Part shown: one piece after another, positions 1-64,000 of the stretch
How positions within the stretch are numbered: the stretch's first letter is position 1
Layout: each line of letters starts with the position of its first letter
Origin: an uncultured Alistipes sp.
Lineage (GTDB): Bacteria; Bacteroidota; Bacteroidia; Bacteroidales; Rikenellaceae
Assembly (NCBI GenBank): GCA_947573795.1
Contig: CANPHE010000011.1
Location: 1 to 64,000 of the forward strand
DNA: 64,000 bases
Direction of reading: 5' to 3'
The notes under the pieces: generated by a model
The model's database searches: none
The model's input: only the letters and a program-made list of their open reading frames with translations
What the model was told of the DNA's origin: nothing
Program-made: the position numbers and the translations under genes

Positions 1-2115
1 CTTGTCCGAAGCCTCCTTGAGGTAGTCGCCCGCCAGGATGCCCAGGCCGCCCGAATAGATCTTCAGCGACGAGTGCAGACCGTATTCCATCGAGAAGTAG
101 GAGATCGTCGTGGATTTCGGGTCGGGCTTCTCGTTCATGTAGTTGCGGAACTGCTCGTAAACGGCGTCGAGCTGCGCCAGGAACTCGGCGTCGCGCTCCA
201 GCTCCTTGAGGCGCTCGACGCTCAGTTTGTCGAGGAAAGCGATCGGGTTGCGCTCGCACTCGCTCCACAGCGCGGGGTCGATGTTCTCGAACAGGTCGCG
301 GGCGCCGGGATTCCAGCACCACCACAGGTTGCGCGACAACTCTTCGAGGGCGTGCAGCCGTTGGGGCAGCGTCTTGTCGATCATCATGCGGCTCCAGTTG
401 GGCTTCTCGACGAAAAGCTGCTGGCGTACGAAGTTGATCTGCTCGTTCTTGGCGCCGCCGTCGTCCAGCACGGCGCGGTTGGTCCGCACGACCGAGCTCT
501 CGATCGCCTCGGAATAGGCCTGCTCGTAGGCGGCGTAGAGGTGTTCCCAGAGCGCCGTTTCGGAGAGTTCGTAGGCCGAGTTGCGGGCTTCGTTGACGTG
601 CTTGTCGTCGAGCTGGCTGAAGCGGATGAGCGCTTCGGCGATCTTCTGCGACACTTCGCGGTCGTTGAAGTCGTCGCGGCGGATCACCTCGACGCCCGAG
701 TGCTCGCAGTGCTTCTCGACCCAGAGGCCGAAGCCGGCCAGCGTCGTGGTGACGGTGGGCACGGAGAAGGCCACCGACTCCAGCGGCGTATAGCCCCACG
801 GCTCGTAATAGGAGGGATAGACGGTCATGTCCATGCCGACGAGCAGTTCGTAGTAGTCCTTGTTGAAGATGCCGTCGGCCTTGTTGAGGTAGGTCGGGAC
901 GAAGATCACCTTGACCTTCGAGTCGGCCGAGGTCAGCACCGAGCCGTTCATCGCCTGGACGATCGGGTCCGAAGCGCTGTTTTCGAGGTAGTGGGTCGAG
1001 AATTTGTATTGTCCCTCGTCGATGGGCTTCGAGGCGTCGGCCAGGTGGGCCTGGAGATCGACGCGCGGACCCCGGTTGCCGGCCGGCACGGTGATGTAGA
1101 CCAGCACTTCGCGCTGCAAACGCTCCGAGGAGGCCATCTCCTTGAGCGACTCGAGGAAGACGTCGAGCCCCTTGTTGTGGAACTCGTAGCGGCCGCTCGT
1201 GCCGATGATGAGCGGCTCTTTCTCGTATTTGCGGCCCAGGCACGCTTCGGCCACGGAGATCATCGCGCGGCGCGCCTCGGCACGCTTGGCGTCGTACTCC
1301 TCGCCCGTCCACACGAAGTCGTTTTCGAAGCCGTTGGGCGTTACGCCGTCGGCCTCGCGGCCCAGCAGGTATTTGCATTCGTTGGCCGTGATATCGCTCA
1401 CGGTCAGGAACTCGTCGAGGTACGTGGCGGCCATCTTCTCGATCGAGTGCTTGGCCGTGACGTTGAACTGGCGGGCCAGCTCGTCGGCGTTGAATTTCGT
1501 CAGGTCGTTATATAAAGGAAGCCGGTTGCCGGCGATGCAGCGGCCCATGACCGTGGCGTGGGTGGTGAAGACCGTCGCCACGTAGGGGGCGTTGCGGCGC
1601 AGGTAGAGACCTCCGGCGGCCGTCATCCACTCGTGGAAATGTGCGGCGACCTTCTCCGTCGCGGCGCAGAAGGTCTCGACGTAGGAGGCGATCACCTGAC
1701 CCGCGGCCCAACCGAAAAGCACCGGCTCGATGTAGTCCCACTGTCCCGAGATCGAGTCTACGTGGTACTCCTCCCAAAGCCGTTTGAGAATCTCGTCCTT
1801 GCGGGGAATCAACGACGAAAAATCGATCAGCACGACCAGCGGTTCGCCCTTGATCTTCCAGCGGCCCACGCGGATGCGGATGCCCTCGTTGTAGACCGTC
1901 TGACGCCACGCCTTCAGCAGATTGGCGTCCTCCTCGAACTCGGGGTTGACCCCCTCGTGCGAGCGATCGGGGCCCATGAGTATGTAACGGTCGGAAAATT
2001 TGCGGGTAGCAGTCTGTGCTTTGGTCGAAATGACGGTATGGATGCCGCCGATTTTGTTGCATACCTCCCAGCTCACTTCGAAAAGGAAGTCGGGAGACAG
2101 TTTGGCATTGCTCAT
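1..2115 (-). CDS. Glycogen synthase (GT3-like) fused to alpha-glucan phosphorylase, C-terminus off the left edge
   Basis: Reverse-strand reading from ATG at 2115 is open to position 1 (705 codons): MSNAKLSPDFLFEVSWEVCNKIGGIHTVISTKAQ..., then NLWWCWNPGARDLFENIDPALW and SYFSMEYGLHSSLKIYSGGLGILAGDYLKEASDK (phosphorylase N-terminal motifs). Not in the ORF track because it runs off the edge. Confidence 0.9.
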   Translation of the reverse strand, partial: MSNAKLSPDFLFEVSWEVCNKIGGIHTVISTKAQTATRKFSDRYILMGPDRSHEGVNPEFEEDANLLKAWRQTVYNEGIRIRVGRWKIKGEPLVVLIDFSSLIPRKDEILKRLWEEYHVDSISGQWDYIEPVLFGWAAGQVIASYVETFCAATEKVAAHFHEWMTAAGGLYLRRNAPYVATVFTTHATVMGRCIAGNRLPLYNDLTKFNADELARQFNVTAKHSIEKMAATYLDEFLTVSDITANECKYLLGREADGVTPNGFENDFVWTGEEYDAKRAEARRAMISVAEACLGRKYEKEPLIIGTSGRYEFHNKGLDVFLESLKEMASSERLQREVLVYITVPAGNRGPRVDLQAHLADASKPIDEGQYKFSTHYLENSASDPIVQAMNGSVLTSADSKVKVIFVPTYLNKADGIFNKDYYELLVGMDMTVYPSYYEPWGYTPLESVAFSVPTVTTTLAGFGLWVEKHCEHSGVEVIRRDDFNDREVSQKIAEALIRFSQLDDKHVNEARNSAYELSETALWEHLYAAYEQAYSEAIESSVVRTNRAVLDDGGAKNEQINFVRQQLFVEKPNWSRMMIDKTLPQRLHALEELSRNLWWCWNPGARDLFENIDPALWSECERNPIAFLDKLSVERLKELERDAEFLAQLDAVYEQFRNYMNEKPDPKSTTISYFSMEYGLHSSLKIYSGGLGILAGDYLKEASDK

Positions 2116-2162
2116 ATTGCTTCAGCTTATTTTGTTATTTGTTTTCGATCCGGTTTCCGCCG

Positions 2163-2170
2163 CAAAGGTA
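2163..2170 (-). promoter_or_regulatory. Bacteroidetes -7 element TACCTTTG upstream of the glycogen synthase fusion
   Basis: CAAAGGTA on + strand, about 48 nt upstream of ATG 2115; matches TAnnTTTG. Confidence 0.6.
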
Positions 2171-2264
2171 ACGCTTAAAACAGGATAAAACAACCTCGGC
2201 GGCCTGTTTGTAAAAATATTTAATAATAACTTAACATTTCTGTTTCACTTATTTGCAAGCCTTC

Positions 2265-3377
2265 TTACGTTTCGAAAAGGCTTTCGATGACGGCATCCGA
2301 CACCAGAAACCGTTCGGGAACGACGGCGATTCGGTTCCCGTCGGCGTGCAGGGCGCCGGCGGCGATCCAGCGCCGGACCTCGCCAAACAGCCTTTCGAGG
2401 CGCTGGGGGCCGAAAAGCCGCGCGATTTCGCGCGTGTCGATACCGTCGCAGGTGCGCAGCCGCGTGAGCAGGTATTCGTTGTAGCGGTCGCGCTCGCTGA
2501 GCGTTTCGTTTTCGGCCGGGGCGCCTTCGAGGTATTTCGTCACGGAAGCGACGTTCCACCGGCGGCTCTCTCCGTCGTAGGAGTGGGCCGCGGGACCGAT
2601 GCCCAGGTACTTCGCGCCGTGCCAGTAGGCGGCGTTGTGGCGGGCCCGGAAGCCGGGAAGGGCGTAGTTCGAAACCTCGTAGTGCTCGTATCCTGCGGCG
2701 CAGAGCGCCGTGTGCACCGTGAGGAACTCCCGTTCGCTCGTCTCCTCGTCTACGGCGGCGAACGTGCCGCGTGCGGCGCGGCGTCCGAAAGCCGTATCGG
2801 GTTCTACGGTCAAATGGTATGCCGAAATGTGTTGCACGCCCGCATGCAGCAATCCGTCGATCGTCCGGCGCAGCGCGTCGCCGCCGAATCCCGGGACGCC
2901 GAAGATCAGATCGGCGGTGATGTTTTCGAAACCCGCCTCGCGGGCTTCGCGCAGGGCGTCGAGCGCCTGGCGCGCCGTATGGCGGCGGTTCATCAGCCGC
3001 AGGCAGTCGTCGTCGAGCGACTGGACGCCGATCGAGATGCGGTCGAAGCCCGCTTCGCGCAGCGCCGCGAGGTAGCGCGGATTCAGATCGTCGGGGTTGG
3101 CTTCGAGGGTGGTCTCCTCCGTGCGGCTGCAATCGAACAGCTCCTCGGTGCGCCGGAGCAGTCCGCCCAGCGCTTGCGGCGAGCAGAGCGAGGGGGTGCC
3201 GCCGCCGAAGTAGCGCGTGCGGACCGGTTCGCCGCCCAGGTAGTTGCGGCGGGCCTCCAGCTCGCGGGCGAGGGCTGCGACCAGTGCGTCCATGCGGTCC
3301 AGCTCGACGCTCTTGTAGAAGTCGCAGTAGGCGCAGACGCGCTTGCAAAAGGGGATATGGAAATAGATTCCGGCCAT
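2265..3377 (-). CDS. hemW: Radical SAM coproporphyrinogen III oxidase-like heme chaperone HemW
   Basis: MAGIYFHIPFCKRVCAYCDFYKS (CxxxCxYC), GGGTPS motif, 370 aa; TATCTTTG -7 box at 3400-3407. Confidence 0.9.
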   Translation of the reverse strand: MAGIYFHIPFCKRVCAYCDFYKSVELDRMDALVAALARELEARRNYLGGEPVRTRYFGGGTPSLCSPQALGGLLRRTEELFDCSRTEETTLEANPDDLNPRYLAALREAGFDRISIGVQSLDDDCLRLMNRRHTARQALDALREAREAGFENITADLIFGVPGFGGDALRRTIDGLLHAGVQHISAYHLTVEPDTAFGRRAARGTFAAVDEETSEREFLTVHTALCAAGYEHYEVSNYALPGFRARHNAAYWHGAKYLGIGPAAHSYDGESRRWNVASVTKYLEGAPAENETLSERDRYNEYLLTRLRTCDGIDTREIARLFGPQRLERLFGEVRRWIAAGALHADGNRIAVVPERFLVSDAVIESLFET

Positions 3378-3473
3378 ACCGAGTTCGTTACCGATTAATC
3401 AAAGATAGGTAAAAAAGTGCGAAATCCCAAGGATTTCGGCGACTTCTTCTCCCGGGGTCGGACGGCGGAGGGG

Positions 3474-4124
3474 TTAATCTTCGATCTCGACGCCCAGCAG
3501 GCGGACCAGATCGAGGGCCTGGAGGCGGTCGATGCGTGCGCCCCGCAGCTCGGGCGAGACGATTTCCCGGATGCGGATGCCCCGGATGTCGGAGTCGGCG
3601 AGCGACATGCCGCGCAGGCGGGTGCCGAAAAATTCCGCTTCGCCCAGGTCGCAGCGCACGAACCGGCTCTCCTCCATGCGGCAGTCGCTCAGCGACGCGT
3701 GGCGCAGGATGCACTCCTCGAATCGTACGTGCCGCAGGCGGCTCGCCGCGAAGGTGGCCGCTTCGCCCTTGCAGCGCTCCATGCGCACGTGGCGCAGCAC
3801 CGTGTCCGAGAAGTTGGCGCCCGAGAATTTGCAGTCGACGAACGTTACGCGGTGGAACCCGCAGCCCGAGAGGTCGGCGCCCGTAAGGTCGCAGTTGCGC
3901 AACTCGACGTCGCACCACTGCGAATGGCGGACGGTGATGCCCGGGAGCAGGCATCCGCTCAGCGTGCACTGCTCGACGGCGATATGTTCGCGCGCGAACG
4001 GCGGGAAGTAGAGCGAGCGGAAGGCGCGGCGGAAGATCGATTCCTCGTGTGCGAAGCCTTCGGCGTCGGTTTCGACGGGGAGTCCGTCGGGGATTTGGGG
4101 CGGGAGCAGCGCGGTTTTTTTCAT
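3474..4124 (-). CDS. Pentapeptide repeat protein
   Basis: 216 aa with repeating A(D/N)LSG/xLRx pattern (CDLTGADLSGCGFHRVTFVDCKFSGANFSDTVL...). Confidence 0.75.
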   Translation of the reverse strand: MKKTALLPPQIPDGLPVETDAEGFAHEESIFRRAFRSLYFPPFAREHIAVEQCTLSGCLLPGITVRHSQWCDVELRNCDLTGADLSGCGFHRVTFVDCKFSGANFSDTVLRHVRMERCKGEAATFAASRLRHVRFEECILRHASLSDCRMEESRFVRCDLGEAEFFGTRLRGMSLADSDIRGIRIREIVSPELRGARIDRLQALDLVRLLGVEIED

Positions 4125-4157
4125 CGATAGCGGTTTGTGCGTCGCGGCAACGGTCGT

Positions 4158-4727
4158 TTATTCGGATTGTTTGTAGCCGATCGGTCTGCGGGGCGGCCGG
4201 ACTTGCGGGGTTTTGACCGAGAGGGCTGCGATGGCTGCGTAGATGTTGTCCAGCTCCCTGCGCATGTCTTCCGAAAGGTCGTTGATCGCTTCGGCGTTGT
4301 CCTCGTCGTTGCGCTCCAGCAGCGCCAGTTTCGCACGGATTTCCGACAATTCGGCCGTTACGGTCGTCGTCGTGGCGATGTAGTTGCGCATGGCTACAAA
4401 AGCGCGCATGATGGCGATGCTCGTGTGAATTGCGACCGGGCTTTTCAATACGGCCGAGAGCATGGAAACGCCTTGTTCGGTAAAAGCATAGGGCATTTTG
4501 CGTATGCCGCCCCAACTTGATATCACAATTTGTGATTTCAAGTTTGTAAACTCTTGATGCGTAAGTTGAAACATGAAGTCGGACGGGAAGCGTTCGGCAT
4601 TTCGTTTTACGGCTTGGTTCAGTGCGCCGGTCGTTACTCCGTAGAGTTCGGCTAAATCGCGGTCGAGCATCACGCGCTGGCCGCGGATTTCGTAGATCTT
4701 GTTCTGGATAACGGTTATCTCATTCAT
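4158..4727 (-). CDS. ORF6N domain-containing DNA-binding protein
   Basis: MNEITVIQNKIYEIRGQRVMLDRDLAELYGVTTGALNQAVKRNAERFPSDFMFQLT is a typical ORF6N domain; 189 aa. Confidence 0.85.
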   Translation of the reverse strand: MNEITVIQNKIYEIRGQRVMLDRDLAELYGVTTGALNQAVKRNAERFPSDFMFQLTHQEFTNLKSQIVISSWGGIRKMPYAFTEQGVSMLSAVLKSPVAIHTSIAIMRAFVAMRNYIATTTTVTAELSEIRAKLALLERNDEDNAEAINDLSEDMRRELDNIYAAIAALSVKTPQVRPPRRPIGYKQSE

Positions 4728-4808
4728 CGGGTTCGGGATGTGTATGACAAATATAGTTACTTTTTTATATTTATAAGGCGATTGAAGTATTCGTAACGGG
4801 AATTATGC

Positions 4809-4816
4809 TATCTTTG
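4809..4816 (+). promoter_or_regulatory. -7 element TATCTTTG preceding the 6S-like RNA
   Basis: Exact TAnnTTTG match; no ORF immediately downstream, only the rod-shaped RNA. Confidence 0.6.
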
Positions 4817-4821
4817 CAACC

Positions 4822-5060
4822 GAATCGTTCGGCATAGCCGGCGAATGAATTATAAAGGGTAAACAACTCTTTATACCTGCTTGTAAACTTGGAGACCTCT
4901 TCGGAGGATGTTTAACGTGGTATAATGGTTGTCAGTCCTTGTTCTGTTCTGCCCCTTTGCGGGCGGAACACGCAAGGGCGCAGGACAGCTTCACGTTAAA
5001 GGTACTCCAAGACCTACAAGCAAGAGCTGACACCGCGCCCCCTTTTTATTTTTACGGGCG
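4822..5060 (+). ncRNA. Probable 6S RNA (Bacteroidales type)
   Basis: Long rod: CTTGTA(4880-4885)/TACAAG(5015-5020), CTTGGAG(4888-4894)/CTCCAAG(5005-5011), TTTAACGTG(4911-4919)/CACGTTAAA(4992-5000), interior GTCCT/AGGAC and GTTCTGCCC/GGGCGGAAC with a bulged centre. Boundaries approximate. Confidence 0.65.
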
Positions 5061-5408
5061 CAAGTATTAACGATTACGCGAAACGGGTATCGAATCGCTA
5101 TGCCCTTGTGGCACCGGCAGGAACGGGAACGCCCGTCGTCGATAACGAACCCGTCTCGATGGCTCCTGAATCTGGTAACGGCGGGCTGTTCCCGGCTGCT
5201 TTGTTGGATTGGGGTGCGGAACGATTGAATTCTTCACGCCGAAGTTGCGTCACATATGTTTTCCCTGGCGGTTCCGCACCCGTTTTTAAAACGACCGATC
5301 GCATTTCGTATATAATTCTTTTTGCCGAAGCCCGCAGAGGCGTTCCGCCGCACAATCCGGTGCGGCGGAGTGATGCGAGCCCGGATGCCGCGCTGCCGCA
5401 CGATATGC

Positions 5409-5460
5409 GCTCGGCAATGCTCAAATAAATTTGGCATTGCCCTCGCTTATTCGTACTTTG
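5409..5460 (+). repeat. Palindromic promoter-type repeat, copy 1
   Basis: GCTCGGCAATGCTCAAATAAATTTGGCATTGCCCTCGCTTATTCGTACTTTG; inverted GGCAATGC/GCATTGCC. Confidence 0.8.
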
Positions 5461-5480
5461 GCTCCGCCGAAGATACTCCC

Positions 5481-5533
5481 GCTCGGCAATGCTCAAATAA
5501 ATTTGGCATTGCCCTCGCTTATTCGTATCTTTG
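5481..5533 (+). repeat. Palindromic promoter-type repeat, copy 2 (intact TATCTTTG)
   Basis: Same sequence as copy 1 for 47 nt, ending TATCTTTG at 5526-5533, directly before queD ATG at 5539. Confidence 0.8.
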
Positions 5534-5538
5534 CACAT

Positions 5539-5991
5539 ATGGCAGTAATCAGATTGACCAAGGAATTCTCGTTCGAGGCGGCTCATGCGTTGGGCGGCTA
5601 CGACGGACCGTGCCGCGAGATACACGGCCACTCCTACCGTCTGTTCGTGACGGTCAAAGGCCGCCCGGCGACGGAGACGGCCGATCCCAAGTGCGGCATG
5701 GTGCTGGATTTCGGCGTGTTGAAGCGGATCGTCGGCGAGCAGATCGTCTCGCGCCTCGACCATGCGCTGGTGTTGCGTGCCGACGAGGCCAACGAGCCGT
5801 TGTTGCGCATGCTCGGCGAGCGGTTCGACAACGTGGTGACGGTCGATTATCAGCCGACGTGCGAGAACATGCTCGACGATTTCGCCCGCCGCTTGCAGGC
5901 CCATCTGCCCGAGGGCGTCGAGTTGTGGTCGCTGCGCCTGCATGAAACGGCAACGTCATTCGCCGAGTGGTTCGCCGAGGACAACGCTTAA
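5539..5991 (+). CDS. queD: 6-carboxytetrahydropterin synthase QueD
   Basis: MAVIRLTKEFSFEAAHALGGYDGPCREIHGHSYRLFVTVKG; HGH motif, CENM/LHET motifs. Start moved from ORF-track 5431 to ATG 5539. Confidence 0.88.
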   Translation: MAVIRLTKEFSFEAAHALGGYDGPCREIHGHSYRLFVTVKGRPATETADPKCGMVLDFGVLKRIVGEQIVSRLDHALVLRADEANEPLLRMLGERFDNVVTVDYQPTCENMLDDFARRLQAHLPEGVELWSLRLHETATSFAEWFAEDNA

Positions 5992-6053
5992 GGCGTCGGC
6001 CGCATCCGGCCGGAGCCTCCGCTCCGTATGATCTACCAAACGCAACTTCATAT

Positions 6054-8912
6054 ATGAAAAAACTTTTTCTGGTCGATGCCTATGCGTTGATATTCAAGTA
6101 TTATTACGCATTCCTGGGCCGACCCATGCGCAACCGCGCGGGTATGAACACCTCCGTTGTGTTCGGATTCGTCAAGTTCCTGCGCGACATTCAGAAACGC
6201 GAACGTCCCGATCTGTTGGGTGTGGCGTTCGATCCCAAGGGTGGCAGTTTCCGCCGCGAGATTTTCCCCGAATACAAGGCCAACCGGGCCGAGACGCCCG
6301 AGGATATCCTCCTCTCGGTGCCGTATGTCAAACGGGTGCTCGACGCCATGTGTATCCCGGTGCTGGAGGTCGAGGGCTACGAGGCCGACGACGTGATCGG
6401 CACCCTCTCGCAGAAGGGTGTTGCGGCGGGTTACGACGTTTATATGGTGACGCCCGATAAGGACTACGGGCAGTTGGTGCGCGACAACTGTCGGATATAC
6501 AAACAGAAAGGTGCCGAAGGAAGTATCGAGATCGTCGATCGCGAGGCGATCCGCGCCAAATACGGTATCGACGATCCGGTGCTCGTGCGCGACATTCTCG
6601 CCCTGTGGGGCGATGCGTCGGACAATATTCCCGGCGTGCCGGGCATCGGCGAAAAGAGTGCCTGCAAGTTGGTGCAGGAGTGGGGCACGGTGGAGAATAT
6701 CCTCGACAACGTGGCGCAGATCAAGGGCAAGCAGGGCGAGAAGATCGCCGCCTGGAGCGACAACCTGCGGCTGGCCAAGCGGCTGACGACGATCTGCCTC
6801 GACGTGCCGATCGAGTTGCGCGAGGAGGAATTGACGGTGTGCGATCCGCATATCGACGAGTTGAAGGCCCTGTTCGCCGAGCTGGATTTCAAGGCTTTCA
6901 TGCACGATTTGGCCAACCTCGCGCCTGCCGAGCCGCTGCCCGACGGTCCGCGGCAGGAGGCGCAGACGCAGTTGGCCGAGATGGCGCGCGCGAAGTCCGC
7001 GGCGGCCAAACGCGCCGCGCTGGCCGGGCAGGGAAATCTGTTCGGCGATCCCGTGGTGCCGCTGCCGGCGGTTCCGGTTCCCGAGATCGAGGAGGAGGTG
7101 CAATGGCATACGGCGCAGAATACGCCCCACGAATATATCCTGGTGGAGGATGCCGACGCCCTGCGGACGCTCGTGGAGCAGCTGTCGGGGTATGACGAGG
7201 TGTGTTTCGATACGGAGACGACGGGATTCGACTTGTTCAACGACCGGATCGTCGGCATGTCGTTCGCCGCGGAGCCGCACAAGGCGTGGTACGTCGCATT
7301 CCGCGAGGAGACGACGGCCGAATATGCCGCGATCGTGCGGCCGTTGTTCGAGAACGAACGGATCGCCAAGATCGGGCAGAACATCAAGTTCGATTTGATG
7401 GTGTTGCGCCGCATCGGCATCGAGCTCCGGGGACCGAAATACGATACGATGATTCTCCATTACCTGCTCGACCCCGAGTCGCGTCACAACATGAATGCCC
7501 TGGCGGAACGTTATCTCGACTACAAACCCATCGAGATCGAGACGCTTATCGGCCGCGGGGCGAAGCAGCTGACGATGGATATGGTGAATATCGAACGGGT
7601 GACGGAGTATGCGGCCGAGGATGCCGATATCACGCTGCAACTCAAACAGGTGCTCTACCCCGAGGTCGAGCGGATCGGACTCGCCAAGCTCTATTTCGAA
7701 ATCGAGGAGCCGATGATCGCCGTGCTGGCCGATATCGAGACGGCCGGGGTGTGCATCGACACGGAGGCGCTGGCGGAATACGCCGTGGAACTCAATCGCC
7801 GGATGGCCGAACTCGAAGCCGAGATCCGCAGCGAGGCGGGCGAGGCGTCGCTCAACATCAACTCCACGCGTCAGTTGGGCGAGGTGCTGTTCGCCAAAAT
7901 GCGCATCGCCGAGAAGCCCAAAATGACCAAGACCAAGCAATTCTGCACCGACGAAGAGTATTTGCAGACCTTCGCCCACAAGCATCGGATCGTCGATCTG
8001 ATTCTCGAATACCGCGGGGTGAAGAAGTTGTTGTCGACTTATGTCGAGGCGTTGCCGCAACTGGTCAATCGCAAGACGGGACGCATCCACACGTCGTTCA
8101 ACCAGGCCGTGACGGCCACCGGACGACTTTCGTCGACCAATCCCAATTTGCAGAACATTCCCGTACGCGAGGAGATGGGGCGTCGCATCCGCAAGGCCTT
8201 CATCCCCTCGGACGACGATCATCTGCTGCTGTCGGCCGATTACAGTCAGGTAGAATTGCGGTTGATGGCCCATCTGTCGGGCGACGAGTCGCTTATCGGG
8301 GCCTTCGCGCACGGCGAGGACATTCATGCGGCGACGGCGGCCAAACTTTTCCACAAACCGCTGGAGGAGGTGACCCCCGAGGAGCGGCGGCGCGCCAAGA
8401 CGGCCAATTTCGGCATCATTTACGGTATCTCGGCCTTCGGGTTGAGTCAGCGGCTCGAAATTCCCCGCAAGGAGGCACGCGAGTTGATCGACGGCTATTT
8501 CGAGTCCTATCCCAAGATCAAGGAGTATATGGACGGCGTGGTGGCCAAGGCCCGCGAGCAGGGATTCGTCACGACGATTTTCGGGCGGCGCCGCTATCTG
8601 AACGATATCGATTCGCGCAACGCCGTGGCGCGCGGTCTGGCCGAGCGCAATGCCGTGAATGCGCCGATACAGGGCTCGGCGGCCGACATCATGAAGATCG
8701 CGATGATCGAGGTGTCGCGCCGTTTCGCCGCCGAAGGGATTCGTTCGCGGGTGATTCTCCAGGTACACGACGAATTGGTCGTCGACATGCTTCGCGAGGA
8801 GCGGGAGCGCGTGACGGCCATCGTCACCGAGGCGATGGAGGGTGCCGCCGAGCTGCGGGTGCGGCTGCTCGCCGAGGCCGGTACGGGGCGCAATTGGCTC
8901 GAAGCGCATTAG
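6054..8912 (+). CDS. polA: DNA polymerase I
   Basis: 953 aa; 5' nuclease domain, 3'-5' exo (FDTETTGFD), pol motifs DYSQVELRLMAHLSGD, RRAKTANFGIIYGIS, LQVHDELV. Confidence 0.97.
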   Translation: MKKLFLVDAYALIFKYYYAFLGRPMRNRAGMNTSVVFGFVKFLRDIQKRERPDLLGVAFDPKGGSFRREIFPEYKANRAETPEDILLSVPYVKRVLDAMCIPVLEVEGYEADDVIGTLSQKGVAAGYDVYMVTPDKDYGQLVRDNCRIYKQKGAEGSIEIVDREAIRAKYGIDDPVLVRDILALWGDASDNIPGVPGIGEKSACKLVQEWGTVENILDNVAQIKGKQGEKIAAWSDNLRLAKRLTTICLDVPIELREEELTVCDPHIDELKALFAELDFKAFMHDLANLAPAEPLPDGPRQEAQTQLAEMARAKSAAAKRAALAGQGNLFGDPVVPLPAVPVPEIEEEVQWHTAQNTPHEYILVEDADALRTLVEQLSGYDEVCFDTETTGFDLFNDRIVGMSFAAEPHKAWYVAFREETTAEYAAIVRPLFENERIAKIGQNIKFDLMVLRRIGIELRGPKYDTMILHYLLDPESRHNMNALAERYLDYKPIEIETLIGRGAKQLTMDMVNIERVTEYAAEDADITLQLKQVLYPEVERIGLAKLYFEIEEPMIAVLADIETAGVCIDTEALAEYAVELNRRMAELEAEIRSEAGEASLNINSTRQLGEVLFAKMRIAEKPKMTKTKQFCTDEEYLQTFAHKHRIVDLILEYRGVKKLLSTYVEALPQLVNRKTGRIHTSFNQAVTATGRLSSTNPNLQNIPVREEMGRRIRKAFIPSDDDHLLLSADYSQVELRLMAHLSGDESLIGAFAHGEDIHAATAAKLFHKPLEEVTPEERRRAKTANFGIIYGISAFGLSQRLEIPRKEARELIDGYFESYPKIKEYMDGVVAKAREQGFVTTIFGRRRYLNDIDSRNAVARGLAERNAVNAPIQGSAADIMKIAMIEVSRRFAAEGIRSRVILQVHDELVVDMLREERERVTAIVTEAMEGAAELRVRLLAEAGTGRNWLEAH

Positions 8913-8979
8913 GTCGCTGAGGCTCGCTATGCTCTCCTAAGCAGGCTGCGGTTCGCTAAATTATGTTCGTCGGCAAACT

Positions 8980-9060
8980 CGACGCTTGAGGCGTCGCATC
9001 TTCGGCGGCTCGCGCTTTCAGCGCGACGCCCCCAGCCGCCGAAGATGATGATTTTCGTTG
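8980..9060 (+). repeat. Structured intergenic repeat family A, copy 1
   Basis: 49-bp core 8998-9046 ATCTTCGGCGGCT...AGCCGCCGAAGAT with inner hairpin CGCGCTTTCAGCGCG and preceding hairpin GACGCttgaGGCGTC. Confidence 0.8.
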
Positions 9061-9199
9061 GCGGCGAACCGCAAAATCCACACGAACGGCTCGTCCCGCA
9101 GGCCACGACTCGCCCTCGACAGAACTATTAAATTCATGCTTTGCTCCGTTTCGTAGCCGGGCGTCCGCCACCTTGCGACGTGCTCTCCCGAAAAGACGA

Positions 9200-9229
9200 C
9201 CGCCCCTGCCCGAATTTCGGGCGGGGGCG
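9200..9229 (-). terminator. Strong GC hairpin downstream of OMP gene
   Basis: CGCCCCTGCCCGAATTTCGGGCGGGGGCG palindrome; on minus strand followed by a T-rich segment. Confidence 0.55.
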
Positions 9230-9257
9230 ATCGCTATCGAAGAAAGAGTGCGGAGCG

Positions 9258-9884
9258 TCAGAACGATACGCCGACGCGGATACCGAAGTTGTTGAGTCCG
9301 TTGACCGAATAGGTAAGCACGTCGCCGCTGTTGGTCGAATAGCTGTAATAGGCGGCGATGTGGAATCCCAGCCGGTAGTCGGGGCGCGGGAAGATCGAAA
9401 CGCCGACCTCGGGCGAGAGGAAAAATCCCCAGGTATCGGTATACTGTTTGATGACGTAATAATAGGAGGAGAATTCGGCCCAGGAGGCGCCCAACTTCAG
9501 CCCTACATAGGGCTGCAATACGCTGTCCTTATACCAGTTGTAACGTCCGGTGACGCCGAACGGAAGCTGGAAAGCGGCGTGTTTCTGGGCTGTGGTCAGC
9601 GCCGAGCCTCCGCTCAGGTCGAGGGTGCTGCGCGACACCGATTCCAGATTGGTCTGGTAGGAGATGAAGGCTCCGACGGCGATTTCGGGCGTCACGAAGT
9701 AGCCGCCCTCGAAATTCATGCCCCAACCCGAGGCTTTGTCGGCGAAATCGGAGCCGAGCGGTACGCCGACTTGCCAGTCGATGTTGATATAGCTGTCGGG
9801 GAAAAGCTGCGCTTTGGCCGGATGTGCGGCCAGGAACAGGACGGCGCAACAGGCGGCCGCCTTGAGGTATTTAGCTGTTTTCAT
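9258..9884 (-). CDS. Outer membrane beta-barrel protein
   Basis: 208 aa, signal peptide MKTAKYLKAAACCAVLFLAAHPAKAQ, alternating beta pattern, C-terminal aromatic (GIRVGVSF). Confidence 0.7.
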   Translation of the reverse strand: MKTAKYLKAAACCAVLFLAAHPAKAQLFPDSYINIDWQVGVPLGSDFADKASGWGMNFEGGYFVTPEIAVGAFISYQTNLESVSRSTLDLSGGSALTTAQKHAAFQLPFGVTGRYNWYKDSVLQPYVGLKLGASWAEFSSYYYVIKQYTDTWGFFLSPEVGVSIFPRPDYRLGFHIAAYYSYSTNSGDVLTYSVNGLNNFGIRVGVSF

Positions 9885-9950
9885 GTTCGTTCTTGGTTTT
9901 GGTATTCGATTTTTCCGGTGTAGCGGATGCGGTTTAGGGCTCGTGAGCCG

Positions 9951-10592
9951 TTATTTATGCAGATAGGGCGATTGGGCGAAGGCTTGATCGACGGCCGAGA
10001 GCGTACGTTGCAGATTGACTTTCTCGGATGCGGAGAGCAGTCCGCCGATGAAGCTGTTCCATACTACGGGCAGTTTCTTGCCGCTCTCCTCGGAGCCGTC
10101 CAGGTCGAGCATCTCGATCAGCAGCGACCCGGAAGTGTAGCCGTAATAGACGCGGTAAGGGTAATACCAACCGATCCAGTCGCCCCAGTAGGAGGGTGCC
10201 CAGTAATAGGGATAATACCACCACCAGTAGGGGTTGTCGTAACCGACGTAATAGGTCTCCTTTTCGACGTAACTCATCTGGATGCCCGCATCGGCCGTCT
10301 CTTTGTCTTCGATGCGCTGATATCCCGCAGCATCGAGCTGTGCGGCGACGCGGGCGATGATCTCCTGTGCCGAGGCGTCCTCCCAGTACTTCGTCTCGTC
10401 GCTCTCGCCGATCAACAGGATGCGGTCGGGCAGGTAATAGGTCTCCAATGCCGCGAAATCCGTATTGGTGTCGTGGGCCGTATAGACCAGATAATCTTTG
10501 TGGAGTCCCGATGTCGAGGGCTCCTTCTGACACGCGCAGACCGCAGCTGCCAACAGCGCGATCGCGAGGTAATGAATCGTTTTGACGGTCAT
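9951..10592 (-). CDS. DUF4136-like lipoprotein
   Basis: 213 aa; lipobox AAVCAC, YWWWYYPYYWAPSYWGDWIGWYYPY aromatic stretch and DxxxLLIEMLDL typical of DUF4136. Confidence 0.65.
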   Translation of the reverse strand: MTVKTIHYLAIALLAAAVCACQKEPSTSGLHKDYLVYTAHDTNTDFAALETYYLPDRILLIGESDETKYWEDASAQEIIARVAAQLDAAGYQRIEDKETADAGIQMSYVEKETYYVGYDNPYWWWYYPYYWAPSYWGDWIGWYYPYRVYYGYTSGSLLIEMLDLDGSEESGKKLPVVWNSFIGGLLSASEKVNLQRTLSAVDQAFAQSPYLHK

Positions 10593-10717
10593 GATCTCGA
10601 ATTTTTTGTTTGCTGTTCAGCCGAGGTTTCAAATTCCGTTCCGCATGCCGCGGTTTTTCGCCCTCGGGCTTCGTGCGCTACGAATAGGTCCGAACGGGCG
10701 ATATACCTATGAAACGT

Positions 10718-10756
10718 CCGCCGCCCGGGACTTCGTGCGAGGTCTCGGGCGGCGGG
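10718..10756 (-). terminator. Hairpin downstream of the LRR gene
   Basis: CCGCCGCCCGGGAC...GTCTCGGGCGGCGG. Confidence 0.5.
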
Positions 10757-10778
10757 TTTCCGGGATGGTGTGTCGGGA

Positions 10779-11824
10779 TTACAAATCCCCGACGATCTGC
10801 GTTGTGTAGCGACTCCAGCCGGGGGCCGTTTTGTAGGCCTCGACCGAGGCTGCCGGGACATGGATTTTGACAGGGAGACAGAGGTCGTCGAACGGATCGG
10901 TCCCGATGGACGGCGGGACTGTCGGTTTGAAATAGATATCTGCCAACCTGTTGCAGTAGTAAAATGCGCAACTTCCGATTGAAGTCACTTTTTCGGGGAT
11001 GGTTATATGGGTCAGATTGAGGCAATGCTGGAATGCATAGCCTTGAATTGTGTTTGTCTCTTGAGGAATGTCGATCTCTTTCAGGTTGTGACATCCGAGA
11101 AAAGCAAACGCTTCGATCGAGGTTACGTGGTCGGGGATATGGACGCCGATCAGTTCCGTACACTCGGCAAAAGCCATTGCTGCAATGGCTTTCGTATCGT
11201 TCGGAAGGGTATATTCGGTTAGGCCTGCCGGAGCGAATGCCATCAATCTCCCGTCACAAATCAAACAGCGGTTGTCTGCCGAAGCGTATTTCCCATGAAT
11301 GGTAGCCAATCGAGTACAACCGGCCAAGGGCGCAGCGCCGATTGAAACCACGCTTGGGGGAATATGAATCTCTGTCAATGCCTCGCAGAAGCTAAAGGCG
11401 GATTCCCCGATCGAGGTTACACTGCCGGGAAGCCGCAGACTTTTCATGTTTGTGCAGCTGGCGAATGCTTTGTTCTGAATTACTTTGAGTTTTAGATTGT
11501 TGCTAAGGTCTGCCGATTTAAGATGATGACACTCCTGGAAGGAGATATCGTTCAGATTGGAAAAGTAGCCGATTCCCTTGATTGATTGAAGGCCGACGAT
11601 GTACTGCATTCCGATTTGGGTGACGGCATTTGCTTCGGCACGGGAGACTTTTCCGTCCAGATCGGCATCGAAGTATGTCAGGCAAAATTCCCGGAATGTA
11701 GGGTCATCCATGCAGGAACAGACATCGTCGGGGTCGGGGCATTCGGGTCGGGGATTTCGTCTTTGCTGCACGAGGGGAGTGTAGCGGCGCAGGTCAGTGC
11801 GAGCAGAAGAAGCAGTCTTTTCAT
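10779..11824 (-). pseudogene. BspA-like leucine-rich-repeat lipoprotein, signal peptide and LRR body in different frames
   Basis: MKRLLLLLALTCAATLPSCSKDEIPDPNAP in the frame of ORF 11678..12055; LRR_5 repeats (SVTSIGESAFSFCEALTEIHIPPSV...) in the frame of ORF 10779..12176. Frame switch near 11730-11740. Confidence 0.65.
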
Positions 11825-11984
11825 GGCGGCATGTGGTTGAGGTTCTTCGCAAATATAGGCATAAACATCCGAAAATAGAACATTCGGGTTGGATGTTGTC
11901 GGAAAAAGACTGCTGAGGCCTTTTCCCGCAACAAAAAACCGCTTGCAAGTAAACTTGCAGCGGAGTCGGGAGCTGCCCATAACG

Positions 11985-12012
11985 AAAAAAGGACCGCCTT
12001 GTCTGACGATCC
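11985..12012 (-). terminator. Rho-independent terminator after tRNA-Thr
   Basis: GGATCGTCAGACAAGGCGGTCCTTTTTT on minus strand. Confidence 0.65.
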
Positions 12013-12019
12013 TTTTTCG

Positions 12020-12091
12020 AGCCGAATCCGAGATTTGAACTCGGGACCCCTTCATTACGAGTGAAGTGCTCTACCGCTGAGCTAATTCGGC
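12020..12091 (-). tRNA. tRNA-Thr (anticodon CGT)
   Basis: GCCGAATTAGCTCAGCGGTAGAGCACTTCACTCGTAATGAAGGGGTCCCGAGTTCAAATCTCGGATTCGGC; cloverleaf arms pair, anticodon loop CTCGTAA. Confidence 0.92.
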
Positions 12092-12446
12092 CTGAAGCAC
12101 CTAAACGTGCTCTTTGGGACTGCAAATATCTGAAAAAATTTTTTCTCTTGCAAAAAAATGGAGAAAAAATTCGCACGATATTGCATTTTGACGCAAAAAC
12201 GGTCGACGAAGACGTTTCGCGGGCCTTTTTCCGGGGGGAAGACGAGGCGATCGGAGGCCGATGCGAGGTGCGGCTCGCAGTCGGAAAGGGCGCCGCATGT
12301 CCGTGCTAAGAGCGATGCGTAGCAGGATCGGACCCGAATATGGCACGGCCGTGGCGTCCCGGAGCAAATTTTTTCCGCCGACGTTCCCGTAAATCGCACT
12401 TTTCTTGTTATCTTCGCATCGCAACCGACCTAAACCTGTTTCGGAT

Positions 12447-13907
12447 ATGATTACTTTTTTGATTTGTCTGGCTTTGCTGGTCACGGCATATTTTACCTAC
12501 GGGTGCTATCTGGAGCGGCAGGCGGGGATCGACCCCGCGGCCGAAATGCCCAGTCGCCGGCTTTACGACGGGGTGGATTACGTCCCCCTGCCGCGGTGGC
12601 GCATATTTCTGGTACAGCTGCTCAACATCGCCGGACTGGGGCCCATCTTCGGCGCCGTGCTCGGTGCGGCGTACGGTCCCGTGGCATTTCTGTGGATTAC
12701 GTTCGGAGGTATTTTCATGGGCGGTATGCACGACTTCGTGTCGGGTGTCATTTCGCTGCGGCACGACGGGGCCAGTCTGCCCGAAACGATCGGTATCTAC
12801 CTCGGACGCGGCACGAAGATCGTCATGCGCGCCTTCTCGGCCGGATTGATGGTGCTGGTCGGTGCCGTGTTCCTGTCGCAGCCCGCGACGCTGATCGCCA
12901 ACCGGATCGAGTGCCCCGCATTGGCGGGCGTGGCCTTCGGAAACTTCTCGTGGCTGCTGTTGATCGTTTTGGGTGCCATTCTGGTCTATTATATAGTCGC
13001 GACGCTGCTGCCTGTGGACAAGGTGATCGGCCGTATCTATCCTGTTTTCGGCTTTGCACTGGTATTCATGGCGTTGGGTATCCTTGCCGTGCTGCTTTTC
13101 AGCGGGAAATATACGATTCCGGAGTTCACGTCGCTGGAGAACTGCATCGCCGATGCGCGGCGGTTTCCGATTCTGCCGACGCTCTTCACGACGATCGCCT
13201 GCGGTGCGATTTCGGGATTCCACGCCACGCAGTCGCCGTTGATGGCCCGCTGCATGGGTAACGAGCGCGAGTGCCGTCCGATATTTTACGGGGCGATGAT
13301 CTCCGAGAGCATCATCGCATTGATCTGGGCCGCCATCGCCATGGCCTTCTGGGGCGGTGTCGAAGGACTCAACGGGGCGATCGCCGAATACGGCGGGCAG
13401 GCCGCCGTGTTGATCGACAAGATCGCCTATACCACGCTGGGCCCCGTACTCGCGCCGATGGTGATCGTCGGGGTCGTGGCCTGTGCCATCACTTCGGGCG
13501 ACACGGCGTTTCGTTCGGCGCGGTTGATCGTCGCCGACTTCATGGGGCTCGAACAGCGGTCGCTGCTCAAACGGATCGCCATTTGCGTGCCGTTGTTCGG
13601 TCTGGGATTGGTGATTATCTTCGCGTTGCCGTTCCAGGCCATCTGGAGCTATTTCGCCTGGATGAATCAGACGATGGCCGTCGTGACGCTGTGGATGATC
13701 GTCGTTTTCCTGGTGCGGCGCGGCGGGAACCGCTGGGTCGGGATGATTCCGGCGTTGATAATGACCTATGTGTGCACGTCGTTCGTCTTCGTGTCGGACC
13801 AGTTCTTCGGCATGGAGAACCGCGTGGCGGCCTATGTGTTGGGCGGCGTTGCGACGCTGGCGATCACGGTATTCATGATTTTCAAACTACGACGTAAGGA
13901 TGCGTGA
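12447..13907 (+). CDS. Carbon starvation protein CstA-family transporter
   Basis: MITFLICLALLVTAYFTYGCYLERQAGIDP...DGVDYVPLPRWRIFLVQLLNIAGLGPIFGAVLGAAYGP; multi-TM. Confidence 0.85.
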   Translation: MITFLICLALLVTAYFTYGCYLERQAGIDPAAEMPSRRLYDGVDYVPLPRWRIFLVQLLNIAGLGPIFGAVLGAAYGPVAFLWITFGGIFMGGMHDFVSGVISLRHDGASLPETIGIYLGRGTKIVMRAFSAGLMVLVGAVFLSQPATLIANRIECPALAGVAFGNFSWLLLIVLGAILVYYIVATLLPVDKVIGRIYPVFGFALVFMALGILAVLLFSGKYTIPEFTSLENCIADARRFPILPTLFTTIACGAISGFHATQSPLMARCMGNERECRPIFYGAMISESIIALIWAAIAMAFWGGVEGLNGAIAEYGGQAAVLIDKIAYTTLGPVLAPMVIVGVVACAITSGDTAFRSARLIVADFMGLEQRSLLKRIAICVPLFGLGLVIIFALPFQAIWSYFAWMNQTMAVVTLWMIVVFLVRRGGNRWVGMIPALIMTYVCTSFVFVSDQFFGMENRVAAYVLGGVATLAITVFMIFKLRRKDA

Positions 13908-14598
13908 TAATACACCCCATCTGAACCCTACGGCCGACCAGACGTTCGAAGTCGTCGGCAGCGGGCCTTATGATTTCGGCAAAGTGCTCGCGCGCAGCCG
14001 CGAAATGCAGGCGGCGGGCGATGTCGAAGGAGCTTGCAACGAACGTTTCCAGGCGTTTCAGCGCCTTTCCGAGTTGATTCCCGAACAGGAGGAGATCGTG
14101 TTGGAGTGGAACCACCGCAATTCGCGGGCGGCCCTGGAGTTGATTTTCGCATCGGCCGTCGATCACTTCCTGATCGACGATTTCGAAATGTCGGCGGCCC
14201 TGCTGGAACTGCTGCTCGAACTGGATCCCGAGGACCATTTGGAGGGGAGCGAGCTGCTGGCGTTCGATTATCTGGCGATGGACGAGCAGGAATCGTTCGA
14301 CGAGGTTATCAACGACGTGTCGGACAAGAGCGCCGGACGGGAGGTGTTGTTGCTGTGGTCGTCGTTCCGCCGCGACGGCGAGTTGCCCGGCGGCGAGTTG
14401 CAGCGCTTCAGGACCCGTTTCGCACCTTATTATGCGGAGTTCACGGCCGATGAGCATCCGGCGGATGCCCGTTATCTTGCCGATATCGAGAGCGAACGCC
14501 CTTCGCAGGCGGCCGAGGCGCGCGAATTGTGGCTGCGGACCGAGAATCTGTGGGCGCGTTGGCCCGAGTTCATCGCAGCGCTGCGGGCCGCGAGGTAA
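13900..14598 (+). CDS. Hypothetical protein, start overlaps CstA stop by 8 nt
   Basis: 232 aa acidic helical ORF immediately downstream in the same orientation. Confidence 0.6.
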   Translation: MRDNTPHLNPTADQTFEVVGSGPYDFGKVLARSREMQAAGDVEGACNERFQAFQRLSELIPEQEEIVLEWNHRNSRAALELIFASAVDHFLIDDFEMSAALLELLLELDPEDHLEGSELLAFDYLAMDEQESFDEVINDVSDKSAGREVLLLWSSFRRDGELPGGELQRFRTRFAPYYAEFTADEHPADARYLADIESERPSQAAEARELWLRTENLWARWPEFIAALRAAR

Positions 14599-14636
14599 GG
14601 TCGGAAGGGTAAAGCTGGAAAATCTTCGGCAGGACG

Positions 14637-15270
14637 TAGCCTGCGGAGCGAGCATAGCGAGCCTCCGGAGGCTACGTCCTGCGCGGCTCCAAGAACCGCT
14701 CGTGTGGATTTTGCGGTTCGCCGCCAGCGGAGGATTGCCCGAGCTTTCGGCGAGTGGCAGTCCGCCGCCGGGGGTGGCGGCGAACTGGCAGTCTTTCAGA
14801 CTGCATTTTTCCAAATCGCTTCGGGGATTCTTTTTCCTTATGCTTTTTGACCGCCCAAAGGCCCCTCCGAGAACGACTCGAAAGTTTGCGAAAATCATTT
14901 TTGATAGTTGATAGCGGGTCGCACCTGCGAAGCCCGGCTAAAAGCCGGGTATTACGGGGAAATGCCCGCAGACATTGCTTCTTACGGTCTTCTGTCCCCG
15001 GATTTAGGCGGGCCTTCGCCGCCGGAGGCTGCGGCCCGCGCGATCCTGAAGGATCGCATCTTTCCGAAAGGCTTTCGTGATTCTTTTTCTTTGTACTTTT
15101 TGACTGAAAAAAGTACCAAAAATTCCGGCGTGAAGTCTGAATCTTAATTGCTGCGAAGCGGCACTAAAAGGTATGAAATAATCAAATCGCGGAGGAGACT
15201 CGAAAGTTTGCGAAAATTATCATCTTCGGCGGCTGGGCCGGTCGCACCGGAGGTGCGAGCCGCCGAAGAT
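14637..15270. repeat. Hub of intergenic repeat modules (partial and full copies of several families)
   Basis: Contains B-like half (14637-14685), module shared with 9058-9090 (14696-14733), module shared with 55031-55069 (14745-14790), A half (14875-14898), B copy (14916-15057), GTACTTTTTGACTGAAAAAAGTAC hairpin, A copy 2 (15222-15270). Confidence 0.75.
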
Positions 15271-15393
15271 AGCAAGGCAAAGCCTTGTATTTTCGAGTTT
15301 CGCAGGATATGGCCAACCGTGCAAAGGCAATTTTAATGCCCGTCTTTAGACGGGCCCCGGGCGGAGGATCACCCCTGTTGCCGAAGATGGTTG

Positions 15394-16416
15394 CTACCAC
15401 TCCAATCCCATAATATAATCGTTCATGAAATAGCCGTTGCCGATCGGGAAGTCGCCTTCGCGCAGACGGCGCATGCCCATGCGCTGGTAAAAGCCTAAGG
15501 CGCGGTTGCGACGGTTGACATTCAGTTCCATCGTGCCGTGTCCGGGGCAGAGGTCGCGAATGTAGTCGACGGCGTGGCGGAAAAGGAACGCCCCGACCCC
15601 GCAGCCCTGGAAGCGGGGCAGCACGTAGATCTTTTGCAGGTGGAACAGCCGCTCGGCCTGTCGTTCCACCGATACATAGCCGCACGGCGTGCCGTCCGCT
15701 TCGGCGATAAACCAGGCGAAGCCCGCGTGCAGTTCGCGGCGGAGCGTTTCCGGAGCATACATCCGTTCGAGCATATAGACGAGTTGTTCGGGTGAGAGCA
15801 GTTCGCGGTAAGTGGCCGTGAAGGCTTCGTCGGCGAGCGTGTGCAGCAGGTCGATGTCCCGTTCGTCGGCACGCCGGAGGGTGAGCCTGTCGTTGCGGGA
15901 GGTGCGGAAATCGCAGGCGTCGAGCCGCGAAATGCGGATCGTGCGGCCCGAGGCCTCCGATTCGGTTCGGACATACCGGAATCCGCACTTCTCCTGCACG
16001 CGCTGCGACTGGCGGTTCTCCGTGAAAGAGCAGCACCAGAGGGTCGCGAGATGCAGATCGTCGAAGGCATGGTTCACGAGGGCCCGCAGCGCCTCGGGGA
16101 TCAATCCTCGGCCCCAGTAGGGAACCCCGATCCAATAGCCGACCTCGGCTTCGTCCGTTTGCAGGGCGATGTATCCCGCATCGCCGCGGAGCAGTCCGAT
16201 GCAGCCGACGGCGCGGCCCGTTTCGTGCAACACGACGGCATAGGTCTCCGGGGCGGAGAATATCTCGCGGATCACCGTGCGGCTCTCCGCGACGTTGCGG
16301 TGGGGCGGCCAGTCGGCAGCTTCGCCGACGCGCGGATCGGAGGCGCAGGCGTAGAGATCGGGAGCGTCGTCCTCGCGCCACGGACGCAGCGAGAGTCGTT
16401 CGGTCGAGAGTTCCAT
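15394..16416 (-). CDS. Tandem GNAT acetyltransferase (RimJ/RimL-like N-domain plus GNAT C-domain)
   Basis: MELSTERLSLRPWREDDAPDLYACASDP...GYWIGVPYWGRGLIPEAL...; second domain ...LPRFQGCGVGAFLFRHAVDYIRD. Start trimmed to ATG 16416. Confidence 0.8.
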   Translation of the reverse strand: MELSTERLSLRPWREDDAPDLYACASDPRVGEAADWPPHRNVAESRTVIREIFSAPETYAVVLHETGRAVGCIGLLRGDAGYIALQTDEAEVGYWIGVPYWGRGLIPEALRALVNHAFDDLHLATLWCCSFTENRQSQRVQEKCGFRYVRTESEASGRTIRISRLDACDFRTSRNDRLTLRRADERDIDLLHTLADEAFTATYRELLSPEQLVYMLERMYAPETLRRELHAGFAWFIAEADGTPCGYVSVERQAERLFHLQKIYVLPRFQGCGVGAFLFRHAVDYIRDLCPGHGTMELNVNRRNRALGFYQRMGMRRLREGDFPIGNGYFMNDYIMGLEW

Positions 16417-16464
16417 GAAGTATATATTTAGGTAACTATTATACAACTTTACAGCAGCTTGGGT

Positions 16465-16583
16465 TTTCGACTGTCATTTCATACAGGCAGGTCGATGTTT
16501 CGCGGCCTTTGGCCGCGTTTACAAATTCGACCCCACCCCAAACCCCTCCCTCGGGAGGGGCTTCGGGTGCAATCGTTGAGGTT
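16465..16583 (+). repeat. Dispersed repeat family E, copy 1
   Basis: TTTCGACTGT...TCGCGGCCTTTGGCCGCGTTTACAAATTCGACCCC...GGGGCTTCGGGTGCAA; second copy at 63421-63532. Confidence 0.7.
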
Positions 16584-16716
16584 ATAGCGGCTTGAAAACA
16601 GTTTCTTACCTGCCGATTCGCTCGGGTCGGTGTATGCTCGCGGCCTTTGGCCTCTCTGTTAAAACTTGGCCATGCTGCCGCCTGTTCATTCGGGATATTG
16701 GACCCGGACAGGCAAT

Positions 16717-16740
16717 AAAAAAGGCCGACTTGCGTCGGCC
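16717..16740 (-). terminator. Rho-independent terminator downstream of rpmH
   Basis: Minus strand GGCCGACGCAAGTCGGCCTTTTTT. Confidence 0.75.
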
Positions 16741-16763
16741 CGTAACCTTTTGTCAGGCAAAAA

Positions 16764-16925
16764 TTAAGCGTATTTGAACGTCGATTCGTCCGATACGGTC
16801 AGTTTTTTGCGACCTTTTGCGCGACGCGCAGCCAACACCTTGCGACCTTCCGCCGTAGCCATACGCTTGCGGAAACCGTGCTTGTTGATTCTCTTCCGGC
16901 GCGAGGGCTGGTAAGTTCTCTTCAT
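16764..16925 (-). CDS. rpmH: 50S ribosomal protein L34
   Basis: [53 protein letters not shown]; 53 aa, below the ORF-track length cutoff. Confidence 0.97.
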
Positions 16926-17199
16926 TGCCATAGCTATCTCGTTTTTTGTTGTTTCGAACTATTTTTACGGATTGCAAAAGTACAACAAAAATACGATCTG
17001 CAAAAATTTTTCGCGAAAATATTTCCGAAAGGCGGGGAAAAGATCGAAATCTTGTTAACTTTGTCGTAAAAGGAGACGTTTCCGGGGCCGTCGAAGGACG
17101 TATCGTGCGGGCTGCTGCGACGGAATTCGTTGTGGCTGCGCACCGTATGTCGCCGTATGCCGGGAAACGGCTCCGATCACCCATTCAACCGGAAAGAAT

Positions 17200-18528
17200 A
17201 TGGCCGTATTCAGAGTCGAGGGCGGACATCGCCTTCAGGGCAGCATTACGCCGCAGGGCGCCAAGAACGAAGCGTTGCAGATCATCTGCGCCGCATTGCT
17301 GACACCCCAGCGGGTCGTCGTGCGCAACGTACCGCGGATTCTGGACGTCATGCAGCTCATCGAACTGCTGCGACGCATGGGAGTCGAGGTGGAGGAGCTC
17401 TCCGAGGATGCCTACGCATTCCGGGCCCGCGAAATCGATTTCGACTACCTGCGCTCGGACGATTACCGGCAGCGCTGCACGCGGCTGCGCGGCTCGGTGA
17501 TGCTTATTGGGCCGATGCTCGCGCGTTTCGGGGTGGGATACATTCCCAAGCCGGGCGGCGACAAGATCGGACGCCGCAGGCTCGACACCCATTTCCTGGG
17601 ATTCCGGAAACTGGGCGCGCAGTTCGACTTCGACATCGCCGACGAGTTTTTCGCCGTCGAGGCGAAGCGGTTGAAGGGGACCTACATGCTGCTCGACGAG
17701 GCTTCGGTGACCGGTACGGCCAATATCGTGATGGCCGCCGTGCTGGCCGAAGGGACCACGACGATCTACAACGCCGCATGCGAGCCCTATTTGCAGCAGT
17801 TGTGCAAGATGCTCAACCGCATGGGGGCCCGTATCTCGGGCATCGCGTCGAATTTGCTCACGATCGAGGGCGTCGAGGCGCTGGGCGGTACGGAGCATAC
17901 GTTGCTGCCCGACATGATCGAGGTGGGCAGCTTCATCGGTATGGCTGCGATGAACCGCTCGGAGCTGACGATCCGTAACGTCTCCTACGAAAATCTGGGG
18001 ATCATCCCGGCGCAGTTCGCCCGCATGGGCATTCGGTTCGAACAGCGGGGCGACGATATCTACATTCCCGCGCAGGAGCATTACAGCATCGATACGTTCC
18101 TCGACGGTTCGATCATGACCATCGCCGATGCGCCGTGGCCCGGGCTGACGCCCGACCTGCTGTCGATCTTCCTCGTCGTGGCGACGCAGGCCAAAGGGGC
18201 GGTGCTGATCCATCAGAAGATGTTCGAAAGCCGCCTGTTCTTCGTCGACAAGTTGATCGACATGGGGGCGCAGATCATTCTGTGCGATCCCCACCGTGCG
18301 ACGGTCATCGGCCACGACCACCGCTTGCGGCTGCGCGCGACGCGCATGACTTCGCCCGATATCCGCGCGGGTGTGGCGCTGTTGATCGCCGCCATGTCGG
18401 CCGAGGGGGTGTCTACGATCCAGAATATCGACCAGATCGACCGCGGATACAAGGATATCGACCTGCGGCTGAATGCGCTGGGTGCGAAGATCGAGCGGAT
18501 CGACGAATGCGCGCTGCAAGCGCGGTAG
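17200..18528 (+). CDS. murA: UDP-N-acetylglucosamine 1-carboxyvinyltransferase
   Basis: 442 aa; GGHRLQGSITPQGAKNEALQIICAALLT, LRGSVMLIGPMLARFG. Confidence 0.93.
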   Translation: MAVFRVEGGHRLQGSITPQGAKNEALQIICAALLTPQRVVVRNVPRILDVMQLIELLRRMGVEVEELSEDAYAFRAREIDFDYLRSDDYRQRCTRLRGSVMLIGPMLARFGVGYIPKPGGDKIGRRRLDTHFLGFRKLGAQFDFDIADEFFAVEAKRLKGTYMLLDEASVTGTANIVMAAVLAEGTTTIYNAACEPYLQQLCKMLNRMGARISGIASNLLTIEGVEALGGTEHTLLPDMIEVGSFIGMAAMNRSELTIRNVSYENLGIIPAQFARMGIRFEQRGDDIYIPAQEHYSIDTFLDGSIMTIADAPWPGLTPDLLSIFLVVATQAKGAVLIHQKMFESRLFFVDKLIDMGAQIILCDPHRATVIGHDHRLRLRATRMTSPDIRAGVALLIAAMSAEGVSTIQNIDQIDRGYKDIDLRLNALGAKIERIDECALQAR

Positions 18529-18542
18529 TTGTTTTGCCGAAT

Positions 18543-18690
18543 GCGGCTCGACGAGCCGCAGTGAGCCGTAGCCTCCGCCGGCGGAGGCTCGCCTTAGTCC
18601 GGGGACAGATGATGGCAAGAAGCAATATTCGCTGCCAGTTCCCCATAATACCTGGCTCTTAGCCGGGCTCGTCCCGCAGGTTACGGTCTC
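18543..18690 (+). repeat. Structured intergenic repeat family B, copy 1
   Basis: GCGGCTCGACGAGCCGC...AGTCCGGGGACAGATGATGGCAAGAAGCAATATTCGCTGCC...CCCCATAATACC... Confidence 0.8.
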
Positions 18691-18730
18691 GTCTGCACCG
18701 ACAAAGATGATTTATTAATAGTATAAACGC

Positions 18731-19309
18731 ATGTTTCTGGAAAATGCCAGCCGTAAGGGCTGGATCGAAGTGGTGTGCGGATCGATGTTCTCGGGGAAGA
18801 CCGAGGAGTTGATCCGTCGTTTGAAACGGGCGCAGTTCGCCCACTTGCGGGTCGAGATCTTCAAACCCCGCATCGACGTACGTTATTCCGAGGAGGAGGT
18901 GGTGTCGCACGATGCCAATGCGATCCGCTCGACGCCCGTCGAGTCGCCGCAGAATATCCTGCTGATGGCCTCCGATGTCGACGTCGTGGGGATCGACGAG
19001 GCACAGTTCTTCGACGAAAGCATCGTCGAGGTGTGCCGCAAGCTGGCCGACAACGGAGTGCGCGTGATCGTCGCGGGACTCGACATGGATTATACCGGGA
19101 AGCCGTTCGGCCCCATGCCCGCATTGATGGCGACGGCCGAATACGTCACGAAGGTGCATGCGATCTGCGTGCGGTGCGGCAATCTGGCCCATCATTCGCA
19201 CCGGCTCACGGCCGAGGAGCGGCAAGTGATGCTCGGGGCTCAGGACTCCTACGAGCCGATTTGCCGCCACTGTTTCAAAGAGTTGGTGCGTGGAAAGGCT
19301 GAACATTGA
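18731..19309 (+). CDS. tdk: Thymidine kinase
   Basis: 192 aa; [26 protein letters not shown], zinc ribbon CVRCGN/CRHCF. Confidence 0.95.
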
Positions 19310-19483
19310 TTCTTGGCGATTTTTGAATCGGCGGATTTCCGGCGGGAGACGGCGTGTTGCTGAAAGCGGCGTGCCGTCTTCTGTTTCCGCGGTTCGAGCC
19401 CGGTTCGATCGTATGCGCCTTGCGATGCAATCGGAGGCGACTTAAACGGTTGTTCCCCAGGTTGTAGCGAGTCGAAGCCGTGC

Positions 19484-20371
19484 CTATCCTTTCTTGTATT
19501 TCTTGTAGTCCGACGGGGACATTCCCATGTGTTTGCGGAACAGCCGGGAGAAGTAGTAGGGATCATCGATTCCCAGGCGGGGGCATATCTGTGTGATCTT
19601 CAGGTCGGTGAAGTCCAGATAGGTGCTGGCCTGCTGGATTTTCAGCTGGTTGAAGTAGTAGACGGGCGCGTAGCCGGTCCGTCGGGAGAAGACGGCGGAG
19701 AAATGCGACGGCGAATAGTTCACGTGCCGGGCGATGTCGGCCAGCGTGAGCCGTTTGCTCAGGTTCTCGCGCATGAAGTGGATGGCCGTCTCGACGATGT
19801 CGCGTTCGCCCTCGTGCGTTTCGTGCGATTTGCGGTATTTGCCGAGGTATTTGATCGACCCCAGAAAATAGTAGAGCGCGGCTGCGGAGTAGCTGAGGTT
19901 GTCGCTGCTGTATCCGTTTTTCAGCGTACGGTAGATCTCCTCGAAGACTCCGAGCCGGGTCGAGATGCGCGAATCGTCGCCGGAGGGAATGCTGAACGGC
20001 GTGGAGAACCCTTCGGCGAAGATGCCGGCCATTTCGCCCTTGAAGTGGACCCAGTAGATCGTCCAGGGATCGTCGAGGTCGGCACCGTAGGCGTGGGGCT
20101 TTTCGGCCGGCAGGATGAAGAGCTGGTCGCTGCCGACGCTGTAACGTTTCCCGGCGAGTTCGTACCATCCGGCTCCGCGTGTGCAGTAGATCAGGATGTA
20201 TTGCGAAATCGGCTCCCGACGCTCGCGGAAGTGGTATCTCGCGGTGGGATAGTAGCCGATATCCGTTACATGCAGGTTTCGGCAGAACGGGTCCGACTCC
20301 ATCTGGCGAACGACGGTGCCGGGCAGGACGATGGCGCATTCGCCTTGAAATCCGTCTTTGAGTTTGGCCAT
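19484..20371 (-). CDS. AraC-family transcriptional regulator with cupin-type sensor
   Basis: 295 aa; N-terminal YILIYCTRGAGWYELAGKRYSVGSDQLFILPAEKPHAYGAD; C-terminal double HTH ending DPYYFSRLFRKHMGMSPSDYKK. Confidence 0.9.
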   Translation of the reverse strand: MAKLKDGFQGECAIVLPGTVVRQMESDPFCRNLHVTDIGYYPTARYHFRERREPISQYILIYCTRGAGWYELAGKRYSVGSDQLFILPAEKPHAYGADLDDPWTIYWVHFKGEMAGIFAEGFSTPFSIPSGDDSRISTRLGVFEEIYRTLKNGYSSDNLSYSAAALYYFLGSIKYLGKYRKSHETHEGERDIVETAIHFMRENLSKRLTLADIARHVNYSPSHFSAVFSRRTGYAPVYYFNQLKIQQASTYLDFTDLKITQICPRLGIDDPYYFSRLFRKHMGMSPSDYKKYKKG

Positions 20372-20551
20372 AGCGCGTGTGGGTTCGGGTGGGTAACTTT
20401 GCGGGGGTGCACTCGAAGTCCCCTCCGAGGAGGGTTCTATCTATAAATGCGTCCAAAGATAGTGAAAAAACGGGATATTTCCTTTGTTTATATCGTAAAA
20501 TAGTCCATCCTATTCATAGAACTATCTATTTTTTTCGGGTAAAAGAAGGGA

Positions 20552-20559
20552 TATCTTTG
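20552..20559 (+). promoter_or_regulatory. -7 element TATCTTTG, likely main PUL promoter
   Basis: Divergent from TATCTTTG on the minus strand at about 20454-20461 (upstream of araC-type gene). Confidence 0.6.
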
Positions 20560-20691
20560 CAATACGAAAAAGATCGGGCGATCCGGCTTCTTCTTCCGGC
20601 GAACCGACCCGCCGAACGGGAGAAGGCGACACCGGACGAATCGCGGGAAATGCCCGGTCCTGCTCGGAAACGCTAACCTAAAAAACGTACC

Positions 20692-22089
20692 ATGAAAAGA
20701 ATCGACTATTCGTATCTGTTTCTCATTTCGCTGGTTTCGGCCATGGGAGGCCTGCTGTTCGGTTACGATTGGGTCGTGATCGGCGGTGCCAAACCGTTTT
20801 ACGAACCTTTCTTCGGAATCGCGGACAATCCCGTCATGCAGGGATGGGCGATGAGCAGTGCGCTGGTGGGCTGTCTGGCGGGTGCGCTGCTGGCCGGAAA
20901 GTTCTGCGATCTTTACGGTCGCAAGAAGATGTTGATCGCCGCCGCCGCGCTCTTCATCGCCGCCGCCGTGGGCACCGGAGCCGTCGACGGATTCTCCATG
21001 TTCATCTTTTACCGCATTCTCGGCGGATTCGCCATCGGCATCGCCTCGAATCTTTCACCTATGTATATCGCGGAAATCGCTCCGGCCGAACTTCGCGGCC
21101 GTTTCGTCTCGATGAACCAGCTCACGATCGTGCTGGGTATTCTGGCCGCGCAGATCACCAACTGGCTGCTCGCCGAACCCGTGCCGGAGGGTGCGACCGC
21201 CGATTTCATCCGCGAATCGTGGAACGGACAGATGGGGTGGCGCTGGATGTTCTGGGCCGGCAACGTCCCTGCCGTGCTTTTCTTCGTCTTCTCGTTCCTG
21301 ATTCCCGAGAGCCCGCGTTGGCTGGCCCTCGACGGACGCCGTGAAAAGGCCGTGCGCGTGCTCGCCAGAATCGGCGGCGCGGAGTATGCCGAGGAGGAGT
21401 ACCGCCGTATGGAGGCGACGATTGAGAAGGACCGCAAAAATTCCCCCTCCCGAGCCGGATTCCGGCAAATGCTCCATCCGTCGATGCGGCGGGTGCTCGT
21501 TATCGGCATCGTGCTGGCCGTGTTCCAGCAGTGGTGCGGCATTAACGTGATCTTCAATTACGCCCAGGAGATTTTCCAGGCCGCGGGATACGGTATTTCC
21601 GATACGCTGATGAATATCGTCGTAACGGGTGTGACGAACGTGGTCTTTACGCTCGTGGCCATCTTCCTGGTGGACCGGATCGGACGGCGGCCGCTGCTGC
21701 TGTTCGGTGCGGGCGGACTGGCTGTGATCTATTTGTTGATGGGCGCGGCCTATCGGTTCGGGTTGAGCGGTATCGCGCTGCTGGTCATCGTGGTCGCGGC
21801 CATCGCCTGCTATGCCATGTCGCTGGCGCCGATCATGTGGGTGGTCATCTCCGAAATTTTCCCCAATGCGGTGCGCGGTGTGGCCATGTCGGTGGCGACG
21901 TTCGCGCTTTGGGCCGCATGTTTCGTGCTGACCTACACCTTCCCGCTGCTCAACAGCATGCTCGGTGCCGCCGGGACTTTCTGGATTTACGGGTTGATCT
22001 GCCTGGCGGGATTTCTGTTCGTCGGACGGTGTGTGCCCGAAACGAAAAACAAAAGTCTGGAAGACCTGGAAAAAGAGTTGATAAAATAA
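20692..22089 (+). CDS. Sugar porter family MFS transporter
   Basis: 465 aa; SAMGGLLFGYDWVVIGGAKPFYEPFF, GRKKMLIAAA, PESPRWL, VPETKNKSLEDLE. Confidence 0.92.
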   Translation: MKRIDYSYLFLISLVSAMGGLLFGYDWVVIGGAKPFYEPFFGIADNPVMQGWAMSSALVGCLAGALLAGKFCDLYGRKKMLIAAAALFIAAAVGTGAVDGFSMFIFYRILGGFAIGIASNLSPMYIAEIAPAELRGRFVSMNQLTIVLGILAAQITNWLLAEPVPEGATADFIRESWNGQMGWRWMFWAGNVPAVLFFVFSFLIPESPRWLALDGRREKAVRVLARIGGAEYAEEEYRRMEATIEKDRKNSPSRAGFRQMLHPSMRRVLVIGIVLAVFQQWCGINVIFNYAQEIFQAAGYGISDTLMNIVVTGVTNVVFTLVAIFLVDRIGRRPLLLFGAGGLAVIYLLMGAAYRFGLSGIALLVIVVAAIACYAMSLAPIMWVVISEIFPNAVRGVAMSVATFALWAACFVLTYTFPLLNSMLGAAGTFWIYGLICLAGFLFVGRCVPETKNKSLEDLEKELIK

Positions 22090-22162
22090 TCAAGCGTCTT
22101 ATTTTTAATGAATTATTGGCGGGGTTCATTCTCCTGCCCTGCCGGTTGTTATCCTAAACAGC

Positions 22163-25100
22163 ATGAAAGTAAAAGTCTGGAAAGAGCGAGTTGTCATTCC
22201 GACCTACGAGGTCGGGGCTCCCGAAAAAAATCCGATGTTCCTCGAAAAGCGGGTCTATCAGGGCAGCAGCGGGGTCGTATATCCCTATCCCGTGATCGAG
22301 AAGATCGCCGATGAGCCGGTGGATAAGGCTTACGAGGCATTGTATCTGGAGAACGAGTACATCAAAGTGATGATTCTGCCCGAACTCGGCGGCCGTATCC
22401 AAATGGCCTATGACAAGATCAAGGAGCGCCATTTCATCTACTACAACCACGTCATCAAGCCGGCGCTGGTGGGGCTGGCCGGACCGTGGATCTCGGGTGG
22501 TATTGAATTCAACTGGCCGCAGCACCACCGTCCCAGCACCTTTATGCCGGTCGATTCGGCGATCGAAGAGCTGCCCGACGGCGGTGCGACGGTATGGGTC
22601 AGCGAGCGCGAACGGATGTTCCATCAGCGCGGTGCGGCCGGGTTTACGCTGCGACCGGGCAAAGCCGTGATCGAGATTCAGGGTCGCGTCTACAATCCTA
22701 CGCCGGTTCCGCAGACGTTCCTTTGGTGGGCCAACCCCGCCGTGGCGGTGAACGACGAGTATCAGAGCGTCTTCCCGCCCGATGTGAACGCCGTTTTCGA
22801 TCATGGCAAGCGCGACGTCTCGACTTTCCCGATCGCTACGGGCGTCTATTACAAGATGGACTATTCGTCGGGTGTCGACATTTCGCGGTACAAGAATATT
22901 CCGGTGCCGACTTCGTATATGGCCGTACTGTCGAAATACGACTTCGTGGGCGGTTACGAAAACGATACGCAGGCGGGCCTGCTGCATGTGGCGGACCATC
23001 ATGTGTCGCCGGGTAAGAAGCAGTGGACGTGGGGCAACGGGGATTTCGGCGTTGCCTGGGACCGGAACCTGACCGATGCGGACGGACCCTACATCGAGTT
23101 GATGACGGGTGTCTATACCGACAACCAGCCCGACTTCACGTGGTTGCAACCCTACGAGGAGAAGACTTTCACGCAGTATTTCATGCCCTATCGGGAGCTC
23201 GGCGTCGTGAAAAACGCTTCGAAGGATTTGCTTATCAACGTGGAGCGCGAGGGCGATGAACTCGTGGTGAAGGTGTTCGCCACCTCGTCGTGCCGCGATG
23301 TCGAAGTACGCCTGTCGGCTGCCGGCGAAGAACTCCTTTCGGAGCGGACGGACCTCTCGCCGGAGACGGTCTACAAACGGCGTATCGAGACCGGAGCCGA
23401 ACTTTCGGAGGTGTCGCTCGCCGTGCTCGACGCTGCGGCCGGAGAGGTGCTGATCGCCTGGCAGGGTGAACCGGACGCGATCCGCGAAGTGCCCGAACCG
23501 GCTCGTGCCGCCCGCGAACCCGAGGAGATCCGTACCGCCGAGGAGCTGTTCCTCACGGGACAGCATATCGAACAGTATCGTCATGCGACCTATGATCCGA
23601 CGCGTTACTACCGGGAGGCGCTCAAGCGCGATCCGGAGGACATCCGTAACAACAATGCGCTCGGATTATGGCTGCTGCGCCGCGGCAAGTTCGCCGAATC
23701 GGAACCCTTTTTCCGCGCGGCGATCAAACGTCAGACCGAGCGCAATCCCAATCCCTACGATGGCGAGCCGCTCTACAATCTCGGCCTTTCGCTGAAGTTC
23801 CAGGGGCGTTCGGACGAGGCGTACGATGCGTTCTACAAGGCGACCTGGAACGGAGCCTGGCAGGACAGCGGCTATTTCTCGCTGGCGCAAATCTCCTGCA
23901 TGCGGGGCGATTTCGTGACGGCGCTCGACGAAATCGGCCGATCGCTGCTGCGGAACGGAAACAATATGCTGGGGCGTCACCTCAAAACGGCCGTGCTGCG
24001 TCGGTTGGGCTTTGCGGACCGCGCGGAGGCCTTTGCCGCGGAGTCGCTGAAGATCGACACGTTCAACTTCGGCTGTCTGTTCGAACGGTATCTGCTTTCG
24101 GGGCAGTCGGCCGACTTGGAGGCTTGCGCCGTACTGATGCGCGGCGACAGCCATAACTGGGAGGAGTTGGCGCTCGATTACCTCGGTGCGGGGCTCTATG
24201 ACGAGGCGGAACACGTGTTGGCAGCCGCTCGGAAATATTGCAACAGCGTCTCCCCGATGGTATGCTATTATTCGGGATATGTCCGCTTGCTGGCCGGAAA
24301 TACGGCCGGAGCTGCCGAGGCATTTGCCGCAGGAGCGGCGCAGGAGCCCGGAACCTGTTTCCCCAACCGGCTCGAGGCGATCCTCGCGTTGCAGGCCGCC
24401 ATTGCCCTGAATTCCCGCGATGCCAAGGCCTGGTATTACCTCGGCAACCTCTGGTACGATAAAAGGCAGCACGCCGATGCCGTCGCCGCCTGGGAGCACT
24501 CCGTGGAGATCGATTCGACCTTCCCGACGGCGCTGCGCAATCTTGCGTTGGGTTATTTCAACAAGCAGGGCCGGCACGACGAAGCGGTGGCGCTGCTCGA
24601 ACGGGCCTATGCGCTCGATCCGTCCGATGCGCGCATCCTCATGGAATTGGACCAGCTTTACAAGCGGCTCAACCGGCCGCACGACGAGCGGCTCGCTTTC
24701 CTCGACGCACACCGCGACGAGGTGACTGAGCGCGACGACCTGAGTCTGGAGTATGCGACGCTGCTCAACCAGCTGGGACGCTACGACGAGGCCCGCGCAT
24801 GGATCGACAGCCGGAAATTCCATCCGTGGGAAGGAGGCGAAGGAAAAGTGCCGGCGCAGTACCAGATCGCCCGTACGGAACGGGCCAAGGAGCTTATCGC
24901 CGCACGGCGTTGGGACGAAGCGCTGCCGCTGCTCGAAGCCTGCTTCGTTTATCCGCACAACCTGGGTGAAGGCAAATTGCGCGGAGCGCAGGAAAACGAT
25001 TTCAACTACTGGTTGGGCGTAGCCTATGCCGGCATGGGAGCGAACGAAAAGGCCGAAGCCCGTTTCGAAGCGGCTGCGATCGGTCTGAGCGACCCGACGG

Positions 25101-25471
25101 ATGCCCGCTACTACAACGACCAGAAGCCCGATAAGATTTTCTATCAGGGTTTGGCGCTCATGCGGCTGGGACGTGCCGACGAGGCCCGCAGCCGGTTCAA
25201 CAAGTTGATCGCCTACGGGGAAAAGCACCTGTTCGACGCGGTGAAGATCGACTACTTCGCTGTGTCGCTGCCCGATCTGCTGATCTGGGAGGATGACCTG
25301 AACCGTCGCAATCGCGTCCATTGCAATTACATGATGGGGCTCGGCCATCTCGGTCTGGGCGACCGCGAAAAGGCGTTGAAATTCCTGGGGGCGGCCGCCG
25401 CACTCGATAACAACCACCAGGGCGTGTCGGTCCATCTGAAAATGGCCCGCGAAAATGCGCTCGGATTGTAG
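22163..25471 (+). CDS. DUF5107 / TPR-repeat protein
   Basis: 1102 aa; N-terminal YLENEYIKVMILPELGGRIQMAYDK...FIYYNHVIKPALVGLAGPWISGGIEFNWPQHHRP and C-terminal TPRs. Confidence 0.8.
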   Translation: MKVKVWKERVVIPTYEVGAPEKNPMFLEKRVYQGSSGVVYPYPVIEKIADEPVDKAYEALYLENEYIKVMILPELGGRIQMAYDKIKERHFIYYNHVIKPALVGLAGPWISGGIEFNWPQHHRPSTFMPVDSAIEELPDGGATVWVSERERMFHQRGAAGFTLRPGKAVIEIQGRVYNPTPVPQTFLWWANPAVAVNDEYQSVFPPDVNAVFDHGKRDVSTFPIATGVYYKMDYSSGVDISRYKNIPVPTSYMAVLSKYDFVGGYENDTQAGLLHVADHHVSPGKKQWTWGNGDFGVAWDRNLTDADGPYIELMTGVYTDNQPDFTWLQPYEEKTFTQYFMPYRELGVVKNASKDLLINVEREGDELVVKVFATSSCRDVEVRLSAAGEELLSERTDLSPETVYKRRIETGAELSEVSLAVLDAAAGEVLIAWQGEPDAIREVPEPARAAREPEEIRTAEELFLTGQHIEQYRHATYDPTRYYREALKRDPEDIRNNNALGLWLLRRGKFAESEPFFRAAIKRQTERNPNPYDGEPLYNLGLSLKFQGRSDEAYDAFYKATWNGAWQDSGYFSLAQISCMRGDFVTALDEIGRSLLRNGNNMLGRHLKTAVLRRLGFADRAEAFAAESLKIDTFNFGCLFERYLLSGQSADLEACAVLMRGDSHNWEELALDYLGAGLYDEAEHVLAAARKYCNSVSPMVCYYSGYVRLLAGNTAGAAEAFAAGAAQEPGTCFPNRLEAILALQAAIALNSRDAKAWYYLGNLWYDKRQHADAVAAWEHSVEIDSTFPTALRNLALGYFNKQGRHDEAVALLERAYALDPSDARILMELDQLYKRLNRPHDERLAFLDAHRDEVTERDDLSLEYATLLNQLGRYDEARAWIDSRKFHPWEGGEGKVPAQYQIARTERAKELIAARRWDEALPLLEACFVYPHNLGEGKLRGAQENDFNYWLGVAYAGMGANEKAEARFEAAAIGLSDPTDARYYNDQKPDKIFYQGLALMRLGRADEARSRFNKLIAYGEKHLFDAVKIDYFAVSLPDLLIWEDDLNRRNRVHCNYMMGLGHLGLGDREKALKFLGAAAALDNNHQGVSVHLKMARENALGL

Positions 25472-25498
25472 CACCGATTCGTCAAAGATTCAAACGTT

Positions 25499-27091
25499 AT
25501 GAACCGACTGTTTTATATACTGCCGTTTCTGTCGCTGCTCGCCTGCGCTTCGGTGTCGGATACCGGAGCCGAGGGCGGCGGAACTGCGGGATTGGTGTAT
25601 CGCATCGATGCCGGCAACACTTACCAGACGATGCACAGCTTCGGCGCTTCGGATGCCTGGCGGGCGCAGTACGTGGGTCTGAACTGGCCCGAGGAGAAGA
25701 AGAACCGGATCGCCGACTGGCTGTTCGGCATGCAGACCGACGAGGAGGGTAATCCCTTGGGCATCGGACTTTCGATGTGGCGCTTCAACATCGGTTCGGG
25801 CAGTTACGAGCAGGGCGATGCCAGCGGCATCACCAATACCTGGACCCGGGTCGAATGTTTCCTTTCGCCCGACGGCAGCTACGATTTCTCCAAACAGGCC
25901 GGACAGCAGTGGTTCCTCGACGCGGCCCGTGAGCGGGGTGTGGAAAATTTCCTCGCCTTTACGATCGCGCCGCCCTGGTTCATGTCGCTGAACGGGAAGA
26001 CGACTTCGCAAGGGAAGGAAGGGATGAATATCCGCCCGGACCAATACGACGACTACGCCCGTTTCCTGGTGACGGTGATGAAGCATTTTGCCGATGAAAA
26101 AGGTATCCGCTTCGGCTATGTCAGCCCGGTGAACGAACCGCAATGGGACTGGAATACGCCCCGGCAGGAGGGAACTTTCGCTGCCAACGGGGATTGTTAC
26201 GAACTGATTCGCGCGCTGAACGATGAGATAACCCGGCAGCGGCTCGACACGAAGATCGTCTTCGGCGAGGCCGGGGCCATCAAATATCTGTATGGTGTCG
26301 ATCCCGGCGTGCCGAATACCGACAACCAGATTTACGAGTTCTTCTCCGGCCGGGGAGACTATTCGATTCTCGGGATGAAAAACGTACTGCCCTGTGTGAG
26401 CGGTCACTCCTATTGGAGCACCTGGCCGGTGAGCGACATGATCTCCCAGCGTCGGAAACTTCGGGAGTGCATCGACCGGATGAGCCCGGGACTGGGCTAC
26501 TGGCAGACCGAATACTGCGTGATGGAGAACAATGCCGAGACGAAGGGCGGAGGTGCGCACCGGGATCTCGGCATGGACATCGCGCTCTACGTCGCACGGG
26601 TTATCCATTACGACATCACCGTGGCGCAGGCTTCCTCGTGGCAGTGGTGGACGGCCCTTTCGCCCTACGACTACAAGGACGGACTGATCTATCTCGACGA
26701 CGGAAAAAGCAATGGGATCGGCAGCGGAGATGCCGGGCTCGATGCCTCGCTCAAACTGGACGGCGAGGCCCGCACGTCGAAACTGCTGTGGGCGCTGGGC
26801 AATTTCAGCCGTTTCGTGCGGCCCGGGATGGTGCGCGTCGAAATCGCGTCGGCCACGGGAGTGGTCGATCCGAACCTGCTTCTCTCGGCTTACGAGGGCG
26901 ACGGTCGGAGCGTGGCGGTGGTCATCAACCTCGGCACGCAGGATCGTACGATCGGTCTGGGCGACGGCACGGAGGAGTACCGTATTTACGAGACCTCCGC
27001 GACGGCGGACCTAACTTATCGCGGAAAAGCCGGAAAAGCGGGCGTTCGTATCCCGGCCCGTTCGGTCGTTACGCTGGTCGCCGATCGGTAG
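25499..27091 (+). CDS. GH30-family glycosidase (endo-beta-1,6-galactanase-like)
   Basis: 530 aa lipoprotein; YQTMHSFGASDAWRAQYVG, GYVSPVNEPQWDW acid/base, C-terminal beta domain. Confidence 0.72.
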   Translation: MNRLFYILPFLSLLACASVSDTGAEGGGTAGLVYRIDAGNTYQTMHSFGASDAWRAQYVGLNWPEEKKNRIADWLFGMQTDEEGNPLGIGLSMWRFNIGSGSYEQGDASGITNTWTRVECFLSPDGSYDFSKQAGQQWFLDAARERGVENFLAFTIAPPWFMSLNGKTTSQGKEGMNIRPDQYDDYARFLVTVMKHFADEKGIRFGYVSPVNEPQWDWNTPRQEGTFAANGDCYELIRALNDEITRQRLDTKIVFGEAGAIKYLYGVDPGVPNTDNQIYEFFSGRGDYSILGMKNVLPCVSGHSYWSTWPVSDMISQRRKLRECIDRMSPGLGYWQTEYCVMENNAETKGGGAHRDLGMDIALYVARVIHYDITVAQASSWQWWTALSPYDYKDGLIYLDDGKSNGIGSGDAGLDASLKLDGEARTSKLLWALGNFSRFVRPGMVRVEIASATGVVDPNLLLSAYEGDGRSVAVVINLGTQDRTIGLGDGTEEYRIYETSATADLTYRGKAGKAGVRIPARSVVTLVADR

Positions 27092-27176
27092 CCATAAGAA
27101 CCCTATGGAATCCCGGTGAAGAGACCGCCGGGCACGGACTTGAAACCAACCTATTCATTTACTAAACCTAAAAGAG

Positions 27177-30100
27177 ATGGAGAAAAAACAGACTCCTTTG
27201 TTTTTGACCACGTTGCTGGCTCTGTTCCTCTGTTTCGCGCTTTACGGCCAGGGACGCAATGTCACCGGTACGGTCGTCGACGCCGGAACGAAGAATCCGA
27301 TGGCCGGCGTGACGGTCGTGGTCAAAGGCACGAACCGGGGAACTACCACCGATGCGAAAGGTAAGTTCGCGCTGGCGGTTCCGGACGATGCCGTGCTGAC
27401 GTTCAGTTTCGTCGGCTATACGGATCAGGATGTGGCCGTAGGCGCGAAATCCGTGGTGGATGTCGCGCTGGCCGAGACCGCGCAGCAGATCGAGGAATTG
27501 GTCGTCGTGGGGTACGGCACCCAGCGCAAGGCGACCGTGACCGGCGCGCTGGTGTCGGTCTCTAACGAGGAGCTTATGCGGGCCCCCGTGGCCGGAGTCA
27601 GCAATGCGCTGATCGGTCTGACTTCCGGTTTGCAGGCGTTGCAGACCTCCGGTGAGTTCGGCAACGACAAGGCCGACTTCCGGGTGCGCGGTATCGCGAC
27701 GCTGAATACGAGCGGTTCGTCGCCGTTGATTATGGTCGACGGTGTCGAGCGCGATACCTACAACGACATCGATCCCAATGAGATCGAGAGCATCAACATT
27801 CTGAAAGATGCTTCGGCTACGGCCGTCTTCGGTGTCCGCGGTGCTAACGGCGTGATCCTGATTTCGACGCGTCAGGGAACGGTCGGCAAGCCGAAAGTGA
27901 GCTTCAGCGCCAACGTCGCCGGGTTGCAGCCTTCGATTCTGCCGAAGACGCTCGATTCCTACGATTATGCCCTGCTGCGCAACGAAGCCCAGATGAATGC
28001 GGGTGTGTCGGCCGAAGATGTCTTTTTCAAACCGGAGGCGATGGAGAAGTTCCGCACGGGTTCCGATCCGATCTTCTACCCCGATGTCAATTGGATGGAC
28101 GAGTTGATCAAGTCGCTGTCGTTCCAGCAGAATTACAATGCCAACATCAGCGGCGGCAGCGAGAAGATGCGCTATTTCGTCTCGCTGACCTATTTCAACC
28201 AGTCGGGCGGATACCACAAACCCCAGCAGGACCTCGGATTCAAGTACAAGCACAATTTCGACCGTTACAACGTGCGTATGAACTTCGATTTCAACGTGAC
28301 GAAGGACCTGAGTCTGTCGATCAAGCTGGGTAACCAGGTGACCGACAACATCTATCCGAACGGCGGTGCCCGCGCCGCTTTCGACAAGGCGCTGACCACG
28401 TCGCCGATGTCGAGCCCGGGCTTCGTCGACGGAAAACTCGTGACGCAGGTCGTGGGGGCCATGTCCGGAATTCCTCAGTTCAATCCCTGGGCGCAAGCGG
28501 GGCCGACGAGCGGCAATTCGTCGGGTACGCAGGATCGGCAGTTCTCCAATACGCTCAATACGAACGTTTCGCTGCGCTGGAATCTGGACCGGGTGACGAA
28601 GGGGTTGTCCCTGCGTGCGATGGCGTCCTATGACAGCTACTACCGCAAGTCGGCGCACCGGAGCAAATATTTCGAAACCTATACCGTCATTCCGAGCGAC
28701 AACGAGAAGGGTTACACGATGTTTCGCAACGAGGATTCTGGGCCGTTCTACGGCATGTCGGAATCGATCTCCAATTCGAACAAGTGGCGTAAGATCTATG
28801 CCGAAGCGGCGGTCGAATACAATCGTGCATTCGGCGATCACCGTGTGACGGGACTTTTCCTCGCCAACCTGGAAAAGGCGAACCAACCTTGGCTCGAATA
28901 CAAGCTGCCTCACGGTTATCTCGGACTGGTAGGCCGCGTCACGTATGATTACCGCAGCAAATACATGGTCGAATTCAATGTCGGCTACAACGGTTCGGAG
29001 AATTTCGCGCCCGGCAACCGGTTCGGATTCTTCCCGGCCGTCTCTGCCGGATGGACGCTCTCCGAGGAGAATTTCCTCAAGGACAGCCGGGTGATCTCCT
29101 ACCTGAAGATCCGCGGTTCTTACGGGGAGGTCGGTAACGACAAGATCGGCGGACAGCGCTACATGTATCTGCTGAAACCCTATTCGCTGGGCAACGGCGG
29201 ATGGGTCAAGACTTCGTTCGGAACGCCGGGCGTCGATCTGGCCGCTTACAACGTCTATTCGGAAGGCCGTCTGGCCAACGAGGACGTGCAGTGGGAGGTC
29301 GCTCGCAAATGGAACGTCGGATTCGAACTGAGGCTCTTTGAAAACCGCTTCTCACTGACGGCCGATTATTTCCAGGAGAAGCGCGCCAACATCCTTTGGA
29401 ACTTCAACACCGTGCCCGAATACGTGGCCGTGTCGCTGCCGGCTGCCAACTTCGGTAAGGTGAACAACTACGGTTATGAGTTCGAGGCTTCGTACAGAGG
29501 CCGCGTGGGCAAGTTCGACTACTGGCTGCGGGGCAATTTCTCGTTCGCGCGGAGCAAGATCGTCTATCAGGACGAGGTGAAGTACAAAAATGCATTCCAG
29601 CAGCGCACCGGGCACCCGGTAGGGCAGTATTTCGGCTTGGTCTGCGACGGATTCTACAATACGTGGGACGAGATCAACGATCCCGACCGTCCGATCTCCA
29701 TATGGGAGGGCGAAGGCTTGCAGCCCGGTGACCTGAAATACCGCGATCTGGACGACAACGGGTTGATCGATAACAACGACATGATGGCCATCGGCTACGG
29801 CAACTGGCCGGAGATCACCTACGGCTTCTCGGTCGGCGGCAAGTGGAAGGGACTCGACTTCTCGGTGATGTTCCAGGGCACGGGACACGTCTCGACCTAT
29901 TTTTCGGCGCGTGCGGGAGCCTATCCCTTCGTTCAGGACTGGGGCCCGGCCTACGAGTGGAACCTCGAACGTTGGTCGCAGGAGCGCTACGAGCGCGGCG
30001 AGAAGATCACCTTCCCGCGGCTGCAACTCTCGCCCGACGGACACAATTACCAGCAGTCGAGCTTCTGGGTGCAGGACGGCTCTTTCCTGCGTCTGAAGAA

Positions 30101-30299
30101 TGTCGAAATCGGCTATACCTTCCCGAAGGAGATGTTGCAGCAGGTCCGGATCAGCAACCTGCGCGTCTACGTCAGCGGCAACAACCTCTTCACGTGGAAG
30201 AACAACAAATACCCGATGGACCCCGACGCGCGTGAGCAGTGGGGCCGGGTCTATCCTCCGATGCGGGTCTACAACATAGGTGTCAACTTCCAATTTTAA
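27177..30299 (+). CDS. SusC-like TonB-dependent receptor with CarboxypepD_reg-like N-domain
   Basis: 1040 aa; NVTGTVVDAGTKNPMAGVTVVVKGTNRGTTTDAKGKF, ELVVVGYGTQRKATVTGA, LKDASATAVFGVRGANGVILISTRQG. Confidence 0.95.
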   Translation: MEKKQTPLFLTTLLALFLCFALYGQGRNVTGTVVDAGTKNPMAGVTVVVKGTNRGTTTDAKGKFALAVPDDAVLTFSFVGYTDQDVAVGAKSVVDVALAETAQQIEELVVVGYGTQRKATVTGALVSVSNEELMRAPVAGVSNALIGLTSGLQALQTSGEFGNDKADFRVRGIATLNTSGSSPLIMVDGVERDTYNDIDPNEIESINILKDASATAVFGVRGANGVILISTRQGTVGKPKVSFSANVAGLQPSILPKTLDSYDYALLRNEAQMNAGVSAEDVFFKPEAMEKFRTGSDPIFYPDVNWMDELIKSLSFQQNYNANISGGSEKMRYFVSLTYFNQSGGYHKPQQDLGFKYKHNFDRYNVRMNFDFNVTKDLSLSIKLGNQVTDNIYPNGGARAAFDKALTTSPMSSPGFVDGKLVTQVVGAMSGIPQFNPWAQAGPTSGNSSGTQDRQFSNTLNTNVSLRWNLDRVTKGLSLRAMASYDSYYRKSAHRSKYFETYTVIPSDNEKGYTMFRNEDSGPFYGMSESISNSNKWRKIYAEAAVEYNRAFGDHRVTGLFLANLEKANQPWLEYKLPHGYLGLVGRVTYDYRSKYMVEFNVGYNGSENFAPGNRFGFFPAVSAGWTLSEENFLKDSRVISYLKIRGSYGEVGNDKIGGQRYMYLLKPYSLGNGGWVKTSFGTPGVDLAAYNVYSEGRLANEDVQWEVARKWNVGFELRLFENRFSLTADYFQEKRANILWNFNTVPEYVAVSLPAANFGKVNNYGYEFEASYRGRVGKFDYWLRGNFSFARSKIVYQDEVKYKNAFQQRTGHPVGQYFGLVCDGFYNTWDEINDPDRPISIWEGEGLQPGDLKYRDLDDNGLIDNNDMMAIGYGNWPEITYGFSVGGKWKGLDFSVMFQGTGHVSTYFSARAGAYPFVQDWGPAYEWNLERWSQERYERGEKITFPRLQLSPDGHNYQQSSFWVQDGSFLRLKNVEIGYTFPKEMLQQVRISNLRVYVSGNNLFTWKNNKYPMDPDAREQWGRVYPPMRVYNIGVNFQF

Positions 30300-30310
30300 C
30301 GATTACAGCC

Positions 30311-32125
30311 ATGAAAAATTTGTTTATGTCCTTATTGGCGACCGGGTTCATGACGCTGTGTTTCTCGTGTCAGGATTTTCTGGAAAAACCGCTTAGCAGC
30401 GATATTACGGTGGACAGCGTTTTCGCCTCGAAGGTGCGTACGGAACAGTTCCTCTGGAAAGTCTACAATACCTGTTCGATCTACGAATTCCCCTATTACT
30501 GGGACGGCAGCGATTACCGCTTCCAACACTACGGGTCCTACGGCGCTTTGGTGTCGGCGGCGACGGACGAGTTGCAGTGCGAGGCGTCGTGGCCCTACAT
30601 CGTGCGTTTCGTCAACACCGGAACGTGGAATGCCTCGAACGTACATTACTGCGAATTCAATTCGAAATACGCCTATGCGGGTATCCGCAACGCCAATATT
30701 TTCCTGGAGAACATCGACCGTGCGCCTTTCGAGGAGCAGGAGCGTCAGGAGATGAAAGCCGAGGCCCGTTTCCTGCGCGCCTTGATGTATTTCGACCTGT
30801 GGCAGCGCCTGGGGGGTGTCTCGATTGTTACCGAGGCGATTTCGGCCGGTGCCATCACCGATCTCAGCAAACTCAAAATCCCCCGCAGCACGTATGAAAA
30901 GACGGTCGATTTCATCGTCGAGGAGTGCGACCAGGCGGCCCGCCATCTGCCGAACGGCTACGAGAGCCGCTATCTGGGTCGTATCGTGAAGGGAGCAGCC
31001 CTGGCACTCAAGGCCCGTACGCTGCTCTATGCGGCCAGTCCGCTGTTCAACAGCGAGGAGACCTACGTTCCGGTTTCCGATCCGGAACTGCGGGAGATGA
31101 TCGGCTATCCGAACTACGATGCGTCGCGTTGGGAGCGGGCTGCCGAAGCCAACAAGGCGGTGCTCGAATGGGCGGAGAACGAGAGCGGATGGTGCAGCCT
31201 CTATAAAGGTATGGATAATCCGGCCGACCGCTACGAGGAGATTTTCGTCAATTCGACCGTCCCGGAGATCATTCTCGATGCGGGGCTGATGGGTACTTCG
31301 ACGAGCGGTTATTTCTGCCGTTTCCTGCTGCCCGGACAGATTATGGGCGCACACGACATTCCGGTGAATCACGCCGTGACGTTCAACTTCACGAAACTCT
31401 ATCAGCGCAGCGACGGTACGGAGCAGGTCTGGGACGAGGTCGAGGGAGAGAGTTATCCCTACGAACAGTATCAGATCAAGTTGGGCGAACTCGATCCGCG
31501 TTTCCAGGCTTCGGCCTTCGTATCCGGCACGGAGTGGTCGAAAGGAACCGGTACGGTGTACCATTTCTTCGAGGATAACAATCTCTATCTGAAGAATGTG
31601 CCGGGCGTAGGATTCCTGCGCAAGTTCTGCAAGGGCGTCAAGAACGGTTCGACGCCGGCTCCGCGCTGGATCACGTTCCGTCTGGCCGAGTTCTACCTCA
31701 ACTACGCCGAGGCGCTCAACGAGAAACCGAACCTCTCGGCAGCCGACAAGTCGGAGGTCGAATGGGCGCTGCATCAGGTGCGCGACCGCGTGAACATGTC
31801 CGACATCACCTACGAACAGTATCCCGATCGGGCCTCCATGCGCGAGGCGATTCACCGGGAGCGGGCCGTGGAGCTGGCTTTCGAGCAACACCGCTACTTC
31901 GACGTCCGCCGGTGGAAAACGGCGGTAAGCGACGGTGCGCTCAAAGGCGATATCTATACCTTGCAGTTGTCGGCCGGCCCGGACAAGAACAAGCCGACGG
32001 TGGGTGCGACCTATCAGTTGAAAAAAGTTTCCAGCCGGGTATGGGAGGATAAGATGTATCTCTATCCGTTCCAGGAGGCCGAGGTGAACCTCGGATACCT
32101 GAAACAGAATCCGGGATGGGAATAA
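30311..32125 (+). CDS. SusD/RagB-like nutrient-binding lipoprotein
   Basis: MKNLFMSLLATGFMTLCFSCQDFLEKPLSSDITVD...; AEARFLRALMYFDLWQRLGGVSIVTE. Confidence 0.93.
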   Translation: MKNLFMSLLATGFMTLCFSCQDFLEKPLSSDITVDSVFASKVRTEQFLWKVYNTCSIYEFPYYWDGSDYRFQHYGSYGALVSAATDELQCEASWPYIVRFVNTGTWNASNVHYCEFNSKYAYAGIRNANIFLENIDRAPFEEQERQEMKAEARFLRALMYFDLWQRLGGVSIVTEAISAGAITDLSKLKIPRSTYEKTVDFIVEECDQAARHLPNGYESRYLGRIVKGAALALKARTLLYAASPLFNSEETYVPVSDPELREMIGYPNYDASRWERAAEANKAVLEWAENESGWCSLYKGMDNPADRYEEIFVNSTVPEIILDAGLMGTSTSGYFCRFLLPGQIMGAHDIPVNHAVTFNFTKLYQRSDGTEQVWDEVEGESYPYEQYQIKLGELDPRFQASAFVSGTEWSKGTGTVYHFFEDNNLYLKNVPGVGFLRKFCKGVKNGSTPAPRWITFRLAEFYLNYAEALNEKPNLSAADKSEVEWALHQVRDRVNMSDITYEQYPDRASMREAIHRERAVELAFEQHRYFDVRRWKTAVSDGALKGDIYTLQLSAGPDKNKPTVGATYQLKKVSSRVWEDKMYLYPFQEAEVNLGYLKQNPGWE

Positions 32126-32158
32126 CGATGACGTAGTTTCCCTAAAAAACAGGACAAA

Positions 32159-34978
32159 ATGAACAATAATCCCATGAAATACGGTTTGAAGGCATTACCG
32201 ACGCTCTTGCTGCTGATGTGCGGGGCATTTCGGGCGGAAGCGTCGTTCCCGACGGCTCCCGATACGACCCGCGTGCACGTGGCCTACGGCGAGCAGGAGA
32301 GAATCGAAGCGAGCTCCGCGTTCTCGACGATCCGCGGAGAGGAACTCGGCAAGTCGCAGGTTACCACGCTGAGCAATGCCCTTTTCGGTCGAGTTCCCGG
32401 CCTGACGGCCATGTCGAAATCCGGCGAAATCGGCTATGACGAAGCCAATATCTGGCTGCGCGGCCGGCATACCTCCGGCGATAACGGATTCATGATTCTG
32501 GTCGACGGCTATGAAGTGTCGGGCTTCAACCAGCTCACCGCCGAGGAGATCGAATCGATCACCTACCTGAAAGATGCTCCGGCACTCGCCCTCTACGGTA
32601 TGAACGGCGGTAACGGCGTGCTGCTCATCACCACCAAACGCGGATGCCCCGACCACGGAAAACTCAAGATTTCGGTGACGGGCCGTTTCGGCGTGCAGAT
32701 TCCGCGGTACGTACCTTCGTTCAAGGGGTCGTACGAATATGCGACGCTCTACAACGAGGCGCTCGCCAACGACGGCCTGCCGGCCCTCTACACGCCGCGT
32801 CAGCTCGAAGGCTACCGCACGGGCGAGAATCCCTACCTCTATCCCGATGTGGATTGGTACGACGAGATTCTGAAAGGATCGGGCCATATCCAGGACTACA
32901 CGGTTTCGTTCAGCGGTGCCGACCGGTATGCCAACTACTACGTGATGGCCGGCTTTATGGAAAACAAGGGTCTCTACAAGGGCACTGACGGCGAGCACAA
33001 TTCGAATATCGGTTTCCAGCGGATCAACTTCAGGGCCAATGCCGACATCTTCATCACGAAGATGCTCACGGCGCAGGTGAATCTGGGCGGCCGCATCGAG
33101 GATCGCAAGTTCCCGCAGGTGGGGACCGGAACCCTGTGGAAAAACATGGCTACCTATGCCCCCAACCTCTATCCCGTGCGGACGCCCGAAGGCTACTTCA
33201 CCGGCTCGGCCAAGTTCCCCGACAACCCCGTAGCCAACCTGCTGGGATTGGGCTGGAGTTCGCGGCACGCCTACGACGTGCAGGCTTCGGCCCGCCTGAG
33301 CCACCGGCTCGACTTCGTTACGCGAGGACTCTCCGCATTCGCCGGCATTTCGATGAACGCTTCCTACCAGAACGGCTATGCGAAGACCCGCAGTTATGCC
33401 TACTACGAGCCGATCCGTACGACCGGCGTTTCCGGAGCCGACGAGGTTTATTTCGAGAAGCGCGGCAACGACACCGACCTCAGCGTGTGGACGGGCAGCG
33501 ATTCCGAAACCAGCCGGATGTATCTGCAAGCCGGATTCGAGTACGACCGGCATTTCGGCGAAGACCACCATCTGAGCGGACTGCTCATGTATCAGCAGAA
33601 CACGCGTTCCGTATTGGGGCAGCAGGCGCTCTACGCCCAGCAGTTGATCGCCGGGCGGGTCGACTATGCCTACAAGCGGAAATACCTGCTGGAAGCCGTC
33701 GTCTCGTACAACGGTTCGGAGAACTATGCCGAGGGACACCGCTTCGGCGTCTTCCCTGCGGCATCGGTCGGCTGGGTCGTCTCCAACGAGAATTTCCTGA
33801 AGGACAACCGTACGCTGAATTTCCTGAAGTTCCGGGCTTCGGCCGGTCTGGTCGGCAACAACCGCGGCGCATCGCGCTTCGCCTACGAGCAGTACTGGGG
33901 CACCGCCTCGAATCAGGGGTACTATTTCGGTTCGGCCGTGAAGTATCACGAAGCCTACGTGCAGCTCGCCCTGGCCAATCCCGAACTTACGTGGGAGAAG
34001 TCGGCGATCTACAACGCCGGGCTCGAAACCCGCTGGTTCGACAACCGGCTGGCCTTCGACATCGACCTTTTCCTCGAGAACCGCTACGATATCTTGGTGG
34101 ACAACCGCAATAGGATACCCTCCTTCTCGGGCATCAATTTCAACACGCCGGTCAACCGGGGCAAAGTGCGCAACTGGGGAACCGAACTCTCGCTGATGTA
34201 CTACGGCCGGGCCGGTGAGGTCGGCTATTATGTCGGCGGCACGTTCTCCTTCGCCCGCAACCGCATCGTCGCCAGCTACGAGACTCCCCGGGCCGAATCC
34301 TACATGTACCGTCAGGGGCATCCGGTGAACCAGCCGTTCGGACTGGAGGCGATCGGATTCTTCCGCGACGAGAGCGACATCGAGAACAGCCCCCGCCAGA
34401 CCTTCACGCAGGTGCGTCCCGGCGACCTGAAGTACCGCGACCAGAACGGCGACAACATCATCGACGTGAACGACGAGGTGGCGATCGGCCGTCCGACCGT
34501 GCCGGAGATCAGCTACGGCATCAAGCTCGGCGTGGAGTGGAAGGGCTTCGACCTGCAACTGCTTTTCGACGGCCTGACCAATTACAGCCTCTATCTGAGC
34601 GACTACAACTTCTGGCCGTTCGTCAACAACGCCAACATCTCCGACTGGGCGGCCGAAGGCCGGTGGACCCCGCAGAACAGCGCCTCCGCCACCTTCCCGC
34701 GCTTGACCACGCAGGCCAACACGAACAACTACCGTTCGTCGGATTTCTGGGTGCGCGACATGTCGCTGTTCCGCCTGCGCAACCTCGAACTGGGCTACAC
34801 GTTCCGCCCCAAGAGCAAGGTTTTCGGCGACATGCGTTTCTATGTGAGCGGGTTCAACCTGTTTACGGCCCACAACCTCGATCTGGACATCAACCCCGAG
34901 ACCCGCAGTTACGGTTATCCGACCTGCACCACCTTCTCGGTGGGACTGAACGTCTCGTTTAACGGCTATCAAAAATAA
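32159..34978 (+). CDS. Second SusC-like TonB-dependent receptor, lacking the N-terminal CarboxypepD_reg-like domain
   Basis: 939 aa; signal peptide is followed quickly by FSTIRGEELGKSQVTTLSNALFGRVPGL plug; TYLKDAPALALYGMNGGNGVLLITTKRG. Confidence 0.9.
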   Translation: MNNNPMKYGLKALPTLLLLMCGAFRAEASFPTAPDTTRVHVAYGEQERIEASSAFSTIRGEELGKSQVTTLSNALFGRVPGLTAMSKSGEIGYDEANIWLRGRHTSGDNGFMILVDGYEVSGFNQLTAEEIESITYLKDAPALALYGMNGGNGVLLITTKRGCPDHGKLKISVTGRFGVQIPRYVPSFKGSYEYATLYNEALANDGLPALYTPRQLEGYRTGENPYLYPDVDWYDEILKGSGHIQDYTVSFSGADRYANYYVMAGFMENKGLYKGTDGEHNSNIGFQRINFRANADIFITKMLTAQVNLGGRIEDRKFPQVGTGTLWKNMATYAPNLYPVRTPEGYFTGSAKFPDNPVANLLGLGWSSRHAYDVQASARLSHRLDFVTRGLSAFAGISMNASYQNGYAKTRSYAYYEPIRTTGVSGADEVYFEKRGNDTDLSVWTGSDSETSRMYLQAGFEYDRHFGEDHHLSGLLMYQQNTRSVLGQQALYAQQLIAGRVDYAYKRKYLLEAVVSYNGSENYAEGHRFGVFPAASVGWVVSNENFLKDNRTLNFLKFRASAGLVGNNRGASRFAYEQYWGTASNQGYYFGSAVKYHEAYVQLALANPELTWEKSAIYNAGLETRWFDNRLAFDIDLFLENRYDILVDNRNRIPSFSGINFNTPVNRGKVRNWGTELSLMYYGRAGEVGYYVGGTFSFARNRIVASYETPRAESYMYRQGHPVNQPFGLEAIGFFRDESDIENSPRQTFTQVRPGDLKYRDQNGDNIIDVNDEVAIGRPTVPEISYGIKLGVEWKGFDLQLLFDGLTNYSLYLSDYNFWPFVNNANISDWAAEGRWTPQNSASATFPRLTTQANTNNYRSSDFWVRDMSLFRLRNLELGYTFRPKSKVFGDMRFYVSGFNLFTAHNLDLDINPETRSYGYPTCTTFSVGLNVSFNGYQK

Positions 34979-34985
34979 TAAAGCG

Positions 34986-36683
34986 ATGAAAGCATTTCAA
35001 AAGATAACGCTCTGCCTGATATCGCTCGTGCTGACGACCGGATGCGATTACCTCGATCGTGAAATATCGAGCAACTACCACGAGCAGGATGTGTTCGTCA
35101 ACTACGAGCGCATGTTCAAGGCGGGAACCGGCATGTATACCTTTATGTTCCATCGTTTCGGGTTCAACCGGGTCGGCAGTGCCATGCTGGCTTCGGCCTG
35201 CGACGAGGCGGACCATGCCAACAAGAACACGTCGATCCACCAGTTCAACGAGGGTATCTGGACGGCTTCGTCCAATCCCGAGGACTGCTGGGCCCATTTC
35301 TTCCAGGCCATCCGCAGCACCAATCTGTTCCTGAGAGAAACGGAAAATTACGAGGAGTTGCTGCTGCGCGACCTGACGATCGATTCGAACCGTGAGGAGT
35401 ACGAGTACCAGACGCGCGACATCGCGTGGATGCGTGCCGAGGCCCGCTTCCTGCGTGCGTTCTACCATTTCGAACTCGTAAAGCGCTACGGCGGCGTGCC
35501 GATCATGACCGAGGTCATCGACGACGGGGCGCAACTGGCGAAAATGACCCGCGACAGTTTCGACGACTGCATCGATTTCATCGTCGACGAGTGCGACCGG
35601 ATCACCCCGTTGTTGAAGGATTCGTGGGTGGGCTTCGACGACGATCTGTGGCGCGGACGTGCCACGGGTCCCGCTGCCATGGCCCTCAAGAGCCGGGCGC
35701 TGCTCTACGCGGCCAGCGAACTCCACAACCCGGAGGGGGACAAACAAAAGTGGTACAAAGCGGCCAAGGCGGCCCACGACGTGATTGCGATGGGAAAATT
35801 CAGCCTTTACAGCGACTACAAAAAGCTCTTTTTGCAGGGTAACGGCGCCGACGGGAATCCCGAGGTGATCTTCGCCGTTCAGGGCTGGAACGACAATTCC
35901 TACGAAAAGGCCAACTACCCGATCGGCTACGACCAGGGCGGTCTGAACAGCACTTGTCCGTCGCAGAACCTCGTGGATGCTTACGAAATGAAGGCTACGG
36001 GTAAGAATATCTGGGAGATGGGCTCGGGCTACGACCCCGCGCATCCCTACGAGGGCCGCGATCCCCGGTTGGCGATGTCGATCCTGGTCAACAACACCTC
36101 GTTCAACGGTCGTCCCGTGGAGTGCTGGGTCGGCGGTATCGACGGCTACGGCCGCGAATATGCCACCACGACGGGGTATTACGTCCGCAAGTACGTCGCC
36201 GAGAACCTCGATCTGGCGAAGAACCAGACGAGCGTCCACTCCTGGATTCTGTTCCGCTATGCCGAGATCCTGCTCAACTATGCCGAGGCCATGAACGAAT
36301 ACGCCGGTCCCGAGAGCAAGGGCGAATTCTCGCTGACGGCCAAGTCGGCGGTCGATGCCGTGCGTACCCGTGCGGGCGTCGGTCTGCCGATCCTGCCTCC
36401 GGGTCTGACGCAGGAGGAGATGCGCGAGCGTATCCGCAACGAACGGCGGGTCGAACTGGCCTTCGAGGAACACCGTTTCTTCGACGTGCGCCGCTGGAAG
36501 ATTGCCCAGCAGACCGAGAACGAGCCGATCATGGCCATGCGGATCACCCGGGAGGAGGACGGATCGTTCACCTACGAGGTGGTGAAGCAGGAGGATCGCG
36601 TGTTCCGCAGCCACATGTATCTTTATCCGATTCCCGAGGCCGAAGTGCACAAGGGGGCGATCGAGCAGAACCCCGGCTGGTAG
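34986..36683 (+). CDS. Second SusD-like lipoprotein
   Basis: 565 aa; LVLTTGCDYLDRE lipobox; AEARFLRAFYHFELVKRYGGVPIMTE. Confidence 0.93.
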   Translation: MKAFQKITLCLISLVLTTGCDYLDREISSNYHEQDVFVNYERMFKAGTGMYTFMFHRFGFNRVGSAMLASACDEADHANKNTSIHQFNEGIWTASSNPEDCWAHFFQAIRSTNLFLRETENYEELLLRDLTIDSNREEYEYQTRDIAWMRAEARFLRAFYHFELVKRYGGVPIMTEVIDDGAQLAKMTRDSFDDCIDFIVDECDRITPLLKDSWVGFDDDLWRGRATGPAAMALKSRALLYAASELHNPEGDKQKWYKAAKAAHDVIAMGKFSLYSDYKKLFLQGNGADGNPEVIFAVQGWNDNSYEKANYPIGYDQGGLNSTCPSQNLVDAYEMKATGKNIWEMGSGYDPAHPYEGRDPRLAMSILVNNTSFNGRPVECWVGGIDGYGREYATTTGYYVRKYVAENLDLAKNQTSVHSWILFRYAEILLNYAEAMNEYAGPESKGEFSLTAKSAVDAVRTRAGVGLPILPPGLTQEEMRERIRNERRVELAFEEHRFFDVRRWKIAQQTENEPIMAMRITREEDGSFTYEVVKQEDRVFRSHMYLYPIPEAEVHKGAIEQNPGW

Positions 36684-36720
36684 TTTACGATATGGTTGAA
36701 CTTTAAACAAACAGACGAAA

Positions 36721-38334
36721 ATGATACGAAAGATGATACGACCCTTGTTGAAGGTGGGAATGGCGGCGGCCGTGCTCTTGTGCGTTTCGTGCAAGGAGAC
36801 CCTCACCTTTCCGGAAACCTCGTCGCCGGAGCTTCCCGAAGTAGGCGCTGCGACGGCGGACTATCTGTGGATCGGTCCCGACTATAAACTCACGGTTTCG
36901 GCGAAGCTGTCCGACCGGGAGGGACTCGTTTCCGTACGGCTGATCAATCAGGAGTGGGGGATCGACAAGCTGATCGAACTCGATGCGCAGGAGTACACCG
37001 TCGACGAGACGTTCGACGTGGAGAAGGACTACAACCGCACGGAGCATACCCTCCAGCTGGTCGCGAGAAACGGCGCCGGAGGCATCCGTAAGGTCTCCGT
37101 GCCGGTCAACAACCGGGCGGACGTCAATCAGGACCCCGGTTACGAAGCCGACGAGATGCCTCCTTCGGTGGTGATTACCAAACCTACCGTGACGAACTAT
37201 TACGGCCTCGACGGAGTGCCGATCGAAATCGAACTGGAGGCTTCGATCGAGGAGAACGTGGAGCTGACCTCCGTATATGCCCGCGTGTGGGGTGAAACGG
37301 CGACCGGCGAACCGGTCGATTTCGAAACCTCGATCACGCCGTCGACCGACGCAGAGAAAACGTCGTACCATTACTCCGAGAGATTCACGATCCCGACCCG
37401 GATGCCCGGTGAGTATCAGTACCTCGTGCGCGCCGACGATTCGAGCGGAAACAAAACGGTGCTGGGCGGCAATATCGTGATCGGCATGATGGACCGGCTC
37501 TACCTCTCCGACGCGAAGAACGAACGGGAGGTCACCGGGCAGGGATTCGACGCCTATGCCGACAACAGCGCATGGGGCATGGGAACGCTCATTCCGATGC
37601 GCCGGATCGGGGCCAACCTGTTCCGACTCGAGAACTACTATTACCGCAACGATGCGGACGACAACATCCGTTTCGTAGCCTTCATGGGCAACGATCGCCC
37701 GTTCGGAGCCTCGCGCAAGATCAACTATACGCTGACGGGCAGCAATACGCTCGCATGCGATCCGCAGCACGCGACGCACCTGGTGGGCAACCTCGACGAG
37801 CAGCCCCGCAAGCTGCCCGTATCGCAGAAAGGCTACTATACGATTACGGTGAATCTGACGACCCGCGAGGTGACGGCCGAGCCGGTCGTTGATCCGACCA
37901 ACCCGGATTTCTCCAATGCCGACAAGTTCCCGGGGTATTCGGTGGCCGATCCGTGGGATTACATGCCCTTCGTGGCGGGCGGCGCGATCGTCGGTACGTC
38001 GGGCTGGGCCGAGGTGGACAACAATACGAGCCTTTACCGCGAGGAGGAGCATCCGTTCATTTACAGCGGCGATTTCCGCACGGCTGGCGGCGTCAACATC
38101 AGCCTGAGAGCTCCGCGGGCCGCGCTGGCAGGCGATAGGGCCAATTACGGCTGGTTCCGACTCCCGTCCGCCCGTAATAACAACCGCGACGTCTACGGCG
38201 ACCTTCGGTCGGGCCTCGGTCCGGTGGGTGTCGCTACCGGAGGGACGAATTACGGCATCGTACTGACGGGCAACACCGATTGGCATGCGTCGTTCGACTT
38301 GATTACCTATCGTCTGCGGGTCGTGAAAAAGTAA
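36721..38334 (+). CDS. Putative surface glycan-binding lipoprotein (SusE/F position)
   Basis: 537 aa; lipobox VLLCVSCKE; beta-rich tandem domains; located just after SusD. Confidence 0.6.
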   Translation: MIRKMIRPLLKVGMAAAVLLCVSCKETLTFPETSSPELPEVGAATADYLWIGPDYKLTVSAKLSDREGLVSVRLINQEWGIDKLIELDAQEYTVDETFDVEKDYNRTEHTLQLVARNGAGGIRKVSVPVNNRADVNQDPGYEADEMPPSVVITKPTVTNYYGLDGVPIEIELEASIEENVELTSVYARVWGETATGEPVDFETSITPSTDAEKTSYHYSERFTIPTRMPGEYQYLVRADDSSGNKTVLGGNIVIGMMDRLYLSDAKNEREVTGQGFDAYADNSAWGMGTLIPMRRIGANLFRLENYYYRNDADDNIRFVAFMGNDRPFGASRKINYTLTGSNTLACDPQHATHLVGNLDEQPRKLPVSQKGYYTITVNLTTREVTAEPVVDPTNPDFSNADKFPGYSVADPWDYMPFVAGGAIVGTSGWAEVDNNTSLYREEEHPFIYSGDFRTAGGVNISLRAPRAALAGDRANYGWFRLPSARNNNRDVYGDLRSGLGPVGVATGGTNYGIVLTGNTDWHASFDLITYRLRVVKK

Positions 38335-38350
38335 ATAAATACGGAAGTCT

Positions 38351-41122
38351 ATGCGAAAAAAAATATTGTTTATGGCGGCGGCGTTGGCGCTGGGCGGGGC
38401 TTCGGCCCGGTCCGCTTCCGATGCCGCGAATCAGGAACGCCAGGCGCTTACGTTGGCCGGAATCTGGCAGTTCAAACTCGATCCGACGAATGTCGCGATC
38501 CCGGTCAAGGGGAGCCGCTTTACGCCGCAGCTGCCCGAGACCATCACGCTGCCCGGTTCGACCGACCAGGCCGGAAAAGGGTACAAGACGCAGGACATGA
38601 CGTCGATCCGCCTGACCCGCATGTTCGAGTATGCCGGGGCCGCGTGGTATGAGAAACAGAATGTCTTCATCCCCGAAGAGTGGCGCGGAAAACGGATATT
38701 CATCCATCTCGAACGGGCCCACTGGGAGGTAAAGGCTTGGGTCAACGGGAAATATGCGGGGCGCGAGATGAGCCTGTCGACTCCCCACGAGTTCGATATT
38801 ACGGACCTGGTGGAGTTCGGTGCGCGCAATACGATCCGCTTCCGGGTCGACAACGGCAAGATCTTCAACCTGGAGTATACCCATGCCGTGAGCGCCGAGA
38901 CCCAGACCAACTGGAACGGAATCATCGGCGGCATGGAGATACGCGCTTACGATAAGGTGCATATCGCCGACGTGCAGCTCTATCCCGACCGGAAAAACCG
39001 CAAGGTGCGGGCCGACATTACGGTGGCCAATCCGGCCAAACTCGATGTCGAGGGTTCGATCCTTCTGCGCTGTTCGGGCGGCGAGGGGGCCGTGCGGCTG
39101 CCGGAGGAGCGCTGTGCCTTCGCCGGACGCGACTCGGTGCTGGTCGTAAGCTGCGAATATGGGCTGGGCGACGACCTGCTGCTGTGGGATGAGTTCACGC
39201 CGAACCTCTACCGGGCCGAATTCGCGTTGAGCGCCTCGGACGGCGGGAAAACCTACTACGACGCCCTGACCGAGCACTTCGGCGTGCGCGATTTCGGCGT
39301 GCGCGGGACGCAGCTCACGATCAACGACCGCGTGATGTTCCTGCGTGGTAATGTCAATTCGGCCGAATTTCCGATTACGGGCTATCCGCCGATGGATTAC
39401 GACGAGTGGTATCGGATTCTGAAGGTGTGCCGCGATTACGGCCTGAACTCCGTGCGCTTCCATTCGTGGTGCCCTCCCGAGGCGGCTTTCGAAGCGGCCG
39501 ACCGGCTCGGATTGTACTTGCAGATCGAGAACTCCGACTGGCGTTTTACGATCGGAACCGATCCCGAACTCGACGACTTCTTTTTCGACGAGGCCGAACG
39601 GATTTTCCGCGAGTACGGCAACCACCCGTCGTTCGCCTTCTTCTGCGAAGGTAACGAACTCGTGGGACCCGGACGCGATCCGTTTCTGAAAAAGATGCTG
39701 GAGCAGTGGAAACGGGACCCGCGCCACCTCTACACGGCGGCTTCGGGCTATCCCAACCTCGAAGGCAGTGATTTCTTCGACTACTACGGACCCCGCCCGC
39801 AGCGGTGGCAGGAGGGGCTGAAAGGCCGTTTCAACGTCGCTCCGCTCGATACGTCGTACGATTACAGCGACTATGTGGAGAAGGTCGCCGTGCCGCTGGT
39901 CACCCACGAGATCGGGCAGTGGTGCAACTACCCCGATTTCGGCCAGATCGGTAAATACACCGGTGTGCTGAAACCCTATAATTACGAGATTTTCCGCGAG
40001 GGGCTGCGCGACAAGAACATGCTCGACCAGGCGTGGGATTTCCACATCGCTTCGGGAAAGTTCCAGGTGATTCAGAAGAAGGAGGAGTTCGAATCGTATC
40101 TCCGTACGCCGGGATTCGGCGGTTATACGCTTTTGCAGATCAACGATTTCCCCGGTCAGGGAACATCTCCCGTCGGTGTGGTCGACGTTTTCTACGATCC
40201 CAAACCCTATGTCACGGCCGAGGAGTTCCGCCGGATGCAGTCGCCTCGCAAGCCGCTGTTGCGTACCGAGAAATTCACGTGGACCAGCGGCGAGACCTTC
40301 ACCGGAAAGGGTCAGATCGTGAACTTCGGCGATCGGACGATCCGCGGCGGCCGCGTGGGGTGGACGTTGAGTTATCCCGACGGACGAATCTACCGCAAGG
40401 GCAGCTTCCGTGCGGTGGACATTCCGGTCGGACCGGTCACCGAGCTGGGCGAGCTGTCGATTCCGCTGTCGGGCATCCGTCGGGCCGTGAAGATGACGCT
40501 GCGTTTCGAGTTGGCCGGAACCGACGTGACGAACGAGTGGAGCGTATGGGTCTATCCGGAACGGCTCCCCGAACCGGCTCTGGACGATGTGGTGGTGGCC
40601 CGGGAGTGGAACGACACGGTTCGCCGGCAGTTGCTCGACGGTGCGACGGTCTTCCTGATGGCCGATCCCGAACGGATCGATTCCGACGTACCTCCCGGCT
40701 TCTCGGGGATTTCGTGGAACGCCGTCTGGTCGGGAACGCCTCCCAACCTGTTGGGAATTCTCTGCGATCCGGAGCATCCCGCCCTGCGTGAATTCCCGAC
40801 CGAATTCCACTCCAATTGGCAGTGGTTCGATCTGGTCCGCCATTCGCGGCCGATGCTGCTCGATCATACGCCGGCGCTGTTCCGTCCCGTCGTGCAGATG
40901 ATTCCCGATTGGAACAACAACCGCAAGATCGGTCTGATCTTCGAGGCGCAGGTGGGCAAGGGCAAATTGCTGATGACGAGCATCGATCTGGAGGGTATCC
41001 GCGAAAAGAGCCCCGTGGCCCGTCAGATGCTTTACGCGCTCGAGCGTTATGCGGCCGGCGACGAGTTCGCTCCCGCATCGGTGCTGACTCCGGAGATGAT
41101 CGACTCCCTGTTCAAGAAATAG
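38351..41122 (+). CDS. GH2-family-like glycoside hydrolase
   Basis: 923 aa; jelly-roll sugar-binding N-domain (LAGIWQFKLDPTN..., AWYEKQNVFIPEEWRGKRIFIHLERAHWEVKAWVNG), GNHPSFAFFCEGNEL acid/base region. Confidence 0.8.
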   Translation: MRKKILFMAAALALGGASARSASDAANQERQALTLAGIWQFKLDPTNVAIPVKGSRFTPQLPETITLPGSTDQAGKGYKTQDMTSIRLTRMFEYAGAAWYEKQNVFIPEEWRGKRIFIHLERAHWEVKAWVNGKYAGREMSLSTPHEFDITDLVEFGARNTIRFRVDNGKIFNLEYTHAVSAETQTNWNGIIGGMEIRAYDKVHIADVQLYPDRKNRKVRADITVANPAKLDVEGSILLRCSGGEGAVRLPEERCAFAGRDSVLVVSCEYGLGDDLLLWDEFTPNLYRAEFALSASDGGKTYYDALTEHFGVRDFGVRGTQLTINDRVMFLRGNVNSAEFPITGYPPMDYDEWYRILKVCRDYGLNSVRFHSWCPPEAAFEAADRLGLYLQIENSDWRFTIGTDPELDDFFFDEAERIFREYGNHPSFAFFCEGNELVGPGRDPFLKKMLEQWKRDPRHLYTAASGYPNLEGSDFFDYYGPRPQRWQEGLKGRFNVAPLDTSYDYSDYVEKVAVPLVTHEIGQWCNYPDFGQIGKYTGVLKPYNYEIFREGLRDKNMLDQAWDFHIASGKFQVIQKKEEFESYLRTPGFGGYTLLQINDFPGQGTSPVGVVDVFYDPKPYVTAEEFRRMQSPRKPLLRTEKFTWTSGETFTGKGQIVNFGDRTIRGGRVGWTLSYPDGRIYRKGSFRAVDIPVGPVTELGELSIPLSGIRRAVKMTLRFELAGTDVTNEWSVWVYPERLPEPALDDVVVAREWNDTVRRQLLDGATVFLMADPERIDSDVPPGFSGISWNAVWSGTPPNLLGILCDPEHPALREFPTEFHSNWQWFDLVRHSRPMLLDHTPALFRPVVQMIPDWNNNRKIGLIFEAQVGKGKLLMTSIDLEGIREKSPVARQMLYALERYAAGDEFAPASVLTPEMIDSLFKK

Positions 41123-41203
41123 GGAGGACATTTCGGCCTGAATGAAGAATATCGGCAGGGGAGCGGTAGGACCGTTCCCCTCCCGGCTAAAAGACGAAAG
41201 ACT

Positions 41204-42994
41204 ATGCGCAATCTATTTGCATCGATTTTTCTTGCTGCGTTTCTCGCATTCGCGGCTTCGCCGGCGGAGGCGCAGACGGCTTCCGCGGAGCACTATCTCG
41301 ATTCTCTGCGTGCGGAGCTGAATGCCCGCTGGCCCCGCAATCGGACCGTGAATCTCGTGTTTCACGGCCACAGCGTGCCTTCGGGCTATTTCGCCACGCC
41401 GAACGTGCGGACGCTCGACGCCTATCCGCACCGCGTGCTGGAGATCGTCAAACGCTACTATCCCTACGCCGTGGTGAACAGCATCGTCACGGGCATCGGC
41501 GGGGAAAACTCGGAACAGGGCGAAAAGCGTTTCTACCGGGAGGTGCTCGCGCACCGGCCCGATGTGTTGATGATCGACTATGCGCTGAACGATCGCGCCA
41601 TCGGACTCGAACGGGCCGAACGAGCCTGGCGGAAGATGATCGCTCGGGCCCTGCGGAAGAAGATTCCGGTCGTGTTGTGTACGCCGACCCCCGATCTGAC
41701 GTCGGACCTGCTCGATTCGCTGACCCCGTTGGCACGGCATGCGCAGCAAATCCGTGCGCTGGCGGCGGAGTTCCGGGTAGGACTGGCGGATAACTATGCG
41801 GCCTTTGTCGCACTGGCCCGCGAAGGCCGCGATATCCGCTCGCTGATGGCCCAGAGCAATCATCCCAACGAACGGGGCCATGCCGTCGCTGCCGCACAAA
41901 TCGTCCGCTGGATACTGACGCCGGCGCAGATGCGTGATTTCCGGGCCGGGGAACTGCTCGCCGTGATGCGCCGCGTCGCCGACTGGCAGCTGGACAATTT
42001 CGAACGGCAGTCGGTCGAAGGATCGCGTTATCCCGGTTCGCACGACTACCGCTCGTGGGTCAACGCGGCGATGTATGTCGGGCTGGCGGGGATGACCGAC
42101 GTAGTATCCGATGCCAAGTACGGGACGTTCCTGCGCACCGTGGGGCGCAAGACGCAGTGGCAGCCCGGCCGGAATATCTTTTTTGCCGATGACCTCTGCG
42201 TAGGGCAGTTCTACGCCCTGGCTTATGAAAAGTGCCGCGACAGCGCGATGATTCGTCCGACGATCGAGGCACTCGAACGGATCATGGCGATGCCCGATAC
42301 GGCGAGTCTGAACTATTATGCTCCGGGGTCGCACAGCCGTTGGTGCTGGTGCGATGCGTTTTTCATGGCGCCGACGGTCTTTGCGCGCATCGGCCGGGCG
42401 ACCGGCGACAGCCGCTACTACGACTACCTCGACCGGGAGCTCCGCGTTGCGTGCGACACGCTTTATTGTCCGCAGGAGCGGCTCTTTTTCCGCGATACGC
42501 GCTATGTCGGCATGCGGGAGAAGAACGGCGAGCGGGTTTTCTGGGGCCGGGGCAACGGCTGGGTGGCGGCGGCCCTCACGATTCTGATCGACAACATGCC
42601 CGAAGACCGGCCGTCGCGGGCGCGCTACGTGGCGCTGTTCCGAGCGATGATGGAGCGGATCGCCGGATTGCAGGGCCTCGACGGTTACTGGCATGCTTCG
42701 CTGCTCGATCCGGCCTCCTACCCGGCGCCGGAGACCAGTGCGACGGGTTTCTTTACGTACGGCCTGCTCTGGGGCATCAACCGCGGCCTGCTCGACCGCG
42801 ACACGTATGCCGCGGTCGCCGAAAGAGGCTGGAGGGCCCTTTGCGAAGCCGTGCGGTCAGACGGTATGGTCGGCTACGTGCAGCCGATCGGAGCCGATCC
42901 GCAGCAGGTGAACGGAAACGATACGGAGGTTTACGGCGTCGGTGCGTTCCTCATGGCCGGGCGTCAGATGTACGATTATATCATGCAACGTTGA
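41204..42994 (+). CDS. SGNH/GDSL hydrolase fused to GH105-like unsaturated uronyl hydrolase
   Basis: 596 aa; N-half NLVFHGHSVPSGYF...MIDYALNDR...NHPNERGHAVAA (SGNH blocks); C-half ...FFADDLCVGQFYALAY...FWGRGNGWVAAALTILI...SATGFFTYGLLWGINRGLL (GH88/GH105 type). Confidence 0.78.
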   Translation: MRNLFASIFLAAFLAFAASPAEAQTASAEHYLDSLRAELNARWPRNRTVNLVFHGHSVPSGYFATPNVRTLDAYPHRVLEIVKRYYPYAVVNSIVTGIGGENSEQGEKRFYREVLAHRPDVLMIDYALNDRAIGLERAERAWRKMIARALRKKIPVVLCTPTPDLTSDLLDSLTPLARHAQQIRALAAEFRVGLADNYAAFVALAREGRDIRSLMAQSNHPNERGHAVAAAQIVRWILTPAQMRDFRAGELLAVMRRVADWQLDNFERQSVEGSRYPGSHDYRSWVNAAMYVGLAGMTDVVSDAKYGTFLRTVGRKTQWQPGRNIFFADDLCVGQFYALAYEKCRDSAMIRPTIEALERIMAMPDTASLNYYAPGSHSRWCWCDAFFMAPTVFARIGRATGDSRYYDYLDRELRVACDTLYCPQERLFFRDTRYVGMREKNGERVFWGRGNGWVAAALTILIDNMPEDRPSRARYVALFRAMMERIAGLQGLDGYWHASLLDPASYPAPETSATGFFTYGLLWGINRGLLDRDTYAAVAERGWRALCEAVRSDGMVGYVQPIGADPQQVNGNDTEVYGVGAFLMAGRQMYDYIMQR

Positions 42995-42997
42995 TCG

Positions 42998-44986
42998 ATG
43001 GGAAATCTACGGAATATGTTGCTCGCCGCGATGGCGGTGCTGGCATTTGCGCCGTGTCGGGCGCAGCGGGAAACGGTCGCGCTCGACGGCGACGGATGGA
43101 CGTTCCGCACGGATGCGGACAGTACGGGATGGGGCCTTTGGCAGACGGGCGTGCCCGATGGCCGGGCGGTCCGTGTGCCGCATACGTGGAACGTCGAGCC
43201 GGGACGGGAACGCTATTTCGGTTTGGCATGGTACGAGAAACGGATCGAAGTGCCCGCAGCCTGGAAGGGGAAGCACGTGCGGCTCCGCTTCGAGGCCGTC
43301 TACCGCGATATGGTCTGCTACGTGAACGGCGAGCAGGCCGGCCGGAATATCGGCAGCGGATTCACGCCGGTGTCGTTCGACGTGACGCATCTGTTGCGCT
43401 GCGGCGCCGAAAACCGCATCGTCGTGGCCGTGTCGAACCGATTCAGTGCGCATGCCTTTCCTTACAAGGCGTCGTTCGACTGGCCCAACGACGGCGGTAT
43501 CATCCGTCCTGTGAAGTTGATCGCGACCGACGGCGTTCCGGTGCGTTATGCGCATGTAAAGCCCGATATCGATCTTGCCGATTCGTCGGCCGTCGCTACG
43601 GTGCGCATCCGGCTGTGGGACGAACGGGTCCGCCGGACCGGGTTCGCACTCACGTTCCGGGATCGGGCGACCGGCGAAACGGTTGCCGGAAAACGGGTGG
43701 AGTTGAAAGCCGAAAACGGGGTGTTCACGACCGAAGTGGCCTTCGACAAGGTGAAACCGTGGCATTTCGATGCGCCGAATCTCTATGAAATGCAGGTCGA
43801 TCTGCTCGGCCGCGGCGGGGTGCAGGACCGGTTCACGACGCGTTTCGGATTCCGTCGGCTGGCGATCGACGGCGACCGGCTGCTGCTCAACGGCGAGGCG
43901 GTCCGTCTGCCGGGTGTGGAGTACATGCCGGGCAGCTATCCCGATTACGGGATGGCCGAGCCGGTCGAGGTGATGGCCGAGGCGGTGCGGTTGATGAAGG
44001 AGCTGAACTGCGTCATCACCCGTTTCCACTGGCAGCAGGACGAACGTCTGCTGGATATGATGGACGAGCAGGGAATTCTGGTGCAGGAGGAACTTCCGTG
44101 GTGGCAGCAGCCGGGCGATCCCGATCCGGAACTCGAGGCGCTGCTCAGACACCAGCTCGATCGGACGATCGAACGCGACTTCAACCGACCTTCGATCTTC
44201 GCGTGGGGTGTCAGCAACGAGGTCTACCGAAATACGGACAAGGATATTTACCGGCGAATGATCGATTACGCCCGCAGCTGGGACACCGATTCGTTCGTTA
44301 CGGTCGTGTCGAACCAAATTTATAGCAGCCTGGCCGACGACGAGTCGTTGTTGGCCGACATACCCACCTGGAACGACTATTCGGGAACCTGGCACGGCGG
44401 CGACCGTACGCAGTCGCCCGTGCGGCTGGACAAGATCGACCGCAAGGCCCTGAGGGGGCGTCCGCTGCTGATTACCGAACACGGACTCTGCGAGCCGCGT
44501 TTTGTGGGCGGCGATCCGCGCCGGATCACCGAGATGACTTACCATTTCGATGTCTGGGCCCGACGTCCGTTCGTGATGGGGTGCATCTATTTTTCGCTCA
44601 ATGACTACCGCACGCATGTCGGTGAATCGGGCTACGGCCGTTACAAGGCGCGCGTGCATGGGCTCACCGACCTGTGGTTCGGCAAAAAGCCCTCGTTCGC
44701 GGTTTACGCCGGACTCGCCTCCCCGCTCTTTTTCGAATCCGTGCAGCAGCGCTCCGACGGGGCGACGGCCGAAGTGACGATCTGCGTGAAGAACTCGTTG
44801 CCGAGTTATACCCTGCATGGTTATCGGCTCGTCTGGGATGCCGGCGACGGCGAACGGTCGGTGGTGCTGCCGACGCTTCGGCCCGGCGACCGTTTCACGA
44901 CGACGATCGACGGCATCGATCCGCAGGGCAAACCGCGTTTGCGGGTCGTGCGGCCCACGGGCTATGTAGCGGCGACGAACGATTGA
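42998..44986 (+). CDS. GH2-family beta-galactosidase/glucuronidase-like enzyme
   Basis: 662 aa; VRVPHTWNVEPG, FGFRRLAIDGDRLLLNGEAVRLPGVEY, NRPSIFAWGVSNEVYRN, LLITEHGLC. Confidence 0.85.
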   Translation: MGNLRNMLLAAMAVLAFAPCRAQRETVALDGDGWTFRTDADSTGWGLWQTGVPDGRAVRVPHTWNVEPGRERYFGLAWYEKRIEVPAAWKGKHVRLRFEAVYRDMVCYVNGEQAGRNIGSGFTPVSFDVTHLLRCGAENRIVVAVSNRFSAHAFPYKASFDWPNDGGIIRPVKLIATDGVPVRYAHVKPDIDLADSSAVATVRIRLWDERVRRTGFALTFRDRATGETVAGKRVELKAENGVFTTEVAFDKVKPWHFDAPNLYEMQVDLLGRGGVQDRFTTRFGFRRLAIDGDRLLLNGEAVRLPGVEYMPGSYPDYGMAEPVEVMAEAVRLMKELNCVITRFHWQQDERLLDMMDEQGILVQEELPWWQQPGDPDPELEALLRHQLDRTIERDFNRPSIFAWGVSNEVYRNTDKDIYRRMIDYARSWDTDSFVTVVSNQIYSSLADDESLLADIPTWNDYSGTWHGGDRTQSPVRLDKIDRKALRGRPLLITEHGLCEPRFVGGDPRRITEMTYHFDVWARRPFVMGCIYFSLNDYRTHVGESGYGRYKARVHGLTDLWFGKKPSFAVYAGLASPLFFESVQQRSDGATAEVTICVKNSLPSYTLHGYRLVWDAGDGERSVVLPTLRPGDRFTTTIDGIDPQGKPRLRVVRPTGYVAATND

Positions 44987-45000
44987 TTTTTGGAAAAACG

Positions 45001-46920
45001 ATGAAACACAGACTTTTTTTATCGATCCTGTTGATCTTTTCCGCTTGGCGCCTCTCGGCGCAGGGGAGCGAATTCGGCTTCTTCACCGGAGCGGACCGCG
45101 AGGCGATCCGCGCTTCGGCGGCGACGCCGTGGGGCCGGGCGATCCTCGACTCGCTGGCCGGAGCGGTCGAGCAGCGGCGCGAGCATCCGCTGGCCGTGCC
45201 CCTGCTCGAAGGCGGCCATCTGCACGAATATTTCTGTCCGCGTCACAACGTGATGCTCGATTTCGACTGGGATCGCCCCACGGAACATTACTGCCCGCTG
45301 TGCGGAACGAAGATCGTCGGCAATAAACGCTGCGACTGGGCGTGGGTCAACGTGCTCCATGCCCGGAACCTCGATTACCTCGTCGCTTCGACCTATCTCT
45401 ATCTGGCCACCGGCGAGCGGCGTTATGCCGAATATATCCGCGATATGCTGCTCGACTATGCGGCGAAGTATCCGACTTATTTCGAGCACAATACCGATCG
45501 CGTGCCCACGGCACTCAACAGCGGCCGGATGTTTGGGCAGAGTTTGGACGAGGCGGTCTGGGCCAGCGATGCAGCCCGGGCCTATTCGGTCGCCAAATCG
45601 ATCATGACCGAACGGGAGATCGCGGCGATCGAGACGGGATACCTGCGCGTCTGCGCTGAAATGTTGTTGAAACGGCGCGGCGGAGGCAACTGGCAGGTCT
45701 GGCACAACAGCGGTCTTATCGCCCTGGGCGTGGCACTGGAGAATGATGCGTTGATCGATGTCGCGCTGAATGATCCCCAGTGCGGTTATCGGCATTTGAT
45801 GGCCGGGAACGTGTACGACGACGGTTGGTGGAACGAGGGCTCACCCACTTATCATTACTACCCGCTGCGCGCCATGCTGCTCTCGGCCGAGGCGCTGCGC
45901 TGCCGCGGGATCGACCTTTTCGGAGCGAAATTGCTGCGCATGTTCACCTCGCCGGCACAGGGAACCTATGCCGATCTGGTATTTCCGGCCCACAATGACG
46001 GCTGGCACGGCGAATCGCTCACGGCGCAGGTGCGCCTCTACGAGTCGGCCTATGCCGATTTCCGCGATCCGCTGCTGCTGGACGTGTTGAGGCGTTGCTA
46101 CCAGGTCGTGCCGCGGAACTCGTATGAAGCGCTCCGCAACCCCGACGGCGAAGCCATGACCGGCGAGGGTGCGATACCGGTCAGCCTCGTTTTCGAGGAC
46201 CTCGGCGTCGGCATCCTGCGCAGCGGGCGGCGGACCCTCGTGGTGAAATACGGCCCTTACGGCGGCGGGCACGGACATCCCGACAAACTCTCGATCTCGC
46301 TACACGACGGCGAGCGGGAACTGCTGCCCGACCTCGGCACCTCGGCCTACGGCGTTCCCGCGTTCCGGGGGTGGTATCGCCGAACGCTGGCCCACAATAC
46401 GGTGACGGTCGACGGCAACGATCAGCGGCCTGCGACGGGCCGGCTTCAGAAGTTCGATGCGGCGCCCGACGGCGGAACGATCGTAGCCGCGTGCGACGAG
46501 GCGGCACCGGGCGTCGCGATGGAGCGGACGGTTTCCCTGCACGGGGACAAGTTGCGCGACAGCTTCGTCTGTCGTTCGGATTCGCTCCGCACCTACGATT
46601 ACGTGTTGTTGCTGACGCAACGGCCCCGAATCGAAGGCGAGTCGCAACCGGCGGTGTTCGAGGGTGCGAAGGGCGGCGATTATCTGACCGATGTCCGCAA
46701 ATATGCGAAGCGCGGCCGTGCGGCGATCGAGTTCCCCGAGGTGCGGATCGAACTTCGGGTCGGAGGTGCGGCCGAATTCGAACTCTTTACGGGAACGGCT
46801 CCCGGAATCCCCTCGTCGCTGAGTTCCGGCCCCGATTCGCCGGTTCCGGAGTGTTATCCGGTGATCGTACGGGTTCGTACGAACGCTTTGCGCGTGCATG
46901 CAGACTGGAAATTTTTGTAA
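45001..46920 (+). CDS. Heparinase II/III-family polysaccharide lyase-like protein
   Basis: 639 aa; alpha/alpha-toroid N-half with YFCPRHNVMLDFDW...HYCPLCG; C-half VVKYGPYGGGHGHPDKLSISLHDGERELLPDLGTSAYG...RTLAHNTVTVDGNDQ. Confidence 0.82.
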   Translation: MKHRLFLSILLIFSAWRLSAQGSEFGFFTGADREAIRASAATPWGRAILDSLAGAVEQRREHPLAVPLLEGGHLHEYFCPRHNVMLDFDWDRPTEHYCPLCGTKIVGNKRCDWAWVNVLHARNLDYLVASTYLYLATGERRYAEYIRDMLLDYAAKYPTYFEHNTDRVPTALNSGRMFGQSLDEAVWASDAARAYSVAKSIMTEREIAAIETGYLRVCAEMLLKRRGGGNWQVWHNSGLIALGVALENDALIDVALNDPQCGYRHLMAGNVYDDGWWNEGSPTYHYYPLRAMLLSAEALRCRGIDLFGAKLLRMFTSPAQGTYADLVFPAHNDGWHGESLTAQVRLYESAYADFRDPLLLDVLRRCYQVVPRNSYEALRNPDGEAMTGEGAIPVSLVFEDLGVGILRSGRRTLVVKYGPYGGGHGHPDKLSISLHDGERELLPDLGTSAYGVPAFRGWYRRTLAHNTVTVDGNDQRPATGRLQKFDAAPDGGTIVAACDEAAPGVAMERTVSLHGDKLRDSFVCRSDSLRTYDYVLLLTQRPRIEGESQPAVFEGAKGGDYLTDVRKYAKRGRAAIEFPEVRIELRVGGAAEFELFTGTAPGIPSSLSSGPDSPVPECYPVIVRVRTNALRVHADWKFL

Positions 46921-46953
46921 ATTTACAATCCCTAAGAAATCTACCTGAACGAG

Positions 46954-49716
46954 ATGAAACCGAATCTGAAAAAATGCCTGCTGGTCGCGGCCCTGTGCCT
47001 GTGTGCGGCTTGCGCCCAGCGGAAGAATGCCGAGATCGACCTTTCCGGCACGTGGACCGTCGCGCTGGATTCCACCGATACGGGCCTTGCCCGGGGATGG
47101 GAAAACCGCGCCTTCGACCAACCGATCGCCCTGCCGGGGACAACCGACGATGCCGGGCTCGGTATTCCCAATACGCTGGAACCGAAGCTGGAGAAACCGC
47201 AGTTGCTTCACCTGACGCGCAAGCACAGTTACATCGGCCCGGCGTGGTACTCCCGCGAGGTGGAGATTCCGCAGACGTGGAGCGACAGCCGGATTTTTCT
47301 CTCGCTGGAACGCGTGATCTGGACCACCGACGTCTGGGTCGACGGCGTGAAGGCGGGGGCGGGCGAACGGAGCCTGACGACGCCGCATCGCTACGACCTG
47401 ACCGGAATGCTGACGCCGGGACGCCACCGGCTGACCGTCCGGGTCGACAACCGCAAGAAATACGATCTTTCGGTGCGCAATCTTGCGCATGCCTATACCG
47501 ACGACACGCAGATCATCTGGAACGGACTGATCGGGCGGATCGTCTTGGAGGCTTCGGGTGCGGTGCGCATCGAGGAACCGGTGTTGACGCCCGACATCGC
47601 GGCGAAACGGGTCGCGGTGGCCTGTCGGCTGACGAACGATTCGGACGCTCCGGTCGAAGGAGAGCTCCGCTATACGGTGATGGAGATTCCCGGCGGCAGA
47701 CGGGTCTGCACCGAGACCCGATCCTGCCGGATCGAGGCCCGGTCGACGGTCGAGGCGACCGAATCGCTCGCGTTGGGCGACGGGATGAAACTCTGGGATG
47801 AATTCTCGCCGAATCTCTATGAGGCGATCGTCGAATTCGAGGACGGCAGTCACGCGGCCTCGCGCAGCGCGGAGTTCGGCATGCGTGAGATCGCGGCCGA
47901 CGGCAACCGCCTGCTCGTAAACGGACGGCCCGCCTTCATGCGCGGTACGCTCGAATGCTGCATTTTCCCGCTCCGGGGGTATCCGCCTACGGATCGCAAG
48001 GGGTGGGAAAAGGTATTCCGCACGGCGAAGGAGTGGGGCTTGAACCACTTGCGGTTCCATTCGTGGTGCCCTCCGCAGGCGGCTTTCGAGGTGGCCGACC
48101 GGATGGGTTTCTACCTTCAGGTCGAGCTGCCCGTCTGGACGCTCGGGATCGGTGCCGATTCGTTGGCCACGCAGTTCCTCTACGAGGAGGGCGAACGGAT
48201 GCTCGCCGCCTATGGAAACCATCCGTCGTTCTGTTTTATGAGCATGGGTAACGAGTTGCAGCCCGATTTCGACCTGCTCAACGCCTTGCGCAGCCACTTC
48301 CAGCAGATCGATCCGCGCCGTTTCTACACCAGTTCGTCGTTTACGTTCGAAAAGAATCACGGCATCTGGCCCGAGCCGGGCGACGATTTCTACGTGACGC
48401 AGTGGACGAAGAAGGGTTGGGTGCGCGGTCAGGGCGTATTCAATAACGAGCCCCCGCGTTTCGATCGCGACTTCTCGCAGGCGGTTGCGGGGATGGAAGT
48501 GCCGTTGATTACCCATGAGATCGGCCAGTATGCGGTTTACCCCAATCTGGCGGAGATTCCCAAGTATACGGGCGTGCTGGAGCCGCTTAACTTCCGGGCG
48601 GTGGAAAACGATCTGAAGGCCCGCGCCTTGATCGACAAGGCTCCGGCCTGGACCGAGGCGAGCGGACGGTTGGCGGCGATTCTCTACAAGGAGGAGATCG
48701 AACGGGCGCTCAAGACGTCGGGAATCAGCGGTTTCCAGCTGCTCGACCTGCACGATTTCCCCGGACAGGGTACGGCGCTGGTCGGCCTGCTCGACGCTTT
48801 CTGGGACAGCAAGGGGGTAATCGATGCCCGGACGTTCCGCAATTTCTGTTCGCCGGTGACGCCGCTCGTTCGCTTTCCCCGGGCCGTTTATACCAACGAC
48901 GAGGAGTTCCGGGCCCAGGTCGAGGTGAGCAATTACGGGGAGCGGGAGCTCGTCGGACAGACAGTCGCCTGGACCGTGTCGGACGGCGGAGAGGTGGTGT
49001 ATTCGGGCGTGCTGCCCGCGAGCGATCTTTCGCTCGGATACAATGCCGGCGTGGGAGAGATACGCGTACCTCTCGACGGATTCTCGACGGCGCGCGAACT
49101 GGTTGTCGAAGTCTCCCTGCCGGGTACGGAGTATCGGAACTCTTGGTCGATCTGGGTCTATCCGGCCGACCGGAAGCCGCAGCCGGGCGACGTGGTCTAT
49201 ACGCGAGACTTCAAGGAGGCCCTGCGTCTGGCTTCCGAGGGCGGCAAGGTGCTGTTCAATCCCGACTGGACGAAGCTGCGGGGCGTCGAGGGCAAGTTCG
49301 TGCCCGTGTTCTGGAGCCCGGTGCATTTTCCGGCGCAGGCCGGGTCGATGGGCCTCCTGTGCGATCCCCGGCACCCCGTTTTCGCCGACTTCCCGACCGA
49401 TATGCACACCGACTGGCAGTGGTGGAATCTTTGCAAGCACTCGGTGGCGATGATAACGGACAGCATCCGCGGCGGGTCTCCGCTCGTGGAGATGGTCGAT
49501 AACTTTACGAACAACCGTCGGCTGGCCACGCTTTACGAGGGTCGGGTCGGAAAGGGTCGGATGGTGATCGCCTCCTTCGACCTGCGGCCCGAGGGGGATG
49601 AATGTCCCGTCGCGCGGCAGCTGCTCGCGTCGATTTTCGACTACATGAACAGCGAGCGTTTCGATCCGTCGCCCATCGAGAATCCGGAAGCGATCGGGGC
49701 GATGATGAAAGAGTGA
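46954..49716 (+). CDS. GH2-family-like lipoprotein, paralog of 38351..41122
   Basis: 920 aa; lipobox LCLCAACAQ; LRFHSWCPPQAAFEVADRMGFYLQVE parallels VRFHSWCPPEAAFEAADRLGLYLQIE in the other copy. Confidence 0.8.
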   Translation: MKPNLKKCLLVAALCLCAACAQRKNAEIDLSGTWTVALDSTDTGLARGWENRAFDQPIALPGTTDDAGLGIPNTLEPKLEKPQLLHLTRKHSYIGPAWYSREVEIPQTWSDSRIFLSLERVIWTTDVWVDGVKAGAGERSLTTPHRYDLTGMLTPGRHRLTVRVDNRKKYDLSVRNLAHAYTDDTQIIWNGLIGRIVLEASGAVRIEEPVLTPDIAAKRVAVACRLTNDSDAPVEGELRYTVMEIPGGRRVCTETRSCRIEARSTVEATESLALGDGMKLWDEFSPNLYEAIVEFEDGSHAASRSAEFGMREIAADGNRLLVNGRPAFMRGTLECCIFPLRGYPPTDRKGWEKVFRTAKEWGLNHLRFHSWCPPQAAFEVADRMGFYLQVELPVWTLGIGADSLATQFLYEEGERMLAAYGNHPSFCFMSMGNELQPDFDLLNALRSHFQQIDPRRFYTSSSFTFEKNHGIWPEPGDDFYVTQWTKKGWVRGQGVFNNEPPRFDRDFSQAVAGMEVPLITHEIGQYAVYPNLAEIPKYTGVLEPLNFRAVENDLKARALIDKAPAWTEASGRLAAILYKEEIERALKTSGISGFQLLDLHDFPGQGTALVGLLDAFWDSKGVIDARTFRNFCSPVTPLVRFPRAVYTNDEEFRAQVEVSNYGERELVGQTVAWTVSDGGEVVYSGVLPASDLSLGYNAGVGEIRVPLDGFSTARELVVEVSLPGTEYRNSWSIWVYPADRKPQPGDVVYTRDFKEALRLASEGGKVLFNPDWTKLRGVEGKFVPVFWSPVHFPAQAGSMGLLCDPRHPVFADFPTDMHTDWQWWNLCKHSVAMITDSIRGGSPLVEMVDNFTNNRRLATLYEGRVGKGRMVIASFDLRPEGDECPVARQLLASIFDYMNSERFDPSPIENPEAIGAMMKE

Positions 49717-49742
49717 AGCAGGCCGGTTGTCCGGGTTTACGG

Positions 49743-49779
49743 AAAGAGGGTGTCTACGATTCGTTAGACACCCTCTTTG
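49743..49779. terminator. Bidirectional terminator between convergent genes
   Basis: AAAGAGGGTGTCTACGATTCGTTAGACACCCTCTTT: perfect palindrome with A/T tails on both sides. Confidence 0.85.
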
Positions 49780-49801
49780 ATTGCACTTTTCGGGACGTTT
49801 G

Positions 49802-50362
49802 CTATTCCTTCTCCTTGAAAAGATCGACCTCGCCCCGCTCGACCTTGCCGTGCATGGCGGCCAGCTCGCCGATGACGGGCGAAATGAAGGCGATCGTGTC
49901 GGCGACGGCCGAAGTCTCGCCCTGGCCCTTGATCCGGTAGAGCATCGTGGCGTACAGCGCCCGGAAGCAGAGTTCCGTGTCGTTCATACCGGGATTGCCC
50001 ATCACTTCGCGCAGGTGCGGGAGGTGGGGCTCCAGCGAGGCGTACGTGGTGCGGTAATGTGCGCCGGCGGGGAGCTTCAGCAGTTGTAGATGGAGGTCGT
50101 GCAGATCGCGGATCAGGTGCAGCGTGTGTTCCAGGTGTCCTTTCTCCTCCTTGCCCTCCTCCCGCAACAGGTTGGCGATATCCATGTACCACATCAGAAA
50201 GACGGGTTTCTGCCCCTCTTCGAGGTCCTTGCGCGGGGCGATGAGTTGCGAGAAGATCGCTTCGGGGCTGAACTGCAAGGCCCGGAGCAGGTCTTCGAGC
50301 TGCCACAGATAGAGGATATATTCGGCGATGTTTTCACGCCGTTTGGCTTGTGCGATGTCCAT
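49802..50362 (-). CDS. DUF4924 family protein
   Basis: 186 aa; MDIAQAKRRENIAEYILYLWQLEDLLRAL. Confidence 0.75.
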   Translation of the reverse strand: MDIAQAKRRENIAEYILYLWQLEDLLRALQFSPEAIFSQLIAPRKDLEEGQKPVFLMWYMDIANLLREEGKEEKGHLEHTLHLIRDLHDLHLQLLKLPAGAHYRTTYASLEPHLPHLREVMGNPGMNDTELCFRALYATMLYRIKGQGETSAVADTIAFISPVIGELAAMHGKVERGEVDLFKEKE

Positions 50363-50388
50363 AAGGTGAGAAGTGAAAACGCTGCGGT

Positions 50389-52620
50389 TTACTGCTTGAT
50401 CCAGGTCGTGGCACCGTTGCGGTGTTTGAGGAAATATTGCTGCGATTTGAGCAGGTTGCGCGACTGGAGGACCATGTTTTTGGTCTCGGTCAGGATCGTC
50501 AGGTAGAGCATCGAGGCCTTCGTGCCGGACTGCTCGCCGTTGATGCGCGTGAGCTCCGACTTGATGGCGTCGGCGATCGACTCGAACAATTGGTCGCGCA
50601 GCGAAAGCACCATCTCGATATCCGAGAAGTCGCCGTCGCGCAGCATGCGGTTGATATGGCGGTAGATCGATTCCACGTCGTCGTTGATCGCCATCAGATC
50701 GCGGGTCTGCGCCACCGAAAGGCCCTCGTGGTTGTTGTCGATGTGTTCGAAAGCCGGGCGGGTGATGTGCATCAGCGCCTTGGTCATTTCGTTGAGGTAG
50801 TCGACCACCTGGACGTAGTAGTGCGCCGTATTGACGTCGCTGCTCTGCAACTTCTTAAGCGTCGGAAGCAGTGTATATTTGCGGTCGCGCGAGTGGTAGA
50901 AAAGGTCGTTCGCCTCCTTCACCATGTCGCGCAGGACCTTGCGGTTCTCCTTCATTACGGCGATCAGCGTACGGTCGTAGATCTTCGTGGCGCTCTCCAT
51001 CGTCGTGCAAACCTCGTTGCGCAGCGAAACGATGATATCTTCGTTGGTCTCGGCGGGTTTCTCCTCCTCTTCGGCATCGCGGTTCTTCTTGGAGAAACTG
51101 TTGCGGAAGAGCAGCCAGCCGCAGAGGACCGTGACCAGTACGAATGCCGGGATGCCGCCGTAGATGAGCGTAAGACCGACGGCCAGAGCGATCAGGAAGC
51201 CGCCGAGGGCCGTGACGAACCATCCGGCGACGACGGTCATGACGCCCGAGATGCGGTAGACGGCGCTTTCGCGTCCCCAGGCCCGGTCGGCGAGCGACGA
51301 ACCCATCGCTACCATGAAGCAGACGTAGGTGGTCGAGAGGGGGAGTTTGAGCGACGTGGCCAGGGCGATGAGCAGGGCCGAGGTGGTCAGGTTGACCGTG
51401 GCGCGGATCATGTCGTAGGGGGCGCCGCTGTGTTCGATATCCTCGTATTCGAATTTGCGGCCGATGGCCGTGCGGATGCGCTCGGGAACGACGTTTTCGA
51501 GGACGGTGTTGACGTTGAGGGCCGCGCGGACGATCGTGCGGGCGAAAGGCGAGGAGCCGTATTGGGCCTGGCCGTCGTCGCCCTGCGACGAGAGCGAAAG
51601 TTCGGTTTTGGTAACCCGCAGGATGGCGGCCTTGGAGCCCCACAGCGTGAGGATCATGACGAAGCCGGCGGAGAGCAGGATGGTCATGTTGGCCGGAACG
51701 TTCTCCGTAAGCGCGACCATGAGCATCGAGGTGTCGCCGGTTTCCCGGGCGACGGAGTAGGCATCGAAGCCGGCGACGGGGACGCCGATGAAGTTCACCA
51801 GGTCGTTGCCCGCGAAGGCGAGAGCCAGGGCGAAGACGCCCGAAAGGATCGTGATGCGCAGGATGTTGATCTTGAACCGCTGGATGAAGAACAGCATGAG
51901 CGAGCAGACGATCCAGCAGATCAAGAGTGCCGTGGGCAGGTGATTGTCGATCAATTGGACCGCGGGCTCGTCGGCGAGTATGTTTTTGAGTCCCTTGAAT
52001 ACGGCGAAATAGACGATGGCCGTGAGCGAGGCGCCGCACCAGAGCGATCCGTAACGGCGGAACGGCACCGTATAGCGGAACGAAAAGATCAGGCGCGAGA
52101 CGTACATGACGATCGAACCGCACGTGAAGGCGATGACGACCGAAAGCAGGATGGCCGAGACGACGCCCAGGGCGCGCGACGTGTTGATGAAGTCGCCCAG
52201 CATGGTGATGTTGAGGGCCGGGTCGCCTGCGATCTTGAAAATCGAAACGGCGATGGCCGAGCCCAGCAGGCAGAAGATCAACGACACGGTGGTCGAGGTC
52301 GGAAGCCCCAGCGAGTTGTAGAGGCCGAGCAGAATGACGTTGGCGAACATGACGCCCAGGTAGAGCATCATCACCTCGTGGAAGGTGAACAGCCCCGGGT
52401 TGAACATGCCGCTGCGGGCGACTTCCATCATGCCGCTCGACGTGATGACGCCGATGAGGATGCCGACGGAGGCGACCGTAAGGATGGTTTTCATGGATGC
52501 GGCCTTGGAACCGAGGGCCGAGTTGAGAAAGTTTACCGCATCGTTCGTGACGCCAACGAAAAGTCCGGAGACGGCGAGAATGCCGAGGATGACGACAATT
52601 ACGGTGTAGATTTCGCTCAT
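50389..52620 (-). CDS. Inorganic phosphate transporter (Pit family) with C-terminal PhoU-like helical domain
   Basis: MSEIYTVIVVILGILAVSGLFVGVTNDAVNFLNSALGSKAAS...; C-terminal helical region. Start trimmed to 52620; TAAATTTG box at 52646-52653. Confidence 0.85.
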   Translation of the reverse strand: MSEIYTVIVVILGILAVSGLFVGVTNDAVNFLNSALGSKAASMKTILTVASVGILIGVITSSGMMEVARSGMFNPGLFTFHEVMMLYLGVMFANVILLGLYNSLGLPTSTTVSLIFCLLGSAIAVSIFKIAGDPALNITMLGDFINTSRALGVVSAILLSVVIAFTCGSIVMYVSRLIFSFRYTVPFRRYGSLWCGASLTAIVYFAVFKGLKNILADEPAVQLIDNHLPTALLICWIVCSLMLFFIQRFKINILRITILSGVFALALAFAGNDLVNFIGVPVAGFDAYSVARETGDTSMLMVALTENVPANMTILLSAGFVMILTLWGSKAAILRVTKTELSLSSQGDDGQAQYGSSPFARTIVRAALNVNTVLENVVPERIRTAIGRKFEYEDIEHSGAPYDMIRATVNLTTSALLIALATSLKLPLSTTYVCFMVAMGSSLADRAWGRESAVYRISGVMTVVAGWFVTALGGFLIALAVGLTLIYGGIPAFVLVTVLCGWLLFRNSFSKKNRDAEEEEKPAETNEDIIVSLRNEVCTTMESATKIYDRTLIAVMKENRKVLRDMVKEANDLFYHSRDRKYTLLPTLKKLQSSDVNTAHYYVQVVDYLNEMTKALMHITRPAFEHIDNNHEGLSVAQTRDLMAINDDVESIYRHINRMLRDGDFSDIEMVLSLRDQLFESIADAIKSELTRINGEQSGTKASMLYLTILTETKNMVLQSRNLLKSQQYFLKHRNGATTWIKQ

Positions 52621-52856
52621 AAATAGGGTTTCACTACAAATTGCGAACAAATTTAGTCCATTTTTCCTGTCCTAAAAATCGTAACGGCCAATATTAACGT
52701 TAATTTAACGTAGATGGAGCCGATGCGGACGGGCCTCTATTTTCGAAGGTTCGTTCGCGGCGCGAAAAGTCCGGGCGAGGAGCCCGGGAGGTGTAAAGTC
52801 GTAACAACGGCCTGGTTCAAGGCCGGTTTCGCGGGCGTGGAATCGCCCGCGGGAAA

Positions 52857-53840
52857 TCAAAGCCACTTCTTATACCGGAAATACCAGAGCGTAAGACCCG
52901 AGCAGAAAAGCATCAGCCCGATGGCGAACAGGTAGCCCAGCGGGACGACGGTGCCGCTGGCGAGGGTCAGGTGCCAGTCCAGTTCGGGCATATACTTGAA
53001 GTTCATGCCGTAGATCGAGGCGATGAGCGTCGCGGGGAGGAAGATCACGGCGGCCACTGAGAAGATTTTGACGATCTCGTTCTGCTCGATATTGATCAGA
53101 CCCAATGCGGCGTCCTGGATATAGTCCAATCGCTGGAAGCTGAAGTCGGCGTGGTTGATGAGCGAGTTGACGTCCTTGATCATCAATTGCAGGCGCGGGT
53201 AGATGTCGTTGGGGAAACGTTCGGAACGCAGGATGCCCGAAAGGACGCGCTGGCGGTCGAAAATATTCTCGCGCAGCGACATGGTGCTCTCCTGTAAGGC
53301 GCTGATGCGGTGCAGCACCGCCTTGTCGATCGAGTCCTCGGAGTTGATATCCTTCGAGAGCGAGGCGACCTGCTTGGAAACCAGCTCCACCATGTCGGCG
53401 TCGAAGTCGATGCGCACTTCGAGCAGCGAAATGAAGAGGTGGTAGCCCGTCGAATAGCTGCGGTAGTTCATCTGAAGCCGTTTTTCGGTTTCGCGGAAGG
53501 TGCGGAATTCGGCGTTGCGCACCGAGACCAGCACGCCTTCGTTCGAAATGATGAACGACACGGGTTCGACGATGAACGATTCGCCCGTCGGGACGAAGAA
53601 GTTGGAGTTGGAGATGATGGCGTTCTCCGTCTCGGAATATTTCGACGTGGACTCGATCTCCTCGACCTGCTGTTTGGTCTGGAGGCTGATCTCCATGAAG
53701 TTCTCGACGGCCTTCTGCTCCTTGATGGTCGGCAGGTGCATGTCGATCCACAGAATGTCGTCGTAGCCCAACTCGTCGAAGAGCTTCGTATCGGCATTGC
53801 GGATGATCTTGTTGTATTGCTTGAGGTAAATCGTAATCAT
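52857..53840 (-). CDS. corA: CorA-family divalent cation transporter
   Basis: 327 aa; LIASIYGMNFKYMPELDW (GMN signature) and two C-terminal TM helices. Confidence 0.93.
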   Translation of the reverse strand: MITIYLKQYNKIIRNADTKLFDELGYDDILWIDMHLPTIKEQKAVENFMEISLQTKQQVEEIESTSKYSETENAIISNSNFFVPTGESFIVEPVSFIISNEGVLVSVRNAEFRTFRETEKRLQMNYRSYSTGYHLFISLLEVRIDFDADMVELVSKQVASLSKDINSEDSIDKAVLHRISALQESTMSLRENIFDRQRVLSGILRSERFPNDIYPRLQLMIKDVNSLINHADFSFQRLDYIQDAALGLINIEQNEIVKIFSVAAVIFLPATLIASIYGMNFKYMPELDWHLTLASGTVVPLGYLFAIGLMLFCSGLTLWYFRYKKWL

Positions 53841-53910
53841 GATGACGCTCTCTGAAAATTCGTGAATCCTGTGCCGAGCGGGGCGGGCGCCGGTGCGTCC
53901 GCTAACCTCT

Positions 53911-54468
53911 TCAGCCGGGATTGGCCCTCGGAGCGAATTTGAGTCCCGAGTCCCAGAATTTTCGAAGCGTCTGGTGCTTCTCGATGTCGAAAATATAGTC
54001 GAAGGGCATCAGTTCCTCGTAGGCGGCGGCTGCGTCGTCGGCGTATTCCGAGTCGAGCAGCGCCTCGTAGGTGTGTTCCAAACCGAAGGTCAGGGCCTCC
54101 TGCAACTCCTCGACGAGTTCGGCCGGGGTATCTTCGCGGGCTACCCATACGGCGAAGGCGAAGGGTAGTTCGCCCCACGTGCGCCACGTGTCGAGCAGCG
54201 GATCGACGCCTTCGGACAAAGCCTCCTCCGCACCGGGAACGGCTCCGACGCAATATTGCGTGACGGGGCGGGCGCCGGACAACGACGGCACGGCCTCGGC
54301 GGGCACCAGGGCGATGTCGGCCCGGCGTTCGCGGAATTCGCGTATGACCTCTTCGGGATCGGACAACAGCAGTTCGGCGCGCAGGTTACCCGCGCGTTTT
54401 ACGCCATAGACGAACGGTATCGTGCTCAGGCACGACACGACTGCTATACGTGGAACTGTGACCATCAT
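53911..54468 (-). CDS. mqnA: Menaquinone biosynthesis protein of MqnA/MqnD family (chorismate dehydratase-like)
   Basis: MMVTVPRIAVVSCLSTIPFVYGVKRAG...ADIALVPAEAVPSLSGARPVTQYCVGA; TACCTTTG box at 54500-54507. Confidence 0.7.
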   Translation of the reverse strand: MMVTVPRIAVVSCLSTIPFVYGVKRAGNLRAELLLSDPEEVIREFRERRADIALVPAEAVPSLSGARPVTQYCVGAVPGAEEALSEGVDPLLDTWRTWGELPFAFAVWVAREDTPAELVEELQEALTFGLEHTYEALLDSEYADDAAAAYEELMPFDYIFDIEKHQTLRKFWDSGLKFAPRANPG

Positions 54469-54514
54469 CCATAAGATATGAAACCCTTGGTTCGAAAAGC
54501 AAAGGTAAGACAAA

Positions 54515-54710
54515 AACGGCAGTTTTTTCACAAAAAATGCAAAAAAAATGCGCCGACCTCTTGACAAGGGGGTATTCGATGTCGTATATTTGTCCCGCAA
54601 TTCACAAGGACAAGGCATTGTCCGGAAAGTTATCGACAACGACTTTGGCTTATCTATCAGTCGGTTGAGTCTATTTATCAACGGTTATCCACATTTTATC
54701 GACGTTCTTT
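54515..54710. other. AT-rich segment plus DnaA-box cluster (candidate replication origin)
   Basis: AT-rich TTTTTTCACAAAAAATGCAAAAAAAATG followed by TTATCGACA (54630), TTATCAACG (54675), TTATCCACA (54685, perfect box), TTATCGACG (54696), all same strand. Confidence 0.45.
54585..54592 (+). promoter_or_regulatory. -7 element TATATTTG with TTG at 54561-54563, no ORF immediately downstream
   Basis: Spacing of 21 nt between TTG and TATATTTG fits the -33/-7 arrangement. Confidence 0.5.
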
Positions 54711-54833
54711 CGACAGTTTGTGGCGGGTTGCATTCGCTCCGGCTAAAAGACGGGGTTTACCATTGATTTTGCGACAACAAATATCGCTGCAAAACCATTT
54801 CCTTTTTAACTTTTCACCTTTCACCCGCAAAAT

Positions 54834-54985
54834 GCGATCCACAGGATCGCAGCGAGCCGTAGCCTCCCCCGGGCGGAGGCTCGCCTTAGTCCGGGGACAG
54901 ATGACGGCAAGAAGCAAAATTCGCTGCCACCCCCCCCCATAATACCAGGCTCTTAGCTGGGCTCACCCCGCAGGCTACGACTTGC
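54834..54985 (+). repeat. Structured intergenic repeat family B, copy 2
   Basis: GCGATCCACAGGATCGC...AGTCCGGGGACAGATGACGGCAAGAAGCAAAATTCGCTGCC...CCCCATAATACC. Confidence 0.8.
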
Positions 54986-55140
54986 AGCTAACGCGACATT
55001 AGCCCCTCTATTCATACCTTTTCGGCTTTTAGGCGAAAGGCAGTCCGCCGCTCGGGGTGGCGAACGGCAAAAACATTTCACTTCTTACCTTTCACCTGCT
55101 CTTACCCCCCCCCTCTAATTCTTAATTCTTAATTGATTCT

Positions 55141-56112
55141 ATGATTACATTCACCCGAACTCCGGAGTTCTATGCTCCGCTCGGCGGCAAGGCGCTCTAT
55201 ACCTTCGAGAGCGATACGCCGGGGACTTTTGACGTTCGTATCGCCGATGCGGCGAGCGATAAGATGTTGGGCGCCATGCGCTTCACGGAGGTTGCCGAAG
55301 CGACGTTCGATGCCGCGCCCGTGCTGCGGCGGGCCTTGCGATACACCCCTGCGACGGGCGGTACGGGCATCTCGCAGGCCACGGGACGGCAGGTGATGGC
55401 CGACGTGAAAATCTACGAAGGGCCCGAGGGAACCGAGGCGGTTGCCGAAGCGGGATTATGTCTGCTGCTGGGTACGGATCGGGCCGTGCAAGCACCTGCG
55501 CTGCTGAGCTCGATGCCCCGCCAACGGCTGATCGCACCGGGCGAATGCGACGAACTGACGCTTTTCTGCTCGCGGTCCGGCGCCGTGATCGTGACGGCGC
55601 AGCGGGGACGCGACTATACGGCCGAAAGCTACCGCATCCCTTCGCCCGGGCTGTTTCTCTTTCGGCTCGACACGCGCGATTTCCCCGGAGCCGAGACCCT
55701 GACGGTCGACACGGGCGAGTGCGGCACGGTGGTCTATTCGCTCGTCGCGGCGCCGCAGGGGGCGGTGCGCCTGGCGTGGCGGTCGGAGGCGGGATCGTTC
55801 GAACACTACACCTTCCCGATCGTTGCGACCGAGCGCATGAAGTCCTCGAAACGGCGGGCTACGGATGCCGAGGGACAGGCGGTCGTGCTGTCGGGGAGCG
55901 CCGAGGTGCGCAGGCGGCTCGTCTCGGCCTACGAGTGCGAGGAGGTGGCGCGGGCGCTGGCCGGGATCGTCGCTTCGCCCGACGTACGGATCGCCCGGGG
56001 CGACGAATATATCCCCGTGGAGGTGCTCACCGAGGAGCTCGACGTGCGCGACGAAGGGGAGTTGCGCAGCCTGGAGATCGAGATTCGTAAAAATTCGACG
56101 ACATGGAACTGA
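55141..56112 (+). CDS. Hypothetical protein of phage-derived island
   Basis: 323 aa, beta-rich; overlaps the next ORF by 10 nt, co-oriented with head genes. Confidence 0.6.
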   Translation: MITFTRTPEFYAPLGGKALYTFESDTPGTFDVRIADAASDKMLGAMRFTEVAEATFDAAPVLRRALRYTPATGGTGISQATGRQVMADVKIYEGPEGTEAVAEAGLCLLLGTDRAVQAPALLSSMPRQRLIAPGECDELTLFCSRSGAVIVTAQRGRDYTAESYRIPSPGLFLFRLDTRDFPGAETLTVDTGECGTVVYSLVAAPQGAVRLAWRSEAGSFEHYTFPIVATERMKSSKRRATDAEGQAVVLSGSAEVRRRLVSAYECEEVARALAGIVASPDVRIARGDEYIPVEVLTEELDVRDEGELRSLEIEIRKNSTTWN

Positions 56113-58460
56113 GAATCGATTCGAAAGCGTGCGATCTGGGCGAAGGAAAGCTCGCGATTCCGGCATACGATGCCGCGACGCTCGCCGATGTGCAGGCGTG
56201 CCGCACGGGGCGGACTCTGCGTCTCGAACTGCCCGCGACGCCGCGCAACGACGCCGTGATGGAGTTCGCCCGCGAGGCGCTGTCGGCCGGACGTTTCGAT
56301 GCCGCGGAGCACCGGGCGGTGTTGAGCTACGGCGGTGCGGAACTTTTCGCCGGGAGCGTGCGGCTGCTCGCCACGACCGATGCGGGTTATCGGATCGAAA
56401 TCCGCGACGGCGGGGCGCAGTGGGCCGAGACGGCGGCACGGCGGATGTTTTCGGCGCTGGAGATCGACTACGACGCGCAGCTGACCTCGGAGACCGTCAG
56501 CGAGAGTTGGACCGGCGACACCCCCGTGCGCTTCTTCCCCGTGCACCGCGACGAATACCCGCAGCGGAACAGCTCCGAGGACCTGTTGCCCGGGGAACGG
56601 CTGCTCTCGACGGATGATTATCTCCCGTTTCTGCATGTGGCGACCCTCGCGGAGCGGATTTTCGAACAGACCGGATATCGGGTGCGGAGCCGCTTCTTCG
56701 GATCGGAGTTTTTCCGGTCGCTCTACCTGAGCGGAGCGTATGCCTCGCGCGATACGACCGTGCTGGCGGCACGCATGGGTTTCTGTGCGCGAAGACTCTC
56801 GGAGGCGAGTGCGACGGCGGATCATCTGGGACGGGTATATGCCGATCCGAATGCGATTTACAGCACGGTGGGCAACATCGTCGAAACGGCGGCGGCCGGG
56901 GTGGCGGATGCCGACGGCGAAAAGGTGGAGGAGACCTTCGACAACGGCGGGTGCTTCGTGACGGAGGAGGGCAAAATCCGCTTCGTGCCGACGACGGAGG
57001 TGACCGCGGGATTCGAATACTATCTCCGCTATACGACCGACCACCGGATCGAGAGCCGCACGCGGCTGCGGGGTTTCGATACCCTGTGGCTGACGCCCGG
57101 GACACCGATGGCCTTCGCGCTGGCCAACCGTTACGAAGACCGCCGGGCGGCGATCGAGCCGGGATTCCGTTACCGGATCGTCGTCTTCGACCATGCCGAG
57201 GGCGATTCCTACCGGCTGACCTGCACGCATGACGCCGTGACGGGAACGGTGTGGGGCTCGTTCGCAGCCCGCTCGGCCCTGGTGACGACACCCGCGGCGG
57301 GGAGCCTCTCCGATCCGGCGTTGCTCGTGCTGCGGGGCGGCGTCTGGGAACCTTACGCCGGGGATTGGGCGCTCTACGACGGCTATGTCGGGGAGACGGG
57401 CCGCACGACGGTCGAGGTGCGGGTGTGCACCGAGGCCGAGCGGGTGGCTCCCGCATCGCCCAAGCGGTTCGACCGCATCTTCTTCTCGGGAGCCGACGAG
57501 GGAATGACGCTCACGCTGCATAAGGAGTGTTCGTTGCGCCCCTGCTTCCGGACGGGCCCGGGATTCGGGGCGTGGATGACCTTCGCCGATGTCGCCCGGC
57601 ACCGGATGCGGCAGATCGAACTGATCGAGGCGCTGGCCCACCTTTTCAACCTGCGGTTCTATACCGAGCGCGGAACCCGCACGGTGTGGATCGAGCCCGC
57701 GGACGATTTTTTCGGAGCGGGGCCCGAGGTCGATTGGAGCGACCGTACGGACTTTTCGCAGGAGGTCGTCCGCACGCGGATCGCCCCCGAGGTGCACGAG
57801 CGGCGTACGTGGCGCTACCTTCCGGCCGAGGGCGCCGTGGCGCGGTTCGAAACCGAGACGGGCACGACGTTCGGGGCGTGGAGCTACGATACGGATTCCC
57901 GGGCTGCCTTGCAGGGCGAGCAGGTGCGGACCAGTCCCCTGTTCGCCGCGACGCTCGATTCCGTGGGACACTATGCGGGAGCACCGTCGGCCCGGATGCT
58001 GCAAATCGGCGATCGCGACGCCGCGGAGCAGGACCCGACGTCGTTCACGCCGCGCATAGTCCGCTATGCGGGGATGCGGCCCCTGCCCGACGGCGAGCGC
58101 TGGGGCTATCCCGGGGGGAATACCTATCCGCTTGCCGCGTTCCACTTCGAGGGGGATGCCGCGACGGAAGGTTTCACGCTCGGTTTCGGGGATTGCGACG
58201 GCATCGAGGGACTGCATCGCTTTTACGACCGCCAGCTGGCCCGCGAAACGCTGCGCGAACGCATTCGGCTCGCGCTGCGCATCGCCCCCGACGAATATGC
58301 GGCGCTCTTCGCACCGGGGTGCGGGACCGCGGAGCTGCGTTCGGTGTTCCGGATCGATACGGGTACCGGCGTGGTGCGGGCGCTGCTGCGGGGCGTGGAC
58401 GACTACGATCCCGAGGCCGGGGTGGTGCGGTGCACCTTCGAACGGTTAGTCGAAGATTAA
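56103..58460 (+). CDS. Large hypothetical protein, possibly tail/baseplate-like
   Basis: 785 aa; position in a phage gene cluster and multidomain beta-rich composition; no decisive motif read. Confidence 0.5.
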   Translation: MELRIDSKACDLGEGKLAIPAYDAATLADVQACRTGRTLRLELPATPRNDAVMEFAREALSAGRFDAAEHRAVLSYGGAELFAGSVRLLATTDAGYRIEIRDGGAQWAETAARRMFSALEIDYDAQLTSETVSESWTGDTPVRFFPVHRDEYPQRNSSEDLLPGERLLSTDDYLPFLHVATLAERIFEQTGYRVRSRFFGSEFFRSLYLSGAYASRDTTVLAARMGFCARRLSEASATADHLGRVYADPNAIYSTVGNIVETAAAGVADADGEKVEETFDNGGCFVTEEGKIRFVPTTEVTAGFEYYLRYTTDHRIESRTRLRGFDTLWLTPGTPMAFALANRYEDRRAAIEPGFRYRIVVFDHAEGDSYRLTCTHDAVTGTVWGSFAARSALVTTPAAGSLSDPALLVLRGGVWEPYAGDWALYDGYVGETGRTTVEVRVCTEAERVAPASPKRFDRIFFSGADEGMTLTLHKECSLRPCFRTGPGFGAWMTFADVARHRMRQIELIEALAHLFNLRFYTERGTRTVWIEPADDFFGAGPEVDWSDRTDFSQEVVRTRIAPEVHERRTWRYLPAEGAVARFETETGTTFGAWSYDTDSRAALQGEQVRTSPLFAATLDSVGHYAGAPSARMLQIGDRDAAEQDPTSFTPRIVRYAGMRPLPDGERWGYPGGNTYPLAAFHFEGDAATEGFTLGFGDCDGIEGLHRFYDRQLARETLRERIRLALRIAPDEYAALFAPGCGTAELRSVFRIDTGTGVVRALLRGVDDYDPEAGVVRCTFERLVED

Positions 58461-58477
58461 CTTAAACAATGTAAAAC

Positions 58478-59350
58478 ATGAAATCCGAAATTCAAATTAC
58501 GAATACGGCCGAGGCGTGCCGTATCGAGATCGAGGGGACGATCGGAGTCCCCGAGGAGTGGCAGTTCGACGATCCGGCGGAGCGTGTGGCCACCTACGAG
58601 AAGTTCCGCGACGCGGTGCGCCGGATCGGCGAGATCGAGGCTCGCGAAGTGACGGTCGACATCCGTTCGACGGGCGGCGACGTGAACGACGCGCTGCTGA
58701 TCCACGATGCGCTGCGGCAGACGGGTGCCCGGATCACGACCCGCTGCTACGGCTATACGGCTTCGGCGGCGACGATCATCGCCCAGGCGGCATCGGAGGG
58801 GTGTCGCGAGATTTCGGCCAATGCGCTCTATCTGATTCACACGGCCGTATGCGCCACGGAGGGGAATGCCGCGGAGCTGGCGGCGAAGACGGAGCTGCTG
58901 CGCCAGACCGATGCCCGCATCGCGGCGATTTATGCCGAGCGGTCGCAGCGCCCCGTAGCGGAATTCGAGCGTCTGATGGCCGAGAACAACGGCAACGGAC
59001 GCTGGTTGTCGCCCGAGGAGGCGCTCGATGCGGGGCTGGTCGACCGGATCGTCGAGATGCCCGAGGTTTCCGGCGGGAGGGCGTTCGCCCGCAACATCGT
59101 CCGCGGTTGGCGGCGTCTTTTCTCCGGGGCGAAGACCGGACGCGTAGAGTCGTTGCCTTCCGACCGGAATGTCCTCCACGAGCGGGAGGGGGCGGCTGCT
59201 TCGGCTCCGGTTTCGGCGGAGGAGCTGCGGCGAAAGTTCGGACCGACATGCACGCAGTCCCGCGAGGACCCCTCCTGCACCGAACCGCTGCACTCGGCCA
59301 ACGAACTGGCGTACAGCGAGGATGCAAGGCGGTTTCGCAATACGTTCTGA
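58478..59350 (+). CDS. ClpP/S49-like head maturation protease
   Basis: 290 aa; VDIRSTGGDVNDALLIHDAL, YTASAATIIAQAAS (Ser), YLIHTAVCA (His): ClpP-fold layout. Confidence 0.78.
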   Translation: MKSEIQITNTAEACRIEIEGTIGVPEEWQFDDPAERVATYEKFRDAVRRIGEIEAREVTVDIRSTGGDVNDALLIHDALRQTGARITTRCYGYTASAATIIAQAASEGCREISANALYLIHTAVCATEGNAAELAAKTELLRQTDARIAAIYAERSQRPVAEFERLMAENNGNGRWLSPEEALDAGLVDRIVEMPEVSGGRAFARNIVRGWRRLFSGAKTGRVESLPSDRNVLHEREGAAASAPVSAEELRRKFGPTCTQSREDPSCTEPLHSANELAYSEDARRFRNTF

Positions 59351-59379
59351 ATAGGGGTGCTGAAGTTGCTATCCGGCAA

Positions 59380-59465
59380 GGATGCAAGGCAAGCCTTGCC
59401 ATCTTCGGCGGCTCGCACCTTTGGTGCGACCGGCCCAGCCGCCGAAGATGATTTTTCTCGCAAGC
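59380..59465 (+). repeat. Structured intergenic repeat family A, copy 3
   Basis: 49-bp core 59401-59449 ATCTTCGGCGGCTCGCACCTTTGGTGCGACCGGCCCAGCCGCCGAAGAT, preceded by GCAAGGCAAGCCTTGC. Confidence 0.85.
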
Positions 59466-59591
59466 ACCGGCTTCTCCGAATCGCTCGATTCATGTCTTAG
59501 GTACTTTTTGACTGCAAAAACGCTCCGGCATGGAGCTGCAACAGCCAATCCATTTTCCTTAATTCTTAACCTTTTCAAATCTTTTATCATT

Positions 59592-60569
59592 ATGAGTTTG
59601 CTCGAAAACGTAAAACAGTACACGGGTTCCGACCTGGAACAGATCTTTTTCCGCCCCATGCTGACGGGCGAATCGGCCCTCGACCTGGGCGTACGCGTCC
59701 TCTACAACCTTCCGACACCCACGCGCGTGCATCTGTGGGACGGGCAGCGCAACATTCTCCAGAAGTTCGATGCGGCGGGCTGGAAGGGCGGCAAGGCTGC
59801 CAAGAAGTACCAGAAGACCATTCCGCTCTCGCCGGTGAAGGCCGAGCTGGGCTTCTCGGCCGCCGACTATTTCTCGATGGTCTACGAGAAGATCGCCGCG
59901 CGTGCCGACGTCAACATGGACGATCTGAGCGGCACGGAGCTCGAACAGGCCGAAACGGCGCTTTTCCGTCAGGCGTTGGCGGAGAATATCCGCGCGACGA
60001 TGTGGGTCGGCGACACGGCGGCGACGAGCGGCTACAACACCTTCGACGGATTCCTCAAATCGATCGCGGCGGCCGATACGAGCGGTGCGATATACAGCGA
60101 TACGTACTCCAGCACGGAAATCGCCGCGGCGGGAAAAGTCGTCGAGTTGTTCGACGACCTTTGGCAGAACGCCGGATCGGTGCTCCAGGGGCTCAAGGGC
60201 GAGGGGCAGCTGGCTTTCTTCGTCACCTCGGATATCTGCTATCTCTACGAGAAGTATCTCGACTCGAAGGGGGTGGACGCCGCTTATACCGATGCGGTGA
60301 ACGGTCGTCAGCGGCTTACCTACCACGGCATTCCGGTGATCGACGTGCGGCTGGGCAACTACCTCACGGGAACGTCGTATCCGCAGTCGTTCTGCCTGCT
60401 GACCGACCGCCGCAATCTCGTGCTGGCCGTCAATACCTCGGAGTTCCCGGGCAATGAGGTACGCATGTGGTACAATCCCGACGAGATGGAGAACCGCCAG
60501 CGTGCGGTCTTCATGGCCGGATGCGAGGTGCTGGACGAGGCGCTGGTCGCTTACGCTTACAGTGCTTGA
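59592..60569 (+). CDS. Major capsid protein-like
   Basis: MSLLENVKQYTGSDLEQIFFRPMLTGESALDLGVRVLYNLP...; 325 aa, HK97-type capsid-like composition; between protease and portal. Start trimmed from 59382. Confidence 0.65.
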   Translation: MSLLENVKQYTGSDLEQIFFRPMLTGESALDLGVRVLYNLPTPTRVHLWDGQRNILQKFDAAGWKGGKAAKKYQKTIPLSPVKAELGFSAADYFSMVYEKIAARADVNMDDLSGTELEQAETALFRQALAENIRATMWVGDTAATSGYNTFDGFLKSIAAADTSGAIYSDTYSSTEIAAAGKVVELFDDLWQNAGSVLQGLKGEGQLAFFVTSDICYLYEKYLDSKGVDAAYTDAVNGRQRLTYHGIPVIDVRLGNYLTGTSYPQSFCLLTDRRNLVLAVNTSEFPGNEVRMWYNPDEMENRQRAVFMAGCEVLDEALVAYAYSA

Positions 60570-60643
60570 CGGGGCGATGCCGACCCGCGGGAATCATTCC
60601 CGCGGGCTTCGGCCCCTCTTTTTCCGATCGTATCTAAAACCCG

Positions 60644-61882
60644 ATGAAGATGAACGAACAACGTAAGATCAAAACGACGGTCGGTGTGGGCAACCGTGCC
60701 CCCGATCCTTATATCGTGCTCGGCGCAGGACGCGTCGAGAGCGACAAATTCTGGCGCTGGGGCGACGACAATCTTTTCCCCGACGCTCTGGCGTTGATGG
60801 CCCGCCGTTCGACGACCCACCGCCGCATCATCAACGACAAGGCCGACTATATCTCGGGCAAGGGATTCGCCTGCGACGCGGAGCGGTATCCGGAGCTGGC
60901 GGCTTTCGTCCGCCGGGTGAACGGCCGCGGCGAGAGCCTGCGGCAGGTGCTCAACAAACTCGCCTTCGACAAGGCGCTCTTCGGAAACGCCTTCCTGGAG
61001 GTGGTGACCGACCCCGCACACGGGTTTCTCTCGCTCTACCACCAGGATGCGTCGCAGTGTCGGGTCGCGCGCGATTCGCAGCACGTGCTGCTGCACCACG
61101 ACTGGCGGGCGTTCCGCGCCTCGGAGGCGCGCGTGCTGCCGCTCTATCCGCTTTTCGAGCCTCAGGACGACGGATCGCTGCGTGCCGTGATCCACTACAA
61201 GGATTACGAACCGATGTTCGAGCACTACGGCGTGCCGCCCTACATCGCCGGATTCGGCGTTTCGGCCATCGCCTACAAGACCGACCGGTGGAATATCTCG
61301 CGGCTCGACAATTCGTTCCAGCTCTCCGGTGTGATGATGCTCGACTCGACGGTGGACAGCGACGCCGAAGCCGAGCGCATCGTGCGGCTCGCCGAGCAGA
61401 AGTTCGCGGGCAAGCCCGGACAGGTGATGTTCGTTATCCGCGACGGCGGCGAGGAGAACGACAATTCGCGTTTCATCCCCATCGCATCGCAGAACGAGGG
61501 CGACTGGCAGGCGTTGCACGAGCAGGCCGTGTCGGATATCGTCGTGGCCCATTCGTGGTTCCGCACGTTGAGCGGTCTGGACTATGCCGGAGGTTTCAGT
61601 GCCGAACGAATCCTGCACGAATACGAGGTGGCGCTCAATACGGTGATCCTGGCCGAACAGGCCGAGCTCGTGGAGCCCATCCGCGGGGCGATCGGCGCCG
61701 TACTGGGGCTCGACGCTTCGTCGCTCGAAGTCGTCAACCGTCCGCCGACGCGTTCGAAACCTATTTACATGAAGGTCTGGGAGGCTCGCAAAGCCGACGG
61801 CCTGGATTTCGACCCCGACGATCCGAAGCAGCAGGCTTTTCTTTCGGAGATTACCAAATACAATATCCGGAGCATCGAGTAA
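60644..61882 (+). CDS. Phage portal protein
   Basis: 412 aa; RRIINDKADYISGKGF, FDKALFGNAFLEVV, YEPMFEHYGVPPYIAG typical of Bacteroidetes phage portals. Confidence 0.75.
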   Translation: MKMNEQRKIKTTVGVGNRAPDPYIVLGAGRVESDKFWRWGDDNLFPDALALMARRSTTHRRIINDKADYISGKGFACDAERYPELAAFVRRVNGRGESLRQVLNKLAFDKALFGNAFLEVVTDPAHGFLSLYHQDASQCRVARDSQHVLLHHDWRAFRASEARVLPLYPLFEPQDDGSLRAVIHYKDYEPMFEHYGVPPYIAGFGVSAIAYKTDRWNISRLDNSFQLSGVMMLDSTVDSDAEAERIVRLAEQKFAGKPGQVMFVIRDGGEENDNSRFIPIASQNEGDWQALHEQAVSDIVVAHSWFRTLSGLDYAGGFSAERILHEYEVALNTVILAEQAELVEPIRGAIGAVLGLDASSLEVVNRPPTRSKPIYMKVWEARKADGLDFDPDDPKQQAFLSEITKYNIRSIE

Positions 61883-61914
61883 TTCAGAATTTAGGCGTGC
61901 TTTGTGCGGCTTTT

Positions 61915-62063
61915 GCGAGTCGTAGCCTGCGGGGCGAGCCCGGCCAAGAGCCGGGTATTATGGGGAAATGGCAGCGAATTTTGCTTCTTGCCGTCATCTG
62001 TCCCCGGACTAAGGCGAGCCTCCGCCCGGGGGAGGCTACGGCTCGCGCGATCCTGTGGATCGC
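61915..62063 (-). repeat. Structured intergenic repeat family B, copy 3
   Basis: Reverse complement contains AGTCCGGGGACAGATGACGGCAAGAAGCAAAATTCGCTGCC, identical to copy 2 over 41 nt. Confidence 0.85.
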
Positions 62064-62120
62064 ATATTGTCGCAAAGAAAAGAATCGCCCGAGCGATTCA
62101 TCACCATCGAAACCATCCTT

Positions 62121-62594
62121 ATGAAAACATTGATAGCAACCCATCGGGCCCAGGAACTCGCCTTCGCCAGAGGCGAATACCTGCCGCCCGAGACCCTCGC
62201 GCCCGGCGATGTCGCCGCGGCCGAGCAGCGTCATATCCTCCCCGTCGTGGGGCGGGCGCTCTACGAAAAGATGCTCGACGGAGCCTACGGGGAATTCGTC
62301 GCAGAGTACCTGGAGGTCCCCGTGGCGCTCTTCGCGCGTCTGGCGGTTCAATCGGGGCTCGACGTCCGTACGGGACGCCGCGGAACGACAGCGCCCAAAT
62401 CCTCCTGCTCGCAACCGGCCGACGCTGCGGCGCTGCGGCGATTGCGGAACTCGCTGCGCATGCGAGCCCGTGCGCTCCTGCGCCGCGCTTCGGAGTACCT
62501 GGTCGCCCACCGCGACGAATTTCCCGAATACGATCCCGCACGGGATATCTGCAACCGTTGCACGACCGATGGAAACCTGGTACAGACTCGTTAG
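62121..62594 (+). CDS. Small hypothetical protein in connector position
   Basis: 157 aa from ATG 62121; upstream part of ORF 62055 is repeat B sequence. Confidence 0.55.
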   Translation: MKTLIATHRAQELAFARGEYLPPETLAPGDVAAAEQRHILPVVGRALYEKMLDGAYGEFVAEYLEVPVALFARLAVQSGLDVRTGRRGTTAPKSSCSQPADAAALRRLRNSLRMRARALLRRASEYLVAHRDEFPEYDPARDICNRCTTDGNLVQTR

Positions 62595-62994
62595 CGGTGC
62601 GGCGGCGAGCCTCGCCGCGCTGTTCGCCCCGATCGGGCCGCTCGTCGCCACGACGCTGCTATTCATCGCCGTGGATTTTCTTTCGGGAGTCGCTGCCGAC
62701 CGTGCGACGGCGTGCCGCGATCGAAGGAAATGGTATTTCGAAAGCCGCAAGGCGTGGCGCACGGTGGTGAAGGCCGCATTGGCGGTGACGATGATCGCCA
62801 TGGCATGGCTGCTGGACTGCTGCGTGCTGGATTTTCTGGAGCTCCGCTCGGCGAAACTGCTGGCGGGCTTCGCCTGCGGTGTGGAGCTGTGGTCGTTCCT
62901 TGAAAATGCGGCTCAGCTGTCCGATGCCCCGCTTTTCGGCTGGTTGCGGCGCTACGTACACCGCAGAATCCGGGAGGAGGTGGGCGATGAGTAG
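62569..62994 (+). CDS. Phage holin-family-like membrane protein
   Basis: METWYRLVSGAAASLAALFAPIGPLVATTLLFIAVDFLSGVAADR...; TM helices, overlaps neighbours. Confidence 0.7.
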   Translation: METWYRLVSGAAASLAALFAPIGPLVATTLLFIAVDFLSGVAADRATACRDRRKWYFESRKAWRTVVKAALAVTMIAMAWLLDCCVLDFLELRSAKLLAGFACGVELWSFLENAAQLSDAPLFGWLRRYVHRRIREEVGDE

Positions 62995-63388
62995 GGGACT
63001 GCGGAACTGCAATCCCGGCAATATCCGCCTCTCCGGGGTGCGTTACAAAGGCGAGGTACGGCCCTCGCGCGATCCCGAATTCCGGCAGTTCGAAACCATG
63101 GCCTGGGGCTATCGGGCGATCTTCGTGCTGTTGGACACCTACCGCCTGCGGCACGGACTGCGCACGATCGCCGAGATGATCGCGCGCTGGGCACCGCCCT
63201 CGGAAAACCGCACGCAGAGCTATATCCGTGCCGTATGCGAACGCACGGGCATCGGCCCTGCGGAGCCGATCGATACGCGCAGTGCCGCGACGATGATCCC
63301 CCTCGCGGCCGCCATTTCGCGGGTCGAGAACGGCCGGGATGCGGAAATGCGCGACGTCGAGCAGGGGTGGGCGTTGTTCGTGGGCTGA
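62987..63388 (+). CDS. Phage structural / lysozyme-like protein (RGLRNCNPGNIR family)
   Basis: MSRGLRNCNPGNIRLSGVRYKGEV...TYRLRHGLRTIAEMIARWAPPSENRTQSYI; 133 aa. Confidence 0.7.
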   Translation: MSRGLRNCNPGNIRLSGVRYKGEVRPSRDPEFRQFETMAWGYRAIFVLLDTYRLRHGLRTIAEMIARWAPPSENRTQSYIRAVCERTGIGPAEPIDTRSAATMIPLAAAISRVENGRDAEMRDVEQGWALFVG

Positions 63389-63420
63389 ATGATATATACG
63401 ATTTTATACTGTCTTCGGCC

Positions 63421-63532
63421 TTTCGACTGTGGTTTCACTTTAGACGGCTGAAATCTCGCGGCCTTTGGCCGCGTTTATAAATCTGACCCCCCCCCACCTC
63501 AGGCAGGGGCTTCGGGTGCAAGCAGCGAGGTT
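63421..63532 (+). repeat. Dispersed repeat family E, copy 2
   Basis: TTTCGACTGT...TCGCGGCCTTTGGCCGCGTTTATAAATCTGACCCC...GGGGCTTCGGGTGCAA. Confidence 0.7.
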
Positions 63533-63610
63533 TTCGGTTTTTGAGTTCGGTTCAATCGCATATGGTTGCTGAATTTCGTATATTTGCGTCCGAATAGATT
63601 ATCGAAAGTC

Positions 63611-64000
63611 GTGAAACTCGTCCGTTTGTCCTCCCGCCTGGAACGCATGCCGATGCTGCGGGCCTTGGTGCCCTTCGCGGCGGGCATCGTCGTCGGGGAG
63701 TATTACGATCTTCCGGTGTGGTTTCTGGCACTCTCTTTCGTCCTGACGGGCGCGGTGGCTCTGCTGCTGCGCTCGTCGGCGTGTATGGCGGCGATGCTCT
63801 TTGCGGCGGGGTTCGGCGCTGCGGAACTGCGCACGGAGCACCCGACCGTGCCGCTCGATGCGGCGACGGTTTTCGAAATCGTCGTGTCCGACTTCCCTGC
63901 GGAGCGGGGTGCGTACCGCACGGTCGAAGGAAGGGTCGAAGCGTGGCGCGATCCTCGGGACGGAGGCTGGTACGCCTCGGGCGACCGCATCGTCGTGCGG
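63611..64000 (+). CDS. comEC: ComEC/Rec2-family competence protein, N-terminus (runs off right edge)
   Basis: GTG start; VKLVRLSSRLERMPMLRALVPFAAGIVVGEYYDLPVWFLALSFVLTGAVALLLR... open to 64000; TATATTTG box at 63579-63586. Confidence 0.65.
   Translation, partial: MKLVRLSSRLERMPMLRALVPFAAGIVVGEYYDLPVWFLALSFVLTGAVALLLRSSACMAAMLFAAGFGAAELRTEHPTVPLDAATVFEIVVSDFPAERGAYRTVEGRVEAWRDPRDGGWYASGDRIVVR

Follow-up and report, generated by a model that had tools for sequence, protein, structure and literature searches.

Results

The DNA analysed here (the window, a 64,000-nucleotide stretch from an uncultured Alistipes sp. whose genome, G000, comprises 2.75 Mb in 93 contigs and is 90% complete) carries eight intact ORFs at positions 55141-63388, all on the plus strand, with mqnA on one side and comEC on the other. 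Coordinates and family searches agree with a preliminary description of a head/lysis island with intact, overlapping ORFs and with terminase, integrase and tape measure all lacking between these two flanking genes. The first ORF, g1 (55141-56112, +, 323 aa), is a fast-evolving, probable tail-tip or distal-tail protein that matched no family in Pfam or PHROG searches; its profile has a weak match (E 9.5e-7) to a 190-aa protein at the equivalent place in the phage L126, described below. The second, g2 (56103-58460, +, 785 aa), is a tail-hub or tail-tip protein whose AlphaFold model has a confident fold (pLDDT 89.7). In Foldseek its best PDB match is the 43-kDa tail protein of MuSo2 (3cdd, 3e-5), further matches being baseplate hubs of phages 7-7-1, Milano and Mu, and in BFVD it resembles many predicted phage proteins, down to 1e-39; its profile also matches a 901-aa protein of L126 (4e-22). 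Both g1 and g2 are best read as tail-tip proteins.

The head genes comprise a ClpP-like head maturation protease (58478-59350, +, 290 aa; PF00574, 1e-26; PHROG 94 head maturation protease, 5e-37), the major capsid protein (59592-60569, +, 325 aa) and the portal protein (60644-61882, +, 412 aa). The preliminary calls of a capsid and a portal held up when checked. For the portal, Pfam and PHROG concur (PF04860, 3e-10; PHROG 11226 portal, 2e-21), and the best NCBIfam model is that of the PBSX portal (TIGR01540), below that model's cut-off. The capsid's own family matches are weak alone (PHROG 1623 virion structural, 2e-8; PHROG 212 major head protein, 3e-4), and its profile matched no solved structure by sequence; it is backed by its relatives, 14 of 17 of which match PHROG 1623 in the family search, and by collinearity with the phage capsid gene, the profile reaching the L126 capsid at 4e-77. 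A DUF6712 protein (62121-62594, +, 157 aa; PF20459, 5e-10) is a candidate head-tail connector from its position, directly 3′ of the portal gene, as in phages L126, L125, L041 and L042. A holin (62569-62994, +, 141 aa; PF05105, 4e-11) and an endolysin (62987-63388, +, 133 aa; PHROG 873 endolysin, 7e-48) complete the set. No toxin or immunity gene was seen in the island, and neither 55141-63388 nor locus L284 contains integrase or replication genes. Repeats have been inserted in intergenic gaps.

The island is a collinear subset of L126 (in G655; IMGVR_UViG_3300001596_000105), an uncultured temperate phage on a 37.6 kb contig. That contig contains a repressor, RecT, DnaB, TerS, TerL, tail genes and g1-like and g2-like genes, together with a tape measure, protease, capsid, 172-aa protein, portal, DUF6712, amidase, holin and integrase, with repressor, RecT, DnaB, amidase and integrase named by eye from sequence. 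L126 resembles the island in its order of hub, protease, capsid, tail-tube-like protein, portal, DUF6712 and lysis genes, and holds homologues of the family's portal (45%), capsid, hub, tube-like protein (2.5e-17) and g1; it differs in having a repressor, RecT, DnaB, TerS, TerL, tape measure and integrase. The protease-capsid-portal order reported in the preliminary description is present, but its interpretation as a reversal is not sustained: since the island is collinear with L126, this is the native order of the parent phage type. Prophages of other Bacteroidales have capsid, portal and DUF6712 in common with the island. A comparison with Candidatus Heliusviridae (PMC9226167) was set aside, as nothing was found to connect the island with those phages, which have a polymerase, a helicase and a terminase.

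Across the Rikenellaceae, the portal gene was found in 243 of 268 genomes at about one copy each, and in 106 of the 110 good genomes, as against 13 of 388 other Bacteroidales sampled (Fisher 5e-131) and 0 of 392 further genomes drawn from across the phylum. The gene set recurs with its order unchanged in more than 70 other loci, and this order is constant across Alistipes loci, which places the anatomy of the island far beyond chance. Where the flank is visible, mqnA/corA lies upstream in 44 of 59 loci, and comEC lies downstream in 29 of 69, an adjacency that is suggestive only. Satellites of the capsid-forming PICI type are mobile, patchily distributed, equipped with an integrase and dependent on a helper phage; the island is family-wide, single copy and at a shared site. 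An active prophage or satellite that is merely common in the family would have relatives to point to, as other Bacteroidales contain related mobile prophages, among them those of G642 with its four portal copies. Single copy number, the shared chromosomal place and an island without integrase make such an element very unlikely. The deleted prophage that had been put forward as one explanation is correct as an ancient event and incorrect as a recent or strain-level one: the gene set is family-wide, and the deletion of a normal prophage predates the radiation of the family.

Conservation at the locus is accompanied by selection, as a dN/dS check of close pairs demonstrates. Omega was 0.07-0.13 for the portal, 0.10-0.23 for the protease, 0.1-0.3 for the capsid, 0.15-0.27 for g2 and 0.24-0.43 for g1, compared with 0.15-0.21 for comEC; purifying selection acts on every gene of the island. 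None of the 30 closest genomes has an internal stop in portal, capsid or repressor, TerL stops in the same genomes are confined to the last residues, and the marks of relaxed selection, omega close to 1 and a large number of independently formed pseudogenes, were not seen. An ancient prophage that is slowly decaying and has been retained by chance could have lost several genes already and have collected repeats in its intergenic gaps, both of which are found here, but nine or more genes held under purifying selection in many species, the lack of stops in the 30 closest genomes and the joint retention of two unlinked loci render it extremely improbable.

The second of these loci contains the packaging motor. 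A search for a distant TerL, the decisive check, found it in the window's own genome: a full-length protein of ~500 aa inside ORF G000:C32:24906-26534, on another contig than the island, that is covered from end to end by a match to PHROG 38 (large terminase, 2.7e-84) and scores above cut-off for TIGR01630. An initial result of no TerL in the genome was an artefact of PHROG 2, which gave only PhoH and a helicase; PF03237 and PHROG 38 detect the real gene. PF03237 is matched in 105 of 110 good Rikenellaceae genomes, and TerL is present in 106 of the 110 and in 242 of all 268. Its neighbours in G000 are a 96-aa protein of no known family and a divergent HTH-S24 (LexA/CI-like) repressor, and the module of repressor, 96-aa protein and TerL occurs in 30 of 30 crown TerL loci. 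Walker A, Walker B and the nuclease acidic residues of TerL are invariant in 39 of 39 sequences; no solved structure was matched by sequence. The repressor (P0011) matches PF12844 (HTH) and PF00717 (S24), both above cut-offs, and A101-G102, S137 and K180 are conserved in almost every one of 39 sequences. With HTH and S24 domains, an Ala-Gly site and a Ser/Lys dyad, it has the characters of an SOS-regulated CI/LexA-type repressor, and self-cleavage is predicted from its sequence. Omega is 0.05-0.14 for TerL and 0.03-0.05 for the repressor; purifying selection extends over nine or more genes, in many species, at both loci. The L126 TerL was rejected as the ancestor of the Rikenellaceae TerL, the two belonging to different families (PHROG 979 and PHROG 38).

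A satellite that uses another phage's packaging, also among the explanations offered at the outset, is unsupported, since the genome encodes its own TerL and conserves it jointly with the head genes. HK97-type capsids have been domesticated as nanocompartments, and the island capsid might likewise have been reused as an encapsulin-like compartment with no role for DNA; conservation of a portal and of an intact TerL nuclease/ATPase alongside the capsid makes this reading exceedingly unlikely.

Several observations tie the two loci together. Portal and TerL occurred together in 231 genomes, one alone in 12 and 11, and neither in 14 (Fisher 3e-10; unlisted negatives in the table were set by elimination, and genomes that are related do not count as independent observations). 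About 10% of genomes are without one or both loci, in part from incompleteness and in part from real absence. In G162, whose portal gene contains a stop, TerL and repressor are missing, and G189 and G197 are without portal and TerL, their repressor matches being distant only. Most genomes have two loci. G212 and G229 have one and belong to two early-branching genera in which the TerL module sits beside the head genes. A single stretch of G229 contains repressor, TerL and head genes, and G212 has repressor, a TerS-like ORF, TerL, protease, capsid, portal and DUF6712 next to one another. Pairwise distances of portal and TerL, at unlinked loci in 23 genomes, are correlated (Mantel r 0.58, p 0.0002), which fits shared descent, other causes being possible.

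The tail, by comparison, has been reduced. A tape measure related to that of L126 was matched in only 6 of 112 genomes and is therefore not family-wide. Early-branching genera carry two extra genes, one of 134 aa before g1 and one of 150 aa between capsid and portal; the model of the 150-aa protein (pLDDT 83) is similar, at weak E-values, to tail-tube and Hcp proteins. Presence was called by profile searches with position filters, since wrong-frame ORFs in this GC-rich DNA also match. The two genes co-occur, both being present in 29 loci (three of these assigned by gap length) and neither in 30. In the window's genome the 150-aa gene is absent wherever searched, and the 134-aa gene is absent from the locus, the place searched for it. 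One locus within the tail-less clade, L045 (G133), retains both genes, so the losses were repeated or a regain occurred. Joint loss of the tail-tube-like gene and its partner in the window's clade is the best reading. An intact prophage would hold tape measure, tail tube, integrase and terminase as a single unit; the window's genome has neither tape measure nor tail-tube-like gene, and its terminase is at another locus.

Discussion

We consider it probable that the island encodes the structural and lysis parts of a phage particle that the Rikenellaceae have domesticated and pass on by vertical descent, most likely a gene transfer agent (GTA). A domesticated particle or GTA-like cluster was among the possibilities first listed, and it is the one favoured by near-universal single-copy presence, purifying selection and a TerL and repressor at a second locus. 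Gene identities, distribution, two-locus conservation, purifying selection, co-inheritance and intact catalytic residues in motor and repressor are established computationally; particle production, random packaging of host DNA, SOS induction and delivery to recipients are what we infer beyond them. As in GTAs, a phage-derived capsid, portal and large terminase are host-encoded, inheritance is vertical across the lineage under purifying selection, and the cluster, which in GTAs often occupies several loci, is without integrase or replication genes. GTA particles carry random pieces of host DNA, each too short for the entire cluster, and pass DNA on to recipient cells. An inherited half-particle that is intact in nearly all species, together with a motor and an SOS-type switch elsewhere in the chromosome, suggests that Rikenellaceae probably make DNA-carrying particles of their own.

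We propose that a prophage of the L126 type, with genes in the order tail-tip, hub, tape measure, ClpP protease, capsid, tail tube, portal, DUF6712, lysis and integrase, was captured before the Rikenellaceae radiation. Tape measure, integrase and replication genes would then have been lost, with capsid, protease, portal, connector, hub, holin and endolysin retained between mqnA and comEC, and TerL, the 96-aa protein and the LexA/CI-like repressor would have come to occupy a second locus. On DNA damage, RecA may prompt the repressor to cleave itself (Ala101-Gly102, Ser137, Lys180), which would switch on TerL and the head operon; TerL would load host DNA through the portal into ClpP-matured heads, holin and endolysin would lyse the producer cell, and a particle that in the window's clade may be tail-less or very short-tailed would bring the DNA to kin. 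Absence of a tape measure, and in the window's clade of the tail-tube-like gene and its partner, places DNA entry into the recipient in question. Evidence from faecal virus particles also counts against a GTA: in sequencing from three donors, GTA-like packaging was reported for families of Firmicutes, but none for Rikenellaceae despite their abundance in total DNA (PMC12946183).

The reduced tail admits other outcomes. A head-only particle that borrows the tails of other phages, a counterpart of capsid-forming phage-inducible islands that has become fixed in its host, would agree with the retention of TerL, protease, capsid, portal and connector, with the loss of tape measure, tail tube and partner, and with the locus of G212, where only head, motor and repressor genes are seen. 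Continued selection on the hub g2, the vertical distribution and a locus without integrase lead us to regard it as quite unlikely. A more specific form of the GTA reading, which we offer tentatively as a possibility of distinctly less than even likelihood, is a family-wide Bacteroidota GTA in the course of shedding its tail: early branches keep the tube-like gene and its partner, and the window's clade, left with head, motor, hub and lysis genes, would deliver chromosomal DNA by a tail-less or borrowed-tail particle, possibly via the ComEC encoded next to the island. We found no description of a Bacteroidota GTA in the full-text literature searched, which covers few subscription papers or preprints.

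Among known systems, PBSX of Bacillus subtilis is similar in being an SOS-type, prophage-derived particle that is thought to package chromosomal DNA. It is a killing particle with a complete contractile tail, and the Rikenellaceae gene set is far narrower. A domesticated PBSX-like particle, one that packages chromosomal DNA but serves to kill or signal as a bacteriocin-like or lysis device, would account for the conserved holin, endolysin and hub, the missing tape measure and the PBSX portal model as nearest NCBIfam relative, and PBSX itself, according to work cited in a passage of PMC12946183, packages host DNA without delivering it. The tail-tube-like gene that a tail-based killer needs is also lost in the window's clade, however, and with no toxin or immunity gene seen in the island we judge such a device unlikely, if less so than a head-only particle.

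RcGTA-type elements of Alphaproteobacteria resemble the Rikenellaceae system in vertical inheritance, purifying selection, dispersed loci and want of autonomous replication. RcGTA has a complete tail and is controlled by CtrA/GafA, whereas the Rikenellaceae have a LexA/CI-like repressor and a reduced tail. GTA recipients among the Alphaproteobacteria need ComEC (PMC10883770, PMC6209664), and comEC adjoins the Rikenellaceae island. A recent precedent for both two loci and tail-less particles is FpGTA of Faecalibacterium, a GTA-like element near-universal in its genus, with TerL, portal and capsid at one locus and tail/baseplate parts, holin and endolysin at the other, and with particles that are tail-less or very short-tailed (PMC12946183). 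It differs in phylum and in gene arrangement, as the Rikenellaceae lysis genes accompany the head genes and TerL accompanies the repressor, and in extent, the Rikenellaceae system being family-wide and its particle predicted from genes.

Few lineages are known to have GTAs. Alistipes and its relatives rank with the commonest bacteria of animal and human guts. The family offers a natural series from full prophage to reduced particle, in which one locus becomes two and a tube-like gene is lost with its partner. If our interpretation is true, it would account for island-bearing Rikenellaceae chromosomal fragments that are now catalogued as phage, and a DNA-packaging particle in nearly every Rikenellaceae species would constitute a standing route of gene exchange in the gut.

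Two GenBank entries labelled 'Bacteriophage sp.' and sourced from human faeces, MT838736 and MT838805, are Rikenellaceae chromosome: the former covers mqnA and the island as far as the portal gene, and the latter extends from the portal gene through comEC. The same island is present on eight IMG/VR contigs (L033-L040). On one of these, L039 (IMG 2814123265, 1006-2152), the Rikenellaceae island adjoins an RNase HII gene and is preceded upstream by extra ORFs that, judged by eye, resemble the tail genes of the related phage contig L126; L039 is possibly a less reduced form of the island. The 134-aa and 150-aa tail genes are both present in genome G133 (locus L045, 3310-3882 and 9402-10004), which is nested within the tail-less clade, and their presence there can be read either as repeated loss or as regain.

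Most of the island is bracketed by two oppositely oriented copies of an intergenic repeat of ~130 nt (window 54852-54986 and 61914-62046), which looks like a REP/MITE-type element. A hairpin-like intergenic repeat lies between the protease and capsid genes (window ~59401-59450), with a second copy near ~15221 on the reverse strand. In L042, a phage related to the island, a tail-fibre gene is followed by a reverse transcriptase (5672-8618), a pair that may constitute a diversity-generating retroelement.

Searches with the PHROG 2 large-terminase profile detected neither the PHROG 38-type TerL of Rikenellaceae nor the L126 TerL; a PHROG 2 negative alone is no evidence that a terminase is absent. 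Among good-quality genomes, G138 and G174 carry TerL and lack the portal gene, and G162 and G170 carry the portal gene and lack TerL; in each of the four, one of the two loci may have been lost recently.
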